64,000 bases of DNA from Bacteroidetes bacterium HGW-Bacteroidetes-10. GTDB lineage: Bacteria > Bacteroidota > Bacteroidia > Bacteroidales > UBA932. The notes below the pieces were generated by a model that saw nothing but the letters and a program-made list of their open reading frames with translations, made no database searches and was not told the DNA's origin. Positions 1 to 64,000 of the stretch are shown here, piece after piece. The DNA lies in contig PHDT01000011.1 of NCBI GenBank assembly GCA_002842695.1, positions 1 to 64,000 on the forward strand, given 5' to 3'. Within the stretch, counting starts at the first letter, position 1. Each line of letters begins with the position of its first letter. The translations under genes were made by a program, and so were the position numbers.

Positions 1-85
1 CCAGCATTGCTGAAACCTAAACCAGTCAACATAAACAGCGATTAGTCATGCAAGGGTGAAAAACCTTTGCCGAAGGCTAACTCTC

Positions 86-104
86 GCCGGGCATCCTGCC
101 CGGC
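86..104. repeat. Short GC-rich inverted repeat
   Basis: A perfect 7-bp stem (GCCGGGC/GCCCGGC) with a 5-nt loop. It stands in non-coding DNA, has no T-run behind it on either strand, and so does not look like an intrinsic terminator. It is the first of several palindromes between 80 and 480. Confidence 0.6.
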
Positions 105-191
105 ACCATTAAATCTAGTCACAGAGCCACTTTCGCCCCCATTTTCAATCAAACCCCGTACGGCCGTAACCCTCAGATCGTCAGCTAATAG

Positions 192-228
192 CACTTAGTC
201 CCCGCGGATCATCCGCGGGGACTAAGTG
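192..228. repeat. 37-bp perfect palindrome
   Basis: Two 18-bp arms, perfectly complementary, around a single central C at 210. The arms run from CACTTAGTCCCC to GGGGACTAAGTG. A further 9-bp inverted repeat (AGAGCCACT at 123-131, AGTGGCTCT at 225-233) overlaps its right end, so two alternative hairpins are possible. No T-tract follows on the plus strand. It could be an extragenic palindrome or a binding or recombination site; the sequence does not say which. Confidence 0.8.
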
Positions 229-252
229 GCTCTCCCTGATAGCTAGCTAGTT

Positions 253-306
253 ACAGCGATGCGGGTAGATTGCGAAACGATGACAGCAATGCGAGTGAAA
301 TGCAAT
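253..306. repeat. Imperfect direct repeat, 30-bp period
   Basis: ACAGCGATGCGGG at 253 recurs as ACAGCAATGCGAG at 283, and the following bases are also alike, giving two roughly 24-bp copies with about three quarters identity. The second copy runs into the left edge of the inverted-repeat element that starts at 307. Confidence 0.5.
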
Positions 307-482
307 GTCCAGGTTCTGCAAAAGCAAAATCGCAGTTTTTTAGCATATTTCTGATGTGTTTTCAGGAAAAAGGCTGAGGACTGTTTGACGAGCGTAGCGA
401 GGAGTCCCGCAAGCCCCTGAAAACACGAAGAAATAGGCGTTAAAAAAAAGCTGCGTTGCGTTGCAGAACCTGGACATGCAAT
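300..482. mobile_element. MITE-like foldback element with TIRs and TSD
   Basis: A 169-bp non-coding element (307-475) bounded by perfect 15-bp terminal inverted repeats, GTCCAGGTTCTGCAA at 307-321 and its exact complement at 461-475. It is flanked on both sides by the same 7 bases, ATGCAAT, at 300-306 and 476-482. Inside the termini the arms stay largely complementary (the TGTTTTCAGG near 356-365 pairs with CCTGAAAACA near 415-424), so most of the element folds into one long imperfect hairpin with a loop near 382-403 that holds GAGCGTAGCGAG. No transposase is encoded. Terminal repeats plus a flanking duplication are the hallmarks of a miniature inverted-repeat element moved in trans. The mobilising transposase is unknown. 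Confidence 0.7.
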
Positions 483-491
483 ATCAGAAAT

Positions 492-526
492 AAAAAAAGT
501 GCCCGAAATCGTTCGGACACTTTTCT
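492..526 (-). terminator. Intrinsic terminator for the aminotransferase gene
   Basis: On the minus strand a 12-bp stem with one mismatch (AAAGTGTCCGAA pairing with TTCGGGCACTTT, 4-nt loop) runs straight into a T-run (plus-strand A-run 492-498). It lies about 25 nt past the stop codon of the aminotransferase. Confidence 0.8.
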
Positions 527-548
527 GTTTGATGACTCGGCGAATCGC

Positions 549-1751
549 TTATTTGGTGGTTCTGCCGGGATATTGCTTAAGTGCAACTTCGAGGCATTTC
601 ATTGCAGCCTTGAGGTCTTCAACTTTGAGGACGTATGCAATACGAACTTCGTCGGTGCCTTTGCCCGGAGTTGCATAGAAACCTGCAGCTGGTGCAACCA
701 TTACTGTCTGGTTTTCATAGCTGAACTCTTCGAGCAGCCACTGAGCAAATTTATCGCTGTCGTCGATAGGTAGTCTGGCCACAGCATAGAAGGCACCCAT
801 AGGTTTAGGGCAGAATACACCCTCCATCTTGTTAAGAGCTTCAATAAGCACATCTCTTCTGTTCATATACTCAGAGCGTACTCCGTCAAAATACTCCTGA
901 GGAGTGCTGAGCGCACCTTCGGCTGCAATCTGTCCGTAGGCAGGAGAGCAGAGACGGGCCTGAGCAAATCTCAGAACGCCTGTCATTACATCTTTGTTTT
1001 TGGAAACGATTGCACCAATGCGAACGCCGCACAGGCTGTACCTTTTCGAAACTGAGTCAATAAGAATTACATTCTGCTCAATTCCGGGTACGTGCATTGC
1101 AGAGAAGTGAGGCTCGTCTGTGTAGCAGAACTCTCTGTATACCTCGTCAGAATAGAGGAAAATGTCATGTTTCTTAGCAATCTCACCAAGTCTTATGATT
1201 GACTCTTTTGTGTAGAGTGAACCGGTAGGGTTGCCCGGGTTGCAGACAATGATACCTTTGGTCTTTGGTGTGATGTATTTTTCGAATTCGCTTATATCAG
1301 GAAGAGCGAATCCGGTTTCAATTGTTGTTGGAACAGGCACAAGCTTAACATCGTTCTGAAGAGCGAATGAGTTGTAGTTTGTGTAGAACGGCTCCATTAC
1401 AATAACCTCGTCGTCCGGATTGCAGGTAACTGCGAGAGCAATCTGAAGAGCCTCGCTGCCCCCTGTTGTAATATTGATTTCGTCTGCAGTTACGTTAATG
1501 TTAATACCCTGGTAGTATTTTGCAAGACCATCTCTGTAGGTCTCAATACCGGCACTGTGCGGGTAAGATACAAGATCAAGAGTATTGTTTTTAACAGCGT
1601 CAAGGGCCTCCTTTGGTGATGCGATGTCCGGCTGTCCAATGTTCAGGTGATATACCTTAATGCCTCTCTTCTTTGCTGCCTCGGCATAAGGAACAAGTTT
1701 TCTGATTGGTGAAGCAGGCATCGTTTTTGCCTTTTTCGAAAGTGTAAGCAT
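549..1751 (-). CDS. Class I/II PLP-dependent aminotransferase
   Basis: A 400-residue fold-type I aminotransferase, cytosolic, of the AspC/PatA-like subgroup common in Bacteroidota. NPGNPTG lies at 171-177, SDEVY at 201-205 and the PLP lysine at K236 in DSVSKRYSLCG. A C-terminal arginine near 376 (EVRIAYVLK) is placed to hold the substrate carboxylate. Length is normal. The substrate cannot be told from the sequence; aspartate or another amino acid with 2-oxoglutarate is likely. It follows the PBP4-type peptidase on the same strand by 20 nt and ends at a clear terminator, so the two probably form an operon. A second Met at residue 11 is a possible alternative start. Confidence 0.88.
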   Translation of the reverse strand: MLTLSKKAKTMPASPIRKLVPYAEAAKKRGIKVYHLNIGQPDIASPKEALDAVKNNTLDLVSYPHSAGIETYRDGLAKYYQGININVTADEINITTGGSEALQIALAVTCNPDDEVIVMEPFYTNYNSFALQNDVKLVPVPTTIETGFALPDISEFEKYITPKTKGIIVCNPGNPTGSLYTKESIIRLGEIAKKHDIFLYSDEVYREFCYTDEPHFSAMHVPGIEQNVILIDSVSKRYSLCGVRIGAIVSKNKDVMTGVLRFAQARLCSPAYGQIAAEGALSTPQEYFDGVRSEYMNRRDVLIEALNKMEGVFCPKPMGAFYAVARLPIDDSDKFAQWLLEEFSYENQTVMVAPAAGFYATPGKGTDEVRIAYVLKVEDLKAAMKCLEVALKQYPGRTTK

Positions 1752-1771
1752 TTCTGTAAAATTTAATATAG

Positions 1772-3235
1772 TTATTTTATTAGTTCGTGTAAAAATCCCT
1801 CAATTGCAGGCTGCATCTGTGCTGTTCTAGCCTGATAGTTGTTTGTAAGTATTGCGAAATAGTACATTCCGCCATTTTTTCTCTCGGCATAACCTGCATA
1901 ACATCTGACACTGGAGAGAGAACCGCTTTTGGCATGTAATCTCTTCTTTTCTGACGGATCTGCTTTAGCAAGTACACTCTTGAGAGTTCCCGGACCGCCC
2001 GGTTGTGGTAAACTTTCAAAAAACAGTTCAAAGTTATCGTTTTTTTCTTTCAATTTCGTGAAATATTTACAGAAAAATCTGGCAGAGACATAATTCTGCC
2101 TTGACAAACCACTGCCGTCAATTTGCATGAATCCCCGCACTGGTAATCCCATAGAGCTCATAAGAGCATTCACGGCAACTCTGGCAGAATCATACGAGCC
2201 AACTCCTGTAATTTCCTTGCCAAGAGTCTTGTAAAGAGTTTCGGCATAAAAGTTATTGCTGATTCTGTTTGTAACATTCACAATCTTGAACAGTTCCGGA
2301 GAGTAAGTCTCCCCAATTATTCTGATTTGCTCCTGAGGAACAACATTGTAACTTTCCGAATCATATGCAAGAGGGTTGCTCTCTATACCATTGATTGATA
2401 AATATTTGCGAAATTCCTCTGCACATGCTACTGCAGGGAATTTAGTTGAACCGGTTATAGTTACAGTGTCTTTATCCTGAGGTATCGTTCCTGAAAACTT
2501 AACGGTTCTGGAGAGGTCAGTAACTCTGTAATCTGTATTGGGACTCTTTCCTGAAGGACCTGTAACAATATTGTTTCTGATTGCAAGGCCTGGAACAACA
2601 GGGTAAACAGATGCAATTTTTGCGGGAACACCTGTTCCTCCGGCATGAGTAAAACGAAATTCCTGAAGATTTTCCATAAAGGAGAGACCCGAAGGGCCGC
2701 TGCCGTAATATGGCCCAAGGTTGCTTACAGACCAGCTTCCGGGAACAACTTCATTTTCAAAAAAGCGATCGTCTCCAATAATATTACCTGATATCTTGGT
2801 TATTCCTGCAAGTCTTACGGAGTTTGCCCATACACCAAATATTGAGTCAACCGGATAGGCCAGAGTATCTTTTGAACCAAGAGTTGGGTCTCCTCCGCCA
2901 ACAATGTACAGGTCGCCGTATAAAATACCGTCCCTGATTTCGCCAGTATATCCGATTCTGGTTCTAAATCTGTAATTGGGACCCAGCACCTTCATAGCAA
3001 GTCCGGTTGAGATTGTCTTCATTGTGGATGCTGTGAGAAGAGGCATATCAGGATTCCATGATGCTACTGTTTTGCCCTTTTCGTCAGTGACCATAATTCC
3101 AACGACTGAGTTAGAGAAAAGAGTGTCTTTTTTAAGTTTTTCGACATACTTCTGGATGTTGTTCTTTTGTGCACTGGCATTCATGCTGTTGAGAATTAGT
3201 GCCAGAAGCGTCACAAAAACGGCTGCCTGTTTCAT
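1772..3235 (-). CDS. dacB: D-alanyl-D-alanine carboxypeptidase/endopeptidase (PBP4, S13)
   Basis: A 487-residue periplasmic penicillin-binding protein of peptidase family S13. It trims D-Ala from stem peptides and cuts 4-3 cross-links in peptidoglycan. The N-terminus is a Sec signal peptide with likely cleavage after ASA near residue 22. The three active-site motifs are intact: S70-T-M-K73, S326-N-N, and K436-S-G in HAKSGSL, with KSG in place of the more usual KTG. The long stretch between motifs one and two holds the extra domains typical of this family. It is first in a minus-strand pair with the aminotransferase and has a TACATTTG box about 25 nt upstream. The function is firm. Confidence 0.93.
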   Translation of the reverse strand: MKQAAVFVTLLALILNSMNASAQKNNIQKYVEKLKKDTLFSNSVVGIMVTDEKGKTVASWNPDMPLLTASTMKTISTGLAMKVLGPNYRFRTRIGYTGEIRDGILYGDLYIVGGGDPTLGSKDTLAYPVDSIFGVWANSVRLAGITKISGNIIGDDRFFENEVVPGSWSVSNLGPYYGSGPSGLSFMENLQEFRFTHAGGTGVPAKIASVYPVVPGLAIRNNIVTGPSGKSPNTDYRVTDLSRTVKFSGTIPQDKDTVTITGSTKFPAVACAEEFRKYLSINGIESNPLAYDSESYNVVPQEQIRIIGETYSPELFKIVNVTNRISNNFYAETLYKTLGKEITGVGSYDSARVAVNALMSSMGLPVRGFMQIDGSGLSRQNYVSARFFCKYFTKLKEKNDNFELFFESLPQPGGPGTLKSVLAKADPSEKKRLHAKSGSLSSVRCYAGYAERKNGGMYYFAILTNNYQARTAQMQPAIEGFLHELIK

Positions 3236-3259
3236 GTTTTACAGTTATTAGGGTTTATG

Positions 3260-3267
3260 CAAATGTA
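3260..3267 (-). promoter_or_regulatory. dacB -7 box (TACATTTG)
   Basis: A match to the Bacteroidota -7 consensus TAnnTTTG on the minus strand, 25 nt before the dacB start, in a divergent intergenic region of 106 bp shared with glnN. I saw no convincing -33 element. Confidence 0.6.
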
Positions 3268-3299
3268 TAAAAAATGGGGCTTCATTTTTAAATTTTAGT

Positions 3300-3307
3300 T
3301 ACATTTG
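3300..3307 (+). promoter_or_regulatory. glnN -7 box (TACATTTG)
   Basis: A TAnnTTTG match 34 nt upstream of the glutamine synthetase start codon on the plus strand. It faces away from the dacB box at 3260-3267. Confidence 0.6.
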
Positions 3308-3341
3308 CCCGATTAATAACCCCCAATCAAATATTTCAAAA

Positions 3342-5528
3342 ATGAGCAGCTTTAGAAAACGAGCTCTTGACGAGTTTGCAACCCACAAGCCGGAACGGTT
3401 CTTTGTTGAAAATCAGCCGGTATCGCAGTATTTTGGTCAAAATGTATTTGACGTCGAGAAAATGCGCAGATATCTCTCTGCAGAGGCTTTTGAAGCTGTC
3501 CAGGCAGCCGTAAATGAAGGTCTGAAAATTGAAAGGGGTGTTGCAAACCAGATAGCTTCGGGGATGAAGGCCTGGGCTGTGGAGATGGGAGCAACACACT
3601 ACACTCACTGGTTCCATCCTCTGACAGATGCAACTGCTGAGAAACATGAGGCTTTTGTAGATCCTTCCAAAAACGGAGGTGTATTCGAAAATTTCCGCGG
3701 TGAGGCACTTGTTCAGCAGGAGCCTGATGCATCAAGTTTTCCTCACGGTGGCTTGAGAAACACATTCGAAGCCCGTGGTTATACTGCATGGGACCCAACT
3801 TCACCGGCATTTATCATTGATCAGACACTTTGCATCCCAACAGTGTTTGTTTCCTATACAGGAGAGTCTCTCGACCAGAAGACTCCCCATCTTAAATCTC
3901 TGCAGGCACTTGACAAAGCTTCGGTAGAACTTGTACAGATGTTTGATCCTGATGTTAAAAGGGTTAACTCAGTTCTTGGAATTGAACAGGAGTATTTCCT
4001 TGTGGACGAAGCTCTCTTCCGTGCCAGACCTGACCTTATGCTTTGTAACAGAACCCTTCTGGGACATACATCTGCAAAGGATCAGCAGCTGGAGGACCAC
4101 TATTTTGGAGCTATCCCTTCCAGGGTAATGGCATTCATGAAGGATTTCGAAACTGAGGCATACAAACTGGGCGTGGTTCTTAAAACCCGTCACAATGAAG
4201 TTGCCCCTAACCAGTTTGAATTTGCTCCATATCATGCTGAGGCAAACCTCTCTGTAGATCACAATCTCATGATGATGATTCTCATGAGAAAGATTGCCAA
4301 GAAACATAAACTGAAAGTAATATTCCATGAAAAACCATTTGCAGGTATAAACGGCTCAGGCAAGCACTGCAACTGGTCTATGGTAACAGATAAAGGAACC
4401 AATCTTCTTTCACCGGGCAAGACACCGGGCAAGAACCTGCAGTTTCTGAGCTTTTTTGTCTCAGTAATAAGGGCTGTATATGAGCATCACCACTTGCTTA
4501 TGGCAAGTGTTGCCAACCTCAACAACTCTTACCGCCTTGGCGGAAACGAGGCTCCTCCTGCAGTTATGTCTGTCTTTGTTGGAAGAACATTATCTGGTGT
4601 TCTGGATTCAATTGAGCAGATGTCAACAAATCATGTAACAGAGAAAGAGATTGACAACAGAATGAACGTTGTAGGCAAGATTCCTGAGATTCTTCCTGAC
4701 AACACAGACAGAAACAGAACATCTCCGTTTGCCTTTACCGGTAACAGGTTTGAGTTCCGCGCAGTTGGGTCTTCTGTGAATGTTGCATCTTCAATGTATA
4801 TTCTCAATGCAGCAGTTGCTCAGCAGCTAACAAGATTCAGAAAACTGGCACAGGCAAGAATTGCAAAGGGTGCTTCACAGAATGAGGCTCTGCTTGAGAC
4901 AATCAGAGAGTTTATTATTGAATCGAAACTTATAAGATTTGAAGGAAACGGTTATAGTAAGGAGTGGCATGAAGAGGCTATCAGCAGAGGTCTGAAGGGC
5001 ATTTCAAATGTGCCTGAGGCGTATAAGGCATACCTTGAGGAGAATTCAATTAACCTTATGAAGGAGACTGATATTCTTACAGTCAGAGAGGTTGAGGCCC
5101 GCTTTGAGGTTATGAATGAAATATATCTCAAAAAACTTCAAATTGAAGCAAGAGTTTTGGGAGATCTTACAATCAATCATATTATCCCAACTGCAATTAA
5201 GTTTCAGAATTCTCTTATTCAGAATGTTGTGGGTATTAAAGAGCTGTTTGGCCCTGAAAAATACAAGACAATGTCTGAGAGGCAGCTGGTTGCCATTGAA
5301 AAGATATCCGGCTATATACAGGTTCTCAGAGAAGATTTCCACGGAATGATTGAGGCCAGAAAATCTGCAAACCAGATTGAGAGCTACTCTGAGAGAGCTA
5401 TGGTTTATTCAAACACAGTACTCCCTTATATGGAGAAGATCAGAAGAGTTGTTGACAAACTTGAAATGGTTGTGGATGACGAACTGTGGCCGCTTCCAAA
5501 ATACAGAGAGCTGCTGTTTTTAAGGTAA
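3342..5528 (+). CDS. glnN: Glutamine synthetase type III
   Basis: A 728-residue GSIII enzyme that makes glutamine from glutamate, ammonia and ATP. The length and the N-terminal GSIII block (PVSQYFGQNVFD near residues 26-37) separate it from the 450-470-residue type I enzyme. The nucleotide and glutamate-binding segment GINGSGKHCNWSM lies near residues 333-345, and NRTSPFAFTGNRFEFR farther on is the conserved catalytic C-terminal block. GSIII is the usual or only glutamine synthetase in many Bacteroidales and forms dodecamers in the cytosol. It has its own promoter box and is followed by purM after 15 nt; purine synthesis is a large user of glutamine, so co-transcription would make sense, but that is inference. 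Confidence 0.96.
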   Translation: MSSFRKRALDEFATHKPERFFVENQPVSQYFGQNVFDVEKMRRYLSAEAFEAVQAAVNEGLKIERGVANQIASGMKAWAVEMGATHYTHWFHPLTDATAEKHEAFVDPSKNGGVFENFRGEALVQQEPDASSFPHGGLRNTFEARGYTAWDPTSPAFIIDQTLCIPTVFVSYTGESLDQKTPHLKSLQALDKASVELVQMFDPDVKRVNSVLGIEQEYFLVDEALFRARPDLMLCNRTLLGHTSAKDQQLEDHYFGAIPSRVMAFMKDFETEAYKLGVVLKTRHNEVAPNQFEFAPYHAEANLSVDHNLMMMILMRKIAKKHKLKVIFHEKPFAGINGSGKHCNWSMVTDKGTNLLSPGKTPGKNLQFLSFFVSVIRAVYEHHHLLMASVANLNNSYRLGGNEAPPAVMSVFVGRTLSGVLDSIEQMSTNHVTEKEIDNRMNVVGKIPEILPDNTDRNRTSPFAFTGNRFEFRAVGSSVNVASSMYILNAAVAQQLTRFRKLAQARIAKGASQNEALLETIREFIIESKLIRFEGNGYSKEWHEEAISRGLKGISNVPEAYKAYLEENSINLMKETDILTVREVEARFEVMNEIYLKKLQIEARVLGDLTINHIIPTAIKFQNSLIQNVVGIKELFGPEKYKTMSERQLVAIEKISGYIQVLREDFHGMIEARKSANQIESYSERAMVYSNTVLPYMEKIRRVVDKLEMVVDDELWPLPKYRELLFLR

Positions 5529-5543
5529 TAATTAAGAAAAGAT

Positions 5544-6731
5544 ATGACGCAAAAGGGCACCGAGGCACAAAAGTATGCATTGAGGGGAGTTTCATCCTCT
5601 AAGGCAGATGTTCACAAAGCGATTGAAAATATTGACAAGGGACTTTTCCCCGGTGCATTCTGTAAAATTGTGCCGGATTATCTCACAGGCGATCCCGAAT
5701 ATGCACTGGTAATGCATGCAGACGGAGCAGGAACAAAATCCTCTCTTGCATATGCATACTGGCGTGAAACCGGCGACCTAAGTGTCTGGAGAGGAATTGC
5801 TCAGGATGCAGTTGTAATGAACACAGACGATCTTATCTGTGTAGGTGTTACAGATGAAATTGTACTCTCTTCTACAATTGGCCGTAATAAAAACCGCATA
5901 CCCGGAGCTGTGATCTCTGAGATTATCAAAGGTACTGAAGAGTTTGCCGGTAAGATGGCCTCTTATGGTATCAATATCAGACTTACAGGAGGAGAAACTG
6001 CAGATGTGGGCGACCTGGTTCAGACTGTAATAGTTGATTCAACTGTATGCGCCAGAATTAAAAGGTCTGATGTTATTGACAATGCCAAAATTGTACCCGG
6101 AGATGTAATCATTGGACTAAGTTCATACGGGAAGGCGGATTACGAAGATGAGTACAATGGCGGAACAGGCAGCAACGGACTTACATCTGCAAGGCACGAC
6201 CTCTTCTCTTCTGAAGTTGGTGCAAAATACCCGGAAACATACGACCAGAACATACCATCGGAGGTTGTCTACACAGGAAGCAAACAGCTTGCAGAGAGAG
6301 AACCTGAGACCGGAGTAACCTACGGAAAACTGCTGCTCTCTCCAACCCGGACTTATGCTCCGGTAATCAGGGAGATGCTTGCAGGTTTTCGCCCTTATAT
6401 CCATGGAATGGTACACTGCTCGGGTGGCGGGCAGACAAAGGTTCTTCACTTTATTGACAAGCTCAGAATTGTGAAGGATAACATGTTCCCTGTACCTCCA
6501 CTTTTCAGGGTTATTCAGGAGGAGTCAGGTACTCCGTGGAAAGAGATGTACACTGTATTTAACATGGGCCACAGAATGGAGATTTATGCAAATGAATCTG
6601 TTGCCGGCAAACTCATGGAGATATCCCGCAAATATGGTATCGATGCGCAGATAATCGGACGCGTGTACGAATCGGCAGAGAGTGAAGTTTTAATCAAATC
6701 TCAATATGGTGAATTTTCATATGGTAAATAG
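5544..6731 (+). CDS. purM: Phosphoribosylformylglycinamidine cyclo-ligase (AIR synthase)
   Basis: A 395-residue PurM-family protein. AIR synthase closes the imidazole ring of FGAM with ATP in the fifth step of purine synthesis. The glycine-rich ATP-binding segment HADGAGTKSSLAY lies near residues 58-70, and a GGETADVGD motif follows in the middle. It is about 50 residues longer than the E. coli enzyme, with an insertion around residues 190-260, as I know from other Bacteroidota versions. It follows glnN by 15 nt. Its 3' end overlaps the next gene by 11-26 bp depending on which start that gene uses, which implies translational coupling. Confidence 0.9.
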   Translation: MTQKGTEAQKYALRGVSSSKADVHKAIENIDKGLFPGAFCKIVPDYLTGDPEYALVMHADGAGTKSSLAYAYWRETGDLSVWRGIAQDAVVMNTDDLICVGVTDEIVLSSTIGRNKNRIPGAVISEIIKGTEEFAGKMASYGINIRLTGGETADVGDLVQTVIVDSTVCARIKRSDVIDNAKIVPGDVIIGLSSYGKADYEDEYNGGTGSNGLTSARHDLFSSEVGAKYPETYDQNIPSEVVYTGSKQLAEREPETGVTYGKLLLSPTRTYAPVIREMLAGFRPYIHGMVHCSGGGQTKVLHFIDKLRIVKDNMFPVPPLFRVIQEESGTPWKEMYTVFNMGHRMEIYANESVAGKLMEISRKYGIDAQIIGRVYESAESEVLIKSQYGEFSYGK

Positions 6732-8067
6732 GTTGTCAGGAGCATTGCTCCTTTCCCTGGTTATACTTTGGGGATGTAACGGAGAGAGCGGAAAAGCTTC
6801 TGCTGAGATGCCGGTTGGCATGTTTGACTCAGGCACCGGAGGCCTTACTGTAATGGAGGCATTTCTTGCCCTGGATGAGTTTGATAACTCAACCGGAGAG
6901 TCCGGCTCAGATGGTATTCCGGATTTCAGGGGAGAGCTTTTCACTTTTCTTGCAGATCAGGCCAATATGCCTTACGGCGTTTACAATGCTGAGGGTAAGG
7001 GAGACTATCTGAAAGAGCTTATACTTAATGACGCAAAATTTCTGACCACAGCTCCCAATAACTCCAAAATTGTTGTGGTTGCATGCAATACGGCAACTGC
7101 ATACGGATTGACAGATATTGACGGATACCTTAAACAGTCCGGAACCGGTGTGAAGGTTATTGGTGTTATTAATGCTGCCGTAAAGGCACTCATGGAAAAT
7201 ATTCCTTCGGGGGAGAAGGCCTCTGTTGGAGTAATGGCTACAGCAGGAACTATATCGTCAGGCGGTTATGAGAGAACAATTCTGGAAGCATTCAGACAAA
7301 GAGGAGACTCATTGATGCCTTATGTTTTCAATCAGCCTGGTGTGGGCTTTGCCGAAGCTGTGGATATGGAGCCTAGTTTCCTTAAAACATCTGCCACCGC
7401 TCCAAGGGATGAGTATAAAGGACCACAGGCCGGCAGCGGAGCCGGGGAGATAAATCCGGAGCTTATGAAAGTTTACCGGTTTGACACTTCAAACAATGCC
7501 CTGCTTGTTGAAAAGGGCTCTGAAGGATATAAGAAAATTCAACTGAACTCAGCTGGCAACTATGCCCGGTTTCATATGGTCTCTCTGGTTGAAAACCTGA
7601 GAAAAAGCGGAGCCGGAGTTCCAATGAAGAACATAATACTTGGATGTACACACTATCCCTATCTTTTGGATACGCTTGAAAAAGTTGCATCTGAACTTCG
7701 CGAACTGATAATTGACGGCAGGTATCCATACAGAGATCTGCTGCCGGAAAAGATTAATTTTATCGATCCTGCAAAATATGTGGCTATTGAGAGCTATATT
7801 TCTCTGAGGGACGATAACCTCCTGGCCCGCAGGGAGGGAGAGAGCTCTCTCAGGAGCTTTATCAGCATACCTGCGCCGGGAACCGACTCATCGTTGCTTG
7901 ACGAAAGAGGAGGGTTCACCTACAGCTTCAAGTACGGAAGAGTTCCGGGAGAAGCAAGCAAAACTTACATTATTGAAGAGCTGCAGAACAGGCATATGCC
8001 GGTTGAGAGTATACAAAGGATAAGGGAGCGTCTGCCCCTTACTTTCAGCTTGATGAAAATTGACTAA
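6721..8067 (+). CDS. Glutamate-racemase-like lipoprotein
   Basis: A 448-residue protein of the Asp/Glu racemase superfamily with a lipoprotein signal: basic N-terminus, hydrophobic run and lipobox ending in C19 (ILWGC). I chose the ATG at 6721 because it leaves an ordinary signal peptide; an in-frame ATG at 6706 adds five residues. The racemase motifs are all present: FDSGTGGLT near residue 35, VACNTATA with C122, and LGCTHYPYL with C309, the two cysteines being the general acid/base pair of MurI. It differs from MurI (about 265 residues) by its export signal, an insertion of about 100 residues between the cysteines, and a C-terminal extension. The likely site is the periplasmic face of a membrane. 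The substrate is unknown. Confidence 0.8.
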   Translation: MVNRLSGALLLSLVILWGCNGESGKASAEMPVGMFDSGTGGLTVMEAFLALDEFDNSTGESGSDGIPDFRGELFTFLADQANMPYGVYNAEGKGDYLKELILNDAKFLTTAPNNSKIVVVACNTATAYGLTDIDGYLKQSGTGVKVIGVINAAVKALMENIPSGEKASVGVMATAGTISSGGYERTILEAFRQRGDSLMPYVFNQPGVGFAEAVDMEPSFLKTSATAPRDEYKGPQAGSGAGEINPELMKVYRFDTSNNALLVEKGSEGYKKIQLNSAGNYARFHMVSLVENLRKSGAGVPMKNIILGCTHYPYLLDTLEKVASELRELIIDGRYPYRDLLPEKINFIDPAKYVAIESYISLRDDNLLARREGESSLRSFISIPAPGTDSSLLDERGGFTYSFKYGRVPGEASKTYIIEELQNRHMPVESIQRIRERLPLTFSLMKID

Positions 8068-8070
8068 CTG

Positions 8071-8691
8071 ATGATTTTTAAACCAACCATTTCGCCAGAG
8101 GAGCTGGAAAAGCTCAAAGTTGCGGAATTCAGCGGAGAGGTGGTAATAGTCGACAAGCTAAATGAAGACTATGACGAAGCGATAGAGTACCTCACAAGAC
8201 AAAAAATAGTGGGTTTCGATACAGAGACCAAACCTGTTTTTCAGGCAAATGCCAAACGTAACGGAGTTGCTCTGCTGCAGCTTTCCGGAGGGGAGAGAGC
8301 CTATATATTCAGGCTGACTGAGATTGGATTGCCCGACTCTTTATGCAAAGTTCTCTCTACCAAGAAAATAATTAAGGTGGGAGCAGCTGTGAACGAAGAT
8401 ATCCGGGGACTTCAGAGGTATGTGAAATTTATTCCCAGGGGTTTTGTCGATTTACAGAGTGAAGGTGCCGGCTGGGGTATTAAGGAGAAGAGCGTTCGTA
8501 AAATGGCAGCCATTGTGATGGGGGTGAGAGTGTCAAAATCCCAGCAACTTTCAAACTGGGAGGCAGAGGTACTTACTCACGGACAGATAAATTATGCGGC
8601 TATTGATGCATGGGTGTGCAGACAGATGTATCTGAAGCTGCTCAGCACACCAAAACCAATATTGACAGAAGATGGGAAAGATAATACTTAA
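8071..8691 (+). CDS. DEDDy 3'-5' exonuclease, RNase D-like
   Basis: A 206-residue single-domain exonuclease of the DnaQ/RNase H-like fold. The first motif, FDTET, places D50 and E52; a middle aspartate sits in NEDIRGL; and the last motif, NYAAIDAW, places Y175 and D179, which makes it the DEDDy type of RNase D and WRN. There is no HRDC domain, so it is shorter than RNase D. Many Bacteroidota carry such a stand-alone protein; whether it acts on RNA or DNA is not known from the sequence. It starts 3 nt after the racemase-like gene and overlaps the following methyltransferase gene by 20 bp. Confidence 0.85.
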   Translation: MIFKPTISPEELEKLKVAEFSGEVVIVDKLNEDYDEAIEYLTRQKIVGFDTETKPVFQANAKRNGVALLQLSGGERAYIFRLTEIGLPDSLCKVLSTKKIIKVGAAVNEDIRGLQRYVKFIPRGFVDLQSEGAGWGIKEKSVRKMAAIVMGVRVSKSQQLSNWEAEVLTHGQINYAAIDAWVCRQMYLKLLSTPKPILTEDGKDNT

Positions 8692-9868
8692 AAAGGGCAG
8701 AGAGGAGTCTGTAAGAAGGTTTCATCCGTGGATTTTTTCGGGAGGAATTCTTAAAAACGAAGGTAAAATTGGAGAGGGAGACCTTGTTGAGGTTATTTCA
8801 TTTTCAGGAGAGACTCTTGGCTACGGACATTTCCAGATTGGCTCTATTGCTGTAAGAATGCTCTCTTTTGAAGAGAGTGCTCCCGGGAAGAGTTTCTGGA
8901 AGGATAAACTTTCTGCTGCGTACAGACTCAGAGAGAGTGCAGGACTTATAAGAGAGGACAACAATGCATACAGACTGGTTCACGGTGAGGGAGATTTCCT
9001 GCCCGGTCTTATTATTGATATTTATAACGACACGGCTGTAATGCAGGCTCACTCGGCAGGCATGTTCCTCTCAAGAAATGAGATTACATCTGCCCTGGTT
9101 GAGGTATACGGAGACAAACTCACGGCTGTATATGACAAGAGTGCTGCAACTGCCCCTTTTAAGGCAGGTCTTGAGCTTAATGACAGCTATCTTTACGGGA
9201 CTCAGTCTCAAAACGGAGCTGTTCTTGAGAATGGCAGAAGGTTTTTAATCGACTGGGAAACCGGACAAAAAACAGGCTTTTTTCTGGATCAGAGAGATAA
9301 CCGCTCGCTTGTGGGAAACTACTCAAAAGGGAGAAGGGTTTTAAATCTCTTCTGCTATACGGGAGGATTCAGCATTTATGCTCTTGCAGAAGGAGCTTTG
9401 TCTGTAGACTCTGTAGACAGCTCACGCAAGGCAATTGATATGCTGGAGCGAAACATTGAGGCCAACAGGGAGGCGGGAGTTATTCCGCAGGAACCGGTTC
9501 ATACATCTTACTGCGAAGATGCAATCGATTTCATGAGAAATTCGGACGACAACAAATATGATCTTATAATTGTAGATCCGCCGGCTTTTGCCAAGCACAG
9601 GGGAGCGCTCTCCAATGCGCTAAGGGCATATCAGAAACTAAATGCAGCGGCTATCTCCAGAGTAGCGCCGGGCGGAATTATTTTCACCTACAGCTGTTCG
9701 CAGGTTGTCGATAAAATATCCTTTGCTGAGGCTGTTTTTTCTGCAGCAGCATCAACCGGAAGGAGTGTAAGAATCCTTCACAGGCTCACACAGCCTGCAG
9801 ACCATCCTGTAAATATTTACCACCCTGAGGGAGAGTATCTCAAGGGACTAGTAATTTATGTAGAGTAA
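8672..9868 (+). CDS. Class I rRNA (cytosine-C5-) methyltransferase, RlmI-like
   Basis: A 398-residue protein with an N-terminal PUA RNA-binding domain (about residues 1-75), a linking EEHD-like domain and a C-terminal SAM methyltransferase. SAM motif I is LNLFCYTGGFS near residue 223, and the target-base motif VDPPAFAK lies near residue 301; a cysteine in the YSCSQ segment near residue 345 fits the catalytic nucleophile of RNA m5C enzymes. RlmI of E. coli modifies C1962 of 23S rRNA, and this protein has the same layout and length. The start overlaps the exonuclease gene by 20 bp, so the two are probably translated together. Confidence 0.88.
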   Translation: MGKIILKKGREESVRRFHPWIFSGGILKNEGKIGEGDLVEVISFSGETLGYGHFQIGSIAVRMLSFEESAPGKSFWKDKLSAAYRLRESAGLIREDNNAYRLVHGEGDFLPGLIIDIYNDTAVMQAHSAGMFLSRNEITSALVEVYGDKLTAVYDKSAATAPFKAGLELNDSYLYGTQSQNGAVLENGRRFLIDWETGQKTGFFLDQRDNRSLVGNYSKGRRVLNLFCYTGGFSIYALAEGALSVDSVDSSRKAIDMLERNIEANREAGVIPQEPVHTSYCEDAIDFMRNSDDNKYDLIIVDPPAFAKHRGALSNALRAYQKLNAAAISRVAPGGIIFTYSCSQVVDKISFAEAVFSAAASTGRSVRILHRLTQPADHPVNIYHPEGEYLKGLVIYVE

Positions 9869-9904
9869 GAGTTTATCAACCCCTAACCTAAACTTCAACA
9901 AACA

Positions 9905-10396
9905 ATGGAAAATCTTGAAATACCCAAAGGCGGCAAAGAGCAGGTTTATGCTGCCCTTATCCCCCAAATCATATCACTTACTGAGGCAGAAAGTGATCCA
10001 ATTGCCAATATGGCAAACATTTCTGCTGCTTTAAAGGAGGCTTTCGGCTTCTGGTGGGCAGGATTTTATATTGTCAGGGCCGATTCGTCATCGCATGGCT
10101 CTTCTCTGGTTCTTGGTCCGTTTCAGGGTCCCGTTGCATGCACAAGAATTGCTTATGGAAGGGGAGTTTGCGGAACATCATGGAAAGAGGAGAAGACAAT
10201 TATTGTTCCGGATGTGGAGCAGTTTCCCGGACATATTGCCTGCAGCTCGCTCTCCAAGTCTGAGATAGTTGTTCCCGTGTTCCGCAACGGAGCGATTACA
10301 GCTGTCCTTGATATCGATTCTGCAGAGCTGGATACATTTGACCAGACAGACCAAATCTGGCTGGAGAGACTTCTCTCCTCTGCCATTGTCCTCTAA
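9905..10396 (+). CDS. msrC: Free methionine-(R)-sulfoxide reductase (GAF domain)
   Basis: A 163-residue single GAF-domain enzyme that reduces free methionine-(R)-sulfoxide in the cytosol using thioredoxin. The three conserved cysteines of fRMsr are visible: C79 (PVACTRI), C89 (GVCGTS) and C113 (HIACSS). The WWAGFY and DIDS motifs, typical of the family, surround the pocket. Length matches E. coli MsrC (YebR). It lies 36 nt after the methyltransferase gene and 18 nt before the aminopeptidase gene, on the same strand. Confidence 0.92.
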   Translation: MENLEIPKGGKEQVYAALIPQIISLTEAESDPIANMANISAALKEAFGFWWAGFYIVRADSSSHGSSLVLGPFQGPVACTRIAYGRGVCGTSWKEEKTIIVPDVEQFPGHIACSSLSKSEIVVPVFRNGAITAVLDIDSAELDTFDQTDQIWLERLLSSAIVL

Positions 10397-10414
10397 TCAT
10401 TAACCTTTAACTAT

Positions 10415-12859
10415 ATGAAAAAGCTGCTGTATGCACTCATGTTGCTCATGGCTTTTACCTCCTGCAAGTCAGAAACTTCACTTATTGAGGAGGGCGTTTC
10501 AAAAGATCTGGCAATTTCCAGGTTTTCAAATATTTCTGAACTCACATACGACTTAGATTTTTCCATACCGCAGGAAATGGACTCCTCCATAGAGGCAAAG
10601 GTTACAATCGGCCTTAACCTTGCAAAAAGAGAGGAGCTGATACTCGACTTCCGGCACGATTCTGCAGCACCTCTGAGGGTGCTGAGGGTGAACGGAAAGG
10701 ATGCGAAATACAGTTTCCGGAAAGAGCATATTGTAATACCTGCCAGATATCTGATTGAGGGCTTAAATTCGGTTGAAATTGAATTTCTGGCGGGAGAGCA
10801 GTCTCTCAACAGAAGAGAGGATCTTATCTATACTCTGCTTGTTCCCGACAGGGCCAGAACACTATTTCCCTGTTTTGACCAGCCAGACCTCAAGGGGCGA
10901 TACTCTCTCTCACTTACCCTTCCGGAGGGGTGGGTCGCTCTGGCAAACGGAAAGTTTCTGACTCAGGTTCAGAACAGGGTGGTTTTTGCATCAACAGAGC
11001 CGCTCCCTACTTACCTTTTCTCATTTGTGGCCGGAAAAATGAACAAGTACGACCTCTCCAGAAACGGAAGAAATATTTCTATATATCACAGAGAGAGTGA
11101 TCCTTCAAGAATTGCCCAGTGCGATATTATTGGAGAGCAGATTTTCAGTTCGCTGGAGTGGCTTGAAGATTATACAGGCGTTGCATATCCCTTTTCGAAA
11201 TATGATATTGCCATAATTCCGGGATTTCAGTACGGCGGAATGGAGCATGCAGGAGCAACTCTCTATTCAGACAGGACTCTCTTCACGGGAGAAAACCCTA
11301 CAACTTCAGAAAAGCTCGAAAGGGCAAAACTGATTGCTCACGAGACCGCCCATATGTGGTTTGGGGACTATGTAACCATGAAGTGGTTTGACGATGTCTG
11401 GACAAAAGAGGTCTTTGCCAACTGGTTTGCAATACAGATGGTAGCTCCTATGTTTCCGGAGATTGATCACCGGCTCTCATTCATTGACTCATACTTTCCC
11501 CCTGCCTATGCAGAGGACAGAACAAGAGGCTCAAATCCAGTTCAGCAGGAGCTGGATAATCTTTCTTACGCGGGGCTTGTATACGGCAATATTATTTATA
11601 ACAAGGCTCCTGTAGTTATGGAGATGCTGGTGGAGAAACTAGGAAGAGAATTGTTCAGGGAGGGAATCCGCAGATATCTTAAAAAGTATGCATATTCCAA
11701 TGCAACATGGGACGATCTTATTGAGATTCTGGATTCTCTTACCGGGGAAAATCTCCTTGCCTGGAGCAATGTCTGGATTAAGGAGAAGGGGCGCCCCGAG
11801 ATAACTCTGGCGTTAATTAACGGAGAGATTGTCGCTTCGCAAAGAGATCCGTTTGACAGAGGTCTGATATGGGAGCAGGAATTATTAAATGATACCGGTG
11901 ATGCGGGGGCCATTATTCCGAACATCGACGGAAAGGGTTACGGACTCTTTATTCTGGATTCTGTAAGTTCTGCAGAGATAATGAGAAATATCTCCTCTTA
12001 TTCACCTGTAAAGAGAGAATCGGAGTTAATAAACCTTTACGAAAATATGCTTGCAGGGTATCTGAAACCGGAACTCTTTACTGAGAGTGTTTGTGCAATG
12101 CTTGAGAGAGAAAACGAGATGCAGATTTTCTCCAGGGCTGCTGGTTTTCTAACTTCTGCAACAGTACTTTACATGCGTGATGTAAGAGCGGAGGGGCCCG
12201 GAAGGGCTGAGGAGCTGCTCTGGAAAATTACATCCTCTCCCAAAGGAGGCGAAAAATCAATCATTGCCTTCCGGGCCCTCACCGAAATTGCATGCGACAG
12301 CATCTCGGCAGAACGGATTTACAAAGTCTGGGAAAAACCTCAGACATTGAGACACATTTCATTAAGCGAGAGAGATCTTACCAGAACAGCATATGAGCTC
12401 GCCCTAAGATTTCCTTCCAGGTATGATGCTATTCGCCAGTATCAGCTTGGCCGTATTACCGGAAACGACAGGAGGGAGGAGTTTCTCTATCTCTATCCTT
12501 CACTTTCTCCGGATATTCAAACCAGAGACTCGGTATTTAACTCACTTCTGAAAGTAGAAAACAGAGGCATTGAGCCATGGGCTGCCTCCTCTCTGGGCTA
12601 TCTGAATCACTTTTCAAGAAGAGAGCAATCTGCAAAATATATTCTGCCGGCACTTGAAATTCTTCCTGAAATTCAGAAAACGGGAGATATCTTCTTCCCA
12701 AGAAACTGGCTCAGGGCACTGCTTGCAGGTCACTCACGCAAGGAGGCTGCATCTGTTGTAAACAAATTTCTGGAAACAGATAAGATACTTCACCCCATGC
12801 TAAGGGGGAAAGTCCTTCAGCAGGGAGATCATATAATCAATAGTCCAAACAGCAATTAA
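10415..12859 (+). CDS. M1 family zinc aminopeptidase, lipoprotein
   Basis: An 814-residue gluzincin aminopeptidase. The N-terminus is a lipoprotein signal with the lipobox FTSC near residue 17, so it is an anchored envelope enzyme that would remove N-terminal residues from imported peptides. The zinc site is HETAH (H309, H313) with E332 18 residues on (KEVFANW). The transition-state tyrosine fits Y395 in NIIYNKAP. The substrate-binding motif reads GGMEH (274-278) where most family members have GxMEN. The C-terminal half is helical, as in ERAP-like enzymes. The DMT transporter gene starts 1 nt after its stop codon. Confidence 0.9.
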   Translation: MKKLLYALMLLMAFTSCKSETSLIEEGVSKDLAISRFSNISELTYDLDFSIPQEMDSSIEAKVTIGLNLAKREELILDFRHDSAAPLRVLRVNGKDAKYSFRKEHIVIPARYLIEGLNSVEIEFLAGEQSLNRREDLIYTLLVPDRARTLFPCFDQPDLKGRYSLSLTLPEGWVALANGKFLTQVQNRVVFASTEPLPTYLFSFVAGKMNKYDLSRNGRNISIYHRESDPSRIAQCDIIGEQIFSSLEWLEDYTGVAYPFSKYDIAIIPGFQYGGMEHAGATLYSDRTLFTGENPTTSEKLERAKLIAHETAHMWFGDYVTMKWFDDVWTKEVFANWFAIQMVAPMFPEIDHRLSFIDSYFPPAYAEDRTRGSNPVQQELDNLSYAGLVYGNIIYNKAPVVMEMLVEKLGRELFREGIRRYLKKYAYSNATWDDLIEILDSLTGENLLAWSNVWIKEKGRPEITLALINGEIVASQRDPFDRGLIWEQELLNDTGDAGAIIPNIDGKGYGLFILDSVSSAEIMRNISSYSPVKRESELINLYENMLAGYLKPELFTESVCAMLERENEMQIFSRAAGFLTSATVLYMRDVRAEGPGRAEELLWKITSSPKGGEKSIIAFRALTEIACDSISAERIYKVWEKPQTLRHISLSERDLTRTAYELALRFPSRYDAIRQYQLGRITGNDRREEFLYLYPSLSPDIQTRDSVFNSLLKVENRGIEPWAASSLGYLNHFSRREQSAKYILPALEILPEIQKTGDIFFPRNWLRALLAGHSRKEAASVVNKFLETDKILHPMLRGKVLQQGDHIINSPNSN

Positions 12860-12860
12860 A

Positions 12861-13781
12861 ATGAAGAATCAGAAGAGGGCGGTTCTGCTTGCATCGTTTG
12901 TGGTTCTTTTCTGGGCTACTGTTGCAACTGCGTTTAAAATTGCACTCGCAGGTATGCCTGCTCTCACACTGCTTCTGATAGCCTCAGTAACTGCCCTTCT
13001 GGTATGCATGGCAGAACTTGCATACAGAGGAAAGCTCAAAGGAGCAGTTGCAGAACTTAAGAGCTTCTCTGTAACCAAACGGTCGCTGTGGCAGGGATTT
13101 ATGAACCCTTTTGTATATTATCTGATTCTCTTTGAAGGTTATTCACTCCTTCCGGCTCAGATTGCCCAGCCGCTTAACTTTTCCTGGCAGGTAGTTCTTA
13201 TAATCCTTATGGCAATCTTTATGAAGCAGAAAATCCGCCTGATGCAGGCGATAGGAGTGCTGGTAAGCTTTGGCGGAATCATAATGCTGTCAATGAATAA
13301 TTCTGCAGATCTCTCAGGTTCACTCTCTGTTCCCGGACTTCTTCTCATTATGTCAAGTACAGTTATCTGGGCTGTTTACTGGATGCTGAAAATTGATAAA
13401 TCGTCCGATCCTGTTGTTGAGCTCTTTCATAATTTTCTGGCCGGATCTGTTTTCCTTATTGCAGCCTTTATTCTGTTTCCCTCTCCCATGCCAGAGACAA
13501 AGCCTTTTCTGGCTGCTGTATATGCAGGTTTTTTTGAAATGGGAATTACCTTTATACTGTGGAACAGAGCGCTGAATATGGCAGAGAACAGGGTTACAGT
13601 AACTCAGATGATTTATCTTGCTCCGCTGCTCTCATTTCTGCTCATTCACCTTATTCTGGGAGAGACAATCGGGGTTTTAACCTTTGGCGGACTTTTTCTG
13701 ATTATCGGGGGTATTTTGCTGAGCAATACAAGAAACAAAAGGGGCAAAGAGCGGGATAGAATTTTGGCAGATAAAAAATAA
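12861..13781 (+). CDS. DMT superfamily permease (EamA)
   Basis: A 306-residue inner-membrane protein with about ten hydrophobic segments arranged as two EamA repeats. The first repeat opens with FVVLFWATVATAFKIAL and the second with MSSTVIWAVYWMLKI. Family members export amino acids, purines or other metabolites; the substrate cannot be told. The gene starts 1 nt after the aminopeptidase stop, so coupled translation is likely. A role in moving products of peptide breakdown is an inference from that link only. Confidence 0.85.
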   Translation: MKNQKRAVLLASFVVLFWATVATAFKIALAGMPALTLLLIASVTALLVCMAELAYRGKLKGAVAELKSFSVTKRSLWQGFMNPFVYYLILFEGYSLLPAQIAQPLNFSWQVVLIILMAIFMKQKIRLMQAIGVLVSFGGIIMLSMNNSADLSGSLSVPGLLLIMSSTVIWAVYWMLKIDKSSDPVVELFHNFLAGSVFLIAAFILFPSPMPETKPFLAAVYAGFFEMGITFILWNRALNMAENRVTVTQMIYLAPLLSFLLIHLILGETIGVLTFGGLFLIIGGILLSNTRNKRGKERDRILADKK

Positions 13782-13793
13782 TTCCTACATTTG
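13763..13793 (+). promoter_or_regulatory. tRNA-Cys promoter (TTTG-N19-TACATTTG)
   Basis: TTTG at 13763-13766 and TACATTTG at 13786-13793 with a 19-nt spacer, an almost ideal Bacteroidota promoter. It overlaps the 3' end of the permease gene and ends 13 nt before the tRNA. Confidence 0.8.
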
Positions 13794-13806
13794 CACCCCT
13801 AACCAC

Positions 13807-13877
13807 GGTACCATGGCCGAGTGGCTAGGCAGCGGTCTGCAAAACCGCGTACAGCAGTTCGAATCTGCTTGGTACCT
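13807..13877 (+). tRNA. tRNA-Cys (GCA)
   Basis: A 71-nt cloverleaf. The acceptor stem GGTACC... pairs with ...GGTACC, the anticodon stem GCGGT/ACCGC carries the loop CTGCAAA with anticodon GCA, and the T loop is GTTCGAATC. The discriminator is T(U)73, as expected for tRNA-Cys. The CCA end is not encoded. Confidence 0.96.
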
Positions 13878-13884
13878 CTCAAAT

Positions 13885-13923
13885 AAAAAACCGTTCAGGA
13901 AATATTTCCATGAACGGTTTTTT
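13885..13923. terminator. Bidirectional intrinsic terminator
   Basis: AAAAAACCGTTCA and TGAACGGTTTTTT form a 13-bp stem with a 13-nt middle. A T-run follows on each strand. It stops tRNA-Cys transcription on the plus strand and the PUR-domain gene on the minus strand. Confidence 0.88.
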
Positions 13924-13943
13924 ATTTTGCAAAAAATAGTTTT

Positions 13944-14294
13944 CTACAACTCTTCGAAGCTGACGTCTGTAAATGACTGAGTTCCTGCTTCTCTGGGTGC
14001 TCTTTCCGGTACAGCGGGAGCATTTTCCCTAATGTATTTTATTATGTCTTCGAGACCTTGTGAAAATTTTTCAAAATCTTCTTTGTAAAGAAAAATTTTG
14101 TGTTTGTCATAGACGAATCTCCCATCGCGGTCCAGCCTTCTTTTGCTTTCTGTGATTGTAAGGTAGTAATCGTTGTTCTTAGTTGCCTTTACGTCAAAGA
14201 AGTAGGTGCGTTTTCCGGCTCTCACCGGCTTTGAAAAAACATCGTCTCCGTTGCGCTCCTGTGAGTCATTAATGTCAAAGTCTTCGAAGTACAT
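13944..14294 (-). CDS. PUR-domain nucleic-acid-binding protein (DUF3276)
   Basis: A 116-residue single PUR repeat protein. The core runs from VFSKPVRAGKRTYFFDVKAT to FEKFSQGLEDIIKYI, with the beta-strand and helix pattern and basic residues of the Borrelia and Bacteroides PUR proteins; the C-terminal 25 residues look disordered. Such proteins bind single-stranded DNA and RNA, and the Borrelia member BpuR acts as a regulator; the role in Bacteroidota is not settled. The gene stands alone, with its own promoter box upstream and a shared terminator downstream. Confidence 0.88.
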   Translation of the reverse strand: MYFEDFDINDSQERNGDDVFSKPVRAGKRTYFFDVKATKNNDYYLTITESKRRLDRDGRFVYDKHKIFLYKEDFEKFSQGLEDIIKYIRENAPAVPERAPREAGTQSFTDVSFEEL

Positions 14295-14319
14295 TTTTGT
14301 TTAATTTAGATTTCCCTGA

Positions 14320-14327
14320 CAAAGATA
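14320..14327 (-). promoter_or_regulatory. PUR gene -7 box (TATCTTTG)
   Basis: A TAnnTTTG match on the minus strand, 26 nt before the start codon, in the 94-bp divergent gap shared with nusB. Confidence 0.65.
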
Positions 14328-14352
14328 AAATTATTTTTTATGCACAAAAACC

Positions 14353-14360
14353 TATCTTTG
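14353..14360 (+). promoter_or_regulatory. nusB -7 box (TATCTTTG)
   Basis: A TAnnTTTG match on the plus strand, 28 nt before the nusB start. It probably drives the long nusB-yajC-ybbR-coaE operon. Confidence 0.65.
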
Positions 14361-14388
14361 CAAAATATTAGATTATTTAAAGTTTTTT

Positions 14389-15336
14389 ATGATTAACAGA
14401 AGATTAATAAGGGTAAAGGTTTTCAAGATACTTTTCGGCAGAGTGAATTCCGAATCGGGATCCCTCAGCGGAGCTGTCAACGACCTTTTGACAAGTTGCG
14501 AAAAGAGCCTGGAGCTTTACTATTTTATTCTCTCTCTGCCTGTTGCCGTTAAAAAGGTGGCCGAAGGGAAGATTGAGGCCGGATTGAAAAAGTACCAACC
14601 TTCTGCAGAAGAGGCAAATCCAAACATGAGATTTGTTCAGAATGCTCTCATTGCAAAGCTGGAGGAGAATGAAGAACTCATTAAGTTCTGCGAAAAACGC
14701 GGATTAAACTGGAATGAGCACTCTTCTCTTGTTAAAAAACTGTATGCATCTATGGTTGCATCTGAATATTTCGGCGAATACATGAATGCAGAGGTTTCTG
14801 ACTTTGCATCAGATGCTGCTTTAGTCTCAAGATTTTTTGAAGAGGAACTTGAGGATAATGACGAACTTCACTCAATTCTAGAAGACCTTTCGCTCTTCTG
14901 GACCGATGACCTGGAGTATGTCGTAAATGTAATTACCAAAAAAATCGGAACTCTTAAACAGAATTCAAGACTTGCACATCCTGCCCTCTTCCTTAAACAG
15001 GACGACAGGGAGTATGCAATCAAACTTCTGGAGAACTCGCTTATTAACTATCAGAATTATGTAAATCTGATGGCTACATATATTCACAACTGGGAGCCTG
15101 AGAGGCTTGCCGCTACCGACATTGCCCTGATTGTTCTCGGAATTGCCGAAGCAATCTCATTCCCGGACATTCCCGTGAAGGTAACAATCAATGAATATGT
15201 AGAACTCTCCAAGTTTTACAGTACACCAAACAGTAAAGTGTTCGTTAACGGCATACTTGACAAGATCATTACCGGCCTTACGGCAGAGGGAACGGTTGAG
15301 AAGAGGGGACGAGGTTTGGTAGGCTCGTCAGAATAA
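14389..15336 (+). CDS. nusB: Transcription antitermination factor NusB
   Basis: A 315-residue protein whose last 130 residues or so (NYQNYVNLMATYIHNW onward to the IINGIL-like VFVNGILDKI) form the all-helical NusB fold that binds boxA RNA with S10 and promotes rRNA antitermination. The first half is an extension absent from the 139-residue E. coli protein; long NusB proteins of about 310 residues are normal in Bacteroidota. It leads an operon with yajC, ybbR and coaE, a gene order I recognise as widely kept in this phylum. Confidence 0.9.
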   Translation: MINRRLIRVKVFKILFGRVNSESGSLSGAVNDLLTSCEKSLELYYFILSLPVAVKKVAEGKIEAGLKKYQPSAEEANPNMRFVQNALIAKLEENEELIKFCEKRGLNWNEHSSLVKKLYASMVASEYFGEYMNAEVSDFASDAALVSRFFEEELEDNDELHSILEDLSLFWTDDLEYVVNVITKKIGTLKQNSRLAHPALFLKQDDREYAIKLLENSLINYQNYVNLMATYIHNWEPERLAATDIALIVLGIAEAISFPDIPVKVTINEYVELSKFYSTPNSKVFVNGILDKIITGLTAEGTVEKRGRGLVGSSE

Positions 15337-15369
15337 CTAAATTTGTATAAATTTTAAAAAACAAATAAA

Positions 15370-15693
15370 ATGCATTTTCTAACATTCCTACAGGCCCAAC
15401 CTGCCGGCGCAGGTTCAGGCAACTGGAGCTTCCTCATAATGATGGGTCTTATTTTCGTCGTTATGTACTTCTTTATGATTCGTCCGCAGCAAAAGAAACA
15501 GAAGGAGCTTGTAAAGTTCCGTAACTCACTGTCAAAGGGAGATAAGGTTATTACTGCCGGTGGAATCTACGGAAGAGTTTCTGAAGTTTCTGAAAAAGAG
15601 AGCTATATCCTTATGGAAATTGACAGTAATGTTAAAATTAAGGTTGATAAATCTTCAATTGTAAAGGATATTACAGATATCCCGCAGAAATAA
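15370..15693 (+). CDS. yajC: Preprotein translocase subunit YajC
   Basis: A 107-residue inner-membrane protein of the SecDF-YajC complex. One transmembrane helix (FLIMMGLIFVVMYFFMI, about residues 21-37) is followed by the conserved RPQQKKQKE and the GDKVITAGGIYG segment. The N-terminal 15 residues are Gly/Ala rich. It sits 33 nt after nusB and 12 nt before the YbbR-like gene. Confidence 0.95.
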   Translation: MHFLTFLQAQPAGAGSGNWSFLIMMGLIFVVMYFFMIRPQQKKQKELVKFRNSLSKGDKVITAGGIYGRVSEVSEKESYILMEIDSNVKIKVDKSSIVKDITDIPQK

Positions 15694-15705
15694 ACACAAG
15701 GCTTT

Positions 15706-16689
15706 ATGATAAAGCTAAAGAAATTTTCAATTTCTTACGAGAGAGGCAGACAACTATTACTCTTTTTGTTCTGTCTCTTTCTCGCTTTTATTATATGGTC
15801 AATACACAAACTCTCCGAGGAGTACACTGTTTACCTTCAGTACAAGGTGTCTGTGGCCTCAGACCTTGCTGCAAGAGCTGCAGAGGCACATGCAGGTGAA
15901 ACTCTTATAGTGAGAGGCAAATCAACCGGATTCTATATTTTGCAGCATCGCTATTCCGGCGAACAAAACACGATCAGGCTCAATGTAGAGAGAAGACTCT
16001 TCAAAAAATCTCAAAGTATTCATGACGGGTTCTTCCTTCTTACTTCAGATATCCGGGATAAAATTATTCTCTATCTGGGTGAAAATGTAGATATCGAATC
16101 GTTTGCAACAGATACTTTAAGCTTTATTTTTCCTGGTCAGACCAACAAACGGGTTCCTGTTTCATCAAGAGCAGTGCTCTCATTTGCACCCCAGTACATG
16201 GCTTCAGGGCCTGTAAGGCTTTCACCCGATACCATAACAATTTACGGAGAGAGGGAGCTTCTTTCCAAAATTGACTCGGTTGTAACTCAGCCTATAAAAC
16301 TTGATAACTTATCTGAAGGCAGTCAGGGTGTAGCGACACTTAAAGCTGAAGATGGGGTGAGATTTTCTCATAACGAGATACTATACTCAGTTGAGGTTGT
16401 CAGGTATGTGGAGAGAAGTCTGCAGCTACCCGTAGAGGTAATTGAAATACCTGCCGGTGTGTCTGTAAGGGTGATTCCGGGCGAGGTGACTGTTTACTTC
16501 AGGGAAAAATTTAAGTCTTCTGCCAATTCAGATGATAAGATGATGCTTTATATTCCTTTTTCAGAGTTCAAAAAATCTCTTAACGGAATAGTTAAGCCCA
16601 TTCTCAATACAAACGAGATTAATGTTCTCTCATACCGCACTGAACCATCTTTTGTAGAGGTAAAGGCAGAGGGAGATTCTCTAAAATAG
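15706..16689 (+). CDS. YbbR-like domain protein (CdaR-like)
   Basis: A 327-residue protein with one N-terminal membrane anchor (about residues 17-33, LLLFLFCLFLAFIIWSI) and an extracytoplasmic part made of YbbR-like repeats. In Firmicutes the related CdaR regulates the diadenylate cyclase CdaA; no cdaA is next to it here. Position between yajC and coaE is the usual one in Bacteroidota, where its job is not known. Start chosen 12 nt after yajC. Confidence 0.78.
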   Translation: MIKLKKFSISYERGRQLLLFLFCLFLAFIIWSIHKLSEEYTVYLQYKVSVASDLAARAAEAHAGETLIVRGKSTGFYILQHRYSGEQNTIRLNVERRLFKKSQSIHDGFFLLTSDIRDKIILYLGENVDIESFATDTLSFIFPGQTNKRVPVSSRAVLSFAPQYMASGPVRLSPDTITIYGERELLSKIDSVVTQPIKLDNLSEGSQGVATLKAEDGVRFSHNEILYSVEVVRYVERSLQLPVEVIEIPAGVSVRVIPGEVTVYFREKFKSSANSDDKMMLYIPFSEFKKSLNGIVKPILNTNEINVLSYRTEPSFVEVKAEGDSLK

Positions 16690-16696
16690 CACTATC

Positions 16697-17302
16697 ATGT
16701 TCTGTTTTGCAATTACAGGAGGCATAGGCAGCGGAAAGTCATACCTGGTGAGGTTGATGGAGGCTTTCGGTATTCCTGCATATATTGCTGATATAAGAGC
16801 GAAAGAGCTTTACAAAACAGACTCTCTGTTGCTGAGGAGGCTGATAAGACTTCTGGGGAAAGATATTATTCACAACGGAGAACTTCGCAGAGATGTAATG
16901 GCAGCAAAAATTTTCTCCAATCAGAAATTGCTTTCAAAAGTGAATGACATCGTTCACCCTGCAGTACTGAGAGATTTTATAAACTGGAGAAGTGCAAAGG
17001 AGAAGGAGGGTTACGGTGCAATAATTTTTGAATCGGCAATTTTTCTTGAATCGCCTCTTTTCCATTTTATTGCAGATAAAGTAATTGTTGTTTGTGCTCC
17101 GGAAGATGTTAGGATTAAGAGAGTTATTAAAAGAGATAATATGCCCGAAGAGCTTGTGCGAGAGAGAATTGCCAGACAGTGGAGTGATGAGCGAAGGAAA
17201 CTAATGGCAGATTTCATTATATTTGCGGACGGAAAAAAAGCAATAATGCCTCAGATTATTGAGGTCTTCAATAAATCAGGAATAAAACCGGTATTAAAAT
17301 AA
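16697..17302 (+). CDS. coaE: Dephospho-CoA kinase
   Basis: A 201-residue P-loop kinase that phosphorylates the ribose 3'-OH of dephospho-CoA in the last step of CoA synthesis. The Walker A motif GGIGSGKS is at residues 8-15; the DIRAKELY segment and the lid with [11 protein letters not shown] fit the family, as does the length. It follows ybbR by 7 nt, and its stop codon overlaps the start of the next gene by one base (TAATG). Confidence 0.94.
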
Positions 17303-18027
17303 TGGGTTACGGCAAATGGATTACAGGAGCCCTGGGATGGGCGCTTGGAGGTCCCATAGGAGGGATAATTGGCTTCGCAGTGGGGTCAATGTTTGACGGA
17401 AAGGGTGTCGCACAGGTAAATACAGGTGTATATACACAGTCAGAACAGAGAAACAGTTTTTTAGTATCACTTCTGGTACTCTCTTCTGCCATAATGAAGG
17501 CAGACAAAAGAGTAATGAAGAGTGAGCTGGACTATGTAAAACTCTTTATATCAGAAAATTTCGGACCGGATGCGGCTCAGGAATCAGCTAAACTGCTTAA
17601 AGATATTTTAAAGCAAGAGGTTGATATTGATGCTGTATGTCTGCAGATCCGCAGAAATATTAATGCATCGGCCAGACTTCAGCTTCTTCACTATCTTACA
17701 GGTATTGCAAGGGCAGATGGCCACGTAAGCAGCGACGAACTGGTATTACTCAGGAGAATTGCTGCCTCTTTAACCGTTCCTCTTCAGGACAGCGAATCGA
17801 TATTTGCCATGTTTGACAAGGGAATAGACGCAGCTTACCAGGTTCTGGAAATTGACAAGAGTGCAACTGACGAAGAGGTTAAGAAGGCATATCGCCGCAT
17901 GGCTGTAAAACATCACCCGGACAAGGTTTCAAGTCTTGGCCCGGATGTACAGAAATCTGCGGAAGAGAAGTTCAAGAGCATTACAGTTGCATATGAAAAG
18001 ATAAAGAAAGAGAGAGGATTAGCATAA
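17302..18027 (+). CDS. TerB and DnaJ domain co-chaperone (DjlA-like)
   Basis: A 241-residue protein with three parts. Residues 5-31 are a glycine-rich hydrophobic segment ([18 protein letters not shown]) that could insert in a membrane. Residues 45-165 match the TerB/DjlA helical domain. Residues 175-241 are a J domain with the HPD motif at 205-207 (HHPDK) that would stimulate DnaK. The layout resembles DjlA of proteobacteria. The start codon overlaps the coaE stop codon. The client is unknown. Confidence 0.85.
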
Positions 18028-18047
18028 TAAAACAACATAATTATACA

Positions 18048-18470
18048 ATGAAAACCAATTTACAGAAAATCCTTACAGTTTCCGGACAGCCGGGACTGTA
18101 CAGCTTTGTGGCACAGGCGAACGCGGGTGTGGTAGTAGAATCGCTTGCAACCAAAAAGCGTACTGTATGCGGAATGAGCGCAAAAATGTCATCACTTTCG
18201 GATATATCGGTTTTTACCGAGGAGGAGGATGTTAAACTTGAGAGCCTTTTTGAAATGATGAAGGGTAAACTTGGAGAGGAGCCGGCTCCATCTTCAAAAT
18301 CAAACCCTGAAGAGCTCAAAAAATTCTTTGGCGAGGTTATACCTGACTATGACAGAGACAGATTCTACGTATCTCATATGAAGAAAGTTGTTGAGTGGTA
18401 CAATACTCTCAGGGATTTTGCCTCACTTGATTTTGAGAAGGAAGAAGAGGAGAGCGGAGAGAGCAAATAA
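18048..18470 (+). CDS. DUF5606 family protein
   Basis: A 140-residue protein. The first 55 residues (LQKILTVSGQPGLYSFVAQA onward) form a compact SH3-like beta segment, followed by a helical part and an acidic tail (EKEEEESGE). I recognise it as the Bacteroidota-specific family DUF5606. No function is known. It has no signal peptide or membrane segment, so it is cytosolic. It lies 20 nt after the TerB/DnaJ gene and overlaps rimO by one base. The beta segment could bind RNA, but that is a guess. Confidence 0.78.
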   Translation: MKTNLQKILTVSGQPGLYSFVAQANAGVVVESLATKKRTVCGMSAKMSSLSDISVFTEEEDVKLESLFEMMKGKLGEEPAPSSKSNPEELKKFFGEVIPDYDRDRFYVSHMKKVVEWYNTLRDFASLDFEKEEEESGESK

Positions 18471-19795
18471 TGGCTAAAAAAGTTCAACTTGTAACGCTTG
18501 GTTGTTCGAAGAACCGGGTAGATTCTGAGCATCTTCTCCGTCAAATGTTTGACACAGGAATAAGGATCTCTCCCGAGGGGGAGGATTTGGCTTTGGCAGG
18601 AGCAGATGCAATTATCATAAATACATGCGGATTCGTTAAGGATGCAAAGCAGGAATCAATTGACGCTATTTTTGCAGCAGTAGACGCGAAAAACAGAGGC
18701 TACGTTAAGCAGGTCTTTGTATTTGGTTGTCTCTCCCAGAGATATCGTGAAGAGCTTCAGGAATCAATTCCTGAGGTGGATGGCTTCTTTGGGGCCTTTG
18801 ACTCCTTTTCCGTTCTGGAGGTACTGGGTGAAAAATGGAATCCCTGCCTTAATAATCAGAGATATCTTACAACACCTTCTCATTACGCTTTTCTTAAGAT
18901 ATCAGAAGGGTGTGACAGAGTATGTTCATATTGCTCAATTCCGCTTATCCGGGGAGCACATATCTCCGTTCCGGAGGAGGCGCTTCTTGAAGAGGCGCGG
19001 TTCCTTGCAGATAAGGGTGTAAAAGAGCTTATTCTTGTTGCTCAGGACACAACCTATTATGGTGTTGATCTTTACAAGGAGAGACGACTTGCATCGCTTA
19101 TGGATAAGCTCAGCATGATTAACGGAATCGAATGGTTAAGGCTTCATTATTCATATCCTGCTGCCTTTCCGGAGGCAGTGCTGGATGTAATGGCTAACAA
19201 TCCAAAAGTATGCAAGTATCTGGATATTCCACTGCAACATGTTAATGACAAGGTGCTTGCAAATATGCGCCGCTCAGTGGACGGAGCAACAACCAGAGCA
19301 CTTATTGAGAAATTCAGGATAAAAGTCCCGGGCATAGTGCTCAGGACAACAATGATTGTAGGACATCCCGGAGAGGACAAGCGTGCATTCAGGGAGCTTC
19401 TGGATTTTGTTAAAGAGGCTAAGTTTGAAAGGCTGGGTGCGTTTACTTACTCAGAAGAGGAGGGGACCTGGGGCGCTCAGAACCTTAAGGATACAATAAG
19501 ACAAAAAGAGAAGGACGAGAGACATGCTCAGCTAATGGAAATTCAGAGCTCGGTTTCCTACGATTTCAACCAGTCCAGAATAGGTTCCGTTGAAAAAGTT
19601 ATCGTCGATTCAGAGGATGACACGGTTTTTGTAGCAAGAAGTATGAAAGAGAGCCCCGAGGTTGATGGTGAAATTCTTATAGGAAAAGATACTTTATTTG
19701 AGAATTTCTCATCCGGGGATATTATTGGTACATTTGTTGAAGTAGAGATTGAAAAGGCCGGAGAGTATGATCTTACCGGACGATTTGTTAAATAA
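18470..19795 (+). CDS. rimO: Ribosomal protein S12 methylthiotransferase
   Basis: A 441-residue radical SAM enzyme that adds a methylthio group to the conserved aspartate of ribosomal protein S12. The N-terminal UPF0004 domain opens with VTLGCSKNRVDSEHLL, the form typical of RimO rather than MiaB. The radical SAM cluster is C148-DRV-C152-SY-C155, and a TRAM domain closes the protein. A second Fe-S cluster is held by the N-terminal cysteines. It overlaps the DUF5606 gene by one base. Confidence 0.94.
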   Translation: MAKKVQLVTLGCSKNRVDSEHLLRQMFDTGIRISPEGEDLALAGADAIIINTCGFVKDAKQESIDAIFAAVDAKNRGYVKQVFVFGCLSQRYREELQESIPEVDGFFGAFDSFSVLEVLGEKWNPCLNNQRYLTTPSHYAFLKISEGCDRVCSYCSIPLIRGAHISVPEEALLEEARFLADKGVKELILVAQDTTYYGVDLYKERRLASLMDKLSMINGIEWLRLHYSYPAAFPEAVLDVMANNPKVCKYLDIPLQHVNDKVLANMRRSVDGATTRALIEKFRIKVPGIVLRTTMIVGHPGEDKRAFRELLDFVKEAKFERLGAFTYSEEEGTWGAQNLKDTIRQKEKDERHAQLMEIQSSVSYDFNQSRIGSVEKVIVDSEDDTVFVARSMKESPEVDGEILIGKDTLFENFSSGDIIGTFVEVEIEKAGEYDLTGRFVK

Positions 19796-19821
19796 TTACT
19801 AACTAAACTTACATTTTGAAG

Positions 19822-20568
19822 ATGAAACTGCTAGAAGGAAAAATAGCTCTTATCACAGGAGCAGCAAGAGGCATAGGTAAAGCTATTGCCGTTAAATATG
19901 CTTCAGAGGGAGCAAACATAGCATTTACAGACCTGAATATCGACGAAAATACAGAAAATACAAAGAAAGAACTGGAATCATATGGTGTTAAGGTTCTTGC
20001 AATCGGTTCAAACGCTGCCTCATTTGATGAGTCGCATGCAGTGGTAGATCAGGTTGTTAAGGAGTTTGGCAGGATTGATATTCTTGTTAATAATGCAGGT
20101 ATTACAAAAGATGGCCTCATGATGAGGATGAGTGAGCAGCAGTGGGATGCGGTAATAAACGTAAACCTCAAATCTGCTTTCAATTTTGTTCATGCGGTAA
20201 CTCCGGTAATGATGCGTCAGAAAGGCGGTTCAATTATCAACATGAGTTCTGTTGTGGGTGTAGGCGGAAACGCCGGTCAGGCAAATTACTCTGCATCAAA
20301 GGCAGGTATGATTGGTCTTACAAAATCAATTGCACAGGAACTTGGATCACGCGGAATCCGCTCAAATGCAGTTGCACCGGGATTTATCATTACAGAGATG
20401 ACCGGCAAGCTTCCTGAAGATGTTAAGAAACAGTGGGCAGAGCAAATACCACTCCGCAGGGGCGGTACTCCTGAGGATGTTGCAGATGTTTGCACTTTCC
20501 TTGCTTCTGACATGTCATCCTATGTTACAGGTCAGGTAATTTCTGTTTGCGGCGGAATGAAAATGTAA
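19822..20568 (+). CDS. fabG: 3-oxoacyl-ACP reductase
   Basis: A 248-residue short-chain dehydrogenase of fatty acid elongation. The NADPH site GAARGIGKAIA lies near residue 13, NNAG near 86, and the catalytic S143, Y156 and K160 are in place (NYSASKAG). MSS-YVTGQV near the end is typical of FabG. The start at 19822 is the ATG; an upstream in-frame TTG at 19816 is possible but gives the less usual MKMKLL. It stands 26 nt after rimO, probably in the same transcript. Confidence 0.93.
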   Translation: MKLLEGKIALITGAARGIGKAIAVKYASEGANIAFTDLNIDENTENTKKELESYGVKVLAIGSNAASFDESHAVVDQVVKEFGRIDILVNNAGITKDGLMMRMSEQQWDAVINVNLKSAFNFVHAVTPVMMRQKGGSIINMSSVVGVGGNAGQANYSASKAGMIGLTKSIAQELGSRGIRSNAVAPGFIITEMTGKLPEDVKKQWAEQIPLRRGGTPEDVADVCTFLASDMSSYVTGQVISVCGGMKM

Positions 20569-20592
20569 TAAACCAAAAAAAAATACTGAATT

Positions 20593-21414
20593 ATGAAGGC
20601 TGATTCAATATCAAGTAATTCTGACTGGAAGGTAGATAAGAAGGGCCTAAAAATAATGATTCAGGTGGACTTTGAGGGTGTTGCCGGGATTGTAAATTTC
20701 GATGAAATTTATCCCGGTCACTCTCATTTTGAAAGAAACTGCACAATGCTCACACAGGAGGTAAATGCCGCCATTGAGGGAGCCGTTGCAGCCGGAGCCA
20801 CCACAATTGTAGTAAGAGACGGACATGCGGGCAACATCAATGTTGACCCACTTCTCCTTGACAGAAGAGCTATGCTCACCAGAGGACGGGTTCCCGGAAC
20901 TCCTCACACAATGGTTCTGGGTATTGATTCAACCTTTGATGCGTTACTCTTCATTGGAGCACATGCAAGGGCAGGAGAGCAGATGGGCACCCTGTCACAC
21001 ACAATGTCTCTAAAGGTGGCAGAATTAAAAATCAACGAAAGGCCAATATCCGAGCCTGCCTTTAACTCTTTGTATGCTTCACAGTTTAATGTTCCTGTGG
21101 TTTTTATTGCAGGAGATAACACTACCTGCAAAGAGGCTAAGAGAGACTTTGGAGAGATTGAGACAGTTGTTACAAAATATGCATTCGGCAGAACCTGTGC
21201 AATGAGCAAATCTCCGTATCTGGTGAGGGAGGAGATAAAGGCCGGAGTTGAAAAGGCATTACGGAACCTGGAAAAAGGTTCAATGTTCAGACTTGAAGCT
21301 CCGTATAAAATGGAGGTAAAAATTTACGGAGAGAATCCGGAAGAGATAACCTCCGTGAAGTACGAATCTGATGTGCTTGAAGATGTAATGAAAAAATTCT
21401 GGGAAAATCTATAA
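20593..21414 (+). CDS. M55 family zinc D-aminopeptidase (DppA-like)
   Basis: A 273-residue metallopeptidase of family M55, whose founder DppA of Bacillus removes N-terminal D-amino acids, chiefly D-Ala. Metal ligands can be matched to D26 and E28 (QVDFEG), H78 (DGHAG) and H124 (GAHARAG). There is no signal peptide, so it is cytosolic and forms rings in the founder. No dipeptide transporter is adjacent. The likely job is recycling of D-amino-acid peptides from wall turnover, by family inference. Confidence 0.87.
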   Translation: MKADSISSNSDWKVDKKGLKIMIQVDFEGVAGIVNFDEIYPGHSHFERNCTMLTQEVNAAIEGAVAAGATTIVVRDGHAGNINVDPLLLDRRAMLTRGRVPGTPHTMVLGIDSTFDALLFIGAHARAGEQMGTLSHTMSLKVAELKINERPISEPAFNSLYASQFNVPVVFIAGDNTTCKEAKRDFGEIETVVTKYAFGRTCAMSKSPYLVREEIKAGVEKALRNLEKGSMFRLEAPYKMEVKIYGENPEEITSVKYESDVLEDVMKKFWENL

Positions 21415-21417
21415 ACC

Positions 21418-22395
21418 ATGAAAAGCGGTAAATTTTTTAACCTGACAATTACGCTCGCATTTGCAGCTCTGTTGTCATCATGTGGCCCTATGGTTCATTT
21501 CTTCAATGTAGACGAAAGAGTGCCGGCAAGAATCCCTCTTGAATTTGGTAATGATAATATTGCCGTCTTTTCAACAATCACCTCTTTAACAGATTCAGCA
21601 GGTAATAAAACTCTTAATTTTGAGAGAGATTCACTTCTTATGGTAAAGATTGCCTCAGGACTTGCGTCAGGAATTGAAGAGAACATGGCACTTGATTCAG
21701 GTACTATTCCTGTTTTCAACCATTATGGCAACAGATGGTCAGATCTGGTTAACCCGTCATATATTGAATCACTTTCGCTAAATTCCGGAGCAGAACTTAT
21801 GTTTGTGCTTGAAAATCTTCAGATAGAATCATTGAAGATTCTCAGACTTACCGGTTCGCAACTCAATAATAGTCCCGCTGTATCTTATGTTTATATGCCC
21901 ATCTCAGTTGATGTTGGAGTCTATGATGGAATAAACAGAGCTCTTCTGGCCTCTCATAATAAGAAAGATACAATTTACTGGGAGATCTTTTCAAAGCAGG
22001 ACTTAAGGGAGGATGTCATTCAGTCCAGACTTTATGAGTCCCTTACCAACTTATCAACAGTAATAGGAGGCCAGCTTGCCCGGGAATTTTTTCCTACATG
22101 GAATCCTCAGGAGAGATATCTCTACACTTTCAGCAGAACTGAATGGTTAAATGCTCTTAAGTTTTCTGATGAGTTTAAGTGGAGGGAGGCTATGCACATT
22201 TGGCTCATGGAAGTTGAATCTAACAACCGGATGAAGTCATCTGCAGCAGCGTTTAACATTGCGGTCTCATGCGAAATGATGGAGAAGTACGATCTAGCTA
22301 TAGACTGGCTGGATTACGCAAAAAAATCCTTCCCGCTCGAAGGTATTGACGGCTACAAAACAATATTGACCAGAAAGCTTGAAAAACAAAAGTAA
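21418..22395 (+). CDS. DUF6340 family lipoprotein
   Basis: A 325-residue predicted lipoprotein with the lipobox LLSSC ending at C22, placing it in the inner or outer membrane. I recognise it as a DUF6340-type protein of Bacteroidota. The last 90 residues, with EWLNALKFSDEFKWREAMHIW followed by repeated helices, look like TPR repeats, which would fit a protein-binding role. It begins 3 nt after the M55 gene. No function is known. Confidence 0.72.
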   Translation: MKSGKFFNLTITLAFAALLSSCGPMVHFFNVDERVPARIPLEFGNDNIAVFSTITSLTDSAGNKTLNFERDSLLMVKIASGLASGIEENMALDSGTIPVFNHYGNRWSDLVNPSYIESLSLNSGAELMFVLENLQIESLKILRLTGSQLNNSPAVSYVYMPISVDVGVYDGINRALLASHNKKDTIYWEIFSKQDLREDVIQSRLYESLTNLSTVIGGQLAREFFPTWNPQERYLYTFSRTEWLNALKFSDEFKWREAMHIWLMEVESNNRMKSSAAAFNIAVSCEMMEKYDLAIDWLDYAKKSFPLEGIDGYKTILTRKLEKQK

Positions 22396-22570
22396 GGAGA
22401 GCGCTGTAAGGCGGCACAGAAAAACAATACTTTTTAATGACAAGGAGATTGAGGCGATTCAATCTTATTGCAAGCGATACAAGGTTAAATCGCAGGCCAA
22501 GTTCTGCCGTGAAGCGATTATCTCTGCTATTCTCCGTCAGTTCGACGAGGATCATCCGACACTGTTCTGA
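22379..22570 (+). CDS. Small basic hypothetical protein (RHH-like)
   Basis: A 63-residue protein overlapping the end of the DUF6340 gene by 17 bp, with TTG as its only possible start. The N-terminal 18 residues are strongly basic (KNKSKESAVRRHRK). The rest (KTILFNDKEIEAIQSYCKRY, then AKFCREAIISAILRQF) follows a beta-strand, helix, helix order like a ribbon-helix-helix DNA-binding fold. I do not recognise a named family. It lies convergent with the RNase P RNA gene, whose 3' end is about 14 nt away. Confidence 0.6.
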   Translation: MKNKSKESAVRRHRKTILFNDKEIEAIQSYCKRYKVKSQAKFCREAIISAILRQFDEDHPTLF

Positions 22571-22583
22571 TTATTAAAAAAAA

Positions 22584-22906
22584 GGTGGGTCTGTAAGCCG
22601 GATTCTGTTCCCCTTTCGGGGCCCCTGTCATTTATCTGAGCAGCCTACCCCCCGGCAAAGAGCGAGCAGCCCTTGGCTGCCGGTATATTTGGCCTTGCAG
22701 GAGACTGTTTCGTACCCCGGCGGCGTCGCCGCAACCGGTTGTGGGCTCTTACCCCGCATTTTCACCCTTACCTGATTAAAGGCGGTTATTTTCTGTTACG
22801 ATTTACCTGAAGTTACCCCCAGCTGTGATTTCCACAAAGTCCCGCTCTATCCTGTCCGGACTTTCCTCCCCTCATTAAGAGGAGCGACAGAGCGACCCAC
22901 CGGGCG
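22584..22906 (-). ncRNA. rnpB: RNase P RNA, class A
   Basis: The minus strand has the universal core GAGGAAAGTCCGGACA (plus 22853-22868), the ACAGAAAAUAACCGCC element (plus 22782-22799) and the 3' end GGCUUACAGACCCACC, whose GACCCACC pairs with GGTGGGTC near the 5' end to make helix P1. A T-run follows directly (plus A-run 22576-22583) and serves as terminator. RNase P RNA cuts the 5' leader from tRNA precursors. The 5' end is set by the TAACTTTG box just upstream and may be off by a few bases. Confidence 0.96.
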
Positions 22907-22914
22907 CAAAGTTA
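22907..22914 (-). promoter_or_regulatory. rnpB -7 box (TAACTTTG)
   Basis: A TAnnTTTG box on the minus strand immediately before the RNase P RNA 5' end. It lies only 29 nt from the opposing box at 22944-22951, so the two divergent promoters overlap. Confidence 0.7.
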
Positions 22915-22943
22915 GAATAATTACTCCAATAAGATAAATTTTG

Positions 22944-22951
22944 TACATTTG
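22944..22951 (+). promoter_or_regulatory. Thiamine operon -7 box (TACATTTG)
   Basis: TACATTTGC on the plus strand, 17 nt before the TPP aptamer, the right place for transcription of the riboswitch leader. Confidence 0.7.
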
Positions 22952-22967
22952 CCCTGCATTAAACAAA

Positions 22968-23041
22968 TGCTTGGGGGTGCCTTTCAGGCTGAGATCATAC
23001 CCTTTTCACCTGATCCGGATAGTACCGGCGTAGGGAAAGCG
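22968..23041 (+). promoter_or_regulatory. TPP riboswitch (THI element)
   Basis: The aptamer shows all conserved blocks: GGGGGTGCC, GGCTGAGATCATACCC, ACCTGATCCGGATAGTACCGG and CGTAGGGAAAGC. P1 can form between GCTT (22969-22972) and AAGC (23037-23040). It binds thiamine pyrophosphate and should switch off the downstream TonB receptor and PnuT genes when the cofactor is plentiful. A CCCCCTGCA at 23059-23067 can pair with TGCTTGGGGG at 22968-22977, which would compete with P1; this may be the expression platform. The TonB receptor gene starts 43 nt after the aptamer. Confidence 0.96.
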
Positions 23042-23083
23042 TGTCCATATCTCTATATCCCCCTGCAGATAAAATAATTTATT

Positions 23084-25303
23084 ATGAAAAGATTAGCTTT
23101 ATTATGCGGGGTCTTCTTACCACTACTTACCCTTGCCCAAAACACATCGGGGCAAAACGAGAAGAAAGAAACGACTAAACTTGACAGTATTGTTGTTGAG
23201 GCCTGGAGAGCAGGCCGAAACACACCGGTGAGCCATTCAGAGATGAAACAGGCAGAGATCAGACAAATCTCACCTGTTCAGTCAATTCCTATGGCTTTAT
23301 CGCTTATGCCTTCAGTTGTTACCTCCACTGAGGGAGGAAACGGACTGGGTTACTCGACAATGCGCGTCAGAGGAAGCGACGGGTCGCGAACTAATGTTAC
23401 CATGAACGGAATTGCATTGAATGATGCAGAATCACAGGAGGTTTTCTGGGTTAATATTCCTTCATTCAGCACATTTGTGCAGGAGTTACAGCTTCAGAGA
23501 GGAGTCGGAACTTCATCTAACGGACCTGGTGCCTTTGGAGCCAGTATCAATTTAAGAACTCTCTTTACCAGACCGGATGCATACGGAATGGCCGAGATTG
23601 GAGCCGGCAGCTACAACAGTTTCACCACTACTGCCGGTGCAGGAACAGGGCTGACAAAAAACGGACTCTCTTTTGATGTGAGGTTTTCAAGAAACACAGG
23701 GGATGGTTATATCAGAAATGCAAAGAGCGATCTGGTTTCGCTGTTTGCTACAGCAGGCTGGTTAAGTGGCGACAACTCCCTTAGATTAAACTACATTTAC
23801 GGCAATCAGAAGACCGGAATTACCTGGGAGGGAATTTCACGTGAACAGATGGAGTCAGACAGACGCTTTAATCCTGCAGGAATGTACTATGATCAGGCAG
23901 GAAATATCCGCTATTACGGCAATGAAACAGATAACTACAGGCAGCATCATCTTCAGCTTATGTATACAAGAGCTTTTGGTGAGCACTTAACATGGAATAG
24001 TGTGCTGCACTATACAGATGGTTATGGTTACTACGAAAACTACAAGACGGGAAGGAAATTCTCTTCATACGCCCTGCCTGCGCAAACTGTTAACGGCATT
24101 ACATACACAAAGTCAGATGTGATTATGCGTCAGGCTCTTGATAACGGATACTATGCAGCATCATCTGGGTTAAACTACACGTCGGGTGCCGTAAGGGCCA
24201 CAGGCGGAATATCCTATTCATACTATGACGGAGACCATTTTGGCAATATTATCTGGGCAATGCACAATGAAAATGTTCCTGCAGATTACAGGTGGTATCT
24301 CAATAACGGCTATAAGGGCGATTTTTCTGCATTCGCAAGGGCTGAGGCAGAGCTTTCCAGCTCTCTGATTGCCTTTGCTGATATTCAGTACAGGCATGTA
24401 TCATATAGTCTCAGAGGCGATGACAAGGATTTTGTATCACTGGCGTATGATATGGATTACAACTTCTTTAACCCTAAAGCGGGACTTACATACAAAAAGG
24501 GCAGCAGCAGGTTTTTCGGATCTGTTGCAATTGGCCGCAGAGAGCCCGGCAGAGCAGATATTAAAGAGTCAATCAAGGCCGGCAAAGGAGATGAAATGAA
24601 ACCTGAGCGCCTCATTGACTGGGAGGCGGGTTATTCACTTTCACTTGCAAACTTCACAATGCAGGCCAATCTCTATTTCATGGAGTATAAAGATCAGCTT
24701 GTCCCTACAGGAAGGCTGAGCGAGACAGGTTATGTTATTAAGGAGAATGTTCCCGTTTCATTCAGACGAGGTATTGAAATAGCTGCTTCCTGGCAGCCCG
24801 TCCAGTATTTAAAAGTAGAGGGCAATCTTGCTCTGAGCCGCAATAAAATTAAGGATTATACAAACTGGACAGATTTGTACGACAACGACAGCGACTGGAA
24901 TCCCCTTGCACAGAAAAGCACGTTTTATGAAAGTACAAACCTTTCGTTCTCTCCGCAAAGTGTAGGGATGGCAATGATAACCGTTTTGCCTGATAAAAGC
25001 TGCTCTCTTTCGCTTTACGGAAAACATGTGGGCAAACAGTACTACGATAATACATCAGCAGAATCGCGGTCAATTCCGGCCTATTTCACAATGGGATTCA
25101 GGGGTATCCGCAGTTTCAGCATTAGGGGTGCGTCATCTGTAGATTTTGGATTATACATAGAGAACCTTCTTGACCGGAAATACTTCTCAAATGCATGGGT
25201 ATATATGGCTGAATTTGCAAACGGAGCTCCGGCCTACATTGAGGAGGGACTCTATCCTCAGGCAGGTATTAACTTTATGGTTAAAGTAACTTATAAATTC
25301 TGA
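23084..25303 (+). CDS. TonB-dependent outer-membrane receptor, probably for thiamine
   Basis: A 739-residue outer-membrane receptor: signal peptide (cleavage near LAQ, residue 19), a plug domain (about residues 45-165, with SLMPSVVTSTEGGNGLGYST and VRGSDGSRTNV) and a beta-barrel to the C-terminus ending in VKVTYKF. It lacks the carboxypeptidase-like domain of SusC. The TPP riboswitch in its leader and the PnuC-type permease next to it point to uptake of thiamine or a phosphate ester of it. Such riboswitch-led receptors are known in Bacteroides. Substrate assignment rests on this context. Confidence 0.88.
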   Translation: MKRLALLCGVFLPLLTLAQNTSGQNEKKETTKLDSIVVEAWRAGRNTPVSHSEMKQAEIRQISPVQSIPMALSLMPSVVTSTEGGNGLGYSTMRVRGSDGSRTNVTMNGIALNDAESQEVFWVNIPSFSTFVQELQLQRGVGTSSNGPGAFGASINLRTLFTRPDAYGMAEIGAGSYNSFTTTAGAGTGLTKNGLSFDVRFSRNTGDGYIRNAKSDLVSLFATAGWLSGDNSLRLNYIYGNQKTGITWEGISREQMESDRRFNPAGMYYDQAGNIRYYGNETDNYRQHHLQLMYTRAFGEHLTWNSVLHYTDGYGYYENYKTGRKFSSYALPAQTVNGITYTKSDVIMRQALDNGYYAASSGLNYTSGAVRATGGISYSYYDGDHFGNIIWAMHNENVPADYRWYLNNGYKGDFSAFARAEAELSSSLIAFADIQYRHVSYSLRGDDKDFVSLAYDMDYNFFNPKAGLTYKKGSSRFFGSVAIGRREPGRADIKESIKAGKGDEMKPERLIDWEAGYSLSLANFTMQANLYFMEYKDQLVPTGRLSETGYVIKENVPVSFRRGIEIAASWQPVQYLKVEGNLALSRNKIKDYTNWTDLYDNDSDWNPLAQKSTFYESTNLSFSPQSVGMAMITVLPDKSCSLSLYGKHVGKQYYDNTSAESRSIPAYFTMGFRGIRSFSIRGASSVDFGLYIENLLDRKYFSNAWVYMAEFANGAPAYIEEGLYPQAGINFMVKVTYKF

Positions 25304-25308
25304 TCAAT

Positions 25309-25875
25309 ATGGAGTGGACCGAAATTGCAGGTGCTCTCACAGGATTTCTTTATGTGATTCTGGAGATAAAACAAAAAAGGGCAATGTGGATTGTGGGAGC
25401 ACTCTCCGCAATACTCTATATGGCAGTCTTTTTCGGTTCCGCCCTCTATGCAGCCGGTGCACTTCAAATCTATTACCTGGTGGTAAGTGCATACGGATGG
25501 CAGAAGTGGGGAGGCTCCGTTGGAGCAGATCTGAACAGAGAGGTAACAATCAGGCTCGCTCCGCAAAAGGCTGCATTCTCTGCAGCAGTTGCCGGGGCGG
25601 GCTTTTTGATTATATACTACATTCTTTCTGAATACGCAGATGATCCCTATCCGGCTACCGATGCTCTGGTTGCTTCTCTGAGTATGCTGGCGACATACTG
25701 GGTATCCGGAAAACATATTGAAAACTGGTTGCTCTGGATTGTTGCAGATATAATTGCAGCTGTACTTTTTTTTTCACAGGAACTCTATGCCACTACTGCT
25801 CTTTATGTTATTTATTCTGTTGCTGCCGCTGCAGGATACCTGCACTGGCGAAAGTTCCCGAGGGAGTTGAAATAG
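25309..25875 (+). CDS. pnuT: PnuC-family thiamine permease (PnuT)
   Basis: A 188-residue inner-membrane protein with about seven hydrophobic segments. RAMWIVGALSAILYMAVFF and IYYLVVSAYGWQKWGG are typical PnuC signatures. PnuC itself carries nicotinamide riboside, while relatives under TPP control are thiamine carriers named PnuT; the riboswitch upstream and the 5-nt gap to the receptor gene support PnuT here. The usual third gene of this set, a thiamine pyrophosphokinase, does not follow. Confidence 0.88.
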   Translation: MEWTEIAGALTGFLYVILEIKQKRAMWIVGALSAILYMAVFFGSALYAAGALQIYYLVVSAYGWQKWGGSVGADLNREVTIRLAPQKAAFSAAVAGAGFLIIYYILSEYADDPYPATDALVASLSMLATYWVSGKHIENWLLWIVADIIAAVLFFSQELYATTALYVIYSVAAAAGYLHWRKFPRELK

Positions 25876-25889
25876 TATTTTAAAATGTT

Positions 25890-25897
25890 TACTTTTG
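25890..25897 (+). promoter_or_regulatory. -7 box before the amino-sugar kinase (TACTTTTG)
   Basis: A TAnnTTTG match 21 nt before the kinase start, with a TTG at 25867-25869 20 nt upstream. It suggests that the kinase-murQ genes are transcribed apart from the thiamine unit. Confidence 0.6.
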
Positions 25898-25918
25898 CGG
25901 GATTAAATTCTATTCCAT

Positions 25919-26755
25919 ATGCAGTTAATAGCAGATAGCGGCTCTACCAAGGTAGACTGGAGGGCAATTCACAGTGACGGATCGGTACAAAAGATTACCA
26001 CAGCCGGAATTAACCCCTTTTTCCAAACAGAAGAACAGATTATTTATGAACTTGAGCAGCACCTGCTGCCTGATATAAGCGCAACCGTAAAGGAGATTCA
26101 CTTCTACGGAGCGGGTGTGGCATCACCTGAGAAAATTCAGGTGCTTCAGAATTGTTTCAGAAAGGTATTCCCAAAAGCAATGGCAAGTGCCTATACAGAT
26201 TTGCTTGCTGCAGCGAGATCTCTCTGCGGGAAAAAGGCCGGAATTGCAGCCATTTTGGGAACAGGAGCAAATTCATGTTTCTATGACGGAAATGAGATTG
26301 TTGATAATGTACCTGCATGCGGATATATCCTGGGAGACGAGGGAAGTGGTGCGGTTCTGGGAAGAAAATTTATCTCGGACTATCTGAAAAGGCAGCTTCC
26401 ACAGGATCTTAATGATCTTTTTAACGAAAAGTATGGCCTCAATTACGGAACAATCATTGAGAGAGTTTACCGTCAGCCTTTCCCTAACAGATACCTTGCA
26501 ACCTTCTCAGTTTTCCTTAATGAGAACAAAAGCAATCCTCATGTTCAGAAATTGCTCAGGGAGAGTTTCGGGGAGTTCTTTACAAGAAACATTATGCAGT
26601 ACGATTATAAGAAGCACAAGGTTAACCTTGTTGGTTCGGTTGCATATTATTACAAGGATATTATCACAGAGGTGGCAACCAGCCATGGTGTTAAGATAGG
26701 AACCATTCTCAGATCACCTATCGACGGACTTGTAGAGTTCCATAAATCAATTTAA
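25919..26755 (+). CDS. BadF/BadG-family N-acetylglucosamine/muramic acid kinase
   Basis: A 278-residue ASKHA-fold sugar kinase. The phosphate-1 motif ADSGSTKVDW lies at residues 5-14, GTGANSC near 118 and GDEGSGAVLGRKF near 140. Relatives include GlcNAc kinase and MurK of Clostridium, which phosphorylates both GlcNAc and MurNAc. Since murQ (MurNAc-6-P etherase) starts 15 nt downstream, MurNAc is a likely substrate: the kinase would make MurNAc-6-P for MurQ without a phosphotransferase system. This is inference from gene order. Cytosolic. Confidence 0.82.
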   Translation: MQLIADSGSTKVDWRAIHSDGSVQKITTAGINPFFQTEEQIIYELEQHLLPDISATVKEIHFYGAGVASPEKIQVLQNCFRKVFPKAMASAYTDLLAAARSLCGKKAGIAAILGTGANSCFYDGNEIVDNVPACGYILGDEGSGAVLGRKFISDYLKRQLPQDLNDLFNEKYGLNYGTIIERVYRQPFPNRYLATFSVFLNENKSNPHVQKLLRESFGEFFTRNIMQYDYKKHKVNLVGSVAYYYKDIITEVATSHGVKIGTILRSPIDGLVEFHKSI

Positions 26756-26770
26756 GTTAACATTACCGGT

Positions 26771-27586
26771 ATGAAAGTAACAGAACAACCTTCAAAGTAC
26801 AGCGATCTTGATAAGATGTCAACACTTGAGCTTCTCCAGAACATGAACAGAGAGGACAAGACAGTGCCCCTTGCAGTAGAAAAATGCATTCCTCAGATTG
26901 AGAAAATAGTGGAGGGCATTGTTGAACGAATGAAGATAGGGGGCAGACTCTTTTACCTTGGAGCAGGAACCAGCGGAAGACTCGGTATTCTTGATGCATC
27001 TGAAATTCCGCCCACTTACGGAGCGCCATACGACCTGGTAATTGGTCTTATTGCCGGAGGCGACTCTGCTATCCGCAGAGCAGTTGAGGCAGCTGAGGAC
27101 AATTGGGAGATGGGTTGGAACGACATGCAGCAGTTTGGAGTAGATAAAGACGATGTTGTGATAGGTATTGCAGCTTCTGGCACAACTCCATATGTTATTG
27201 GAGCTGTTCAGGAGGCACGCAAAAGGGGAATTCTTACAGGTTGTGTAACTTGTAATCCAAATTCTCAGTTAGCTGCAGCAGTTGACGTTCCTATTGAAGT
27301 TGTTGTGGGACCTGAATTTGTAACAGGAAGTACCAGAATGAAATCTGGTACAGCACAGAAACTTGTGCTCAATATGATATCCACCACTACCATGATTCTT
27401 ATGGGTCATGTTAAGGGGAATAAAATGGTGGATATGCAGTTAACTAATGCCAAACTTGTAGACAGAGGTACAAAGATGATTATGGAGGAGGCAAAAATTG
27501 AAGATTATGAACTCGCAAAATCTCTGCTCCTCACTCACGGCTCTGTAAGAAAAGCGGTAGACTTCCACCTGTTCGGAAAAAAATAG
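26771..27586 (+). CDS. murQ: N-acetylmuramic acid 6-phosphate etherase
   Basis: A 271-residue SIS-domain enzyme that splits the lactyl ether of MurNAc-6-P to give GlcNAc-6-P and D-lactate in wall recycling. The motif LGAGTSGRLGILDASEIPPT spans residues 63-82, with the glutamate at 78 fitting the catalytic acid, and GSTRMKSGTAQKL marks the second half. Length is slightly under the 298 of E. coli. It pairs with the upstream kinase and is followed by recR after 4 nt. Confidence 0.94.
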   Translation: MKVTEQPSKYSDLDKMSTLELLQNMNREDKTVPLAVEKCIPQIEKIVEGIVERMKIGGRLFYLGAGTSGRLGILDASEIPPTYGAPYDLVIGLIAGGDSAIRRAVEAAEDNWEMGWNDMQQFGVDKDDVVIGIAASGTTPYVIGAVQEARKRGILTGCVTCNPNSQLAAAVDVPIEVVVGPEFVTGSTRMKSGTAQKLVLNMISTTTMILMGHVKGNKMVDMQLTNAKLVDRGTKMIMEEAKIEDYELAKSLLLTHGSVRKAVDFHLFGKK

Positions 27587-27590
27587 CATA

Positions 27591-28214
27591 ATGTTCAGAC
27601 AAAATCTCTCATCTACTCTTCTTCAAAACGTTGTGGACGAACTATCTTCGCTCCCCGGTGTAGGGAAAAAGAGTGCGCTGAGGTTTGCTCTCTACCTTCT
27701 TAAGCAGCCCAGGGAAAATGTAGAGAGGTTTGGTAATGCCGTGGTTAAGATGCGCAATGAGATTCACTACTGCAAAATATGCAATATGGTTTCTGACAGT
27801 GATTTGTGCACCGTCTGCTCATCCGGGCTGCGTGACCATTCGCTGGTTTGTGTTGTGGAGAGTGTGAGAGATGTGCTCAGCATAGAGAATACCGGACAAT
27901 ACAATGGGGTTTACCATGTTCTTGGAGGAATAATTTCACCAATGGACGGAGTGGGACCCGGAGATCTTTCTATCGAACATCTGATTTCAAGAGTTAGTCA
28001 GGGAGAAGTTAAGGAGATCTTTATGGCGTTAAGCACAACAATGGAGGGAGAGACAACTGCCTTCTTTTTATACAAAAAACTTAGTCCTTTTAAGGTAAAT
28101 ATAAGTACAATTGCAAGAGGTGTCGGGTTTGGGGACGACCTTGAGTATACAGATGAAGTTACTCTGGGGCGTTCGATAAAGAACCGTCAGCCTTTTGTAC
28201 CGCTCAATACATAA
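27591..28214 (+). CDS. recR: Recombination mediator RecR
   Basis: A 207-residue protein of the RecFOR gap-repair pathway. An N-terminal helix-hairpin-helix (LSSLPGVGKKSALRFALYLL) is followed by a four-cysteine zinc site (C61, C64, C73, C76), a Toprim domain (VCVVESVRDVLSIENTG) and the C-terminal Walker-B-like region (STTMEGETTAFFL). Length is normal. It starts 4 nt after murQ. Confidence 0.95.
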   Translation: MFRQNLSSTLLQNVVDELSSLPGVGKKSALRFALYLLKQPRENVERFGNAVVKMRNEIHYCKICNMVSDSDLCTVCSSGLRDHSLVCVVESVRDVLSIENTGQYNGVYHVLGGIISPMDGVGPGDLSIEHLISRVSQGEVKEIFMALSTTMEGETTAFFLYKKLSPFKVNISTIARGVGFGDDLEYTDEVTLGRSIKNRQPFVPLNT

Positions 28215-28225
28215 AAATAATTATT

Positions 28226-29722
28226 ATGCATCAGTTTCCTCTTACCTGGCTATTGACGGCCTTTACACTGTATACAGCGCTGCTGTTCTTTATTTCGTGG
28301 CTAACTTCAAGAAAAGCCGATACCGGTTCCTATTTTCTTGGGAACAAGAAGTCTCCCTGGTATATTGTGGCATACGGTATGGTTGGTACATCAATATCCG
28401 GTGTTACCTTTATCTCTGTGCCGGGCAATGTGCTAAATCAGAATTTTTACTACATGCCTCTGGTTCTGGGATTTGTGGTGGGCTACCTGGTGATTGCCAA
28501 GATACTGATTCCTCTTTATTACAAGATGAATCTCACCTCAATTTACGGCTATCTTGAATCGAGATTCGGGTTCTTTACCTACAAAACCGGTGCATCTGTA
28601 TTTATGGTTTCCAGAATACTCGGAGCAGCTGTAAGGATATTTGTTGTTGTACTTGTACTTCATACTTTTCTTCCTGAAAACTCAGTTCCTTTCTGGGTTG
28701 TGGCATTTATCTTTATGTTCCTCATCTTCCTCTACACCTTTAAGGGAGGAGTGAAGACCATCATCTGGACTGATGTTCTCCAGACTACATTCATGCTGCT
28801 GGCAGTAGGACTAACAATTTTCTTTGTTGCAAGGGAGATGCAGTGGAGCATTGGCGATATGGCCAGCGCTGTAGCCGGTTCTGAATACTCAAAATGGCTG
28901 GACTTCGAATGGAGTAACTCAACCAACGCCATTAAGCAATTTGTGGCTGGTATTTTTATTACCATTGTAATGACCGGACTCGATCAGGAGATGATGCAGA
29001 AGAACCTCTCATGTAAAAACATTGGCGAGGCTCAGAAAAACATATATACTACAAGTATCACTATTGTAGTAGTTAACTTCTTTTTCCTTTTCATGGGAGC
29101 AATGCTTGCCATTTTCGTTAACTCGAGATTGGGGGGAATGGAGGGAATCGGCCTTGCAAATGAGCTTGGTGAATTCACAAAGGCTCAGACAGACAAACTC
29201 TTCCCAACTATTGCCAGCCAGTACCTTGGACTGGGAGTAGGCCTCTTCTTTATCATAGGTCTTATCTCTGCCTCGTATCCAAGTGCAGGGGGAGCTCTTA
29301 CATCACTTACCACATCATTCTGTATTGACTTTGTAGGTTTTGGAAAGAGAACCGATCTTACCGACCAGAGAAAAAAGAGAATCAGACAATCTGCTCATGC
29401 AGGATTTGCATTTCTCTTCTTCCTTATAATTCTTGTACTCTACGCAGTAAACAACCAGACTGTAATTGACCTGGTATATATGCTTGCTGCCTATACATAT
29501 GGCCCGCTGCTTGGATTCTTCTTCTTCGGAATCTTTACGAAGTACAATGTTAAGGATAAATTCATGCCTTATGTTGCAATTGCATCACCTATACTCTGTT
29601 TTATTCTGGACTATCTTGGAAAAGAGCTGTTCGGATTTGGGTTTGGTTTTACAATCCTTATCGCAAACGGCCTCTTTACCTTTATTGGCATGTACCTCTT
29701 CAGAGACGGCAAGAGGGCATAG
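28226..29722 (+). CDS. Sodium:solute symporter (SSS family)
   Basis: A 498-residue inner-membrane protein with about 13 hydrophobic segments of the LeuT-like SSS family. WYIVAYGMVGTSISGVTFIS near residues 45-65 and KGGVKTIIWTDVLQT near 175 are family blocks. The substrate is not fixed by the sequence; family members carry sugars, amino acids, vitamins or sialic acid. Lying 11 nt after recR and shortly after the MurNAc genes, it could import an amino sugar, but that is only context. Confidence 0.88.
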   Translation: MHQFPLTWLLTAFTLYTALLFFISWLTSRKADTGSYFLGNKKSPWYIVAYGMVGTSISGVTFISVPGNVLNQNFYYMPLVLGFVVGYLVIAKILIPLYYKMNLTSIYGYLESRFGFFTYKTGASVFMVSRILGAAVRIFVVVLVLHTFLPENSVPFWVVAFIFMFLIFLYTFKGGVKTIIWTDVLQTTFMLLAVGLTIFFVAREMQWSIGDMASAVAGSEYSKWLDFEWSNSTNAIKQFVAGIFITIVMTGLDQEMMQKNLSCKNIGEAQKNIYTTSITIVVVNFFFLFMGAMLAIFVNSRLGGMEGIGLANELGEFTKAQTDKLFPTIASQYLGLGVGLFFIIGLISASYPSAGGALTSLTTSFCIDFVGFGKRTDLTDQRKKRIRQSAHAGFAFLFFLIILVLYAVNNQTVIDLVYMLAAYTYGPLLGFFFFGIFTKYNVKDKFMPYVAIASPILCFILDYLGKELFGFGFGFTILIANGLFTFIGMYLFRDGKRA

Positions 29723-29725
29723 GGG

Positions 29726-30301
29726 ATGTCATTTGCAGAACTCTTCATACTGGCCGTAGGGCTTTGTTTCGATACATTCGCGGTATCTCTGTCATCAGGC
29801 ATGTGCCTGCCGCAGATACCGCGATGGTCGTTTATAAGAATAGTTACATCCTTTGCTTTTTTTCAGGCAATGTTTGCCTTTCTGGGATGGATTCTTGGCC
29901 AGGGACTTGAACAGATAATCGGAGCTTTTGACCATTGGGTGGCATTTATTTTACTTGCATACATAGGTGGTAAAATGATATGGGAGGGATTATCAAAAGA
30001 TGAAAACGAGGTTTGTATAGATGTAAGAAACCCAAGAATACTTCTGACTGTTTCAGTAGCCACCAGTATAGATGCAATGGCGGTGGGTATTGGGCTTGCT
30101 GTAACCTCTCTTAGCCTGGGCCGGATTGGTCTCGCTTCCGGGCTGATTTTTGTTGTCACTGCCGCTGCTGCAGTTATTGGACTTAAGGGTGGCAGATTCA
30201 TCTCTTCAAAAGCCGGAAAATACTCCGGAATCGTGGGCGGATTGATACTTATTGCAATAGGTCTTAAGATTTTGATTGAGCATTTAGAAATTTTGTCTTA
30301 A
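29726..30301 (+). CDS. mntP: Manganese efflux pump MntP
   Basis: A 191-residue inner-membrane protein with six transmembrane segments. Both conserved aspartate motifs are present: LCFDTFAVSLSSG near residue 14 and SIDAMAVGIG near residue 117. MntP exports Mn2+ and so limits toxicity. The start lies 3 nt after the symporter gene. I see no yybP-ykoY riboswitch before it, so manganese control through that RNA is not apparent. Confidence 0.92.
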   Translation: MSFAELFILAVGLCFDTFAVSLSSGMCLPQIPRWSFIRIVTSFAFFQAMFAFLGWILGQGLEQIIGAFDHWVAFILLAYIGGKMIWEGLSKDENEVCIDVRNPRILLTVSVATSIDAMAVGIGLAVTSLSLGRIGLASGLIFVVTAAAAVIGLKGGRFISSKAGKYSGIVGGLILIAIGLKILIEHLEILS

Positions 30302-30306
30302 CTTTG
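30276..30306 (+). promoter_or_regulatory. mqnA promoter (TTG-N20-TAACTTTG), perhaps leaderless
   Basis: TTG at 30276-30278 and TAACTTTG at 30299-30306 with a 20-nt spacer, inside the end of mntP. The box ends 6 nt before the mqnA ATG, so a start of transcription at the usual distance would fall at or next to the start codon. Confidence 0.6.
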
Positions 30307-30312
30307 CGCGTT

Positions 30313-31080
30313 ATGAAAGTACGCGTTTCGGCAATATCATACCTCAACACAGCCCCGTTTGTATACGGGCTGGAGAATCATCCCGTATCGGGAATGATTG
30401 AAGTTGAGTATGTACCACCTGCCGTAACTGCTGCAAAACTCATCTCCGGTGAGGCAGATCTGGGACTCGTTCCGGTTGCCATGATAAGAAGAATTCCCAA
30501 CCCAGTAATTGTTTCTCAATATTGTATCGGTGCAGAGGGACCGGTAGCTTCGGTACTTCTGTGCAGCGGTAAATCTCTTGATAAAATTGAGAAGATTTAT
30601 ATGGACACAGAGTCAAGAACCTCTGTTCTTCTGGCAAGAATTCTCTGCGAACAGTACTGGAAAATCTCTCCTCAGTTCGAAGATTACAATTTCGGAAAAT
30701 CGAAACCGGATACTGCAGCCTCATATATTCTCATAGGAGATAAGGCGCTTAAACATGCATCAGATTTTGCCTATGTTTATGACATGGCAGAGGAGTGGAT
30801 AAATTTCAAAAAACTACCGTTCGTATTTGCTTGCTGGACTGCAAACAAGGATCTGGATCCCTCTTTTATTGCATCATTTAACGATGCTTTAAAGCTGGGA
30901 CTTGATAATCTTGAGAAGAGCGTCAAACGCTTTGCAAATGAATTTGAGCCAGAGTATGCTATTAAGTATCTAAAGGAAAATATCTCATATAATCTGGACG
31001 CAGACAAGCGGGCGGGCCTCTCCGAATTCTGGAGTCTGGCTCCCGACGAGTTAAAATCGAGAGTCCGATGGTTTGGCTAA
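30313..31080 (+). CDS. mqnA: Chorismate dehydratase, futalosine menaquinone pathway
   Basis: A 255-residue MqnA-family protein with a periplasmic-binding-protein-like fold, which makes 3-enolpyruvylbenzoate from chorismate in the futalosine route to menaquinone. AISYLNTAPFVYGL at the N-terminus, GEADLGLVPVA near residue 50 and YMDTESRTSVLLARIL near 97 are typical. I place the start at the ATG 30313; a TTG at 30304 in frame lies inside the promoter box. No other mqn gene is in the window. Quinone type is inferred from family membership. Confidence 0.9.
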   Translation: MKVRVSAISYLNTAPFVYGLENHPVSGMIEVEYVPPAVTAAKLISGEADLGLVPVAMIRRIPNPVIVSQYCIGAEGPVASVLLCSGKSLDKIEKIYMDTESRTSVLLARILCEQYWKISPQFEDYNFGKSKPDTAASYILIGDKALKHASDFAYVYDMAEEWINFKKLPFVFACWTANKDLDPSFIASFNDALKLGLDNLEKSVKRFANEFEPEYAIKYLKENISYNLDADKRAGLSEFWSLAPDELKSRVRWFG

Positions 31081-31141
31081 TTTTTCTCCCACTATCCGGG
31101 AGTTAGGATGTCAAGTTACAAACCATTAAAAGGATGAGATT

Positions 31142-32092
31142 ATGCTCGAAATTTTCTTCAAAAACAAAGGACAGGTTGCCACAACAGGAGAGATTGACTC
31201 TCTGGATCAGCTAGGTTACGATGATGTACTATGGATAGACCTCTGGTCTCCTACAGGTGAGGAGAAGAGGGCTATAGAGTCATATCTTAACACAACGATT
31301 CAGAGCAGGGCTCAGGCAGAAGAGATCGAGAGTTCATCAAGATATTCAGAGAACGAAACAACAATCTTCGCAAATACAAACTTTCTCATACCCGGCCCGG
31401 ACAGTTACAGTATGGAGGCTGTCTCTTTCATGCTGTGTGAGGGAATAATTGTCACCATACGCAATGTGCCGCTGAGGAGCTTTACAGATATACAGCGCAA
31501 GCTGATGGCCAATTACAGGCTGATGCCTACCGGTTATCACATTCTCGTAGGAATTCTTGAGAACAGGATTGACCTCGATGCAGATATGATCGAGCTCATG
31601 TCAAAGGAGGTTGCACAATACAGTAAAACGGTCTCTCTGGGTGGAACTGTAGGAGAGGAGTTCCTCCTTGATATTACCCAGCTTCAGGAGAACACCATGC
31701 TGGTAAGAGAGAATATTGTGGACAAGCAGCGTATGATCTCCAGCATCATGAGAAGCGATAAGTTTCCCCGTGACATTCTGGCAAAGCTGAACATCCTTAT
31801 GAGGGACGTCAACTCACTTATAAACCATACCAATTTCAGCTTTGAGCGTCTTGAGTATCTTCAGAATACTGTAATAGGTCTTATTAACCTCGAGCAGAAC
31901 AAGCTCATGAGAATCTTCACCTATGTCTCACTTTTGTTCATGCCTCCCACACTCATAGCTAGTATATACGGAATGAACGTAGACCTTCCGATATTTGGAG
32001 GAATATTTGACTTTCTTGTTCTGGTGCTGGTAATGCTGGTCTCAGTATTTCTGGCATCCTTCCTCTTCAAGAAAAAGAAGAGGAAGGTCTGA
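31142..32092 (+). CDS. corA: CorA-family magnesium transporter
   Basis: A 316-residue 2-TM-GxN transporter: a large cytosolic N-terminal domain, then two C-terminal membrane helices with the selectivity motif G277-M-N279 (YGMNVDLP) between them and a basic tail (KKKKRKV). It carries Mg2+ and possibly Co2+ as a pentamer. It lies 61 nt after mqnA and ends 11 nt before the convergent POT-like transporter gene. Confidence 0.93.
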   Translation: MLEIFFKNKGQVATTGEIDSLDQLGYDDVLWIDLWSPTGEEKRAIESYLNTTIQSRAQAEEIESSSRYSENETTIFANTNFLIPGPDSYSMEAVSFMLCEGIIVTIRNVPLRSFTDIQRKLMANYRLMPTGYHILVGILENRIDLDADMIELMSKEVAQYSKTVSLGGTVGEEFLLDITQLQENTMLVRENIVDKQRMISSIMRSDKFPRDILAKLNILMRDVNSLINHTNFSFERLEYLQNTVIGLINLEQNKLMRIFTYVSLLFMPPTLIASIYGMNVDLPIFGGIFDFLVLVLVMLVSVFLASFLFKKKKRKV

Positions 32093-32103
32093 CAGTCTGA
32101 CTT

Positions 32104-33399
32104 TTAATTTGTTTTTCTAGCAAGGAATTTGTTGTACAGAAGCAGTGCAACCATGCTGAATATTCCAATACCGCTCAGTATGAGCCACAGTGTAGAAGGG
32201 GTACCCAGCTCGTCGACATATTTTACATAGAGTCTGGCTCCAAGGAATCCGCCTATACTGCTTCCGATAACGCCATACAGGAAAGAGTAGCCAAGGTAGA
32301 GAGCCTTTTTGTCTGCGGGGGCAATCAGCCCTATGTAAGAGATGTATTTGGGATGGGTTGTCATCTCACCAAGAGTGAAGGTCATGATTCCAATAAGGAA
32401 TACCCACGGTGAAGATGAGAATGAGAGGATAATCATGCCAAGAGTTCCAAGGCCAATTCCTGTTATCATTGTTGGAAGTGCCGGTGCCTTTTTAACCACA
32501 TTGGAAACAATAAGCTGAAGCAGGATAATCACTCCGGCATTTATTACGGTAACATGCTCCACATCAAATTTCCATGATGGATTTTCAACAAAAAGTCCAA
32601 GGAAAGAGTTAACAGCATTGTTTACAGGGGCCATGTCAAGATAATCCCTTACATACCAGAGAACTGTTCCAAACATCTGGAAATATAGAATCCAGAATCC
32701 CGAGTAGAGGAATATCATAAGGATGAACCTCCAGTCCCTGAGTACAAGCAGCATTTCACTGAATACCTTGACAAGGGTCTTGTTGCTCTTCTCCCTGACC
32801 GGCTCTTTGTAAATGAAGAGGTTAATCATAAGAAGCACAAAGGCAATTATTGATGCCATATAGAATATATAGCTGTACGATTGTGCCTTTAGAATCGGAA
32901 CCAGTATAAGAGGGAATAGAAAAGCGCCAAGGTTAATTGACCAGTAAAAAATTCCGAAGCCGAGGCCGGAGTTCTCCTGATTAGTGCTTTTGGCAATGGT
33001 TCCGGAAATTACCGGTTTAAAAAAACCAGCCCCAATTGCCATAAGAATCAGTGAAAGAAAAATCAGTGAGTATGAGCTTGAGAGTCCGGTAAACCCGTAT
33101 CCGGCTATCATACATAAGAATGCAAAGAAGAGTACCTTACGGTATCCGTATCTGTCTGCGATTGCTCCCGCAAGAATCGGAAGGAAATAGAGGAGTGGGG
33201 GGATGGTACCAAGTATAGCCCCGGCCTGCTCCTTGCTGAAACCGAGTCCGCCCTCTGCTCCGCTCAGTATCAGAAATACACCAAGAACAGACATTACTCC
33301 GTAGTAGGAGCCCCTTTCCAGAAACTCCATCACAATCACAGTCCAGAATGTCTTTGGAAAGGATCTTATTGCAGATTTACTGCCGCTGATATTAGTCAT
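32104..33399 (-). CDS. MFS transporter, POT (oligopeptide) family-like
   Basis: A 431-residue major facilitator with about 12 membrane segments. The first helix carries FLERGSYYG, like the ExxER-YY proton-peptide motif of POT family members, and DRYGYRK is the loop 2-3 motif. The length is a little below typical POT proteins. Proton-driven uptake of di- or tripeptides is the likely role; other substrates cannot be excluded. It stands alone on the minus strand with its own promoter. Confidence 0.82.
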   Translation of the reverse strand: MTNISGSKSAIRSFPKTFWTVIVMEFLERGSYYGVMSVLGVFLILSGAEGGLGFSKEQAGAILGTIPPLLYFLPILAGAIADRYGYRKVLFFAFLCMIAGYGFTGLSSSYSLIFLSLILMAIGAGFFKPVISGTIAKSTNQENSGLGFGIFYWSINLGAFLFPLILVPILKAQSYSYIFYMASIIAFVLLMINLFIYKEPVREKSNKTLVKVFSEMLLVLRDWRFILMIFLYSGFWILYFQMFGTVLWYVRDYLDMAPVNNAVNSFLGLFVENPSWKFDVEHVTVINAGVIILLQLIVSNVVKKAPALPTMITGIGLGTLGMIILSFSSSPWVFLIGIMTFTLGEMTTHPKYISYIGLIAPADKKALYLGYSFLYGVIGSSIGGFLGARLYVKYVDELGTPSTLWLILSGIGIFSMVALLLYNKFLARKTN

Positions 33400-33424
33400 A
33401 GATTTATTGTTGGTTTTTCGGTTT

Positions 33425-33454
33425 CAAAGATAGCTGCTTTTTGGTATGAGACAA
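33425..33454 (-). promoter_or_regulatory. Promoter of the POT-like gene (TTG-N19-TATCTTTG)
   Basis: On the minus strand TTG (plus 33452-33454) and TATCTTTG (plus 33425-33432) are 19 nt apart; the box ends 25 nt before the start codon. Confidence 0.72.
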
Positions 33455-33465
33455 TGAGTTATTTA

Positions 33466-33497
33466 TTTGTTGTTTTGCAAAAATATTCATACTTTTG
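33466..33497 (+). promoter_or_regulatory. rpsA promoter (TTTG-N20-TACTTTTG)
   Basis: TTTG at 33466-33469 and TACTTTTG at 33490-33497, 20 nt apart. A leader of about 55 nt follows before rpsA; I see no clear structure in it. Confidence 0.72.
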
Positions 33498-33559
33498 TCG
33501 CTCCTTAACGGGAACTATAAATATTGTCTAACCACTTGTAGTACAAACACTTATTTGAC

Positions 33560-35470
33560 ATGTCAAAAGAAATTAAAGAAATCGAACAGGACGATCAGAT
33601 TGAGATCGTTGCGAAAAATGACGAGAAACTGGAAGCATTCATAGAGGATGACTCTGCTCCGGTTGCAGAAATCAAAAAGAAAAAAAGCAATGTATCGGTA
33701 CCGGTTGATAAATTCGACTGGGATGCATTCGAAACAGAAAACGTTTACGATAACGAGAAATCGGTAATCGAAAACTTTTACGATCAGACTCTCTCAAAAG
33801 TGAGCGAGAATGAAGTTGTTGAAGGAACTGTTGTTACCATCAACAAAAGAGAGGTTATTGTTAACATCGGCTACAAAAGCGAAGGTGTTATCAGCATTAA
33901 TGAATTCCGCTACAATCCTGAGCTTGCTGCAGGTGATAAAGTGGAAGTTTATGTAGAAAATGCAGAAGACAAGAAGGGACAACTTATCCTTTCACACAAG
34001 AAGGCACGTTCACTCCGTTCTTGGGACAGGGTTAACGAGGCATTCGACAAAGATGAAATCGTTAAAGGTTACATCAAATGCAGAACTAAAGGCGGCATGA
34101 TCGTTGACGTATTCGGCATCGAGGCTTTCCTTCCTGGTTCACAAATTGATGTTAAACCTATCAGGGATTACGATGTATTCGTAAATAAGACAATGGAATT
34201 CAAGATTGTTAAGATCAACCATGAGTTCCGCAACGTTGTTGTATCCCACAAAGCTCTTATCGAGGCAGAACTTGAAGCTCAGAAAGCTGATATTATCGGT
34301 AAACTCGAAAAAGGCCAGATCCTTGAAGGTATCGTTAAGAATATCACTTCTTACGGTGTGTTCATTGACCTTGGCGGCGTAGATGGTCTTATCCACATCA
34401 CTGACCTTTCATGGGGCAGGATTAACCATCCGGAAGAGGTTGTTCAGCTTGATCAGAAGATTAACGTTGTTATCCTCGATTTCGATGATACCAAGAAGAG
34501 GATTGCCCTTGGTCTTAAGCAGCTCAGCTCACATCCTTGGGATGCACTTGATCAGACACTGCAGGTAGGTGACAAGGTAAAAGGTAAAGTAGTTGTTATT
34601 GCAGACTACGGCGCATTTATCGAAATCCAGCCGGGTGTTGAGGGTCTTATTCACGTTTCTGAAATGTCATGGTCACTTCACCTCCGCAGCGCACAGGACT
34701 TCCTTAAAGTTGGTGACGAAGTTGAGGCTGTTATTCTTACCCTTGACAGAGATGAGAGAAAGATGTCACTCGGTATCAAACAACTTAAGAACGATCCTTG
34801 GGCAACAATCGCAGAGAAATATCCTGTTGGAACAAAATGCACTGCTACAGTCCGCAACTTCACCAACTTTGGTGTATTCGTAGAGCTGGAAGAGGGTGTA
34901 GACGGACTGGTTCACATCAGCGACCTTTCATGGACCAAGAAAGTTAAGCATCCATCTGAATTCACTGCAGTAGGTGAGAAGGTAGATGTTGTGGTTCTTG
35001 AAGTAGATCAGGAAAACCGTCGTCTGAGCCTTGGTCACAAGCAACTTGAGGAGAACCCTTGGGATGTATTCGAAACTGTGTTCACACCAGGTTCAGTACA
35101 CGAAGGAACTATCATCGCTTTTGTGGACAAAGGAGCAAACATTGCTCTTCCATACGGAGTTGAGGGATATGTCAGCTCAAGAAACCTTGCCAAAGAGGAT
35201 GGAACAGCTGCTAAGCTTGAGGAGAAACTCGACTTTAAAGTTGTTGAATTCAACAAGTCAACCAAGAGAATCGTTCTTTCACACTCTAAACTTACTGAAG
35301 AGGTAAGAAAAGAAGAGGTAAGAGAGAAGATTGACGAAGGTGACTCAACTCAGAAAGCGGTTAAGAAGCTTAAAGCTAACCTGGAAAGAACAACACTTGG
35401 CGACATCAGCGAACTTGCAGCTCTTAAGAGCGAAATGGAAAGCAAAGAGGAAGAAGCTAAGAACAAATAA
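33560..35470 (+). CDS. rpsA: 30S ribosomal protein S1
   Basis: A 636-residue protein with an acidic N-terminal extension (about residues 1-70) followed by about six S1 repeats; the third to fifth are the clearest, each with a GVFIDL/GAFIEI/GVFVEL-type strand and a GLIHI/GLVHI turn. S1 brings mRNA to the ribosome. The C-terminal 60 residues are charged and helical. In Bacteroidota, with weak Shine-Dalgarno use, S1 is expected to matter greatly for initiation. rnz follows with no gap. Confidence 0.95.
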   Translation: MSKEIKEIEQDDQIEIVAKNDEKLEAFIEDDSAPVAEIKKKKSNVSVPVDKFDWDAFETENVYDNEKSVIENFYDQTLSKVSENEVVEGTVVTINKREVIVNIGYKSEGVISINEFRYNPELAAGDKVEVYVENAEDKKGQLILSHKKARSLRSWDRVNEAFDKDEIVKGYIKCRTKGGMIVDVFGIEAFLPGSQIDVKPIRDYDVFVNKTMEFKIVKINHEFRNVVVSHKALIEAELEAQKADIIGKLEKGQILEGIVKNITSYGVFIDLGGVDGLIHITDLSWGRINHPEEVVQLDQKINVVILDFDDTKKRIALGLKQLSSHPWDALDQTLQVGDKVKGKVVVIADYGAFIEIQPGVEGLIHVSEMSWSLHLRSAQDFLKVGDEVEAVILTLDRDERKMSLGIKQLKNDPWATIAEKYPVGTKCTATVRNFTNFGVFVELEEGVDGLVHISDLSWTKKVKHPSEFTAVGEKVDVVVLEVDQENRRLSLGHKQLEENPWDVFETVFTPGSVHEGTIIAFVDKGANIALPYGVEGYVSSRNLAKEDGTAAKLEEKLDFKVVEFNKSTKRIVLSHSKLTEEVRKEEVREKIDEGDSTQKAVKKLKANLERTTLGDISELAALKSEMESKEEEAKNK

Positions 35471-36403
35471 ATGATTTTTTCACTGACAACTCTGGGCACT
35501 GCCTCGGCATTGCCCACAGTCGACAGGTTTCCAAGCGCTCATGTTCTTAATGTACATGAGCGTTTGTTCTTAATCGACTGTGGAGAAGGATGCCAGATGC
35601 AGCTGAGAAGATATGGTATCTCATTTTTGAAAATCAATGAGATATTTATTTCTCATGTCCATGGTGATCATGTTTTTGGAATATACGGTCTGCTCTCTAC
35701 CATGTCATTACTGGGCCGGAGTGCAGATTTGTTTATTTATGCACCTTCCGATTTTGGCCCCATTCTGAAGTCACTTACTGAACAATTCGGCAGCCAGTTT
35801 AAATATAATATTGTTCATGTACCTGTCTCAGGAAAGGAGCCTAAGCTTATATTTGAAACTAAAAGTTCGGAGGTTCTCTCTTTCCCTCTAAATCACAGAA
35901 CCGGATGTTATGGTTATCTTTTCAGGGAGAAACAGCCGAGGAGAAACATTCATAAATACCTTATTGAGAAACATTCTCTCTCTTTGTCAGAAATTGCCCG
36001 TCTCAAAGACGGGGATGATATAGAGCGGCCGGACGGGGAGATACTCAGAAGCGATATAATGACCTATCTGCCATACAGACCCCGTTCATTTGCCTACTGC
36101 AGCGATACAGCTCCTTTCCCAAAGCTCAGGGAGTTTGTTTCCGGGGTAGATTTACTATATCATGAGGCAACTTTTCTCCAGGAGACTGAAAAGGTTGCTG
36201 CACTTACTCTTCACTCAACTGCCAGACAGGCGGCTCAGCTTGCCATGGAGGCAGGAGCAGGGAAGCTGGTTATTGGGCACTTTTCCTCCAGATACAAGAA
36301 TAGCGCAATGTATGAAAACGAGGCCAGGGAAGTATTTCCGGAAACTTATGCCGCCCGTGAAGGTGCTGTTTTCGAAATTCCTCTTTCCGGGCATGGTTCT
36401 TGA
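35471..36403 (+). CDS. rnz: Ribonuclease Z
   Basis: A 310-residue metallo-beta-lactamase-fold endonuclease that cuts the 3' trailer of tRNA precursors. The zinc motif is H62-V-H64-G-D66-H67. YCSDTA near residue 215 and the late HFSSRY histidine give the remaining ligands, and the insertion around 145-190 is the flexible arm region. The start codon follows the rpsA stop directly. The tRNA-Cys here lacks an encoded CCA, the usual kind of substrate. Confidence 0.94.
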   Translation: MIFSLTTLGTASALPTVDRFPSAHVLNVHERLFLIDCGEGCQMQLRRYGISFLKINEIFISHVHGDHVFGIYGLLSTMSLLGRSADLFIYAPSDFGPILKSLTEQFGSQFKYNIVHVPVSGKEPKLIFETKSSEVLSFPLNHRTGCYGYLFREKQPRRNIHKYLIEKHSLSLSEIARLKDGDDIERPDGEILRSDIMTYLPYRPRSFAYCSDTAPFPKLREFVSGVDLLYHEATFLQETEKVAALTLHSTARQAAQLAMEAGAGKLVIGHFSSRYKNSAMYENEAREVFPETYAAREGAVFEIPLSGHGS

Positions 36404-36431
36404 CCTAATAAGGATTTTAACACTATACCAT

Positions 36432-38009
36432 ATGAATCTAAAGGCTCTTAAGACAGCAGTTGCTGCGATATTTATACTCATTTCTGTACCATCTGCGGCT
36501 CAGCTTGATCCCACACTGAGTTCTCCGCTAAATAAATTCGGACAGGCAATTTATTATATAAACCAGTATTACCTGGATACCGTTAATAATGACAAACTCA
36601 TTGAAAATGCGATAAGGGAGGCTTTAAGCCAGCTTGACCCTCACTCTTCCTACGTTTCATCTGACGAAGTTAAGGCGATGAATGAGCCTCTGGAAGGCAA
36701 TTTTGAAGGTGTTGGCATCGAGTTCTCAATTATAAGGGATACTCTTACTGTTGTTAATCCGGTTTCTGGCGGACCCAGCGAGAGAGTTGGCATTCGTGCG
36801 GGAGACAAAATTGTTGCCGTAAACGGGGAGGTCATTGCATCAACGGGTGTAACCAACGATAAGGTATTCAAATATCTCAGGGGACCAAAGGGAAGTAAGG
36901 TAATGCTTAAGGTTATCCGCAGAGGCGTACCTGTATTTCTGGATTTTGAAGTTGAAAGGGACAGAATTCCAATAAACAGTATTGATGCTGTTTACGAGCC
37001 GGCAAAAGGAATTGTCTACATAAAACTCAGCAGGTTTGCCGCAACAACAAGGAGTGAGATAATGACGGCTCTTGCCACTCTCAATATTGAAAATCCAAAA
37101 GGTGTAATCCTTGATTTAAGGGGTAACTCAGGCGGATATCTTGGAACTGCATTTGAAATTTCAAATATGTTCCTGGATAAGGGCCAGACAATAGTATACA
37201 CAGAGGGAAGAAGAATCCCAAAAATGGTTGAAAGGGCAAACGGAGAGGGTATTTTCAAAAATGAGAAGCTTGCAGTTCTCATTGATGAGGGTTCTGCTTC
37301 AGCCAGTGAAATCGTAGCAGGTGCAATACAGGACTGGGACAGGGGAGTTGTTTTGGGGAGGCGCTCATTCGGAAAGGGGCTTGTTCAGCAGAAACTGCCA
37401 CTACCGGACGGATCGCAGCTGGTTCTGACAATTGCAAGATATCACACCCCTTCAGGAAGAGTTATCCAGTCTCCGTACGAACAGGGTTCTGCAGACAAAT
37501 ATTACAAGGCTATTTATGCCAGATATTCTAACGGAGAATTTTTCAGCAAAGACAGCATACATTTCCCAGACTCTCTTAAATACAAAACACTTCTCAAGGG
37601 AAGAACCGTTTACGGTGGCGGTGGAATTATGCCTGACATTTTTATCCCGGCAGATACAACCGGATATTCAGACTACTATGGTTCAATTGTAAGAAGAGGA
37701 ATTTTGCTGGACTACATGAATGATATTACCGATTCAGGGATGGATGAGTGGAAGAGGAATTTCGGAACCTTTGAGATTTTTATGTCGCAGTATGATTCAG
37801 ATAATAAAATTTTTGACGGACTTATCTCATATGCAGAAACAAAAGGGCTTGCACCTGTGCAGGATCAGATTGAGAGATCATCAAAGGAGATTAAGCTGTA
37901 TATGAAGGCAATTGCTGCGAGAAGGCTGTTCGGACAGAATGCCTATTATATGGTTGTAAATTCTTCAGGGGATCCTGTTTTTGAACGGGCTCTGAAAACT
38001 CTTCTTTAA
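36432..38009 (+). CDS. C-terminal processing peptidase (S41)
   Basis: A 525-residue periplasmic serine protease of the Prc/CtpA family. Signal peptide cleavage is likely after SAAQ near residue 24. A PDZ domain spans about residues 90-165 (GIRAGDKIVAVNGE). The catalytic pair is S290 in GSASASE and K315 in FGKGLVQ. I chose the ATG at 36432 because it opens directly with the signal peptide; the frame is open back to 36162, but that part is another frame of rnz. Family members trim or degrade envelope proteins. It follows rnz by 28 nt. Confidence 0.92.
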   Translation: MNLKALKTAVAAIFILISVPSAAQLDPTLSSPLNKFGQAIYYINQYYLDTVNNDKLIENAIREALSQLDPHSSYVSSDEVKAMNEPLEGNFEGVGIEFSIIRDTLTVVNPVSGGPSERVGIRAGDKIVAVNGEVIASTGVTNDKVFKYLRGPKGSKVMLKVIRRGVPVFLDFEVERDRIPINSIDAVYEPAKGIVYIKLSRFAATTRSEIMTALATLNIENPKGVILDLRGNSGGYLGTAFEISNMFLDKGQTIVYTEGRRIPKMVERANGEGIFKNEKLAVLIDEGSASASEIVAGAIQDWDRGVVLGRRSFGKGLVQQKLPLPDGSQLVLTIARYHTPSGRVIQSPYEQGSADKYYKAIYARYSNGEFFSKDSIHFPDSLKYKTLLKGRTVYGGGGIMPDIFIPADTTGYSDYYGSIVRRGILLDYMNDITDSGMDEWKRNFGTFEIFMSQYDSDNKIFDGLISYAETKGLAPVQDQIERSSKEIKLYMKAIAARRLFGQNAYYMVVNSSGDPVFERALKTLL

Positions 38010-38026
38010 AAACTGACAGACAGAAA

Positions 38027-39046
38027 TTACATTTTCAGCTTGCTGATAGCGTTTTGGTATGCTCTGGCATTTCTTCCGTGTTCGGCAAGTGAGGATGCAA
38101 ACACATGGCTGCCGTCAAGGGAAGGTTTTGCGCAAAAATAGAAGTATCCGTGCTTTTTAAAGGTGAGTACTCCGTCTATTGCGGCAGCAGAAGGGATTGT
38201 TATCGGACCCGGTGGCAATCCTTTGTTTTTGTATGTGTTATAAGGAGATTCTATTTGCAGATGTTTGAAAAGAATCCTTTTTACTGAAGGATCATTCAAA
38301 GCAAATTTGACTGTTGGGTCTGCCTGCAGGGGGATTCCTGCCTTAAGCCTGTTGATATAAACCCCGGCAATGACAGGATACTCTTCTCTTATATTTGTCT
38401 CTTCTGCAACCACAGAGGCAATTATGGTTATCTGCTCCGGAGTAAATCCTGCGGCATATGCCTGAGCTCTTCTCTCTTCGTTCCAGAACTTTTCATACTC
38501 CTTTCTGAATCTCTCTGCAAGTTCCACCGGAGTGACAGTCCAGAATACTTCGTAAGTGTCAGGAATAAACATACCAATGAAGGTCTCCGGTTTGAAGCCC
38601 ATTGAGAAGGCAAGAGAGTCGTTATTAAGCATTCTGAGCATGCTTGATGAATCTGCCTCAAGCTTTCTGGAGAGAATGCCTGCAAGTCTCTCTTTTGTAC
38701 GGATATTTCCGGAAATTGTAATATTAAGGGGAGTCTGCCACCCGTATTTAACCATTCTTACAATCTCCCTGTTTCCCATTCCGCTTTTAATCCGGTATCT
38801 GCCCGGTTTTATGCTACCTTCAAGTTTTTCAATTGAGGCAACTCTTCTCAGACTCCTTTTATTTCTTATTGTCCCGAGAGAATCAATATCAGTCATGAAT
38901 GATTCAACTGTTGCTCCCTCTCTTATATAGAGGTAGCCGGTTTCGCCGTGAATATTGTTTTTAAACAGGAGGGAGTAACCATACCAGGTTATTGATGCAG
39001 CAGCAATTAAAACTATAGCCGCAATAGAATATAAGGCTCTCTTCAT
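38027..39046 (-). CDS. mltG: Endolytic murein transglycosylase MltG
   Basis: A 339-residue bitopic inner-membrane enzyme. One helix (about residues 5-22) anchors it; a LysM-like region follows, then the YceG domain with SVVAEETNI, in which E217 lines up with the catalytic glutamate of E. coli MltG, and VYINRLKAGIPLQADPTVKF. It cuts nascent glycan strands and sets their length. It starts 4 nt after the glucosaminidase gene, so the two wall hydrolases form an operon. Confidence 0.93.
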   Translation of the reverse strand: MKRALYSIAAIVLIAAASITWYGYSLLFKNNIHGETGYLYIREGATVESFMTDIDSLGTIRNKRSLRRVASIEKLEGSIKPGRYRIKSGMGNREIVRMVKYGWQTPLNITISGNIRTKERLAGILSRKLEADSSSMLRMLNNDSLAFSMGFKPETFIGMFIPDTYEVFWTVTPVELAERFRKEYEKFWNEERRAQAYAAGFTPEQITIIASVVAEETNIREEYPVIAGVYINRLKAGIPLQADPTVKFALNDPSVKRILFKHLQIESPYNTYKNKGLPPGPITIPSAAAIDGVLTFKKHGYFYFCAKPSLDGSHVFASSLAEHGRNARAYQNAISKLKM

Positions 39047-39050
39047 GGAG

Positions 39051-39863
39051 TTATCTGAGTTTGATTATCTCTCCCGGTGCAGGTTCGGTCCCGGGTTTCA
39101 TTTTGTTTAAACTGTACAGGTACTTGAGACGAACAGCATATTTCTGAGAAATTGAATACATATTGTCGCCCTGTTCGGTTACATGAATTTCCACCATCTC
39201 TTCTGCCTTTTTTTTCTTTTTCTCAAGGTATACAATTGTCCCGTCTGATATTGGGATCTCTTTGTCAAGATCATTGAATCTGAGAATTTCTGAACGGAAA
39301 AGCTTGTGCTCTTTTGCCAGAGAAGAGTAGCTCTCATCACTTGTGGCAATTATATATGCAACACCGTTTCTTGTATAGAGCGATCTCTCGAGTGAAATAC
39401 CATACAACTCTGTCCCTGCGGGAGGTGTATAGATTTCTGCCTTTTCAATTTCCGATGGAGGCGGAGGTATCTCTGCAGTGATATTGTCGTATTTATCAAG
39501 ACCATACTCTTCAATAATTTTAATAAGAAGCTGAGGGTACATGGGATTTGTTGCGTATCCCGCTTTGCTTAATCCGTATGCCCAGCCTTTGTAGTCTTTC
39601 GGGTCAAGGTCAAAGAGAAATTTATACCTCTCCCGGTATCTCAGAAACTGAGAGTGATCCCTGAATGACTCCTCGGCCTCCCTGTATTTTCTGAAACATT
39701 CATTTCTGGCATCGTCGTCATGGGTGATAGTCTCTCCTGTCCAGTTGTGACACTTAATTCCAAAGTGATTATTGCCCTCTTTTGCAAGTCTGGAATTTCC
39801 ATCTCCAGATTCAAGACACGCCTGCGCCAGAGTGATGGAAGCAGGTATGCCGTAGTTAGTCAT
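39051..39863 (-). CDS. Glucosaminidase with LysM repeats, 5' end defective or unresolved
   Basis: A peptidoglycan hydrolase of the mannosyl-glycoprotein endo-beta-N-acetylglucosaminidase fold, with LAQACLESGDGNSRLAKEG near the start and two LysM-like domains after residue 140 (the last ends GEIIKLR). The ATG at 39863 gives 270 residues without a signal peptide. The same frame stays open upstream to a TAA at 39933-39935 and encodes a typical family N-terminus (RISRQQYIDKFKNLAIS), but has no ATG, GTG or TTG. Beyond the stop, the frame reads MLILFWYIVF from an ATG at 39965. The signal peptide thus appears lost or broken by a nonsense codon. It is cotranscribed with mltG if expressed. Confidence 0.72.
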   Translation of the reverse strand: MTNYGIPASITLAQACLESGDGNSRLAKEGNNHFGIKCHNWTGETITHDDDARNECFRKYREAEESFRDHSQFLRYRERYKFLFDLDPKDYKGWAYGLSKAGYATNPMYPQLLIKIIEEYGLDKYDNITAEIPPPPSEIEKAEIYTPPAGTELYGISLERSLYTRNGVAYIIATSDESYSSLAKEHKLFRSEILRFNDLDKEIPISDGTIVYLEKKKKKAEEMVEIHVTEQGDNMYSISQKYAVRLKYLYSLNKMKPGTEPAPGEIIKLR

Positions 39864-39942
39864 ATTGCTTATGGCCAGATTCTTGAACTTATCTATGTAT
39901 TGCTGACGGGATATCCTCTGTCCGCTCAGATGTTAAAAAACT

Positions 39943-40425
39943 ATGTACCAAAAGAGTATAAGCATATCTTATAAGGAGTATTTATCTAATGAAGGGCTGG
40001 AGAGCAGGGACATGGAACTGCTTGAGAGAGCAAAGAATGCGGCAAAGGGAGCATATGCACCTTATTCTAATTTCAATGTGGGTGCAGCAGTACGGCTGTC
40101 AAACGGAGAGATTGTTTCGGCCAGTAATCAGGAGAATGCAGCCTATCCTTCCGGACTATGTGCCGAGAGGGTTGCACTATTTTATGCTCACGCAAGGTAT
40201 CCTGAGGCATCGGTTGAATCGGTAGCCGTTACAGCTTCTGTAGGCGGACATATATGCGAAACGCCAACATATCCGTGCGGAGCGTGCAGACAAGTACTTG
40301 CTGAGTCAGAAATGAGAGCCGGTAATCCAATAAGGGTAATCATTGGAGGTGAGAAATATACACAAGTGATGGAGGGCATTGGCTCACTTCTTCCTTTCAC
40401 TTTTGACAATTTGCCAAAGAGATAA
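39943..40425 (+). CDS. cdd: Cytidine deaminase
   Basis: A 160-residue zinc enzyme that turns cytidine and deoxycytidine into the uridine forms in pyrimidine salvage. The zinc ligands are C73 with E75 as proton shuttle (GLCAERVAL) and C112 and C115 (PCGACRQ). The first 23 residues (SISISYKEYLS) match the longer Bacteroidota form; a second Met at residue 24 would give the short form. With the long form its start lies only about 10 bp from the open frame of the divergent glucosaminidase, leaving no room for an intergenic region. Confidence 0.93.
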   Translation: MYQKSISISYKEYLSNEGLESRDMELLERAKNAAKGAYAPYSNFNVGAAVRLSNGEIVSASNQENAAYPSGLCAERVALFYAHARYPEASVESVAVTASVGGHICETPTYPCGACRQVLAESEMRAGNPIRVIIGGEKYTQVMEGIGSLLPFTFDNLPKR

Positions 40426-40449
40426 TTTTACCTTTTTGGAAAATTGTAT

Positions 40450-40457
40450 TATCTTTG
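40450..40457 (+). promoter_or_regulatory. SRP RNA -7 box (TATCTTTG)
   Basis: A TAnnTTTG match a few bases before the 5' end of the SRP RNA, in the 154-bp gap between cdd and mnmA. Confidence 0.65.
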
Positions 40458-40459
40458 TG

Positions 40460-40563
40460 CGGGGTAAGTCATATACGACCAGCTCCCACTGAACTCCCCC
40501 AGGGCCGGAAGGCAGCAAGGGTAGGTGGTTGAGCGGTGCGATATATTAAGCTTACCCTTTTTT
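40460..40563 (+). ncRNA. ffs: SRP RNA, small bacterial (4.5S) type
   Basis: A roughly 100-nt hairpin RNA. The Ffh-binding core GGCCGGAAGGCAGCAAGGGTA at 40503-40523 carries the GGAA tetraloop and the GCAGC/AGCA internal loops. The ends GGGTAAG (40463-40469) and CTTACCC (40551-40557) pair, and a T-run follows as terminator. With Ffh it directs membrane proteins to the Sec translocon. No Alu domain is seen. The ends are estimated to within a few bases. Confidence 0.93.
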
Positions 40564-40579
40564 CTATTTACATACCTGA

Positions 40580-41782
40580 ATGAAAATTGCAGTAGGACTA
40601 TCAGGAGGCGTAGACTCCAGTGTTGCTGCCCTTCTCCTTAAAGAGGCGGGTCATGAAGTTATTGCCATGTTCATGCAAAACTGGCACGACACAACAGGTA
40701 CTCTTCACGGAGACTGTCCTTGGAAAGATGACAGGACCATTGCAGAGTTGGTTGCAAAAAAGCTTAATATTCCGTTTTACTTTACAGATCTTAGTGAAAC
40801 CTACAGCCAGAGAGTTGTGGATTACATGTTCGAGGAGTATAAGCATGGCAGAACTCCAAATCCGGATGTACTTTGCAACAGGGAGATAAAATTTGAAGCT
40901 TTTTTAAAGCAGGCACTGGATCTTGGGGCAGATCTCGTGGCTACCGGCCACTATTGCAGAAAAGAGACATTTATAGACGAAAACGGGAAAGAGATATACA
41001 GAATACTGGCAGGAGCAGATCCAAATAAGGATCAGAGCTATTTCCTGTGTCAGCTTAGTCAGGAGCAGCTTTCCAGGGCAATGTTCCCGATAGGTGAGCT
41101 TCTGAAGCCTCAGGTGAGAGAGATTGCCGCAAGGGCAGGACTGCCATCTGCAGACAAGAAGGATTCTCAGGGCATCTGCTTTGTGGGAAAAATTGACCTT
41201 CCGGTATTTCTCCAGCAGAAACTTGAATCTAAAGAGGGTGATGTCATTGAAATCTTTGACCGTTTCTACGATGAGAATCCTCTTAAGGAGTTTAATGTAA
41301 AGGGATATGAGACAGTCACTCAGGAAAATCTCTCAGAGATTGTATCTCCATATACTTACACTTCAAGATCCGGCAAGAGAATCGGGAAGCATCAGGGTGC
41401 CCAGTTCTACACTATAGGTCAGCGAAAAGGTCTGAATATTGGTGGTCACATTGAACCTCTCTTCATAATTGCAACAGATGTTGAAAACAACCTCATATTC
41501 GTGGGGGAGGGGCAGAATCACAAAGGACTGCACAGAAAGGGTCTCTTTATTGAGCATTCTGATATTCATATGATAAGACCAGATCTGGCAATGAAGGAGG
41601 GAGAGCAGAGAGACTACCTGTTAAGGATCAGATACAGGCAACCGCTCCAGAAAGCTCGCCTCTACATGAAGAGCGAAGGTCTTTTTATTGTTTTCGACGA
41701 GCCTCAGAGGGGTATTACTCCCGGTCAGTTCGCCGCCTGGTATGACGGCGAAGAGATGATTGGTTCAGGAGTTATCAAATAG
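40580..41782 (+). CDS. mnmA: tRNA-specific 2-thiouridylase MnmA
   Basis: A 400-residue ATP pyrophosphatase that puts sulfur on U34 of tRNA-Lys, -Glu and -Gln. The PP-loop GLSGGVDSSVAA lies at residues 6-17; the catalytic cysteines fit C99 (DVLCNREIKF) and C200 (GICFVGK). An insertion near residues 220-260 lengthens it beyond the 368 of E. coli. Its 3' end overlaps the convergent KamA-like gene by 8 bp. Confidence 0.94.
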   Translation: MKIAVGLSGGVDSSVAALLLKEAGHEVIAMFMQNWHDTTGTLHGDCPWKDDRTIAELVAKKLNIPFYFTDLSETYSQRVVDYMFEEYKHGRTPNPDVLCNREIKFEAFLKQALDLGADLVATGHYCRKETFIDENGKEIYRILAGADPNKDQSYFLCQLSQEQLSRAMFPIGELLKPQVREIAARAGLPSADKKDSQGICFVGKIDLPVFLQQKLESKEGDVIEIFDRFYDENPLKEFNVKGYETVTQENLSEIVSPYTYTSRSGKRIGKHQGAQFYTIGQRKGLNIGGHIEPLFIIATDVENNLIFVGEGQNHKGLHRKGLFIEHSDIHMIRPDLAMKEGEQRDYLLRIRYRQPLQKARLYMKSEGLFIVFDEPQRGITPGQFAAWYDGEEMIGSGVIK

Positions 41783-43856
41783 AGAGATTACTCATCTCTT
41801 TAGTTATTGTAAAACTTTTCTTTGGATATTTGAAAAGCCAGAAGACCGGCTCGGTTTCACCAATTGTGTAACTCCAGATTGAATTGTACTCACGGCGATT
41901 TTCTCCCATCTCCTCAAGTTCTCTCAGATATGAGGCTACAGAGCAGTTTTCTGCAATATAGACTTCACCCATCTGGTCAATTATCGGGCTGTGTTTTCTG
42001 GTTCTGTCGTGATCAAACTTGAGAATTCTCTCTCCTGTTGGTGTAATCCCTACTGTTTCAAAAGTCATGCTTTTACCAATTGCGGGAAGGTTCAAAACAT
42101 TTCTGTCGGTTGGAAGAAATGGAAGGGAAGACTCCTTCATAAACCCTTTGAGATTTCGTGCAATTTTTTCGCCTGAAACGAAAATCTTATTGAGCTCCCG
42201 CTCCTGATCCTGGGTCATTTTTCCGAATATTTTCTCCTCTGCAGCCTCTTGTAATGAACGGCTGTTAGGTGCGAAAACACTTCTGTTTTCTGCAAAACCC
42301 TTAACTGTAAATGTGTAATAAGTGATTACTCCCAGTGAGTTTAGTATTTGTCTAAGCCTGGCGGTATGACCTCTTCTGGAAGCGGCAGCATTGAAAACAA
42401 GCTGATTTGAAATGGTCCACCCTGCAGATAAGATGATTTCAATTGCCTTTCTGGCTTCAGGAGTTACTTCTAAAGGTGACTGAAAATGAGTTTGGACTAC
42501 AAATTGAGTTATTCCTGCCTTGAGACCTTTTTCGCGGAATCTGCTCAGAATTTCCCCCAGTTCATTGTTTATTCTGAACGGAAGATATGCAAGTAATCTT
42601 GAACCTAGTCTGACTCTCTGCAACTCGGCAAATTTTTCACCGTCTGCTCTTTTAAGATTATCCGAGATCTTCTTCCCGGCCATCTCAAGAACTGCGTCCA
42701 GAATTTTTTCAAGAGGTTTATTCCTTGTCATTAATGCATCTCCACCGGTAATAAGAATATCTCTTATCTGTGAATCCTCCCTGAAGTACTGCATAAGTTT
42801 ATTCAGCTTGGCATCCCAGCTCTCCCTGGGTTTGAGTGCATCAAGGTCAAAGTTGAGCCTTTCGCTTTGGAAATCATACATTCTCTGGCATGAAGCACAT
42901 AATCCTCCGCAGCTTCTTCCGCGGGTTTCCGGAATCATAATGGCAACTTCCGGATAGCGTCTGTGAATACTGTGACTGTCCGGCAGCAGCCAGCCGGCTG
43001 CGTTTGGCCTGCCCGGCTCTACAAGGTCCTCTCTCTCCCATGCCTTAATATTTCCATAGGTTTCAACAAGTGATTCTGAGTAGATTACATAGCTTCTTAC
43101 AGAATGGTCGTCGTAACCACTCTCTTCGGGGTTAAGAAGTGAGATATAATATGGTGTGACGAAAAATGGAATGCCCTTATTTTTTGCTTTGTTCAGAATC
43201 TTCATTGTTTTGACGGGGAGAGAGTCGCCAAGTAGTGCATTAACCTCTCCGGGAGTCCTTGCTGCCATTGTTAGATGAAACTTATAATCGTTCCACCATA
43301 ATTCAACTGTTTTTTGTTTTTCCTCAAAAGAGAGTCCTTCCGGAAACCAGTATCGGGATGTGTTTTGGGTTCTCTTTTCAATTTTCTTAATAAGGTGAAT
43401 AATCAGCCGGTTTTTGTTTTTTTCTCTTTTGTCGCGGATCTCCTTGTCAAGTCCGGAAGGCCACCTTTTCATGTGAGATGATAATCTTGTCCTGGTATAG
43501 GAAAGTGATCCCGATTTCCCTTCTGCAATCAGAAAGAGGTTGTAGAGATCTTCATACATGTCTGCAGAAGGATATTTGTCTTGAGGATTGTTAAGGAAGT
43601 ACCAGAGTTTTGAGAGGGTTTCAAAATAAATTTTCTCTCCCCTTGAGAGTTCAGAGACAACTCTCTTCTCATGTTGTGCAATTGTTAACAATGTTTTAGC
43701 ACATCTTTCTGATGCGGGGGAAATTCTCTCTTCAATCTTTAAAGAAGCGTAGGAGCGAACCGAGTCAATGAATTGCTCTTCGTCACTGCTTTCTGTTGCT
43801 GCTTTGTAAAGATCCGGCAGAGATTTTTTAAAACGGTTATACAGAGTCTTTGCCAT
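41775..43856 (-). CDS. KamA-family radical SAM protein (lysine 2,3-aminomutase-like)
   Basis: A 693-residue protein whose middle and end match the KamA family. The Fe-S/SAM motif is C316-GGL-C320-AS-C323, followed by the SAM-binding GGD at 371-373. In KamA the PLP lysine sits in a PGGGGK-like stretch; here the matching segment is NLPAIGKSM with K595. The first 290 residues are an extra helical domain, absent from the 416-residue Clostridium enzyme, and the C-terminal 90 residues are also extra. Long forms like this occur in Bacteroidota. Whether lysine is the substrate is unknown. It is last in an operon with an epimerase and an MBL hydrolase. Confidence 0.8.
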   Translation of the reverse strand: MAKTLYNRFKKSLPDLYKAATESSDEEQFIDSVRSYASLKIEERISPASERCAKTLLTIAQHEKRVVSELSRGEKIYFETLSKLWYFLNNPQDKYPSADMYEDLYNLFLIAEGKSGSLSYTRTRLSSHMKRWPSGLDKEIRDKREKNKNRLIIHLIKKIEKRTQNTSRYWFPEGLSFEEKQKTVELWWNDYKFHLTMAARTPGEVNALLGDSLPVKTMKILNKAKNKGIPFFVTPYYISLLNPEESGYDDHSVRSYVIYSESLVETYGNIKAWEREDLVEPGRPNAAGWLLPDSHSIHRRYPEVAIMIPETRGRSCGGLCASCQRMYDFQSERLNFDLDALKPRESWDAKLNKLMQYFREDSQIRDILITGGDALMTRNKPLEKILDAVLEMAGKKISDNLKRADGEKFAELQRVRLGSRLLAYLPFRINNELGEILSRFREKGLKAGITQFVVQTHFQSPLEVTPEARKAIEIILSAGWTISNQLVFNAAASRRGHTARLRQILNSLGVITYYTFTVKGFAENRSVFAPNSRSLQEAAEEKIFGKMTQDQERELNKIFVSGEKIARNLKGFMKESSLPFLPTDRNVLNLPAIGKSMTFETVGITPTGERILKFDHDRTRKHSPIIDQMGEVYIAENCSVASYLRELEEMGENRREYNSIWSYTIGETEPVFWLFKYPKKSFTITKEMSNLSI

Positions 43857-43881
43857 AATCTTTTGTATTTTAATTATTTAT

Positions 43882-44748
43882 TCACAGTCGTTTTACGACC
43901 TGCTCAAATGAGCTGTACTTAAAGCGGAATCCCCCTTTAATTAATTTCTGAGGATATATGTATTGCCCTTCTGTTACAAGAATGTGTGATTCGCCAAGCA
44001 TCAGCCTGAATATGAACCGGGGAAGACGTATTTTTATAAATGAACGGTACCGCTTCGAAAGGATTTCAGTGACACTTCTGTTGTTTTCTTTCTCCGGAGA
44101 TGCCAGATTATAAACTCCGGCAGCAGACTCGTTCTCAATTATCCAGATAATTGCATCTGCAAGGTCTTCTAGTGCTATCCATGGAAAAGGCTGGCTTCCC
44201 TGAGAGATCGTTGCGGCAATCCCAAGCTTAAAAGGTGTCGCAAGTTTTGGATATGCGCCACCCCGTGCTGCCAGAACTACTCCCGGTCGAATTATTGCCA
44301 CACGGCAAATGCCATTTGCCTCCATTGCGGCGCTTTCCCAGTCTTTGCATACAGATGCCAGAAAACCGGTGCCAAATTCATTTGAATCCTCTGTGTATAC
44401 AGGGTACTCACCATTTACGGGATGTGAGGGGTAAATACCCGATGCTGATGCCGAAATAAAAAGGGCAGGGGCATCTTGCCCGCAATCATTTATAAAGCTT
44501 GCCAGCATTCGTGTTGTATTAATTCGGCTGTCGTAGATAAGCTTTTTGTTACTTTTAGTCCATCTGCAGTTGATTGAATGACCTGCAAGGTTTATAACGA
44601 CATCGCAATGAGATATGTCTGCCCTGCCAAACTCTCTTCCAATTGAGCGAACAATCCATCCCTTATTTTGCAGTGCTAGAGAAACTGCCTTCCCGACAAG
44701 CCCCGAAGAGCCTCTTATTCCTATAGTTTTAACTCTGTTCTGCTCCAT
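43882..44748 (-). CDS. TIGR01777-type NAD(P)-dependent epimerase/SDR
   Basis: A 288-residue extended short-chain dehydrogenase of the TIGR01777 (YfcH-like) family. The dinucleotide site is GIRGSSGLVGKAVSLAL near the N-terminus, INLAGHSI near residue 52 follows, and the family block SASASGIYPSH lies near residue 100. The SDR lysine pattern is incomplete, as is common here. The substrate is unknown. It lies 12 nt after the MBL gene and 25 nt before the KamA-like gene on the same strand. Confidence 0.85.
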   Translation of the reverse strand: MEQNRVKTIGIRGSSGLVGKAVSLALQNKGWIVRSIGREFGRADISHCDVVINLAGHSINCRWTKSNKKLIYDSRINTTRMLASFINDCGQDAPALFISASASGIYPSHPVNGEYPVYTEDSNEFGTGFLASVCKDWESAAMEANGICRVAIIRPGVVLAARGGAYPKLATPFKLGIAATISQGSQPFPWIALEDLADAIIWIIENESAAGVYNLASPEKENNRSVTEILSKRYRSFIKIRLPRFIFRLMLGESHILVTEGQYIYPQKLIKGGFRFKYSSFEQVVKRL

Positions 44749-44760
44749 AATTATGCTGAT

Positions 44761-45567
44761 TTAAATTTCTGCAACCAGCCCGTCATATGCAGGCTCAATT
44801 CCGGGTGGAAGTTCGGCTGAAAGCTCTTTATGGCAGCCAATCTGATGTGAAAGATGGGTCAGATATGTTCTCCCGGCACCAACTTTCCGGGCTACCTCTA
44901 CTGCCTCGCTGAGGCTGAAGTGAGAAATATGCCTTTCGTGCCTTACAGTGTTAATTACAAGTATCATTACACCTTTCAGTTTAGAATATTCTTCCTCCTC
45001 AATTCTGTTTGCATCTGTAATGTATGCTATGTCGCCAATCCGGAATCCCAGAACAGGAAGTTTATAGTGAGACACTCTTAATGGTATAATCTCAATAAAT
45101 GGGTCTGGCTTGTGTCCGTTCTCCTTACGGATTACGAAAGGGGAATCATCAATTACCCGTATGTCGAATTCAGGCACACCAGGGTATCTGTTCTCTGCAA
45201 ATGCATATGAATATTCTCTCTCAAGAGATCTCAGTACTCTCTCTTCGCAGTATATTGGAAGAGCTTTGCTGCCAAAATAGTTAATTGCTCTTACGTCGTC
45301 AAGGCCTCCCGTATGGTCCTTATGTTCGTGTGTGAGAAGAATTGCATCAAGGTCCATGATATTTGCCCTGAGTAGCTGCTGTCGAAAATCTGGTCCTGCA
45401 TCAATGAGAATTTTGAAACTTTTGTATTCGATGAAGGCCGATGAGCGAAGCCTGTTGTCCTTCGGATCTGAAGAACGGCACACACTGCAGCTGCATCCTA
45501 TCATTGGTACTCCCTGGGATGTGCCTGTGCCAAGGAATGTGACTCTTGTGCCAATACTCTCTTTCAT
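44761..45567 (-). CDS. MBL-fold metal-dependent hydrolase (PhnP/LipB-associated type)
   Basis: A 268-residue metallo-beta-lactamase-fold protein. The motif LTHEHKDHTGG gives H80, H82, D84 and H85, and GTGTSQGVPMIGCSCSVCRS near residue 13 is the N-terminal cysteine cluster found in PhnP-like phosphodiesterases, which may bind structural zinc. I chose the ATG at 45567; an ATG 24 nt upstream also exists. PhnP cleaves cyclic phosphodiesters; the substrate here is unknown. It heads the minus-strand operon with the epimerase and KamA-like genes. Confidence 0.84.
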   Translation of the reverse strand: MKESIGTRVTFLGTGTSQGVPMIGCSCSVCRSSDPKDNRLRSSAFIEYKSFKILIDAGPDFRQQLLRANIMDLDAILLTHEHKDHTGGLDDVRAINYFGSKALPIYCEERVLRSLEREYSYAFAENRYPGVPEFDIRVIDDSPFVIRKENGHKPDPFIEIIPLRVSHYKLPVLGFRIGDIAYITDANRIEEEEYSKLKGVMILVINTVRHERHISHFSLSEAVEVARKVGAGRTYLTHLSHQIGCHKELSAELPPGIEPAYDGLVAEI

Positions 45568-45590
45568 TCCATAAAGGTAGGAAATTTTCA

Positions 45591-45598
45591 TACCTTTG
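45591..45598 (+). promoter_or_regulatory. rsmI -7 box (TACCTTTG)
   Basis: A TAnnTTTG match on the plus strand, 16 nt before the TTG at 45615. It supports that TTG as the start of rsmI, since a start at 45546 would lie upstream of this box. Confidence 0.6.
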
Positions 45599-45614
45599 TG
45601 AAAATTTTTGGCAC

Positions 45615-46316
45615 TTGGATAAGGGAAAATTATACTTGATTCCTACACCCCTTGGAGAGAATGACCCAATGGAGGTTATTCCCGTAAAGGTACTTGAGAT
45701 GGTACCTTCCATCCGGCATTTCTTTGTAGAAGAGCTCAGAAGCGGAAGGCGCTTTCTTTCAAAGGCGGGTCATAAGGGGCAAATAGATTCGCTCAGCCTT
45801 TATGAGCTGAACGAACACACAACATCATCTGCAATAGAGGGATATCTGACAGTTTTACTGCAGGGAAATGACGCAGCACTCATAAGTGAGGCAGGAATAC
45901 CTGCTGTTGCAGATCCCGGAGCACTTCTGGTTGAGCTTGCCCACAGGCACGATATCAGGGTAATTCCAATGAGCGGACCATCCTCTTTGATTCTTGCACT
46001 TGCAGCATCCGGAATGAATGGCCAGAATTTTGCCTTTAACGGCTACCTTCCCGTAAAACCTGAGGAGAGAAGGGCAAAGATCAGAAAACTGGAACAAATT
46101 TCCAGAACTACAGGACAGAGTCAGATTTTTATTGAGACTCCGTACAGAAATAACTCTCTTTTAGCTGACATCCTTAATACTTGTCAGCCTGAGACCAGAC
46201 TTTGTCTGGCTGCACAGATTACTCTGCCCGATTCCTTTATTGTAACCAGGAGTGTTGCAGGGTGGAAGAGGGATGTGCCGGACCTTAACAAAAAACCTTG
46301 CGTTTTTATATTATGA
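45615..46316 (+). CDS. rsmI: SAM-dependent tetrapyrrole-methylase-fold rRNA methyltransferase (RsmI-like)
   Basis: A 233-residue protein of the TP-methylase fold. KLYLIPTPLGEN at the N-terminus, LISEAGIPAVADPG near residue 90 and PMSGPSSLILALAASG near 118 match the RsmI family, which 2'-O-methylates C1402 of 16S rRNA. It lacks the C-terminal extension of E. coli RsmI, as Bacteroidota forms often do. The start is a TTG chosen because it begins just before the conserved block and after a promoter box; the open frame reaches back to 45546. folB overlaps its stop codon. Confidence 0.84.
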   Translation: MDKGKLYLIPTPLGENDPMEVIPVKVLEMVPSIRHFFVEELRSGRRFLSKAGHKGQIDSLSLYELNEHTTSSAIEGYLTVLLQGNDAALISEAGIPAVADPGALLVELAHRHDIRVIPMSGPSSLILALAASGMNGQNFAFNGYLPVKPEERRAKIRKLEQISRTTGQSQIFIETPYRNNSLLADILNTCQPETRLCLAAQITLPDSFIVTRSVAGWKRDVPDLNKKPCVFIL

Positions 46317-46684
46317 AAAAGGAAAATCTATCCGAGTCACTGGTTGAACTGGTGAACATGGAATTTTATTCATACCACGGACATTTCCGCGAAGAGCAGA
46401 TTATTGGAAATAAATTCATAGTAAACTTTTCTGCCCGCACAGATGTTATCACTCCCGGAGAAACCGACGAATTATCGGATGCACTCAACTATCAGGAGCT
46501 TTATGGTATTATCAGAGAAGAGATGGACATTCCTTCAAAACTGCTTGAGAATGTTGCCCTCAGAATTATAAAAAGGATAAAAAATACCTATCCGGCCGTA
46601 ACATGGGCAAGTGTTTCAATCGCAAAGCTAAATCCGCCCATTGGGGGCAAGGTTGAAGCGTCCAGGGTTGTTCTCTCGTTATAA
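46313..46684 (+). CDS. folB: Dihydroneopterin aldolase
   Basis: A 123-residue enzyme of folate synthesis that cleaves dihydroneopterin to hydroxymethyl-dihydropterin and glycolaldehyde. VNMEFYSYHGHFREEQ near residue 12 carries the conserved YxxHG block, and LNPPIGGKVEASRV near the end has the pterin-binding lysine. It forms octamers in the cytosol. The ATG at 46313 overlaps the rsmI stop (ATGA). An in-frame TTG at 46298 is rejected as a start. Confidence 0.92.
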   Translation: MKKENLSESLVELVNMEFYSYHGHFREEQIIGNKFIVNFSARTDVITPGETDELSDALNYQELYGIIREEMDIPSKLLENVALRIIKRIKNTYPAVTWASVSIAKLNPPIGGKVEASRVVLSL

Positions 46685-46693
46685 GTCTGATTT

Positions 46694-47989
46694 ATGGAAA
46701 TGAATGAAAAAACCGGCAACCGGGTTGCCTTTCTGACACTCGGATGCAAGCTCAACTATTCAGAGACATCTGCAATTGCAAGGCAATTTGTCGATCATGG
46801 ATATGAGAAGGTTGCAAACAATAAAGAGGCAGATATATATGTTATTAATACATGCTCTGTAACAGAGCATGCAGATAAAAAATGCCGCACAGCAATTCGC
46901 AAGCTGCACAAACAAAATCCAAATGCTATTGTTGCCGTTACAGGGTGTTATGCTCAGCTAAAACCTCAGGAGATTCTGGGCATTGAAGGTGTGGACCTTG
47001 TACTTGGTGCAGACCAGAAGCAAAACCTCTTCATGAAGGTTTCAGATCTGAAAGGCCAGTCCGGAGAGAATGGCAATTTTTCTCACGGACAGGCAAGATC
47101 ATATTCGTGTGCAATATCTGAGGTTGAAACAATTTTCCCGGCATACTCTTCCGATGATCGTACCCGTTCCTTTCTTAAGGTACAGGATGGATGCGACTAT
47201 AATTGCTCATACTGCACCATTCCGCTTGCCCGCGGGAAGAGCAGAAATCACCCTGTTGACTTCATTGTTGGTGAGGCAAGGGAGATAGCAGCAAAAGGAA
47301 TAAAAGAGGTTGTGCTTACAGGAGTTAATACAGGAGATTTTGGCAAGACAACAGGAGAGGAGTTTTCCGACTTAATTAAAAAACTTGACGAGATTGAGGG
47401 AATTGAACGTTACCGCATTTCATCAATTGAACCAAACCTCATAACTCCTGAAATAATAAAATGGATTTCAGAAAGCACAAAGTTCCTTCCCCATTTTCAT
47501 ATCCCGCTGCAGTCTGGTTCCAATAAGATTCTTGCTCTGATGAAAAGGAGGTACAACCGGGAGCTGTTTGCAGAGAGGGTGGAGCTGATCAGGAGCTATA
47601 TGCCTTTTGCTTTCTTTGGTATTGACGTAATTGTAGGATTTCCGGGAGAGAGTGAGGAGGAGTTTCTTGAAACGTATAATTTTCTTGAAAAACTTCACCC
47701 GTCATTTTTACATGTATTCCCTTACTCAAAAAGAAACAACACACCGGCAGCTGAATATCTGAATCAGGTGAACGAGCAGGATAAACATGACAGAGTTCAA
47801 AGGCTCACTGAACTCTCGGACAGATTGTACTCACAGTTTGTTGAGAAAAACAGGGGGCGCAGTGAGAAAGTTCTCTTTGAGAGCACTCAGAAGGGCGGAA
47901 AGATGTTTGGTTATACGGGAAACTATATAAGAATTGAAACGCAGTACAACCGCGAGCTAATTGGGAAAATTTCAGAGGTAATTATCTGA
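46694..47989 (+). CDS. mtaB: tRNA t6A37 methylthiotransferase MtaB
   Basis: A 431-residue radical SAM methylthiotransferase that turns t6A37 into ms2t6A37 in tRNA. The N-terminal domain has FLTLGCKLNYSETSAI, the form typical of MtaB rather than MiaB or RimO. The radical SAM cysteines are C167, C171 and C174 (CDYNCSYC), and a TRAM-like end follows. It lies 9 nt after folB. tsaD, which makes its t6A substrate, is about 4.6 kb downstream beyond tamB. Confidence 0.92.
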   Translation: MEMNEKTGNRVAFLTLGCKLNYSETSAIARQFVDHGYEKVANNKEADIYVINTCSVTEHADKKCRTAIRKLHKQNPNAIVAVTGCYAQLKPQEILGIEGVDLVLGADQKQNLFMKVSDLKGQSGENGNFSHGQARSYSCAISEVETIFPAYSSDDRTRSFLKVQDGCDYNCSYCTIPLARGKSRNHPVDFIVGEAREIAAKGIKEVVLTGVNTGDFGKTTGEEFSDLIKKLDEIEGIERYRISSIEPNLITPEIIKWISESTKFLPHFHIPLQSGSNKILALMKRRYNRELFAERVELIRSYMPFAFFGIDVIVGFPGESEEEFLETYNFLEKLHPSFLHVFPYSKRNNTPAAEYLNQVNEQDKHDRVQRLTELSDRLYSQFVEKNRGRSEKVLFESTQKGGKMFGYTGNYIRIETQYNRELIGKISEVII

Positions 47990-48001
47990 TTTCTGATAAA
48001 G

Positions 48002-51000
48002 TTATTTAGATTGTGCAGAAATGGAATCGGCCTTTTCCTGCATTTTTTTTGCGGCCTCTCTCTTTTCAAACTCAATCCGCTGTCTCTTTTTTCTGCTCAT
48101 AAAGAAACTGTTGAGCAATTCCCGGAATGAGCTGAACTCCTCCTGATAAACCAAACCCAATCCGCTTCGCTGGCTGTTGTCCAGGTAATTTGAGTACTGG
48201 TCTGCAGAGTGGGAGAATGCCTTGGCCCTGAATCGTCCCTTTTCATCCAGTTTAATCTCTACATCAATATCTCCAACAACGTCGCTTCCCTGGTTAAGGT
48301 ATTTGGCACTGCCTATGTTTCCGTTTACAATAACCCTGTTGTCAAAAAGCTGTGCAGAGACAGCTGCGTCAAAGATATCCCTTCCGTTCTGGCCGGGCTG
48401 ATAATTGAAGCTGAAGTCAAGAGGTATCTCCAGCTGATTGAATATATTATTTATTTGATTGCTCAGAACCTCCGTGGCATTTGAATAGAGGATAGTTGAG
48501 TTATTTACAATACTAGACTGAATGTCCGGTATAAAACTGCCTGATACGAGCAGTGACATAACCTGTTTGATGACCTTGTCCTCTGTGTTAAGAGCAGCAT
48601 CTACCCTTGCCTTTGTAGCAGGATCGATGTCAGGTATTTCAATTCCAAAGCTCAGCCTTGGATTGAGAAGTTCTCCAAGCATGGCAATAGTGCATTCAAC
48701 ATTTCTGCGGTTACTGACGGAGCTTGTGTCTGCTATTAGAGTGTTGACGGCAGCCTTTGTATTGTATACAGCTGTAAGGTTAAGGTTTGTCTTGAGGATA
48801 TCACCGTTGAAGTTGAGGTTTCCACCCTGAAGAATGTTAAAATCTCTTTTAAAGATACCCTGCAGTACAAAGGTGTACGATCCCCGGTCAATAATATAGT
48901 CGCCGTGAACAGAAAAAATCTCCTTTGAAGGGTTCACCTCAATGTCTACAAGTCCGTTTCCATAGCTGCGAATTACATCTCCCACAGATTTGTCAATCTC
49001 GATGAGCATCTCAGCGTCTGTGTTTACACGGGTTTTAAGCCTGACCTCAAGTTCAGTTGCAAGCTTAGGTTTCTCCTCTTTCTTAGGAACTATATAACCG
49101 AACTCATTGTAATACTCTGTTTGGGCAGGTTTTGGCGGTACCTTAAAACTCAGCAGGTTTGTCCTGGAAGCCTCAGATGTTGTAGGTAGCGGAATGTGAA
49201 TTGAAGTATTCCTGTTTGTAGTAACAGAAATATCCATAAGTATTTTCTGAAGGGGCCCTGTAATTGATATAGAACCCGTGCCGAATGCCTTTCCGTAGAA
49301 ATTTGGATTATCTCTCTCCAGGGTGTTTATACACTCCAGATTTGTAAAGTCAACCCTTGTATTAAGGGTAATTGTTTTGAAGTATTTAAATCCAAGTCCG
49401 CCAGATACACTTCCGGTATTACCTGCTTTATCTTTAAGAGTTGCATTAAGAACCTTGAGCTCTCCGTCATCAATAGTGTACGGACCATTTAATGTGTATG
49501 GAACTTTTGTGAAATTAACAGTAAAGCCAACATCATTTAATTTTCCAGTATCGCTTGAAAGAATAAGTTTGTCCAGGCGTCCCTTAAGTAATAGGTTTCC
49601 GGAAACTGACCCTGAGGCTGTATTCACGATGTCACTCAGAAATGGTTCGAAATAGCTGATTGCAAAATTATTAAGATCTGCATTAAGATTCAGGTAGTTT
49701 GATTTGGGTGTGTATGTGCCTGATATCTTTGCCCGTTCACTTCCTGCAATTCTGTTTGCAGCAAGAATATTAAATTTTTCTCCGGAATTATCCCATTCGC
49801 TGAAGAGATTAACCTCTCCTACCTCAGTTTTGTTCGCCATAACACTGGTACCCTTGAGGTTCAGCAAGATTCTGGGATCTGAATAGAGTTTTGTGAGAAT
49901 TGCCTGACCTGTGAAATGTCCTGCTATTCCAAAATCCTTTTTGTTAAAATAGTTGAGAGGAGATATGTCAAGATTTGAGAGCCTTATTTTCAAAGAATCT
50001 CCTGATTGTGGAGAGATTCTTCCGCTGGCCTCCAGGGACTGGTTATTGTTAAATATTCTCAAAGACTTAACATTAAAGAGGGAGTCCGAAATTGAAACCT
50101 GAGATTTAGCAAAATTCCATTTTGAATCGTTGAAATAGAGTTCAGATGGATTAACAGTAATAGCAAAAAGAGCTCCTTTTCCTGAGGTATTTCTCGAAAT
50201 ATCAATTGATGAACTGAAACTTAGGCTGTTGCGCAGACGTGTATTATTTGAAAAGGCTGCTTTCAGGTCTACGCTGTTAGCTTTGGCGAGTACATCAATA
50301 ATTGCATTATCAAGATCCAGACCGGCAAACCGTACTTTTTCAGAAACGAAGTTAACAGTAAGCCCATTATCTGCAGAAGAACCGGCCATTTTGACATTAC
50401 TGGCATAATTTTTAAGATAGCCAACAACTCCTGCGTTAAAGCCGGCAATCATTCTCTTATTCTGATCTATGGTAATTTTTATATTACTGCCATGTGATAT
50501 GAAAAAGCCTGGAAAAAGCAGCTGACTTACTGCCCGGGTATCATTAAGAGTAAGGGTAAATGAATAGTTTTCACGTCCGTACTCCTGCTTAGGTTCATTG
50601 CTAAGAGCTTTAAGAGCAGGTATATGTCTGAATGCTGCCGCTTCTGCAATTCTCTCTGCAAATCTGGTAAGGAAGTGACTTCCCCTGTATTTCATGTCGG
50701 CAAACTGAGATTTCAGAGTCACGTCAAACATCTCCCTTGATGAAGCAGAGCTAATGTAAATATCTCCGATATCAAACTCTCCGTTGCTGTTTGTGTAATT
50801 AAGACCCTTTACCTGAATATTGCCAATAATCTCTCCGCTGAGTTTTTGAGTAAAGTTGGCAGATGTCCTCAGTGAAACAAGAGATACAGAATCTCTCTTG
50901 TCCAGTTTTAATTTCGCAAGATCTGCGTACATTATATCTGCATAAAAGTCATAGTAGGAATCTGTTTTAGCGGACATTCCGAATATTCCCTGAAATATGA

Positions 51001-52555
51001 AGTCGAGATTGGGATCGTGGCAGATGATTTTACCGTCAAATTTTTCCCGGACATAGCTTCCGCTTGCCTGGATATTGCTGTATGAATAGTTTTGAAACTC
51101 AAGCTGTCTTACAGCAATGCTGTCGATGTAGAATTCACTGCCTCCTCTCTTTTCGTCCCTGAGCAGTGCGGTCATATTGCTGCTGAAACTGACCTCACCC
51201 AGATTTTTATTATTTATAAGAGTGCCAACATTGAATTTATCTGCTGTGAGCTGTCCCTCAAGGTGAAGACCCCCTTTTTGACTGTTTTCTCTAAGAAGGA
51301 CATCCATGTATAAACTTCCTATGTTTGTCTCAAGCCTTCCGTTCGCAACAAAGTCATCGAGAAGTCCGGCAAGTCTTCCCCTGAAAGTATACTTAACAAG
51401 AGGGGAGAGTTGTGTGAGAAATTTTATAGGTCTTGTGCTGTTAAGCGAAGAAATGATATATGCCAGGTCTGAGGTAGTGGTTGTACAGTATGATATATCT
51501 ACAAAAGCCATTGTCTCCTGTGCCTTTGGAAGGCCTGATATTTTTGCCTTAAGGTCCAGATATGTAAGCCCGGATTCAGAGGTGATTTTAAGGTTATCGC
51601 TGCGGAGGTTTGATACTGTTCCGGATACCAGTCCGCTTATGTGCATTTTAAGTCTGTTTTTGGACAGGGCAGGAGCCAGCCGGGCAAGAGTGGAAAAATT
51701 GAGCCAGCTGTCATTAAAATCAATCTCCATCCTCACTTTATCTGTAAATTCTGTAAAATCGAGGCTTGTTTCATAGAACAGGCTCAGACGGTTAGCCCTG
51801 AGAACTGAGAAGCCGTCACTTGCTACAACATCGTTTAATCTGGCCTCTTTTGCACTAAGTCTAAGTGAAGCGTGAAGTTCATCAATGCGGAATCCGCTCT
51901 TTTCAATAAAAGAGATATTTCTTATGTCTGCAAGGAGTGTATCCTGCTTTACCCCTATGCCCCTTATGTGTGCATTAATATTGCTTAACGATAGGTCCGT
52001 AAAGTTAACAATTCCCTTTTTTGTCTCAATTCCAGGGAAAGGATTCTTTAGCGTAAATCTGAAATTGTTGAGTTTTAGTTCACCGGCAAAAAAACTGAAC
52101 GGAGGAGTTGTTGTGTCGCTGTCATCCCTCTTCTTGATTTTAAAAATTCTCTGCAGGTTTGTAGTACTGTCTGTCTCATTAACTAGATTAAAAACACCGT
52201 CATAAAGATGTACCTTGTTAAGAGTCAGTCGTGAAGAACGTATCAGGTCTCCGGCAGAAATTGATACGGAGAGTTTTTTACAGTTCATTAGTGTGTCTTG
52301 ATGAGTATACATCACATGAACATCTTTCAATATAAGCTTGTTAAAAAAAAGATAGTAGACCTTGCCAATTGAAACCTCAGTATCCAGTCTGTCTGAAAGA
52401 ACTTTGGCTGCACGGCCGGCTGCCCATGTTTGCATGGCCGGTACCTGCATGGCAACATAAGCCGCCACCGGTGCCATTGCAACGATGAATGCCAGTGCTA
52501 TCAGTATTTTTTTAACTATCCTTATGATTGACTCCTTTTGCGCAAAAATAGTCAA
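48002..52555 (-). CDS. tamB: TamB-like inner-membrane translocation/assembly protein (DUF490)
   Basis: A very long protein, about 1510 residues. One N-terminal membrane helix (about residues 17-36) is followed by an elongated, beta-rich repeat body and the conserved C-terminal DUF490 domain, with RGSYTFVLQGIFKRDFNILQ and FNPQL-like KPRLSFG-type strands. TamB bridges the inner and outer membranes with an Omp85 partner and moves lipids or helps insert outer-membrane proteins. The start is unclear: the only standard codon is TTG at 52555, but a TATTTTTG promoter box lies inside the first codons (52543-52550), and after it only ATC and ATA precede the helix. It stands alone on the minus strand. 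Confidence 0.86.
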   Translation of the reverse strand: MTIFAQKESIIRIVKKILIALAFIVAMAPVAAYVAMQVPAMQTWAAGRAAKVLSDRLDTEVSIGKVYYLFFNKLILKDVHVMYTHQDTLMNCKKLSVSISAGDLIRSSRLTLNKVHLYDGVFNLVNETDSTTNLQRIFKIKKRDDSDTTTPPFSFFAGELKLNNFRFTLKNPFPGIETKKGIVNFTDLSLSNINAHIRGIGVKQDTLLADIRNISFIEKSGFRIDELHASLRLSAKEARLNDVVASDGFSVLRANRLSLFYETSLDFTEFTDKVRMEIDFNDSWLNFSTLARLAPALSKNRLKMHISGLVSGTVSNLRSDNLKITSESGLTYLDLKAKISGLPKAQETMAFVDISYCTTTTSDLAYIISSLNSTRPIKFLTQLSPLVKYTFRGRLAGLLDDFVANGRLETNIGSLYMDVLLRENSQKGGLHLEGQLTADKFNVGTLINNKNLGEVSFSSNMTALLRDEKRGGSEFYIDSIAVRQLEFQNYSYSNIQASGSYVREKFDGKIICHDPNLDFIFQGIFGMSAKTDSYYDFYADIMYADLAKLKLDKRDSVSLVSLRTSANFTQKLSGEIIGNIQVKGLNYTNSNGEFDIGDIYISSASSREMFDVTLKSQFADMKYRGSHFLTRFAERIAEAAAFRHIPALKALSNEPKQEYGRENYSFTLTLNDTRAVSQLLFPGFFISHGSNIKITIDQNKRMIAGFNAGVVGYLKNYASNVKMAGSSADNGLTVNFVSEKVRFAGLDLDNAIIDVLAKANSVDLKAAFSNNTRLRNSLSFSSSIDISRNTSGKGALFAITVNPSELYFNDSKWNFAKSQVSISDSLFNVKSLRIFNNNQSLEASGRISPQSGDSLKIRLSNLDISPLNYFNKKDFGIAGHFTGQAILTKLYSDPRILLNLKGTSVMANKTEVGEVNLFSEWDNSGEKFNILAANRIAGSERAKISGTYTPKSNYLNLNADLNNFAISYFEPFLSDIVNTASGSVSGNLLLKGRLDKLILSSDTGKLNDVGFTVNFTKVPYTLNGPYTIDDGELKVLNATLKDKAGNTGSVSGGLGFKYFKTITLNTRVDFTNLECINTLERDNPNFYGKAFGTGSISITGPLQKILMDISVTTNRNTSIHIPLPTTSEASRTNLLSFKVPPKPAQTEYYNEFGYIVPKKEEKPKLATELEVRLKTRVNTDAEMLIEIDKSVGDVIRSYGNGLVDIEVNPSKEIFSVHGDYIIDRGSYTFVLQGIFKRDFNILQGGNLNFNGDILKTNLNLTAVYNTKAAVNTLIADTSSVSNRRNVECTIAMLGELLNPRLSFGIEIPDIDPATKARVDAALNTEDKVIKQVMSLLVSGSFIPDIQSSIVNNSTILYSNATEVLSNQINNIFNQLEIPLDFSFNYQPGQNGRDIFDAAVSAQLFDNRVIVNGNIGSAKYLNQGSDVVGDIDVEIKLDEKGRFRAKAFSHSADQYSNYLDNSQRSGLGLVYQEEFSSFRELLNSFFMSRKKRQRIEFEKREAAKKMQEKADSISAQSK
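52543..52550 (-). promoter_or_regulatory. Possible tamB -7 box (TATTTTTG)
   Basis: A TAnnTTTG match on the minus strand that lies within the first codons of the frame as read from the TTG at 52555. AAAGGAG follows at about 52532-52538 and may be a ribosome-binding site for a start nearer 52525. Confidence 0.45.
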
Positions 52556-52612
52556 TTATATTCAGCAGTTTGTTAAAAAAACACCATTTTTGCAAAGTTT
52601 TTAAATGATAAA

Positions 52613-53638
52613 ATGAGCATAACAATATTAGGTATAGAATCCTCATGCGACGACACTTCTGCGTCTGTTATAAGGGATGAGTTTCTTCTCTCCAATGTAA
52701 TGTCTTCGCAGGATGTCCATGAGAAATATGGCGGAGTTGTTCCGGAGCTGGCTTCAAGGGCACATCAGCAAAATATTCTGCCGGTTGTAGACAGGGCTAT
52801 TAAGCTTGCTAATATCTCTTTGGGAGAGATTGATGCAATTGCTTTCACAAGGGGCCCCGGTCTTCTTGGATCACTTCTAGTGGGAACATCTTTTGCAAAA
52901 GGTCTGTCAATTTCACTGGGCAAACCACTGATTGATGTAAATCATTTACAGGGTCATATATTATCTCATTTTATCAAAGTGCCGGGCAGGGAGAATCTCC
53001 AGCCCACTTTCCCATATCTGTCGCTGCTGGTTTCAGGCGGACACACGCAGATAGTCAGAGTGGACAGTCACAGCTCTTTTACAGTAATTGGCGAGACAAT
53101 CGATGATGCCGTTGGAGAGGCTTTTGACAAATGTGCAAAAATAATGGGACTGGGATATCCAGGAGGTCCTGTCGTGGACAAACTTGCCAAAGAGGGAGAT
53201 CCAAAAGCATTCACATTCTCAAAACCAAAGGTTGCAGGTCTTAACTACAGTTTTAGCGGAGTTAAAACCTCCCTTCTATATTTTTTGCGCGACAGAGTTG
53301 CAGAGAATCCAGATTTTGTAAACGAAAACAAAAATGATCTCTGTGCATCCTTTCAGTCAACTCTTATTGAGATATTAATGGACAAACTTATTAAAGCAGT
53401 AAAAGAGACAGGAATCAGTGAAATTACAATAGCAGGAGGTGTTTCTGCAAATTCAGGTTTAAGAGACAGAATTACCCTCGAAGGATATAAAAGGGGATGG
53501 AAAACATATATCCCTGAGTTTCGCTTTACTACCGATAATGCAGCTATGATTGCAATTGCCGGGTATTACAAATTTGCTAGCGGACATGTTACTCCGCCTG
53601 ATATTGTGCCTGTTTCCAGATCTCTCGATTATCACTGA
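52613..53638 (+). CDS. tsaD: tRNA N6-adenosine threonylcarbamoyltransferase TsaD
   Basis: A 341-residue Kae1/Qri7-family protein that transfers the threonylcarbamoyl group to A37 of tRNAs reading ANN codons, with TsaB and TsaE. GIESSCDDTSASVI opens the ASKHA fold, the metal ligands are H111 and H115 (NHLQGHILSHF), and GGHTQIV and GGVSANSGLR follow. It diverges from tamB with a 57-bp gap and ends at a hairpin terminator. Confidence 0.95.
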   Translation: MSITILGIESSCDDTSASVIRDEFLLSNVMSSQDVHEKYGGVVPELASRAHQQNILPVVDRAIKLANISLGEIDAIAFTRGPGLLGSLLVGTSFAKGLSISLGKPLIDVNHLQGHILSHFIKVPGRENLQPTFPYLSLLVSGGHTQIVRVDSHSSFTVIGETIDDAVGEAFDKCAKIMGLGYPGGPVVDKLAKEGDPKAFTFSKPKVAGLNYSFSGVKTSLLYFLRDRVAENPDFVNENKNDLCASFQSTLIEILMDKLIKAVKETGISEITIAGGVSANSGLRDRITLEGYKRGWKTYIPEFRFTTDNAAMIAIAGYYKFASGHVTPPDIVPVSRSLDYH

Positions 53639-53647
53639 AAATTTTTT

Positions 53648-53672
53648 AAAATCTGCTCCGGCAGATTTTTTT
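53648..53672 (+). terminator. tsaD terminator
   Basis: A 9-bp stem (AAAATCTGC/GCAGATTTT) with TCCG loop and a T-run, 9 nt after the tsaD stop. Confidence 0.82.
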
Positions 53673-53693
53673 ATTGACCATACCCTCAGTCGT

Positions 53694-53723
53694 TTTGAGT
53701 TATCATTTTTCCAATTATCTTTG
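53694..53723 (+). promoter_or_regulatory. susC promoter (TTTG-N18-TATCTTTG)
   Basis: TTTG at 53694-53697 and TATCTTTG at 53716-53723 with an 18-nt spacer. A leader of about 45 nt precedes the start codon. Confidence 0.72.
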
Positions 53724-53772
53724 TTTTGATGTTTATTTTAAATTTTAATTAAAAACACCTAAAACTTCATTC

Positions 53773-56700
53773 ATGAAAAAATTCATTATGATTTTCACGG
53801 GATTGTTATTTGTATTTCAGGGACTGGTTGCCCAGAATATACGTGTAACAGGAACTGTGACCGAAAAGGGGACAGGCACCCCTCTTCCGTTTGTAGGTAT
53901 CCAGGTAAAAGGAACAACTACCGGTACTACAACAATGGATAATGGCACTTATGCCCTGAACGCACCATCAAATGGTACACTGGTATTATCATTTATCGGG
54001 TACAAAGATCTGGAGGTTCAGATTTCAGGCAGAACAACCATTAATGTAGAGCTTGAACAAGATGCACTGGCACTTGATGAGGTGGTTATGGTAGCTTATG
54101 GTACTGCTAAAAAGTCCAGCGTTACCGGAGCAATCTCATCAGTAAATGCTGCAAGCATTGAGAAAAGACCTGTTACCAACGCACTAGCCGCCCTCTCGGG
54201 AACTTCAGCAGGTGTTCAGGTAAACACCTCTTACGGGCAGCCTGGTTCTGACCCTGCAATCCGTATCCGTGGTTTTGGATCAATCAACTACTCATCTGCT
54301 CCACTGATTGTTCTGGACGGTGCTCCATACAACGGCGCAATGGCTAACATTAACCCGGCAGATATTGAATCAATCAATATCCTTAAGGATGCCGCTTCAA
54401 CTGCTCTTTACGGTTCCAGGGGATCGAACGGAGTCGTTATGATTACAACCAAAAAAGGTAAAAAGGAGAAACTTAATATCAGTGCAACTGTAACTCAGGG
54501 TTTCTCTCAGAGGGGTCTTCCTGAATATGACAGAATTGATGCATATCAGTACTATCCAATTATGTGGGAATCTCTAAGAAACTCACTTATCACCACATCA
54601 AGACCAATTGATCAGGCCAGTGCCCTTGCATCTGGAACTACCTCAAATGGTATTGTTTCAAACCTTGGTTACAATCCTTTCACTGGTATTGCTAACGGTG
54701 ATGTTATGCAGTACGATCCCGCAACATATGCTTCTAAACTGAATCCTAATGCAACTTCACTCCTTTGGGGAGATGACCTTGACTGGTACTCTCCGGTTGA
54801 GAGACTTGGAAGCAGAACAGAAGCAATGGTAAGTGCAAACGGCGGAAGCGAGACTACAGACTACTATATGTCGGTAGGTCTTACAAAAGATGCGGGCTGG
54901 CTCAAAAAAACCAACTACGACCGTATCTCAGCAAGAGCAAACGTTAACTTTACTCCTAGAAAATGGGTTACATTTGGTGTTAATCTGAATGCATCTTACA
55001 ACACCTCTTCTTCAGCCAATACTGACAGTAATACCGGTTATGCAAACCCTATCTATTTTGCAAGAAACATGGGACCAATTTATCCTGTATATCAGCATGA
55101 CAGACTAACCGGTGAATATATTCTTGACGAGCAGGGTAACAAACTCTGGGACCTCGGAGCTGCAGTATCTCAGGGCGGAGTAAACTACGCTGCAAGAACA
55201 CAGAACAACGGACGTCACGGTATTGCAGAACATATGCTCAATATTATCGACTTCCAGAGAAATACTATTCAAGCAAGAGCATATACTGAGTTTAGTTTCC
55301 TTAAGGATTTTAAACTTCGTCTGAACCATTCGTTTGACATAAACAATTTCTTGTCATCTACATATGAGAACAAACTGGTAGGTGACGGGGCTCCTCAGGG
55401 AAGGTCAAGAAAAGAGTCTTCACTTCGCTATACATGGACAAACCAGCAGATTCTTACCTATAGTAAAACATTCGACAAGCATGACATTAATTTGATGGTT
55501 GCTCACGAAAGTTATAAAAATTCATACAGCGAATTTTATGGTTTCCGTCAAGGTGAGATTATCCCTGGTAATACTGAGCTTATTAACTTTACTACTACAA
55601 ATAGCCTCTATTCATATCTTGACAATCACGCTGTTGAAGGATTCCTGGCAAGAGCAACATACTCTTTTGAAAATGGCAGATATACTGCTGAAGGTTCATA
55701 CAGAAGAGACGGATCGTCAAAATTTGAAAGTGCAATGAGATGGGGTAACTTCTGGTCAGTAGGTGGAGGATGGAGAATTGACAAGGAGAATTTTATGAAG
55801 TCACTCACATGGATTGATTTCCTGAAATTCCGCGCCTCATATGGTCTGAATGGTAACGATGGTGGTATCAGTTACTATGCTTGGCAGGTTCTCTATAATT
55901 ATAACAATAACTCAGCTGAGCCGGGTTATATTCAGTCAACAGTTCCAGGTAATCCTTTCCTGAAGTGGGAGACTACAATTCAGACAGACTTGGGTCTTGA
56001 ATTCAATATGTTTGGAAACAGACTCAGAGGAAATGTTGATTGGTTTAACAAAAAGTCAAAAGACCTTATCTTCTCTGTTCCTTTGTCGCCATCTACCGGC
56101 TACACAACTCAGGACAGAAACATAGGTAATGTATACAACAGAGGATGGGAACTTGATATTACAGGTGACATTATTGACACTAAGAACTTCAGTTTTGCAC
56201 TTAACCTGAATGCAACTACTTATGTAAATAAAATTACAAAACTTCCTGAGGAGAATCGTGAAAATGGAATAATTTCAGGAAACTTCAAAAGAGTAGAGGG
56301 TGGTTCAATTTACGACTACTGGCTACGTCAGTGGTATGGTGTTGACCCGGATAATGGAAATGCTCTGTATCTGTTTGACGATGCAAAAGATGAAAACGGA
56401 AACTATATCCAGACTTGGTCAGATACAGATTGTAAAATTCTTCCTAATGGTTCTATCGTAACTTCTAACCAGGCGAAGGCAAAGTTTGACTGGGCTGGCA
56501 CAAGTATTCCTGATTTGTTTGGATCAATCACACCTTCATTCAAAATCTTTGGTGTAGATGTTTCGGTTCAGCTTAACTATTCAATAGGTGGTAAGGCCTA
56601 CGACTACAACTACGCAGCTTTGATGTCCTCAGGAGGATATGGTGCAGCAAAATCTGTTGATATACTTGACAGATGGACTACTCCCGGACAAGTTACAAAC

Positions 56701-56991
56701 GTTCCAAGAATGGACAACTCAAAGACCACGGCATTTAATGCCGCCTCTTCAAGATGGTTAGTTGATGCCTCTTATCTTGCAATCAGAAACGTAAACATTG
56801 CATATAATTTTAGCCCTAGAATTCTTAAAACGCTTGATCTTAAAGGTTTGAGAATTTATGCATCTGCAGAAAATCTTGCACTCTTCTCTGCCCGTAAGGG
56901 TATGAACCCTGCACAGAGCTTCAACGGCGATGTGTTCAACGATGTTGGATTCAATCGTACAGTAACTTTTGGTGTTAATGTTAACTTCTAA
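53773..56991 (+). CDS. SusC/RagA-family TonB-linked outer-membrane transporter
   Basis: A 1072-residue outer-membrane barrel. The signal peptide ends near residue 20 (LVAQ); a carboxypeptidase-D-like beta domain spans about residues 22-97; a TonB-box-like segment (EVVMVAYGT) lies near 110; then comes the plug with LKDAASTALYGSRGSNGV, the SusC signature, near 210-228, and the barrel, ending TFGVNVNF. It imports a ligand captured by the SusD partner downstream. No glycoside hydrolase, sulfatase or anti-sigma gene is adjacent, so the ligand could be a glycan, peptide or other nutrient. Confidence 0.95.
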   Translation: MKKFIMIFTGLLFVFQGLVAQNIRVTGTVTEKGTGTPLPFVGIQVKGTTTGTTTMDNGTYALNAPSNGTLVLSFIGYKDLEVQISGRTTINVELEQDALALDEVVMVAYGTAKKSSVTGAISSVNAASIEKRPVTNALAALSGTSAGVQVNTSYGQPGSDPAIRIRGFGSINYSSAPLIVLDGAPYNGAMANINPADIESINILKDAASTALYGSRGSNGVVMITTKKGKKEKLNISATVTQGFSQRGLPEYDRIDAYQYYPIMWESLRNSLITTSRPIDQASALASGTTSNGIVSNLGYNPFTGIANGDVMQYDPATYASKLNPNATSLLWGDDLDWYSPVERLGSRTEAMVSANGGSETTDYYMSVGLTKDAGWLKKTNYDRISARANVNFTPRKWVTFGVNLNASYNTSSSANTDSNTGYANPIYFARNMGPIYPVYQHDRLTGEYILDEQGNKLWDLGAAVSQGGVNYAARTQNNGRHGIAEHMLNIIDFQRNTIQARAYTEFSFLKDFKLRLNHSFDINNFLSSTYENKLVGDGAPQGRSRKESSLRYTWTNQQILTYSKTFDKHDINLMVAHESYKNSYSEFYGFRQGEIIPGNTELINFTTTNSLYSYLDNHAVEGFLARATYSFENGRYTAEGSYRRDGSSKFESAMRWGNFWSVGGGWRIDKENFMKSLTWIDFLKFRASYGLNGNDGGISYYAWQVLYNYNNNSAEPGYIQSTVPGNPFLKWETTIQTDLGLEFNMFGNRLRGNVDWFNKKSKDLIFSVPLSPSTGYTTQDRNIGNVYNRGWELDITGDIIDTKNFSFALNLNATTYVNKITKLPEENRENGIISGNFKRVEGGSIYDYWLRQWYGVDPDNGNALYLFDDAKDENGNYIQTWSDTDCKILPNGSIVTSNQAKAKFDWAGTSIPDLFGSITPSFKIFGVDVSVQLNYSIGGKAYDYNYAALMSSGGYGAAKSVDILDRWTTPGQVTNVPRMDNSKTTAFNAASSRWLVDASYLAIRNVNIAYNFSPRILKTLDLKGLRIYASAENLALFSARKGMNPAQSFNGDVFNDVGFNRTVTFGVNVNF

Positions 56992-57004
56992 AATCGGTCA
57001 AGTG

Positions 57005-58507
57005 ATGAAAAAAATCAAATTATTTATATTGGCATTGGCAGCAGGAGTGTTATTTATCCCTCAGTCCTGCAGCAAGGAGTATCTTGAGACGACTCCTACA
57101 GACCAGCTATCTGCCAGTCTTGTCTTCAACTCTCTAACGGGAGCATGGGGAGCAATTAACGGGGTTCACAGGACTATGTACATCCAGTACAACAGTTCTC
57201 AGTCAAATGGCGGTTTTGCCGGCATGTATCTTAACGTTGAGATGATGGGAACTGACGTTGTCTTCAATACTACTGCAAATGGTTGGTTCAGGAGTGCTTA
57301 TCAGTGGGTAGATCATAGAAACGATCGCTCAACATTGGTGCTTTGGTGGAATAACCTATACAGATTAGTAAGTAATGTTAATCAGATTATAAATCAAATA
57401 GATGCTATAGCAGGACCTGAAGCAGAAAAAAGCGCAATTAAAGGTCAGGCTCTTACATACAGGGCTTGGGCACATTTTATGCTGGTTCAGTTCTATGCAG
57501 ACAGATATGTACCCGGAGGAGCAAATGCACAGCCTGGAGTTCCTTATATGGAAGAGATCTCATTTGATGGACAGGCTCGTAATACAGTAGCAGAGGTTTA
57601 CACAAAAATCAACGCAGACCTAACTGCTGCAATCACCTCTTTAGAAGGTTATTCACGTGCCAACAAGTCACATATCAATAAATCTGTTGCGCAGGCAATT
57701 CAGGCTCAGGTAGCACTTGTTCAGGGTAACTGGAACCAGGCTGCAACTTCGGCAAATGCTGCCAGACAAGGTTACAGCTTTATGTCAGCGGCCCAGCATC
57801 TGGAAGGCTACAATAAACAAAACAACCCTGAGAATATATGGGCATCATACGTACAGGAAGATCAGACAATGTACTTCTACTCTTTCTATGCTTATATGTC
57901 TAATAACTTCAATTCAACAGCAATCAGACAGAGCCCTAAGTCAATTACCAAAGTGCTGTACGATCAGATATCTGCTACCGATGTCAGAAAAGGATTCTGG
58001 TATCCTAATGCTGTTGCAGATAAGCAACCGTTCGTACAATCAAATGGTGTGAGATTTAACTATATGAGTTCGAAGTTTCAGGCAACTTCTACCTCTGATT
58101 CAAGAGGCGACTTTCCATGGATTAGAGTCGCTGAAATGTATCTTGTTGAGGCTGAGGCTCTCGCCAGACAGGCTGGTAAAGAGGAGCAGGCAAAAGATGT
58201 TCTCTTCCTGCTTGCAAAGAACAGAGATCCTCAGTATGTAAGATCTGCAAACACAGGCCAGGCTCTTATTGACGAAATTCTTACCCAGCGTAGAATTGAG
58301 CTTTGGGGAGAGGGCCGTAACTGGACAGACCTTAAGAGACTTAATTTGCCACTGGTAAGACCTACTGCAGCAAATGCAGGACAGGGTGCTCACGTAGAAT
58401 CATTTGCCATTAAAGTTGATGTCCCTGCCGGAGGAACTATCTGGACATGGAAGATTCCTAAGGGAGAGGTTGATACAAATCCAAATCTTGAGCAGAATCC
58501 TGAATAA
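57005..58507 (+). CDS. SusD/RagB-family nutrient-binding lipoprotein
   Basis: A 500-residue surface lipoprotein. The lipobox ends at C22 (FIPQSC) and is followed by SKEYLETTPTDQ, the standard SusD start. The body is helical with TPR-like repeats and the typical RAWAHFMLVQFYAD and ILTQRRIELWGEGRNW blocks. The ATG at 57005 gives a clean signal peptide; the open frame reaches back to 56969 inside susC. It forms a lid over the SusC barrel. The ligand is unknown. A strong terminator follows. Confidence 0.94.
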   Translation: MKKIKLFILALAAGVLFIPQSCSKEYLETTPTDQLSASLVFNSLTGAWGAINGVHRTMYIQYNSSQSNGGFAGMYLNVEMMGTDVVFNTTANGWFRSAYQWVDHRNDRSTLVLWWNNLYRLVSNVNQIINQIDAIAGPEAEKSAIKGQALTYRAWAHFMLVQFYADRYVPGGANAQPGVPYMEEISFDGQARNTVAEVYTKINADLTAAITSLEGYSRANKSHINKSVAQAIQAQVALVQGNWNQAATSANAARQGYSFMSAAQHLEGYNKQNNPENIWASYVQEDQTMYFYSFYAYMSNNFNSTAIRQSPKSITKVLYDQISATDVRKGFWYPNAVADKQPFVQSNGVRFNYMSSKFQATSTSDSRGDFPWIRVAEMYLVEAEALARQAGKEEQAKDVLFLLAKNRDPQYVRSANTGQALIDEILTQRRIELWGEGRNWTDLKRLNLPLVRPTAANAGQGAHVESFAIKVDVPAGGTIWTWKIPKGEVDTNPNLEQNPE

Positions 58508-58531
58508 TTTTCAGAGGTAATATAAACGAAA

Positions 58532-58564
58532 AGGGACCGGAATAATCCGGTCCCTCTTTTTTTT
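58532..58564 (+). terminator. susCD operon terminator
   Basis: A perfect 10-bp stem (AGGGACCGGA/TCCGGTCCCT) with ATAA loop and an eight-T run, 25 nt after the susD stop. On the minus strand it may also stop readthrough from the SlyD-like gene. Confidence 0.92.
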
Positions 58565-58579
58565 ATTGTAAGTCAGAAA

Positions 58580-59116
58580 TTAGCAACCGCTGCATCCTGA
58601 GCATCCGCCGCTGCTGCATGAAGAAGACTCCTCCATTTTCTCTCCGTAAAGGCCGCCTGTCAGCTCTTGTGAAGTTGCCTCACGAACAGCTACAACAGTG
58701 CCCTTAAAGTTGAGTTCTGCGCCTGCCAGAGGGTGGTTGAAGTTCATTACCACAACATCGTCCTTAACTTCGTCAATTGTACCCTGAAGTCTGTTTCCGT
58801 CTGAATCCTGCATAGGAAGGACGTTGCCAACTGTTAGAAGACCATCCTCAATCTTGCCGTCAATCATAAACATATCCTTAGGAAGTTCTATTACGGCATC
58901 TGAGTTCATTTCTCCATATCCTTCAGAAGGTGAAAGAACAAACTCGAATGAGTCGCCTACCTCCTTGTTAAGTATGTTCTCTTCAAATTTTGGAAGCAGG
59001 TAGCCGGTTCCAAAGATGAAATCCATTGGTTTGTCTGCCGTTACTGTCTCCATTACATCGCCATCTACTACCAGAGTATATGAGAGAGAGACAACCTTGT
59101 TTGTTCCGATTTTCAT
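58580..59116 (-). CDS. FKBP-type prolyl isomerase, SlyD-like, with cysteine-rich tail
   Basis: A 178-residue cytosolic prolyl isomerase and chaperone. The FKBP core opens with VVSLSYTLVVDGDVMETV, and the insert-in-flap chaperone domain follows around residues 70-125 (SEGYGEMN onward), as in SlyD. The tail ends SSCSSGGCSGCSGC with four cysteines, comparable to the metal-binding Cys/His tail of E. coli SlyD, which binds nickel. It is the last gene of the minus-strand cluster with nhaC, tldE and tldD, 61 nt after nhaC. Confidence 0.9.
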   Translation of the reverse strand: MKIGTNKVVSLSYTLVVDGDVMETVTADKPMDFIFGTGYLLPKFEENILNKEVGDSFEFVLSPSEGYGEMNSDAVIELPKDMFMIDGKIEDGLLTVGNVLPMQDSDGNRLQGTIDEVKDDVVVMNFNHPLAGAELNFKGTVVAVREATSQELTGGLYGEKMEESSSCSSGGCSGCSGC

Positions 59117-59177
59117 TATTTCTATTGATTGTTATTGGTTTATTTTAAAAAAGAATATTTTGTATGCAAATATTGTG

Positions 59178-60602
59178 CTAAAGTTTTCGTTTTATTTTAT
59201 ATCCAATTGCAGCAACAATTAGCGTCATTACCGGTGTTATTATGTTAAAAAAGCAGTAAGGAAGATATGCAAGAGTGGCAACTCCCAGTACTCCGGATTG
59301 GGCAACTCCGCAGGTGTTCCATGGAACAAGAACAGATGTTACTGTACCGGAATCTTCGAGGGTCCGGCTCAGAAGCTGAGGCTCATACCCTTTCTTTTTG
59401 TATGTTTCTGCAAACATCTTTCCCGGAAGAAGTATAGCCATATACTGGTCAGAAAGAGTAATATTGCAGAATAAAGTTGTAGCAACAGTAGATCCAACGA
59501 GAGAAAATGTGCTTTTTACATATTTTACCATTTGACCTGTAATAACCTGAATCATCCCGCTGGCCTCCATAACACCGCCAAAAGTAACAACACACAAAAT
59601 GAGCCAGACTGTATTCAGCATTCCTGCCATACCACGGGTGGAAGTCAGGGCATTGAGCATTGCATCGCCAGTTTCGACTGATACACTTCCGTACAGCATT
59701 TTGAGTGAGGCAACAAAATAGATAGTTACCCCGCTGAATGAACTCCCGGCAATTTGCATGCAGAGTTCAGGCTGTACAAAGCAGGCAACTAATGCTCCAA
59801 TAATTGCAGAGAGAAAAAGTGTTATAAAAGGAGAGACCTTTTTGAGTATAAGAGCTATTGTAAAAACAGGAACCAGCAGTAACCACGGGGAGATATTGAA
59901 GCTGGAAGTGATTGCCGTCAGGTTGTTTTCTATATTAAGATTTGATGAAACTGGTATAACAAAACCGGCAACTGTGAATATTATGAATGTAATTATAAAG
60001 GCCGGTACAACAGTTATGAGCATATATCTTATGTGAGTGTACAAATCTACACCTACTACAGCAGCTGCAAGGTTTGTTGTGTCAGAAAGAGGGGATAACT
60101 TGTCGCCAAAATATGCACCGGAAATTATTGCCCCGGCAAGCCATGGCGCAGAGAAACCGAGTATCTGACCTGCCGAAAGCATTGCCAGTCCAATTGTTCC
60201 GACTGTAGTCCAGGAGCTGCCTGCCATAAGCGATACTGCAGATGTGAGAACAAATGTAACAACCAGAAAAACAGAGGGATGTATAAGCTTTAGCCCGTAA
60301 AAAATCATTGTAGGTACAACTCCGCTAATCATCCAGGATCCGGTAAGGGCACCAATCATTAGAAGTATGAAAATTGCAGAGCCTGTTTTTGAGAGTTGAG
60401 TCATCATTCCCTTTTCCAGCTTTTCCCATGGCACCTTCAGGTATGCAATTGCAATTATGGATGTAAGTACGCTTGTAAGCAACAGAGCAATCTGAGAAGT
60501 TCCCGCAGATATCTCCTCTCCGAAAATTCTTACACCAATTGAAATCATGGCAACAAGAAAAATAATTGGAAGGAGTGATACCGCTAAGCTGGGCTGTTTC
60601 AT
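59178..60602 (-). CDS. nhaC: Na+/H+ antiporter, NhaC family
   Basis: A 474-residue inner-membrane protein with about 11-12 membrane segments. GSSWTTVGTIGLAMLSAGQ, SGAYFGDKLSPLSDTTNLAA and LVPWNTCGVAQSGVLGVATL are typical of NhaC. It exchanges Na+ for H+; some relatives carry malate with lactate. It starts 4 nt after the tldE stop, so it is in the same transcript, although a functional tie to TldDE is not known. Confidence 0.9.
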   Translation of the reverse strand: MKQPSLAVSLLPIIFLVAMISIGVRIFGEEISAGTSQIALLLTSVLTSIIAIAYLKVPWEKLEKGMMTQLSKTGSAIFILLMIGALTGSWMISGVVPTMIFYGLKLIHPSVFLVVTFVLTSAVSLMAGSSWTTVGTIGLAMLSAGQILGFSAPWLAGAIISGAYFGDKLSPLSDTTNLAAAVVGVDLYTHIRYMLITVVPAFIITFIIFTVAGFVIPVSSNLNIENNLTAITSSFNISPWLLLVPVFTIALILKKVSPFITLFLSAIIGALVACFVQPELCMQIAGSSFSGVTIYFVASLKMLYGSVSVETGDAMLNALTSTRGMAGMLNTVWLILCVVTFGGVMEASGMIQVITGQMVKYVKSTFSLVGSTVATTLFCNITLSDQYMAILLPGKMFAETYKKKGYEPQLLSRTLEDSGTVTSVLVPWNTCGVAQSGVLGVATLAYLPYCFFNIITPVMTLIVAAIGYKIKRKL

Positions 60603-60606
60603 ATGT

Positions 60607-61947
60607 TTAATTTCCGTTAAAGTTTACAGATTCAAATGCCAGAGTAGGAATGAGCCACCTGCTTGTCATTCTTGGGTCGTCTCCGATATGGGCTACGTTA
60701 TTCCATAAAGTAATAATGTTACCGGTAACATTCATCTCTTTGATAGGGTGCAGAATCTTCCCATTCTCAAAATAGAATCCCTGAACTCCAAAAGAGAAGT
60801 CTCCTGAAGATGAATTTGTGTTCCCTCCATTGAACCCTGTTACCAAAATTCCACGCTCCATTTTACCCAGGATTTCTGAGACTCCGTTAACTGAACTCTC
60901 TGAAGGAAAATTCTCACCAAGCGAACATGATAGTACGGATGGTCCTTCAATTGTCACAGGAATACCCAGCTTTCTGGAATTGTATGTATTGATAAAGTAT
61001 GTGTTTATAACACCTGCTTCAATAATATTCAGGTTTTTTGTTGCAATTCCCTCTCCGTCGTAGAACCTTGATCCCTCTGCACCAATTATGTGAGGTCTGT
61101 CCATAAAATAAAGATTATCAGGAAAGAGTCTAGATCCCAGTTTTCCTTCAAGAAATGAGTTTTTCTGCTGAATAGCAGAGCCGTTTAACGCTGAAATTAT
61201 TGGAGACACAACTCTGCTGGCAACTGTGTTCTCAATCACCATGTTGTATTTTCCGGATTTCATTTTCCTGGGGTTAAGCCTTGAGAGGGCTCTCTCCATT
61301 GCCTTAGAACCAATTCCCTCCTTGATTAAAGAGTCATACATAAGAGAACTTTCGTACCACCATGCCTCAGGACGGGCATCGCCACGATCTTTTACAGTGC
61401 ACTCACTGCTTATGGTAAAAAGAGTCTGCTTCATCTCTCCCTCGAACCCTCCGGTGTCTGCCATATAGTAATACTCCATTGAGTCCCCGTATTCACAGTT
61501 AACCGAAACAACCTTTTTATCTTTGCCGAACATTTCTGCAGCACAGGAAAAAGCAATCTCCTTTTTTTGTTCAGGAGTGACCAGATCGTAAGAATTGTCA
61601 AACTGTTTCAGATCGAACTCTTTGCCCTTAAAATATAACTCTTTCTGGGGAAGTACCCTGTCCGGATCATAAGAGATAAGCCTGGTTGCCTCAACTGCAT
61701 TTTTTATAAAAGAAGAAAGTTCCTTCTCCTCCGTGCGGTTGGTGGAAAAGTATCCGTAACGCCCGTCAACATAAAGCTGAAGATAGAGAGAGGATCCTGT
61801 AGACTGATGAAGCCTGTCCAGTTTGTCGTTTCTTACGGAAAAAGAGCTCTGGATGAGCATGTCGCTTCCCACTCTTACATCCTGACATCCCTCTTTTCTT
61901 GCTGTATCCATTGCCCTTCTGGCTGTCTCTTTCAAATTTGCGAACAT
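60607..61947 (-). CDS. tldE: TldE/PmbA-family protein, partner of TldD
   Basis: A 446-residue PmbA/TldE-type protein. It shares the fold of TldD but lacks the HExxxH metal site, as expected for the non-catalytic half of the TldDE heterodimer. MDTARKEGCQDVRVG at the N-terminus and GNTNSSSGDFSFGVQGFY near the end are family blocks. TldDE degrades unfolded peptides and matures some modified peptides such as microcin B17. It starts 1 nt after the tldD stop. Confidence 0.9.
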   Translation of the reverse strand: MFANLKETARRAMDTARKEGCQDVRVGSDMLIQSSFSVRNDKLDRLHQSTGSSLYLQLYVDGRYGYFSTNRTEEKELSSFIKNAVEATRLISYDPDRVLPQKELYFKGKEFDLKQFDNSYDLVTPEQKKEIAFSCAAEMFGKDKKVVSVNCEYGDSMEYYYMADTGGFEGEMKQTLFTISSECTVKDRGDARPEAWWYESSLMYDSLIKEGIGSKAMERALSRLNPRKMKSGKYNMVIENTVASRVVSPIISALNGSAIQQKNSFLEGKLGSRLFPDNLYFMDRPHIIGAEGSRFYDGEGIATKNLNIIEAGVINTYFINTYNSRKLGIPVTIEGPSVLSCSLGENFPSESSVNGVSEILGKMERGILVTGFNGGNTNSSSGDFSFGVQGFYFENGKILHPIKEMNVTGNIITLWNNVAHIGDDPRMTSRWLIPTLAFESVNFNGN

Positions 61948-61948
61948 C

Positions 61949-63388
61949 TCAGTTTACCCCTCCCACGGTCAGTTTATTTACAAGTACGGTTGGCATGCCA
62001 CACGAAACCGCGCAGTATTGCTCTTTGCCGCAGGTCCATGTCCCGTTGTCAATTACAGGATTGTCTGCAACTGCAACAATATCTGCAAGAGCCTCCGGCC
62101 CGTTTCCAATTATGTTTATGTCCTTTACCGGGCTGGTAAGCTTTCCGTTTTCAATTAAATATCCGGATTTTACAAAAAATGTAAAGTCTCCCGCTCCAAT
62201 CTGAACCTGTCCGTTAGAAAAATTGTCCACGAAAATGCCCCTCTTTACAGAGGCAATAATCTCACTCTCCTTTGCACTTCCGCCCTCCATGTATGTAGCC
62301 CTCATCCTTGGCAGCGGCATATGTCTGAAAGACTCTCTTCTCCCGTTTCCGGTAGGAGAGGTCTTGTAATATTCTGCGCTGATTCTGTCATGCAGGTATG
62401 AGTTAAGAATACCATCCTTAACCATATAGGTCTTCTGAGATTCAATACCTTCGTCATCAAAGCTGATTGAGCCTCTGTTTGCAAATATGGTTCCATCGTC
62501 CACCACAGAAATATCAGATGAACATATTTTTTTGCCCAGTTTGTCAGAAAAAATGGATGTGCCAAGTCTGTTAAAATCTGCCTCAAATGCATGGCCGATG
62601 GCCTCATGCAGCAATATTCCAGAACTGCCTGAGCCCATTACCACAGGCATCTCTCCGCCGGAAGGTCTGAGGGCGCCAAACTGCATTGAAGTTTTTGACA
62701 CAACCTCATCTGCAAGTTCCTTAATCAATTCTCCGGTTAGCATCTCAAATCCGCTTCTGAAACTTCTGGAAGCGCTTCCGTTTTCAGTAACTCCATCTGC
62801 CTTCATAATACAAGTAACTGCAACAGAACACATGGGTCTCTCATCTGTGGCAAAAACACCGTCTGAGTTATAGAACAGTATGTTTGTATTTGAGTCCGAA
62901 ATTCTGGCCATGACCTTATTTACCCTTGAGTCGGCACTAAAAACCAGAGAATCCATTTCGCGGAGAAATGGAATTCTGTCTGAAACACTCTTGTCTGCCC
63001 ATGGTACAAAAGCTTTATATCTTTTTGGAAAATCCTTAAGGCTGAGATTAAGCGGGCCTATATTTCTGCCCGGGTCTGAAGCAATTGCAGAGGCAGTTCT
63101 TGCTGCACGCTCCATCTCCTTCATTGTGGTTATCTCTGTGTATGCATATCCGGTCTTCTCTCCTGAGAGGACTCTTATGCCCACGCCGTAATCTATATGA
63201 GTTCCGGCTCCGTTAATTTCGGAGTCACGGAGCGTAAGTTCGTTTGAAATGCTGTGCTCAAAGTAAAGGTCGGCATAATCTCCTCCGTTGGAAAGAGCAA
63301 TGGAAACAAGCCTTTTCAGATCCTCTTCACTTACCCCGAACAGGGCTTTCATTTCTTCGGGATGATTCATCTGCGCTATTTTTGACAA
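61949..63388 (-). CDS. tldD: Metalloprotease TldD
   Basis: A 479-residue zinc protease, the catalytic half of TldDE. The metal motif is H261-E262-AIG-H266 (LLHEAIGHAFEAD), with a cysteine ligand expected in the C-terminal WTCGKEQYCAVS segment. Length matches E. coli TldD (481). It heads the minus-strand cluster tldD-tldE-nhaC-slyD and diverges from the WYL regulator with a 51-bp gap. No modified-peptide precursor is visible nearby. Confidence 0.93.
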   Translation of the reverse strand: MSKIAQMNHPEEMKALFGVSEEDLKRLVSIALSNGGDYADLYFEHSISNELTLRDSEINGAGTHIDYGVGIRVLSGEKTGYAYTEITTMKEMERAARTASAIASDPGRNIGPLNLSLKDFPKRYKAFVPWADKSVSDRIPFLREMDSLVFSADSRVNKVMARISDSNTNILFYNSDGVFATDERPMCSVAVTCIMKADGVTENGSASRSFRSGFEMLTGELIKELADEVVSKTSMQFGALRPSGGEMPVVMGSGSSGILLHEAIGHAFEADFNRLGTSIFSDKLGKKICSSDISVVDDGTIFANRGSISFDDEGIESQKTYMVKDGILNSYLHDRISAEYYKTSPTGNGRRESFRHMPLPRMRATYMEGGSAKESEIIASVKRGIFVDNFSNGQVQIGAGDFTFFVKSGYLIENGKLTSPVKDINIIGNGPEALADIVAVADNPVIDNGTWTCGKEQYCAVSCGMPTVLVNKLTVGGVN

Positions 63389-63439
63389 AGTAACCGAAAA
63401 ATGGCTAAATTAGCAAAACCTAAACCCTCAAACTTCACT

Positions 63440-64000
63440 ATGGACCAGCCCAAAATAGAGAGGTTGCTAAGGATAATGCAACTTCTTACAGACAGGACAA
63501 GAGTCAATACAATTGATTCCATATCTCAATCCCTTGAAATATCACCAAGAACCGTATACAGATATCTTGATACATTCGAGAACGCAGGATTCAGACTAGA
63601 GCGCAAGCTAAATAGTGTCTCTCTTGCAAAAGATTCCAAATACTTCAGGATGATTTCAGATCTGGCATATTTTAACCAGGAGGAGGCCTATATAATTAAA
63701 AAGGCTCTGGAGGTATTTGACCCCGGTAACCAGGCGGTACTGGGAGTAAAGAAAAAGCTCAGTAATATTTACGATTTCCGTGACACCGCTCCACTTCTTG
63801 TAAAGCCGGGCAGGGACAGAATTATCAGCAGTCTTATGTTTGCAATTGCTGAGGAGCGTCAGGTGGTTCTTAAGGAATATCACTCCATTCACACATCAAA
63901 GATTTCTGACAGGAAGGTTGAACCAATAGCTTTTGGTGTAAATATGTCTACAATCTACTGTTATGAGGAAGAAAGCGGAATATGTAAATATTTTGCTATT
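63440..64000 (+). CDS. HTH/WYL-domain transcriptional regulator (cut by window end)
   Basis: 187 residues are visible and the frame runs off the window. An N-terminal HTH_11-type helix-turn-helix (IERLLRIMQLLTDRT, then SLEISPRTVYRYLDTF, about residues 6-50) is followed by the linking helices and the start of a WYL-type ligand-binding domain near residue 130 (RDRIISSLMFAIAEERQVVL). Such proteins regulate transcription in answer to nucleic acid or nucleotide ligands. It diverges from tldD, so it may control that cluster; this is inference. Confidence 0.82.
   Translation, partial: MDQPKIERLLRIMQLLTDRTRVNTIDSISQSLEISPRTVYRYLDTFENAGFRLERKLNSVSLAKDSKYFRMISDLAYFNQEEAYIIKKALEVFDPGNQAVLGVKKKLSNIYDFRDTAPLLVKPGRDRIISSLMFAIAEERQVVLKEYHSIHTSKISDRKVEPIAFGVNMSTIYCYEEESGICKYFAI

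Follow-up and report, generated by a model that had tools for sequence, protein, structure and literature searches.

A noncoding foldback sequence of 169 bp lies near the start of the window (the whole 64,000-nucleotide stretch of DNA that was analyzed), and it raises the question of what kind of element it is and how it came to be there. A first-pass annotation had read it as a MITE-like element on the basis of perfect 15-bp terminal repeats and a flanking 7-bp duplication. Both features are present at the positions that were described: GTCCAGGTTCTGCAA occupies 307 to 321, its exact complement occupies 461 to 475, and ATGCAAT stands outside both ends at 300 to 306 and 476 to 482. The sequence given for the loop, GAGCGTAGCGAG, is also found, at 390 to 401 within the hairpin tip. 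Folded as DNA, the 169-base hairpin reaches −49.7 kcal/mol compared with −18.9 ± 2.6 kcal/mol for 200 shuffles (z = −11.7), none of which was equally stable. The features of the locus are listed here.

307 to 475, plus strand: the complete 169-bp hairpin, with its orientation taken from the tip
307 to 321, plus strand: left arm of the outer stem, which differs between copies; the terminal repeat of the first-pass annotation
461 to 475, plus strand: right arm of the outer stem, exact complement of 307 to 321
323 to 459, plus strand: core common to the copies of the genus, limits approximate; compared between this genome and its sister at three other sites
376 to 410, plus strand: tip, one form of the stretch found across phyla, GAGGACTGTTTGACGAGCGTAGCGAGGAGTCCCGC
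390 to 401, plus strand: apical mini-hairpin, GA-GC-GTA-GC-GA-G
300 to 306, plus strand: ATGCAAT, left copy of the 7-bp repeat, with no counterpart at the other 30 copies tested
476 to 482, plus strand: ATGCAAT, right copy of the 7-bp repeat
495 to 524, minus strand: terminator-like hairpin of the adjoining aminotransferase gene; the element lies beyond this terminator
549 to 1751, minus strand: neighboring gene, which we take from its sequence to encode an aminotransferase; the element lies past its 3′ end

The inverted repeat extends outward beyond 15 bp, over 26 nt that are 85% complementary (296 to 321 and 461 to 486), and ATGCAAT is almost its own reverse complement (5 of 7 positions). 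Because it sits inside this imperfect, near-self-complementary palindrome, the direct repeat is partly a by-product. The reading that we favor, at a probability of about one half, is that the element is a REP-like mobile DNA hairpin, represented here by an old and now immobile copy, whose arms would be re-copied from each other by fold-back DNA synthesis.

Two other repeats occur in this part of the window. One, beside the element at 45 to 107 (AAACCTTTGCCGAAGGCTAACTCTCGCCGGGC..GCCCGGCACCAT), is also found beside a half element on another contig of the genome (L020; C17, about position 77671) and in the sister genome (L100). The other is a long hairpin at 195 to 227 (CTTAGTCCCCGCGGATCATCCGCGGGGACTAAG), present with changes at the same sister locus.

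Copies, arms and flanking repeats within the genus

The foldback is dispersed, noncoding, and multicopy, as had been supposed. The source genome (G000; 2.41 Mb in 42 contigs) holds six copies including that of the window, the other five lying two on the same contig strand and three on the other; beyond these, it contains just short, weak matches. By BLAST, 15 of 41 genomes hold copies, and these 15 belong to a single genus. A covariance model built from 31 copies gave at least 160 matches (E ≤ 0.01; a few hairpins are counted on both strands) in at least 19 of the 25 genomes of the genus, these counts being lower bounds with at most 114 candidates scored per genome. Across the order, the model matched 4 of 198 genomes, namely the source genome and three weak cases. 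Of the BLAST loci, the 31-copy alignment covered the 30 listed, and duplicates (L007 and L016) and partial copies (L020, L035, and L036) were left out.

The copies have the inner ≈140 bp in common, whereas the outer stem differs from one copy to another, its two arms remaining complementary. The 15-bp terminus of the window copy, which would have been expected to recur, is unrelated to that of four of the five other copies in the genome; in the fifth (L004), the arms are 12 of 15 identical. Over the 31 copies, arms pair with their own partners at a mean score of 26.4 versus 13.5 between copies, and only 20 of 31 left arms find their best partner in the right arm of the same copy because several copies share GCTCACC-type arms and some stems have decayed. 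No terminal inverted repeat is thus common to the copies of the source genome; subfamilies of other species do share arms, and in recently amplified sets (G019, G001/G013, and G005), the arms are conserved together with the core. Of the 31 copies, the window's own is the only one with a 7-bp direct repeat abutting the hairpin (no more than 3 nt from either stem end), against 0.13 expected from cross pairs. Over wider flanking intervals, direct repeats of at least 7 bp occur at 2 of 31 copies (0.6 expected). Because the termini vary and the duplication is seen at a single copy, neither the terminal repeat nor the duplication defines the family.

These observations bear directly on the first-pass annotation, which had anticipated a 7-bp duplication at every copy and an insertion sequence with the same ends; no such insertion sequence was found in a search that covered Y1 transposases. 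A classical MITE would derive from a DDE insertion sequence by internal deletion and would carry terminal repeats that are fixed, together with a 7-bp duplication. Such an origin would fit the perfect ends and paired ATGCAAT of the window copy as well as the similar arms of L004, and some subfamily-B hairpins lie within a larger repeat that may itself be a true MITE. The other copies contradict a MITE origin: stems differ between them while remaining self-paired, four termini in the source genome are unrelated, and 30 of 31 copies have no abutting duplication. We therefore rejected the standard MITE, which we regard as very improbable. ERIC, YPAL, NEMIS, and bcr1 have fixed termini, whereas the termini of the hairpin family differ per copy and are without a common duplication. 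These elements, which the part of PMC3733652 that deals with them lists as bacterial MITEs, and other bacterial MITEs are alike to the family in size, foldback, and intergenic position.

The larger repeat around subfamily-B hairpins (L241 in G013 and L274 in G001) has terminal repeats of the GGATCACGATCAAAAGTTG type and, by eye, a possible 7-bp duplication, TCAAGTA. A comparison of subfamily-B sites among G001, G013, G023, and G014 yielded no clean duplication, the sites being too mosaic.

In G001 and G013, several pairs of copies with unrelated flanks have only the hairpin in common, other pairs sharing longer flanks, so the whole hairpin is a unit that has spread, sometimes within larger repeats. 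The idea of a mobile element is therefore correct in outline: mobility is supported in one recently amplified subfamily, the standard MITE form is not, and the family is defined by its conserved tip, carried on stems that vary but remain self-complementary, and not by terminal repeats and a target duplication.

The conserved tip across phyla

The tip follows the pattern GAGGACTGTYYGA..GCGNAGCGAG..TTCCGCAG and recurs in about seven phyla. Run over one genome per species for 84,980 species, the pattern yielded at least 118 stretches, and taxa were taken from the record titles of the 80 matches listed. These titles name Bacteroidota, Clostridia, Pseudomonadota, Nitrospirota, Campylobacterota, Desulfobacterota, and Patescibacteria. 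Outside the genus, the matches listed include Lachnospiraceae, Nitrospira, Thauera, Methylotenera, and Barnesiella, as well as Sulfurimonas, Thiotrichaceae, Desulfobulbaceae, Patescibacteria, and Saccharibacteria. Many carriers are metagenome bins; some are isolates, such as Thauera phenolivorans, Barnesiella sp. An22, and Pseudobutyrivibrio sp. YE44. The family is sporadic, the exact tip pattern being present in 5 of the 295 genomes sampled from the order and in 2 of 398 of a Pseudomonadota sample (centre genome included), and reversed-pattern controls gave zero matches in both samples. Viral contigs gave 0 matches to the exact genus pattern and 1 to the general pattern, searches of plasmids, phages, and E. 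coli gave, at their sensitivity, no match to the 36-nt tip, and strings of the tip sequence had no match in the papers searched. A few tip matches, such as L341 in Actinomycetota, may be due to chance.

Self-pairing of the stem extends beyond the genus. There, among the matches listed, 84 of 96 distinct loci go on with TTCCGCA, which is not part of the pattern, and own-arm pairing averages 24.3 versus 10.2 for cross pairs (n = 84, among the matches listed). Pairing exceeds the cross-pair 95th percentile at 65 of these 84 loci, and the arms of the remaining 19 do not stand out. Loci with short flanks and near-duplicates were dropped from the mismatch and arm-pairing sets, and 16 pattern loci were set aside by eye as belonging to the genus. 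In genomes of other genera, no recurrent gene was found next to the tip: ORFs that run through the element made up the largest clusters, and the other clusters had at most six loci.

The apical hairpin reads CGNAG in 92 of 117 general-form tips, other forms being CCCGAAGGG, CCGAGCGCAGCGAAGG, and further longer self-complementary versions. Of 79 tips of the genus type, 70 close the mini-hairpin with an outer C-G pair and 6 with G-C. Because the apical hairpin varies while staying self-complementary, the conserved part is the bubble between two variable stems. The tip thus consists of a conserved, asymmetric bubble (GAGGACTGTYYGAG / CGAGTTCCGCAG type) beneath a small apical stem-loop, usually C-GNA-G. 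As a whole, the family comprises noncoding DNA hairpins of several phyla in which the near-tip stretch is conserved and the stem sequence varies yet pairs with itself.

In Thauera, between genes read as cysD and cysN (L424–L445 and L449), tip hairpins are present or absent according to species. This interval often holds two hairpins that point in opposite directions, and the apical hairpins come in many lengths.

Age, gene context and pairing as DNA or RNA

The flanks of all six copies in the source genome were located in relatives, and many of those stretches were read. In the sister genome, G020, five of the six sites hold the element, which a contig end truncates at one of them. The remaining site, that of the window, retains the left arm and a stretch resembling the beginning of the core, the core itself apparently having been lost, so the difference there would read as a loss. 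Presence of the element at orthologous sites in all relatives had been named in advance as counting against a transposable element; with the element or a remnant at six of six sites, G020 goes part of the way in that direction, and no insertion specific to the source genome was found at the six sites compared with relatives.

Between the two genomes, the core is identical at 133 of 137 positions at the POR site, 132 of 137 at the L005 site, and 122 of 138 at rplQ. Together, these give 387 of 412 (94%), compared with 443 of 643 (69%) at fourfold-degenerate sites of four neighboring genes (Fisher p ≈ 7 × 10−25), with 74 of 89 in rplQ itself. At two of the three measured orthologous sites, the core thus changes far more slowly than neutral sites. 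The fba copy looks more diverged, and the purH copy, compared in part only, looks nearly identical. With slow cores at some sites and divergence at others, some copies look selected and others look to be decaying. The window copy itself shows no sign of conservation. At the POR site, the arms of the sister species are just 3 of 16 and 9 of 16 identical and are still complementary. None of 28 genus copies placed with an ORF finder lies inside a gene, and the 25 with genes on both sides comprise 16 between convergent genes, 9 between tandem genes, and 0 between divergent ones. Core identity of 97% at two sites, versus 69% at neutral sites, suggests that a mobile hairpin has acquired a use, and some copies appear to be kept for a host function at gene ends.

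In another species of the genus (G021), the same two intergenic sites hold a different hairpin, with the core CTTCGGGCTTGTGCGTCCTC..CGGCCGAATCGCCC and with arms that differ between its two copies (L081 and L102).

Slow change in the core, conserved unpaired residues, covarying stems, and placement past gene 3′ ends would also be expected of a structured noncoding RNA or 3′-UTR element whose fold is selected at the RNA level. Such selection, acting on the strand in the orientation of the tip, should tolerate G·U pairs. Isolated mismatches in the stems of the genus comprise 31 G·T and 30 A·C (67 copies), an equality that favors pairing as DNA; outside the genus, there are 78 G·T and 53 A·C (97 copies; p = 0.036 with kinship between copies ignored), an excess that leaves room for RNA pairing. 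A 1.1-Mb genome (G318) has five copies whose left arms are 27 to 34 of 38 identical, and their best-scoring runs contain 221 Watson–Crick pairs in 223 positions with no G·T. Diverged arms that pair near-perfectly without G·T suggest that one arm was copied from the other, as far as can be judged from the alignments. Orientation relative to the neighboring gene is mixed as well, with the copies of the source genome in the same sense at purH and rplQ and in the opposite sense at POR and fba. No Rfam family reached its gathering score in window positions 1 to 1000 or in the eight tip loci scanned, and matches below threshold were rejected given that any long hairpin produces them. We consider selection on RNA unlikely as the main explanation, though the strongest of the rivals. 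If it were correct, the element might be the GUCCY-hairpin, an RNA motif of ambiguous status described in 2010 from Bacteroidetes and Proteobacteria (PMC2864571; Weinberg 2010). The likeness (a hairpin, those two groups, ambiguous status) is to the name and table row in that source rather than to its consensus; read on its opposite strand, the tip gives ..AGTCCTC.., a sequence that the name would fit, and the GUCCY-hairpin could be the same motif on the other strand.

Known palindromic repeats, a possible mover and proposed fold-back copying

REPs of the GTAG and CGTC kinds are nearest in kind to the hairpin family. The GTAG kind (REP, BIME, and REPIN, associated with RAYT) resembles it in being short, noncoding, palindromic, and dispersed, in lying past gene ends, and in sometimes forming inverted pairs. 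As presented in the sections of PMC3733652 that concern them, these REPs conserve the stem and the GTAG foot, whereas the hairpin family has a free stem and a conserved near-tip bubble, and the stem feet of the 31 copies, compared by eye, have no GTAG in common. REPs of the CGTC super-family, including rickettsial RPE-4/6, are likewise palindromic, found in several phyla, and, in the same sections, without a dedicated transposase, some lying inside longer palindromes (PMC3733652). They have an 8 to 9 bp stem, a 4 to 5 nt loop, a CGTC foot, and a CCA tail, whereas the element, of about 170 bp with a variable long stem, is without such ends.

A REP in the usual sense would be mobilized in trans by a Y1 (RAYT- or TIRYT-like) transposase. 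Y1_Tnp genes are present in 19 of the 25 genomes of the genus, a family hairpin follows a Y1 gene in G001 at a distance of about 265 bp (L191; C3:32000–34800), and the opposed pairs of Thauera hairpins recall REP dimers. However, that hairpin is the sole case in the 20 loci read from 38 Y1 matches: the other 19 have no family copy, many being flanked by different hairpins, and in this the family would depart from RAYT-linked REPs. A Y1_Tnp match is lacking in 6 of 15 tip-bearing genomes, some of them incomplete. No Y1 protein of the long type seen in the genus was found in the at least 118 tip stretches, with a profile that recognized just 8 of 14 control Y1 loci, so that short IS200-type Y1 enzymes would be missed. 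Together with the lack of a common GTAG foot, these results make the Y1 account rather improbable. With one neighbor in 20 loci and otherwise no link, we do not favor the Y1 transposase as the mover, and the search of Y1 transposases revealed no mover of the hairpin.

TIRYTs, described in the relevant part of PMC3733652 as Y1 genes flanked by hairpin terminal repeats, have a parallel in the same genomes in hairpins with gene-specific arms, which, unlike the family, have no tip and flank a gene. These are the Y1 genes of about 270 aa at L188–L207, many of which have a hairpin on each side, with arms that change from one gene to the next. A piece related to these flanking hairpins lies in the right flank of L002.

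Alternatively, the tip might insert into existing palindromes, such as bidirectional terminators, in which case the arms would be the target's own. Some REPs do lie inside longer palindromes (PMC3733652, in the part cited above), and copies occur at gene ends between terminators. Those terminators, however, appear whole outside the element by eye, and the perfect 45 to 47 bp arms in three of the five G318 copies are not terminators. Among 23 Thauera cysD–cysN loci, 11 have a tip, 10 have no tip and, by eye, no matching long palindrome, and 2 are unplaced. We find insertion of this kind distinctly improbable, more so than mobilization by a Y1 enzyme.

In the fold-back reading that we favor, the tip would be what the system recognizes, presented as a DNA hairpin or cruciform to a factor that acts in trans. 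A strand, nascent or otherwise single, would fold back at the very stable tip and prime on itself, and one arm would be re-copied from the other, so that the stem remains perfect. In DNA, a GNA triloop with a C-G closing pair is unusually stable. The same synthesis would also yield inverted copies of flanking DNA, terminators included, around some copies. A change of both arms in one step is suggested by pairs of species rather than of strains.

Inverted flanks, inverted terminators, and new palindromes are the traces expected of such template switching. When the left flank outside the element was compared with the reverse-complemented right flank, 13 of 31 copies scored above the cross-pair 95th percentile (1.5 expected; the 13 include sites represented by both of two species), and 1 of 31 exceeded the 99th. 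Eight of the 13 are clearly better than in direct orientation, whereas in 5 the direct orientation scores almost as well or better, and terminators are palindromic in any case. At the POR site of the source genome, 26 bases past the stop codon match, at 25 of 26 positions, the inverse of the end of the convergent gene, stop codon included. By eye, the terminators flanking the POR site in G010 and G020 look like inverted copies of each other, and in one Thauera genome (L431), the tip itself has been turned into a new palindrome about GGACAGTCC.

More tentatively still, we propose a class of DNA hairpins, shared across phyla, that would be inherited as the tip and one arm. The bubble and GNA mini-hairpin would serve as a turn-around signal for fold-back synthesis, the second arm, and sometimes flanking terminators or gene ends, would be newly copied each time, and a putative widely shared protein would read the bubble. 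If true, inheritance of this kind would give near-perfect stems of any sequence and palindromes that grow outward.

A tip of ≈31 bases kept across phyla on stems unrelated between lineages points to a common hairpin-reading factor, as yet unnamed. The family also offers a natural test of whether stem covariation arises via DNA template switching or via selection on RNA, and covariation produced by template switching bears on the reading of covariation as proof of a functional RNA.
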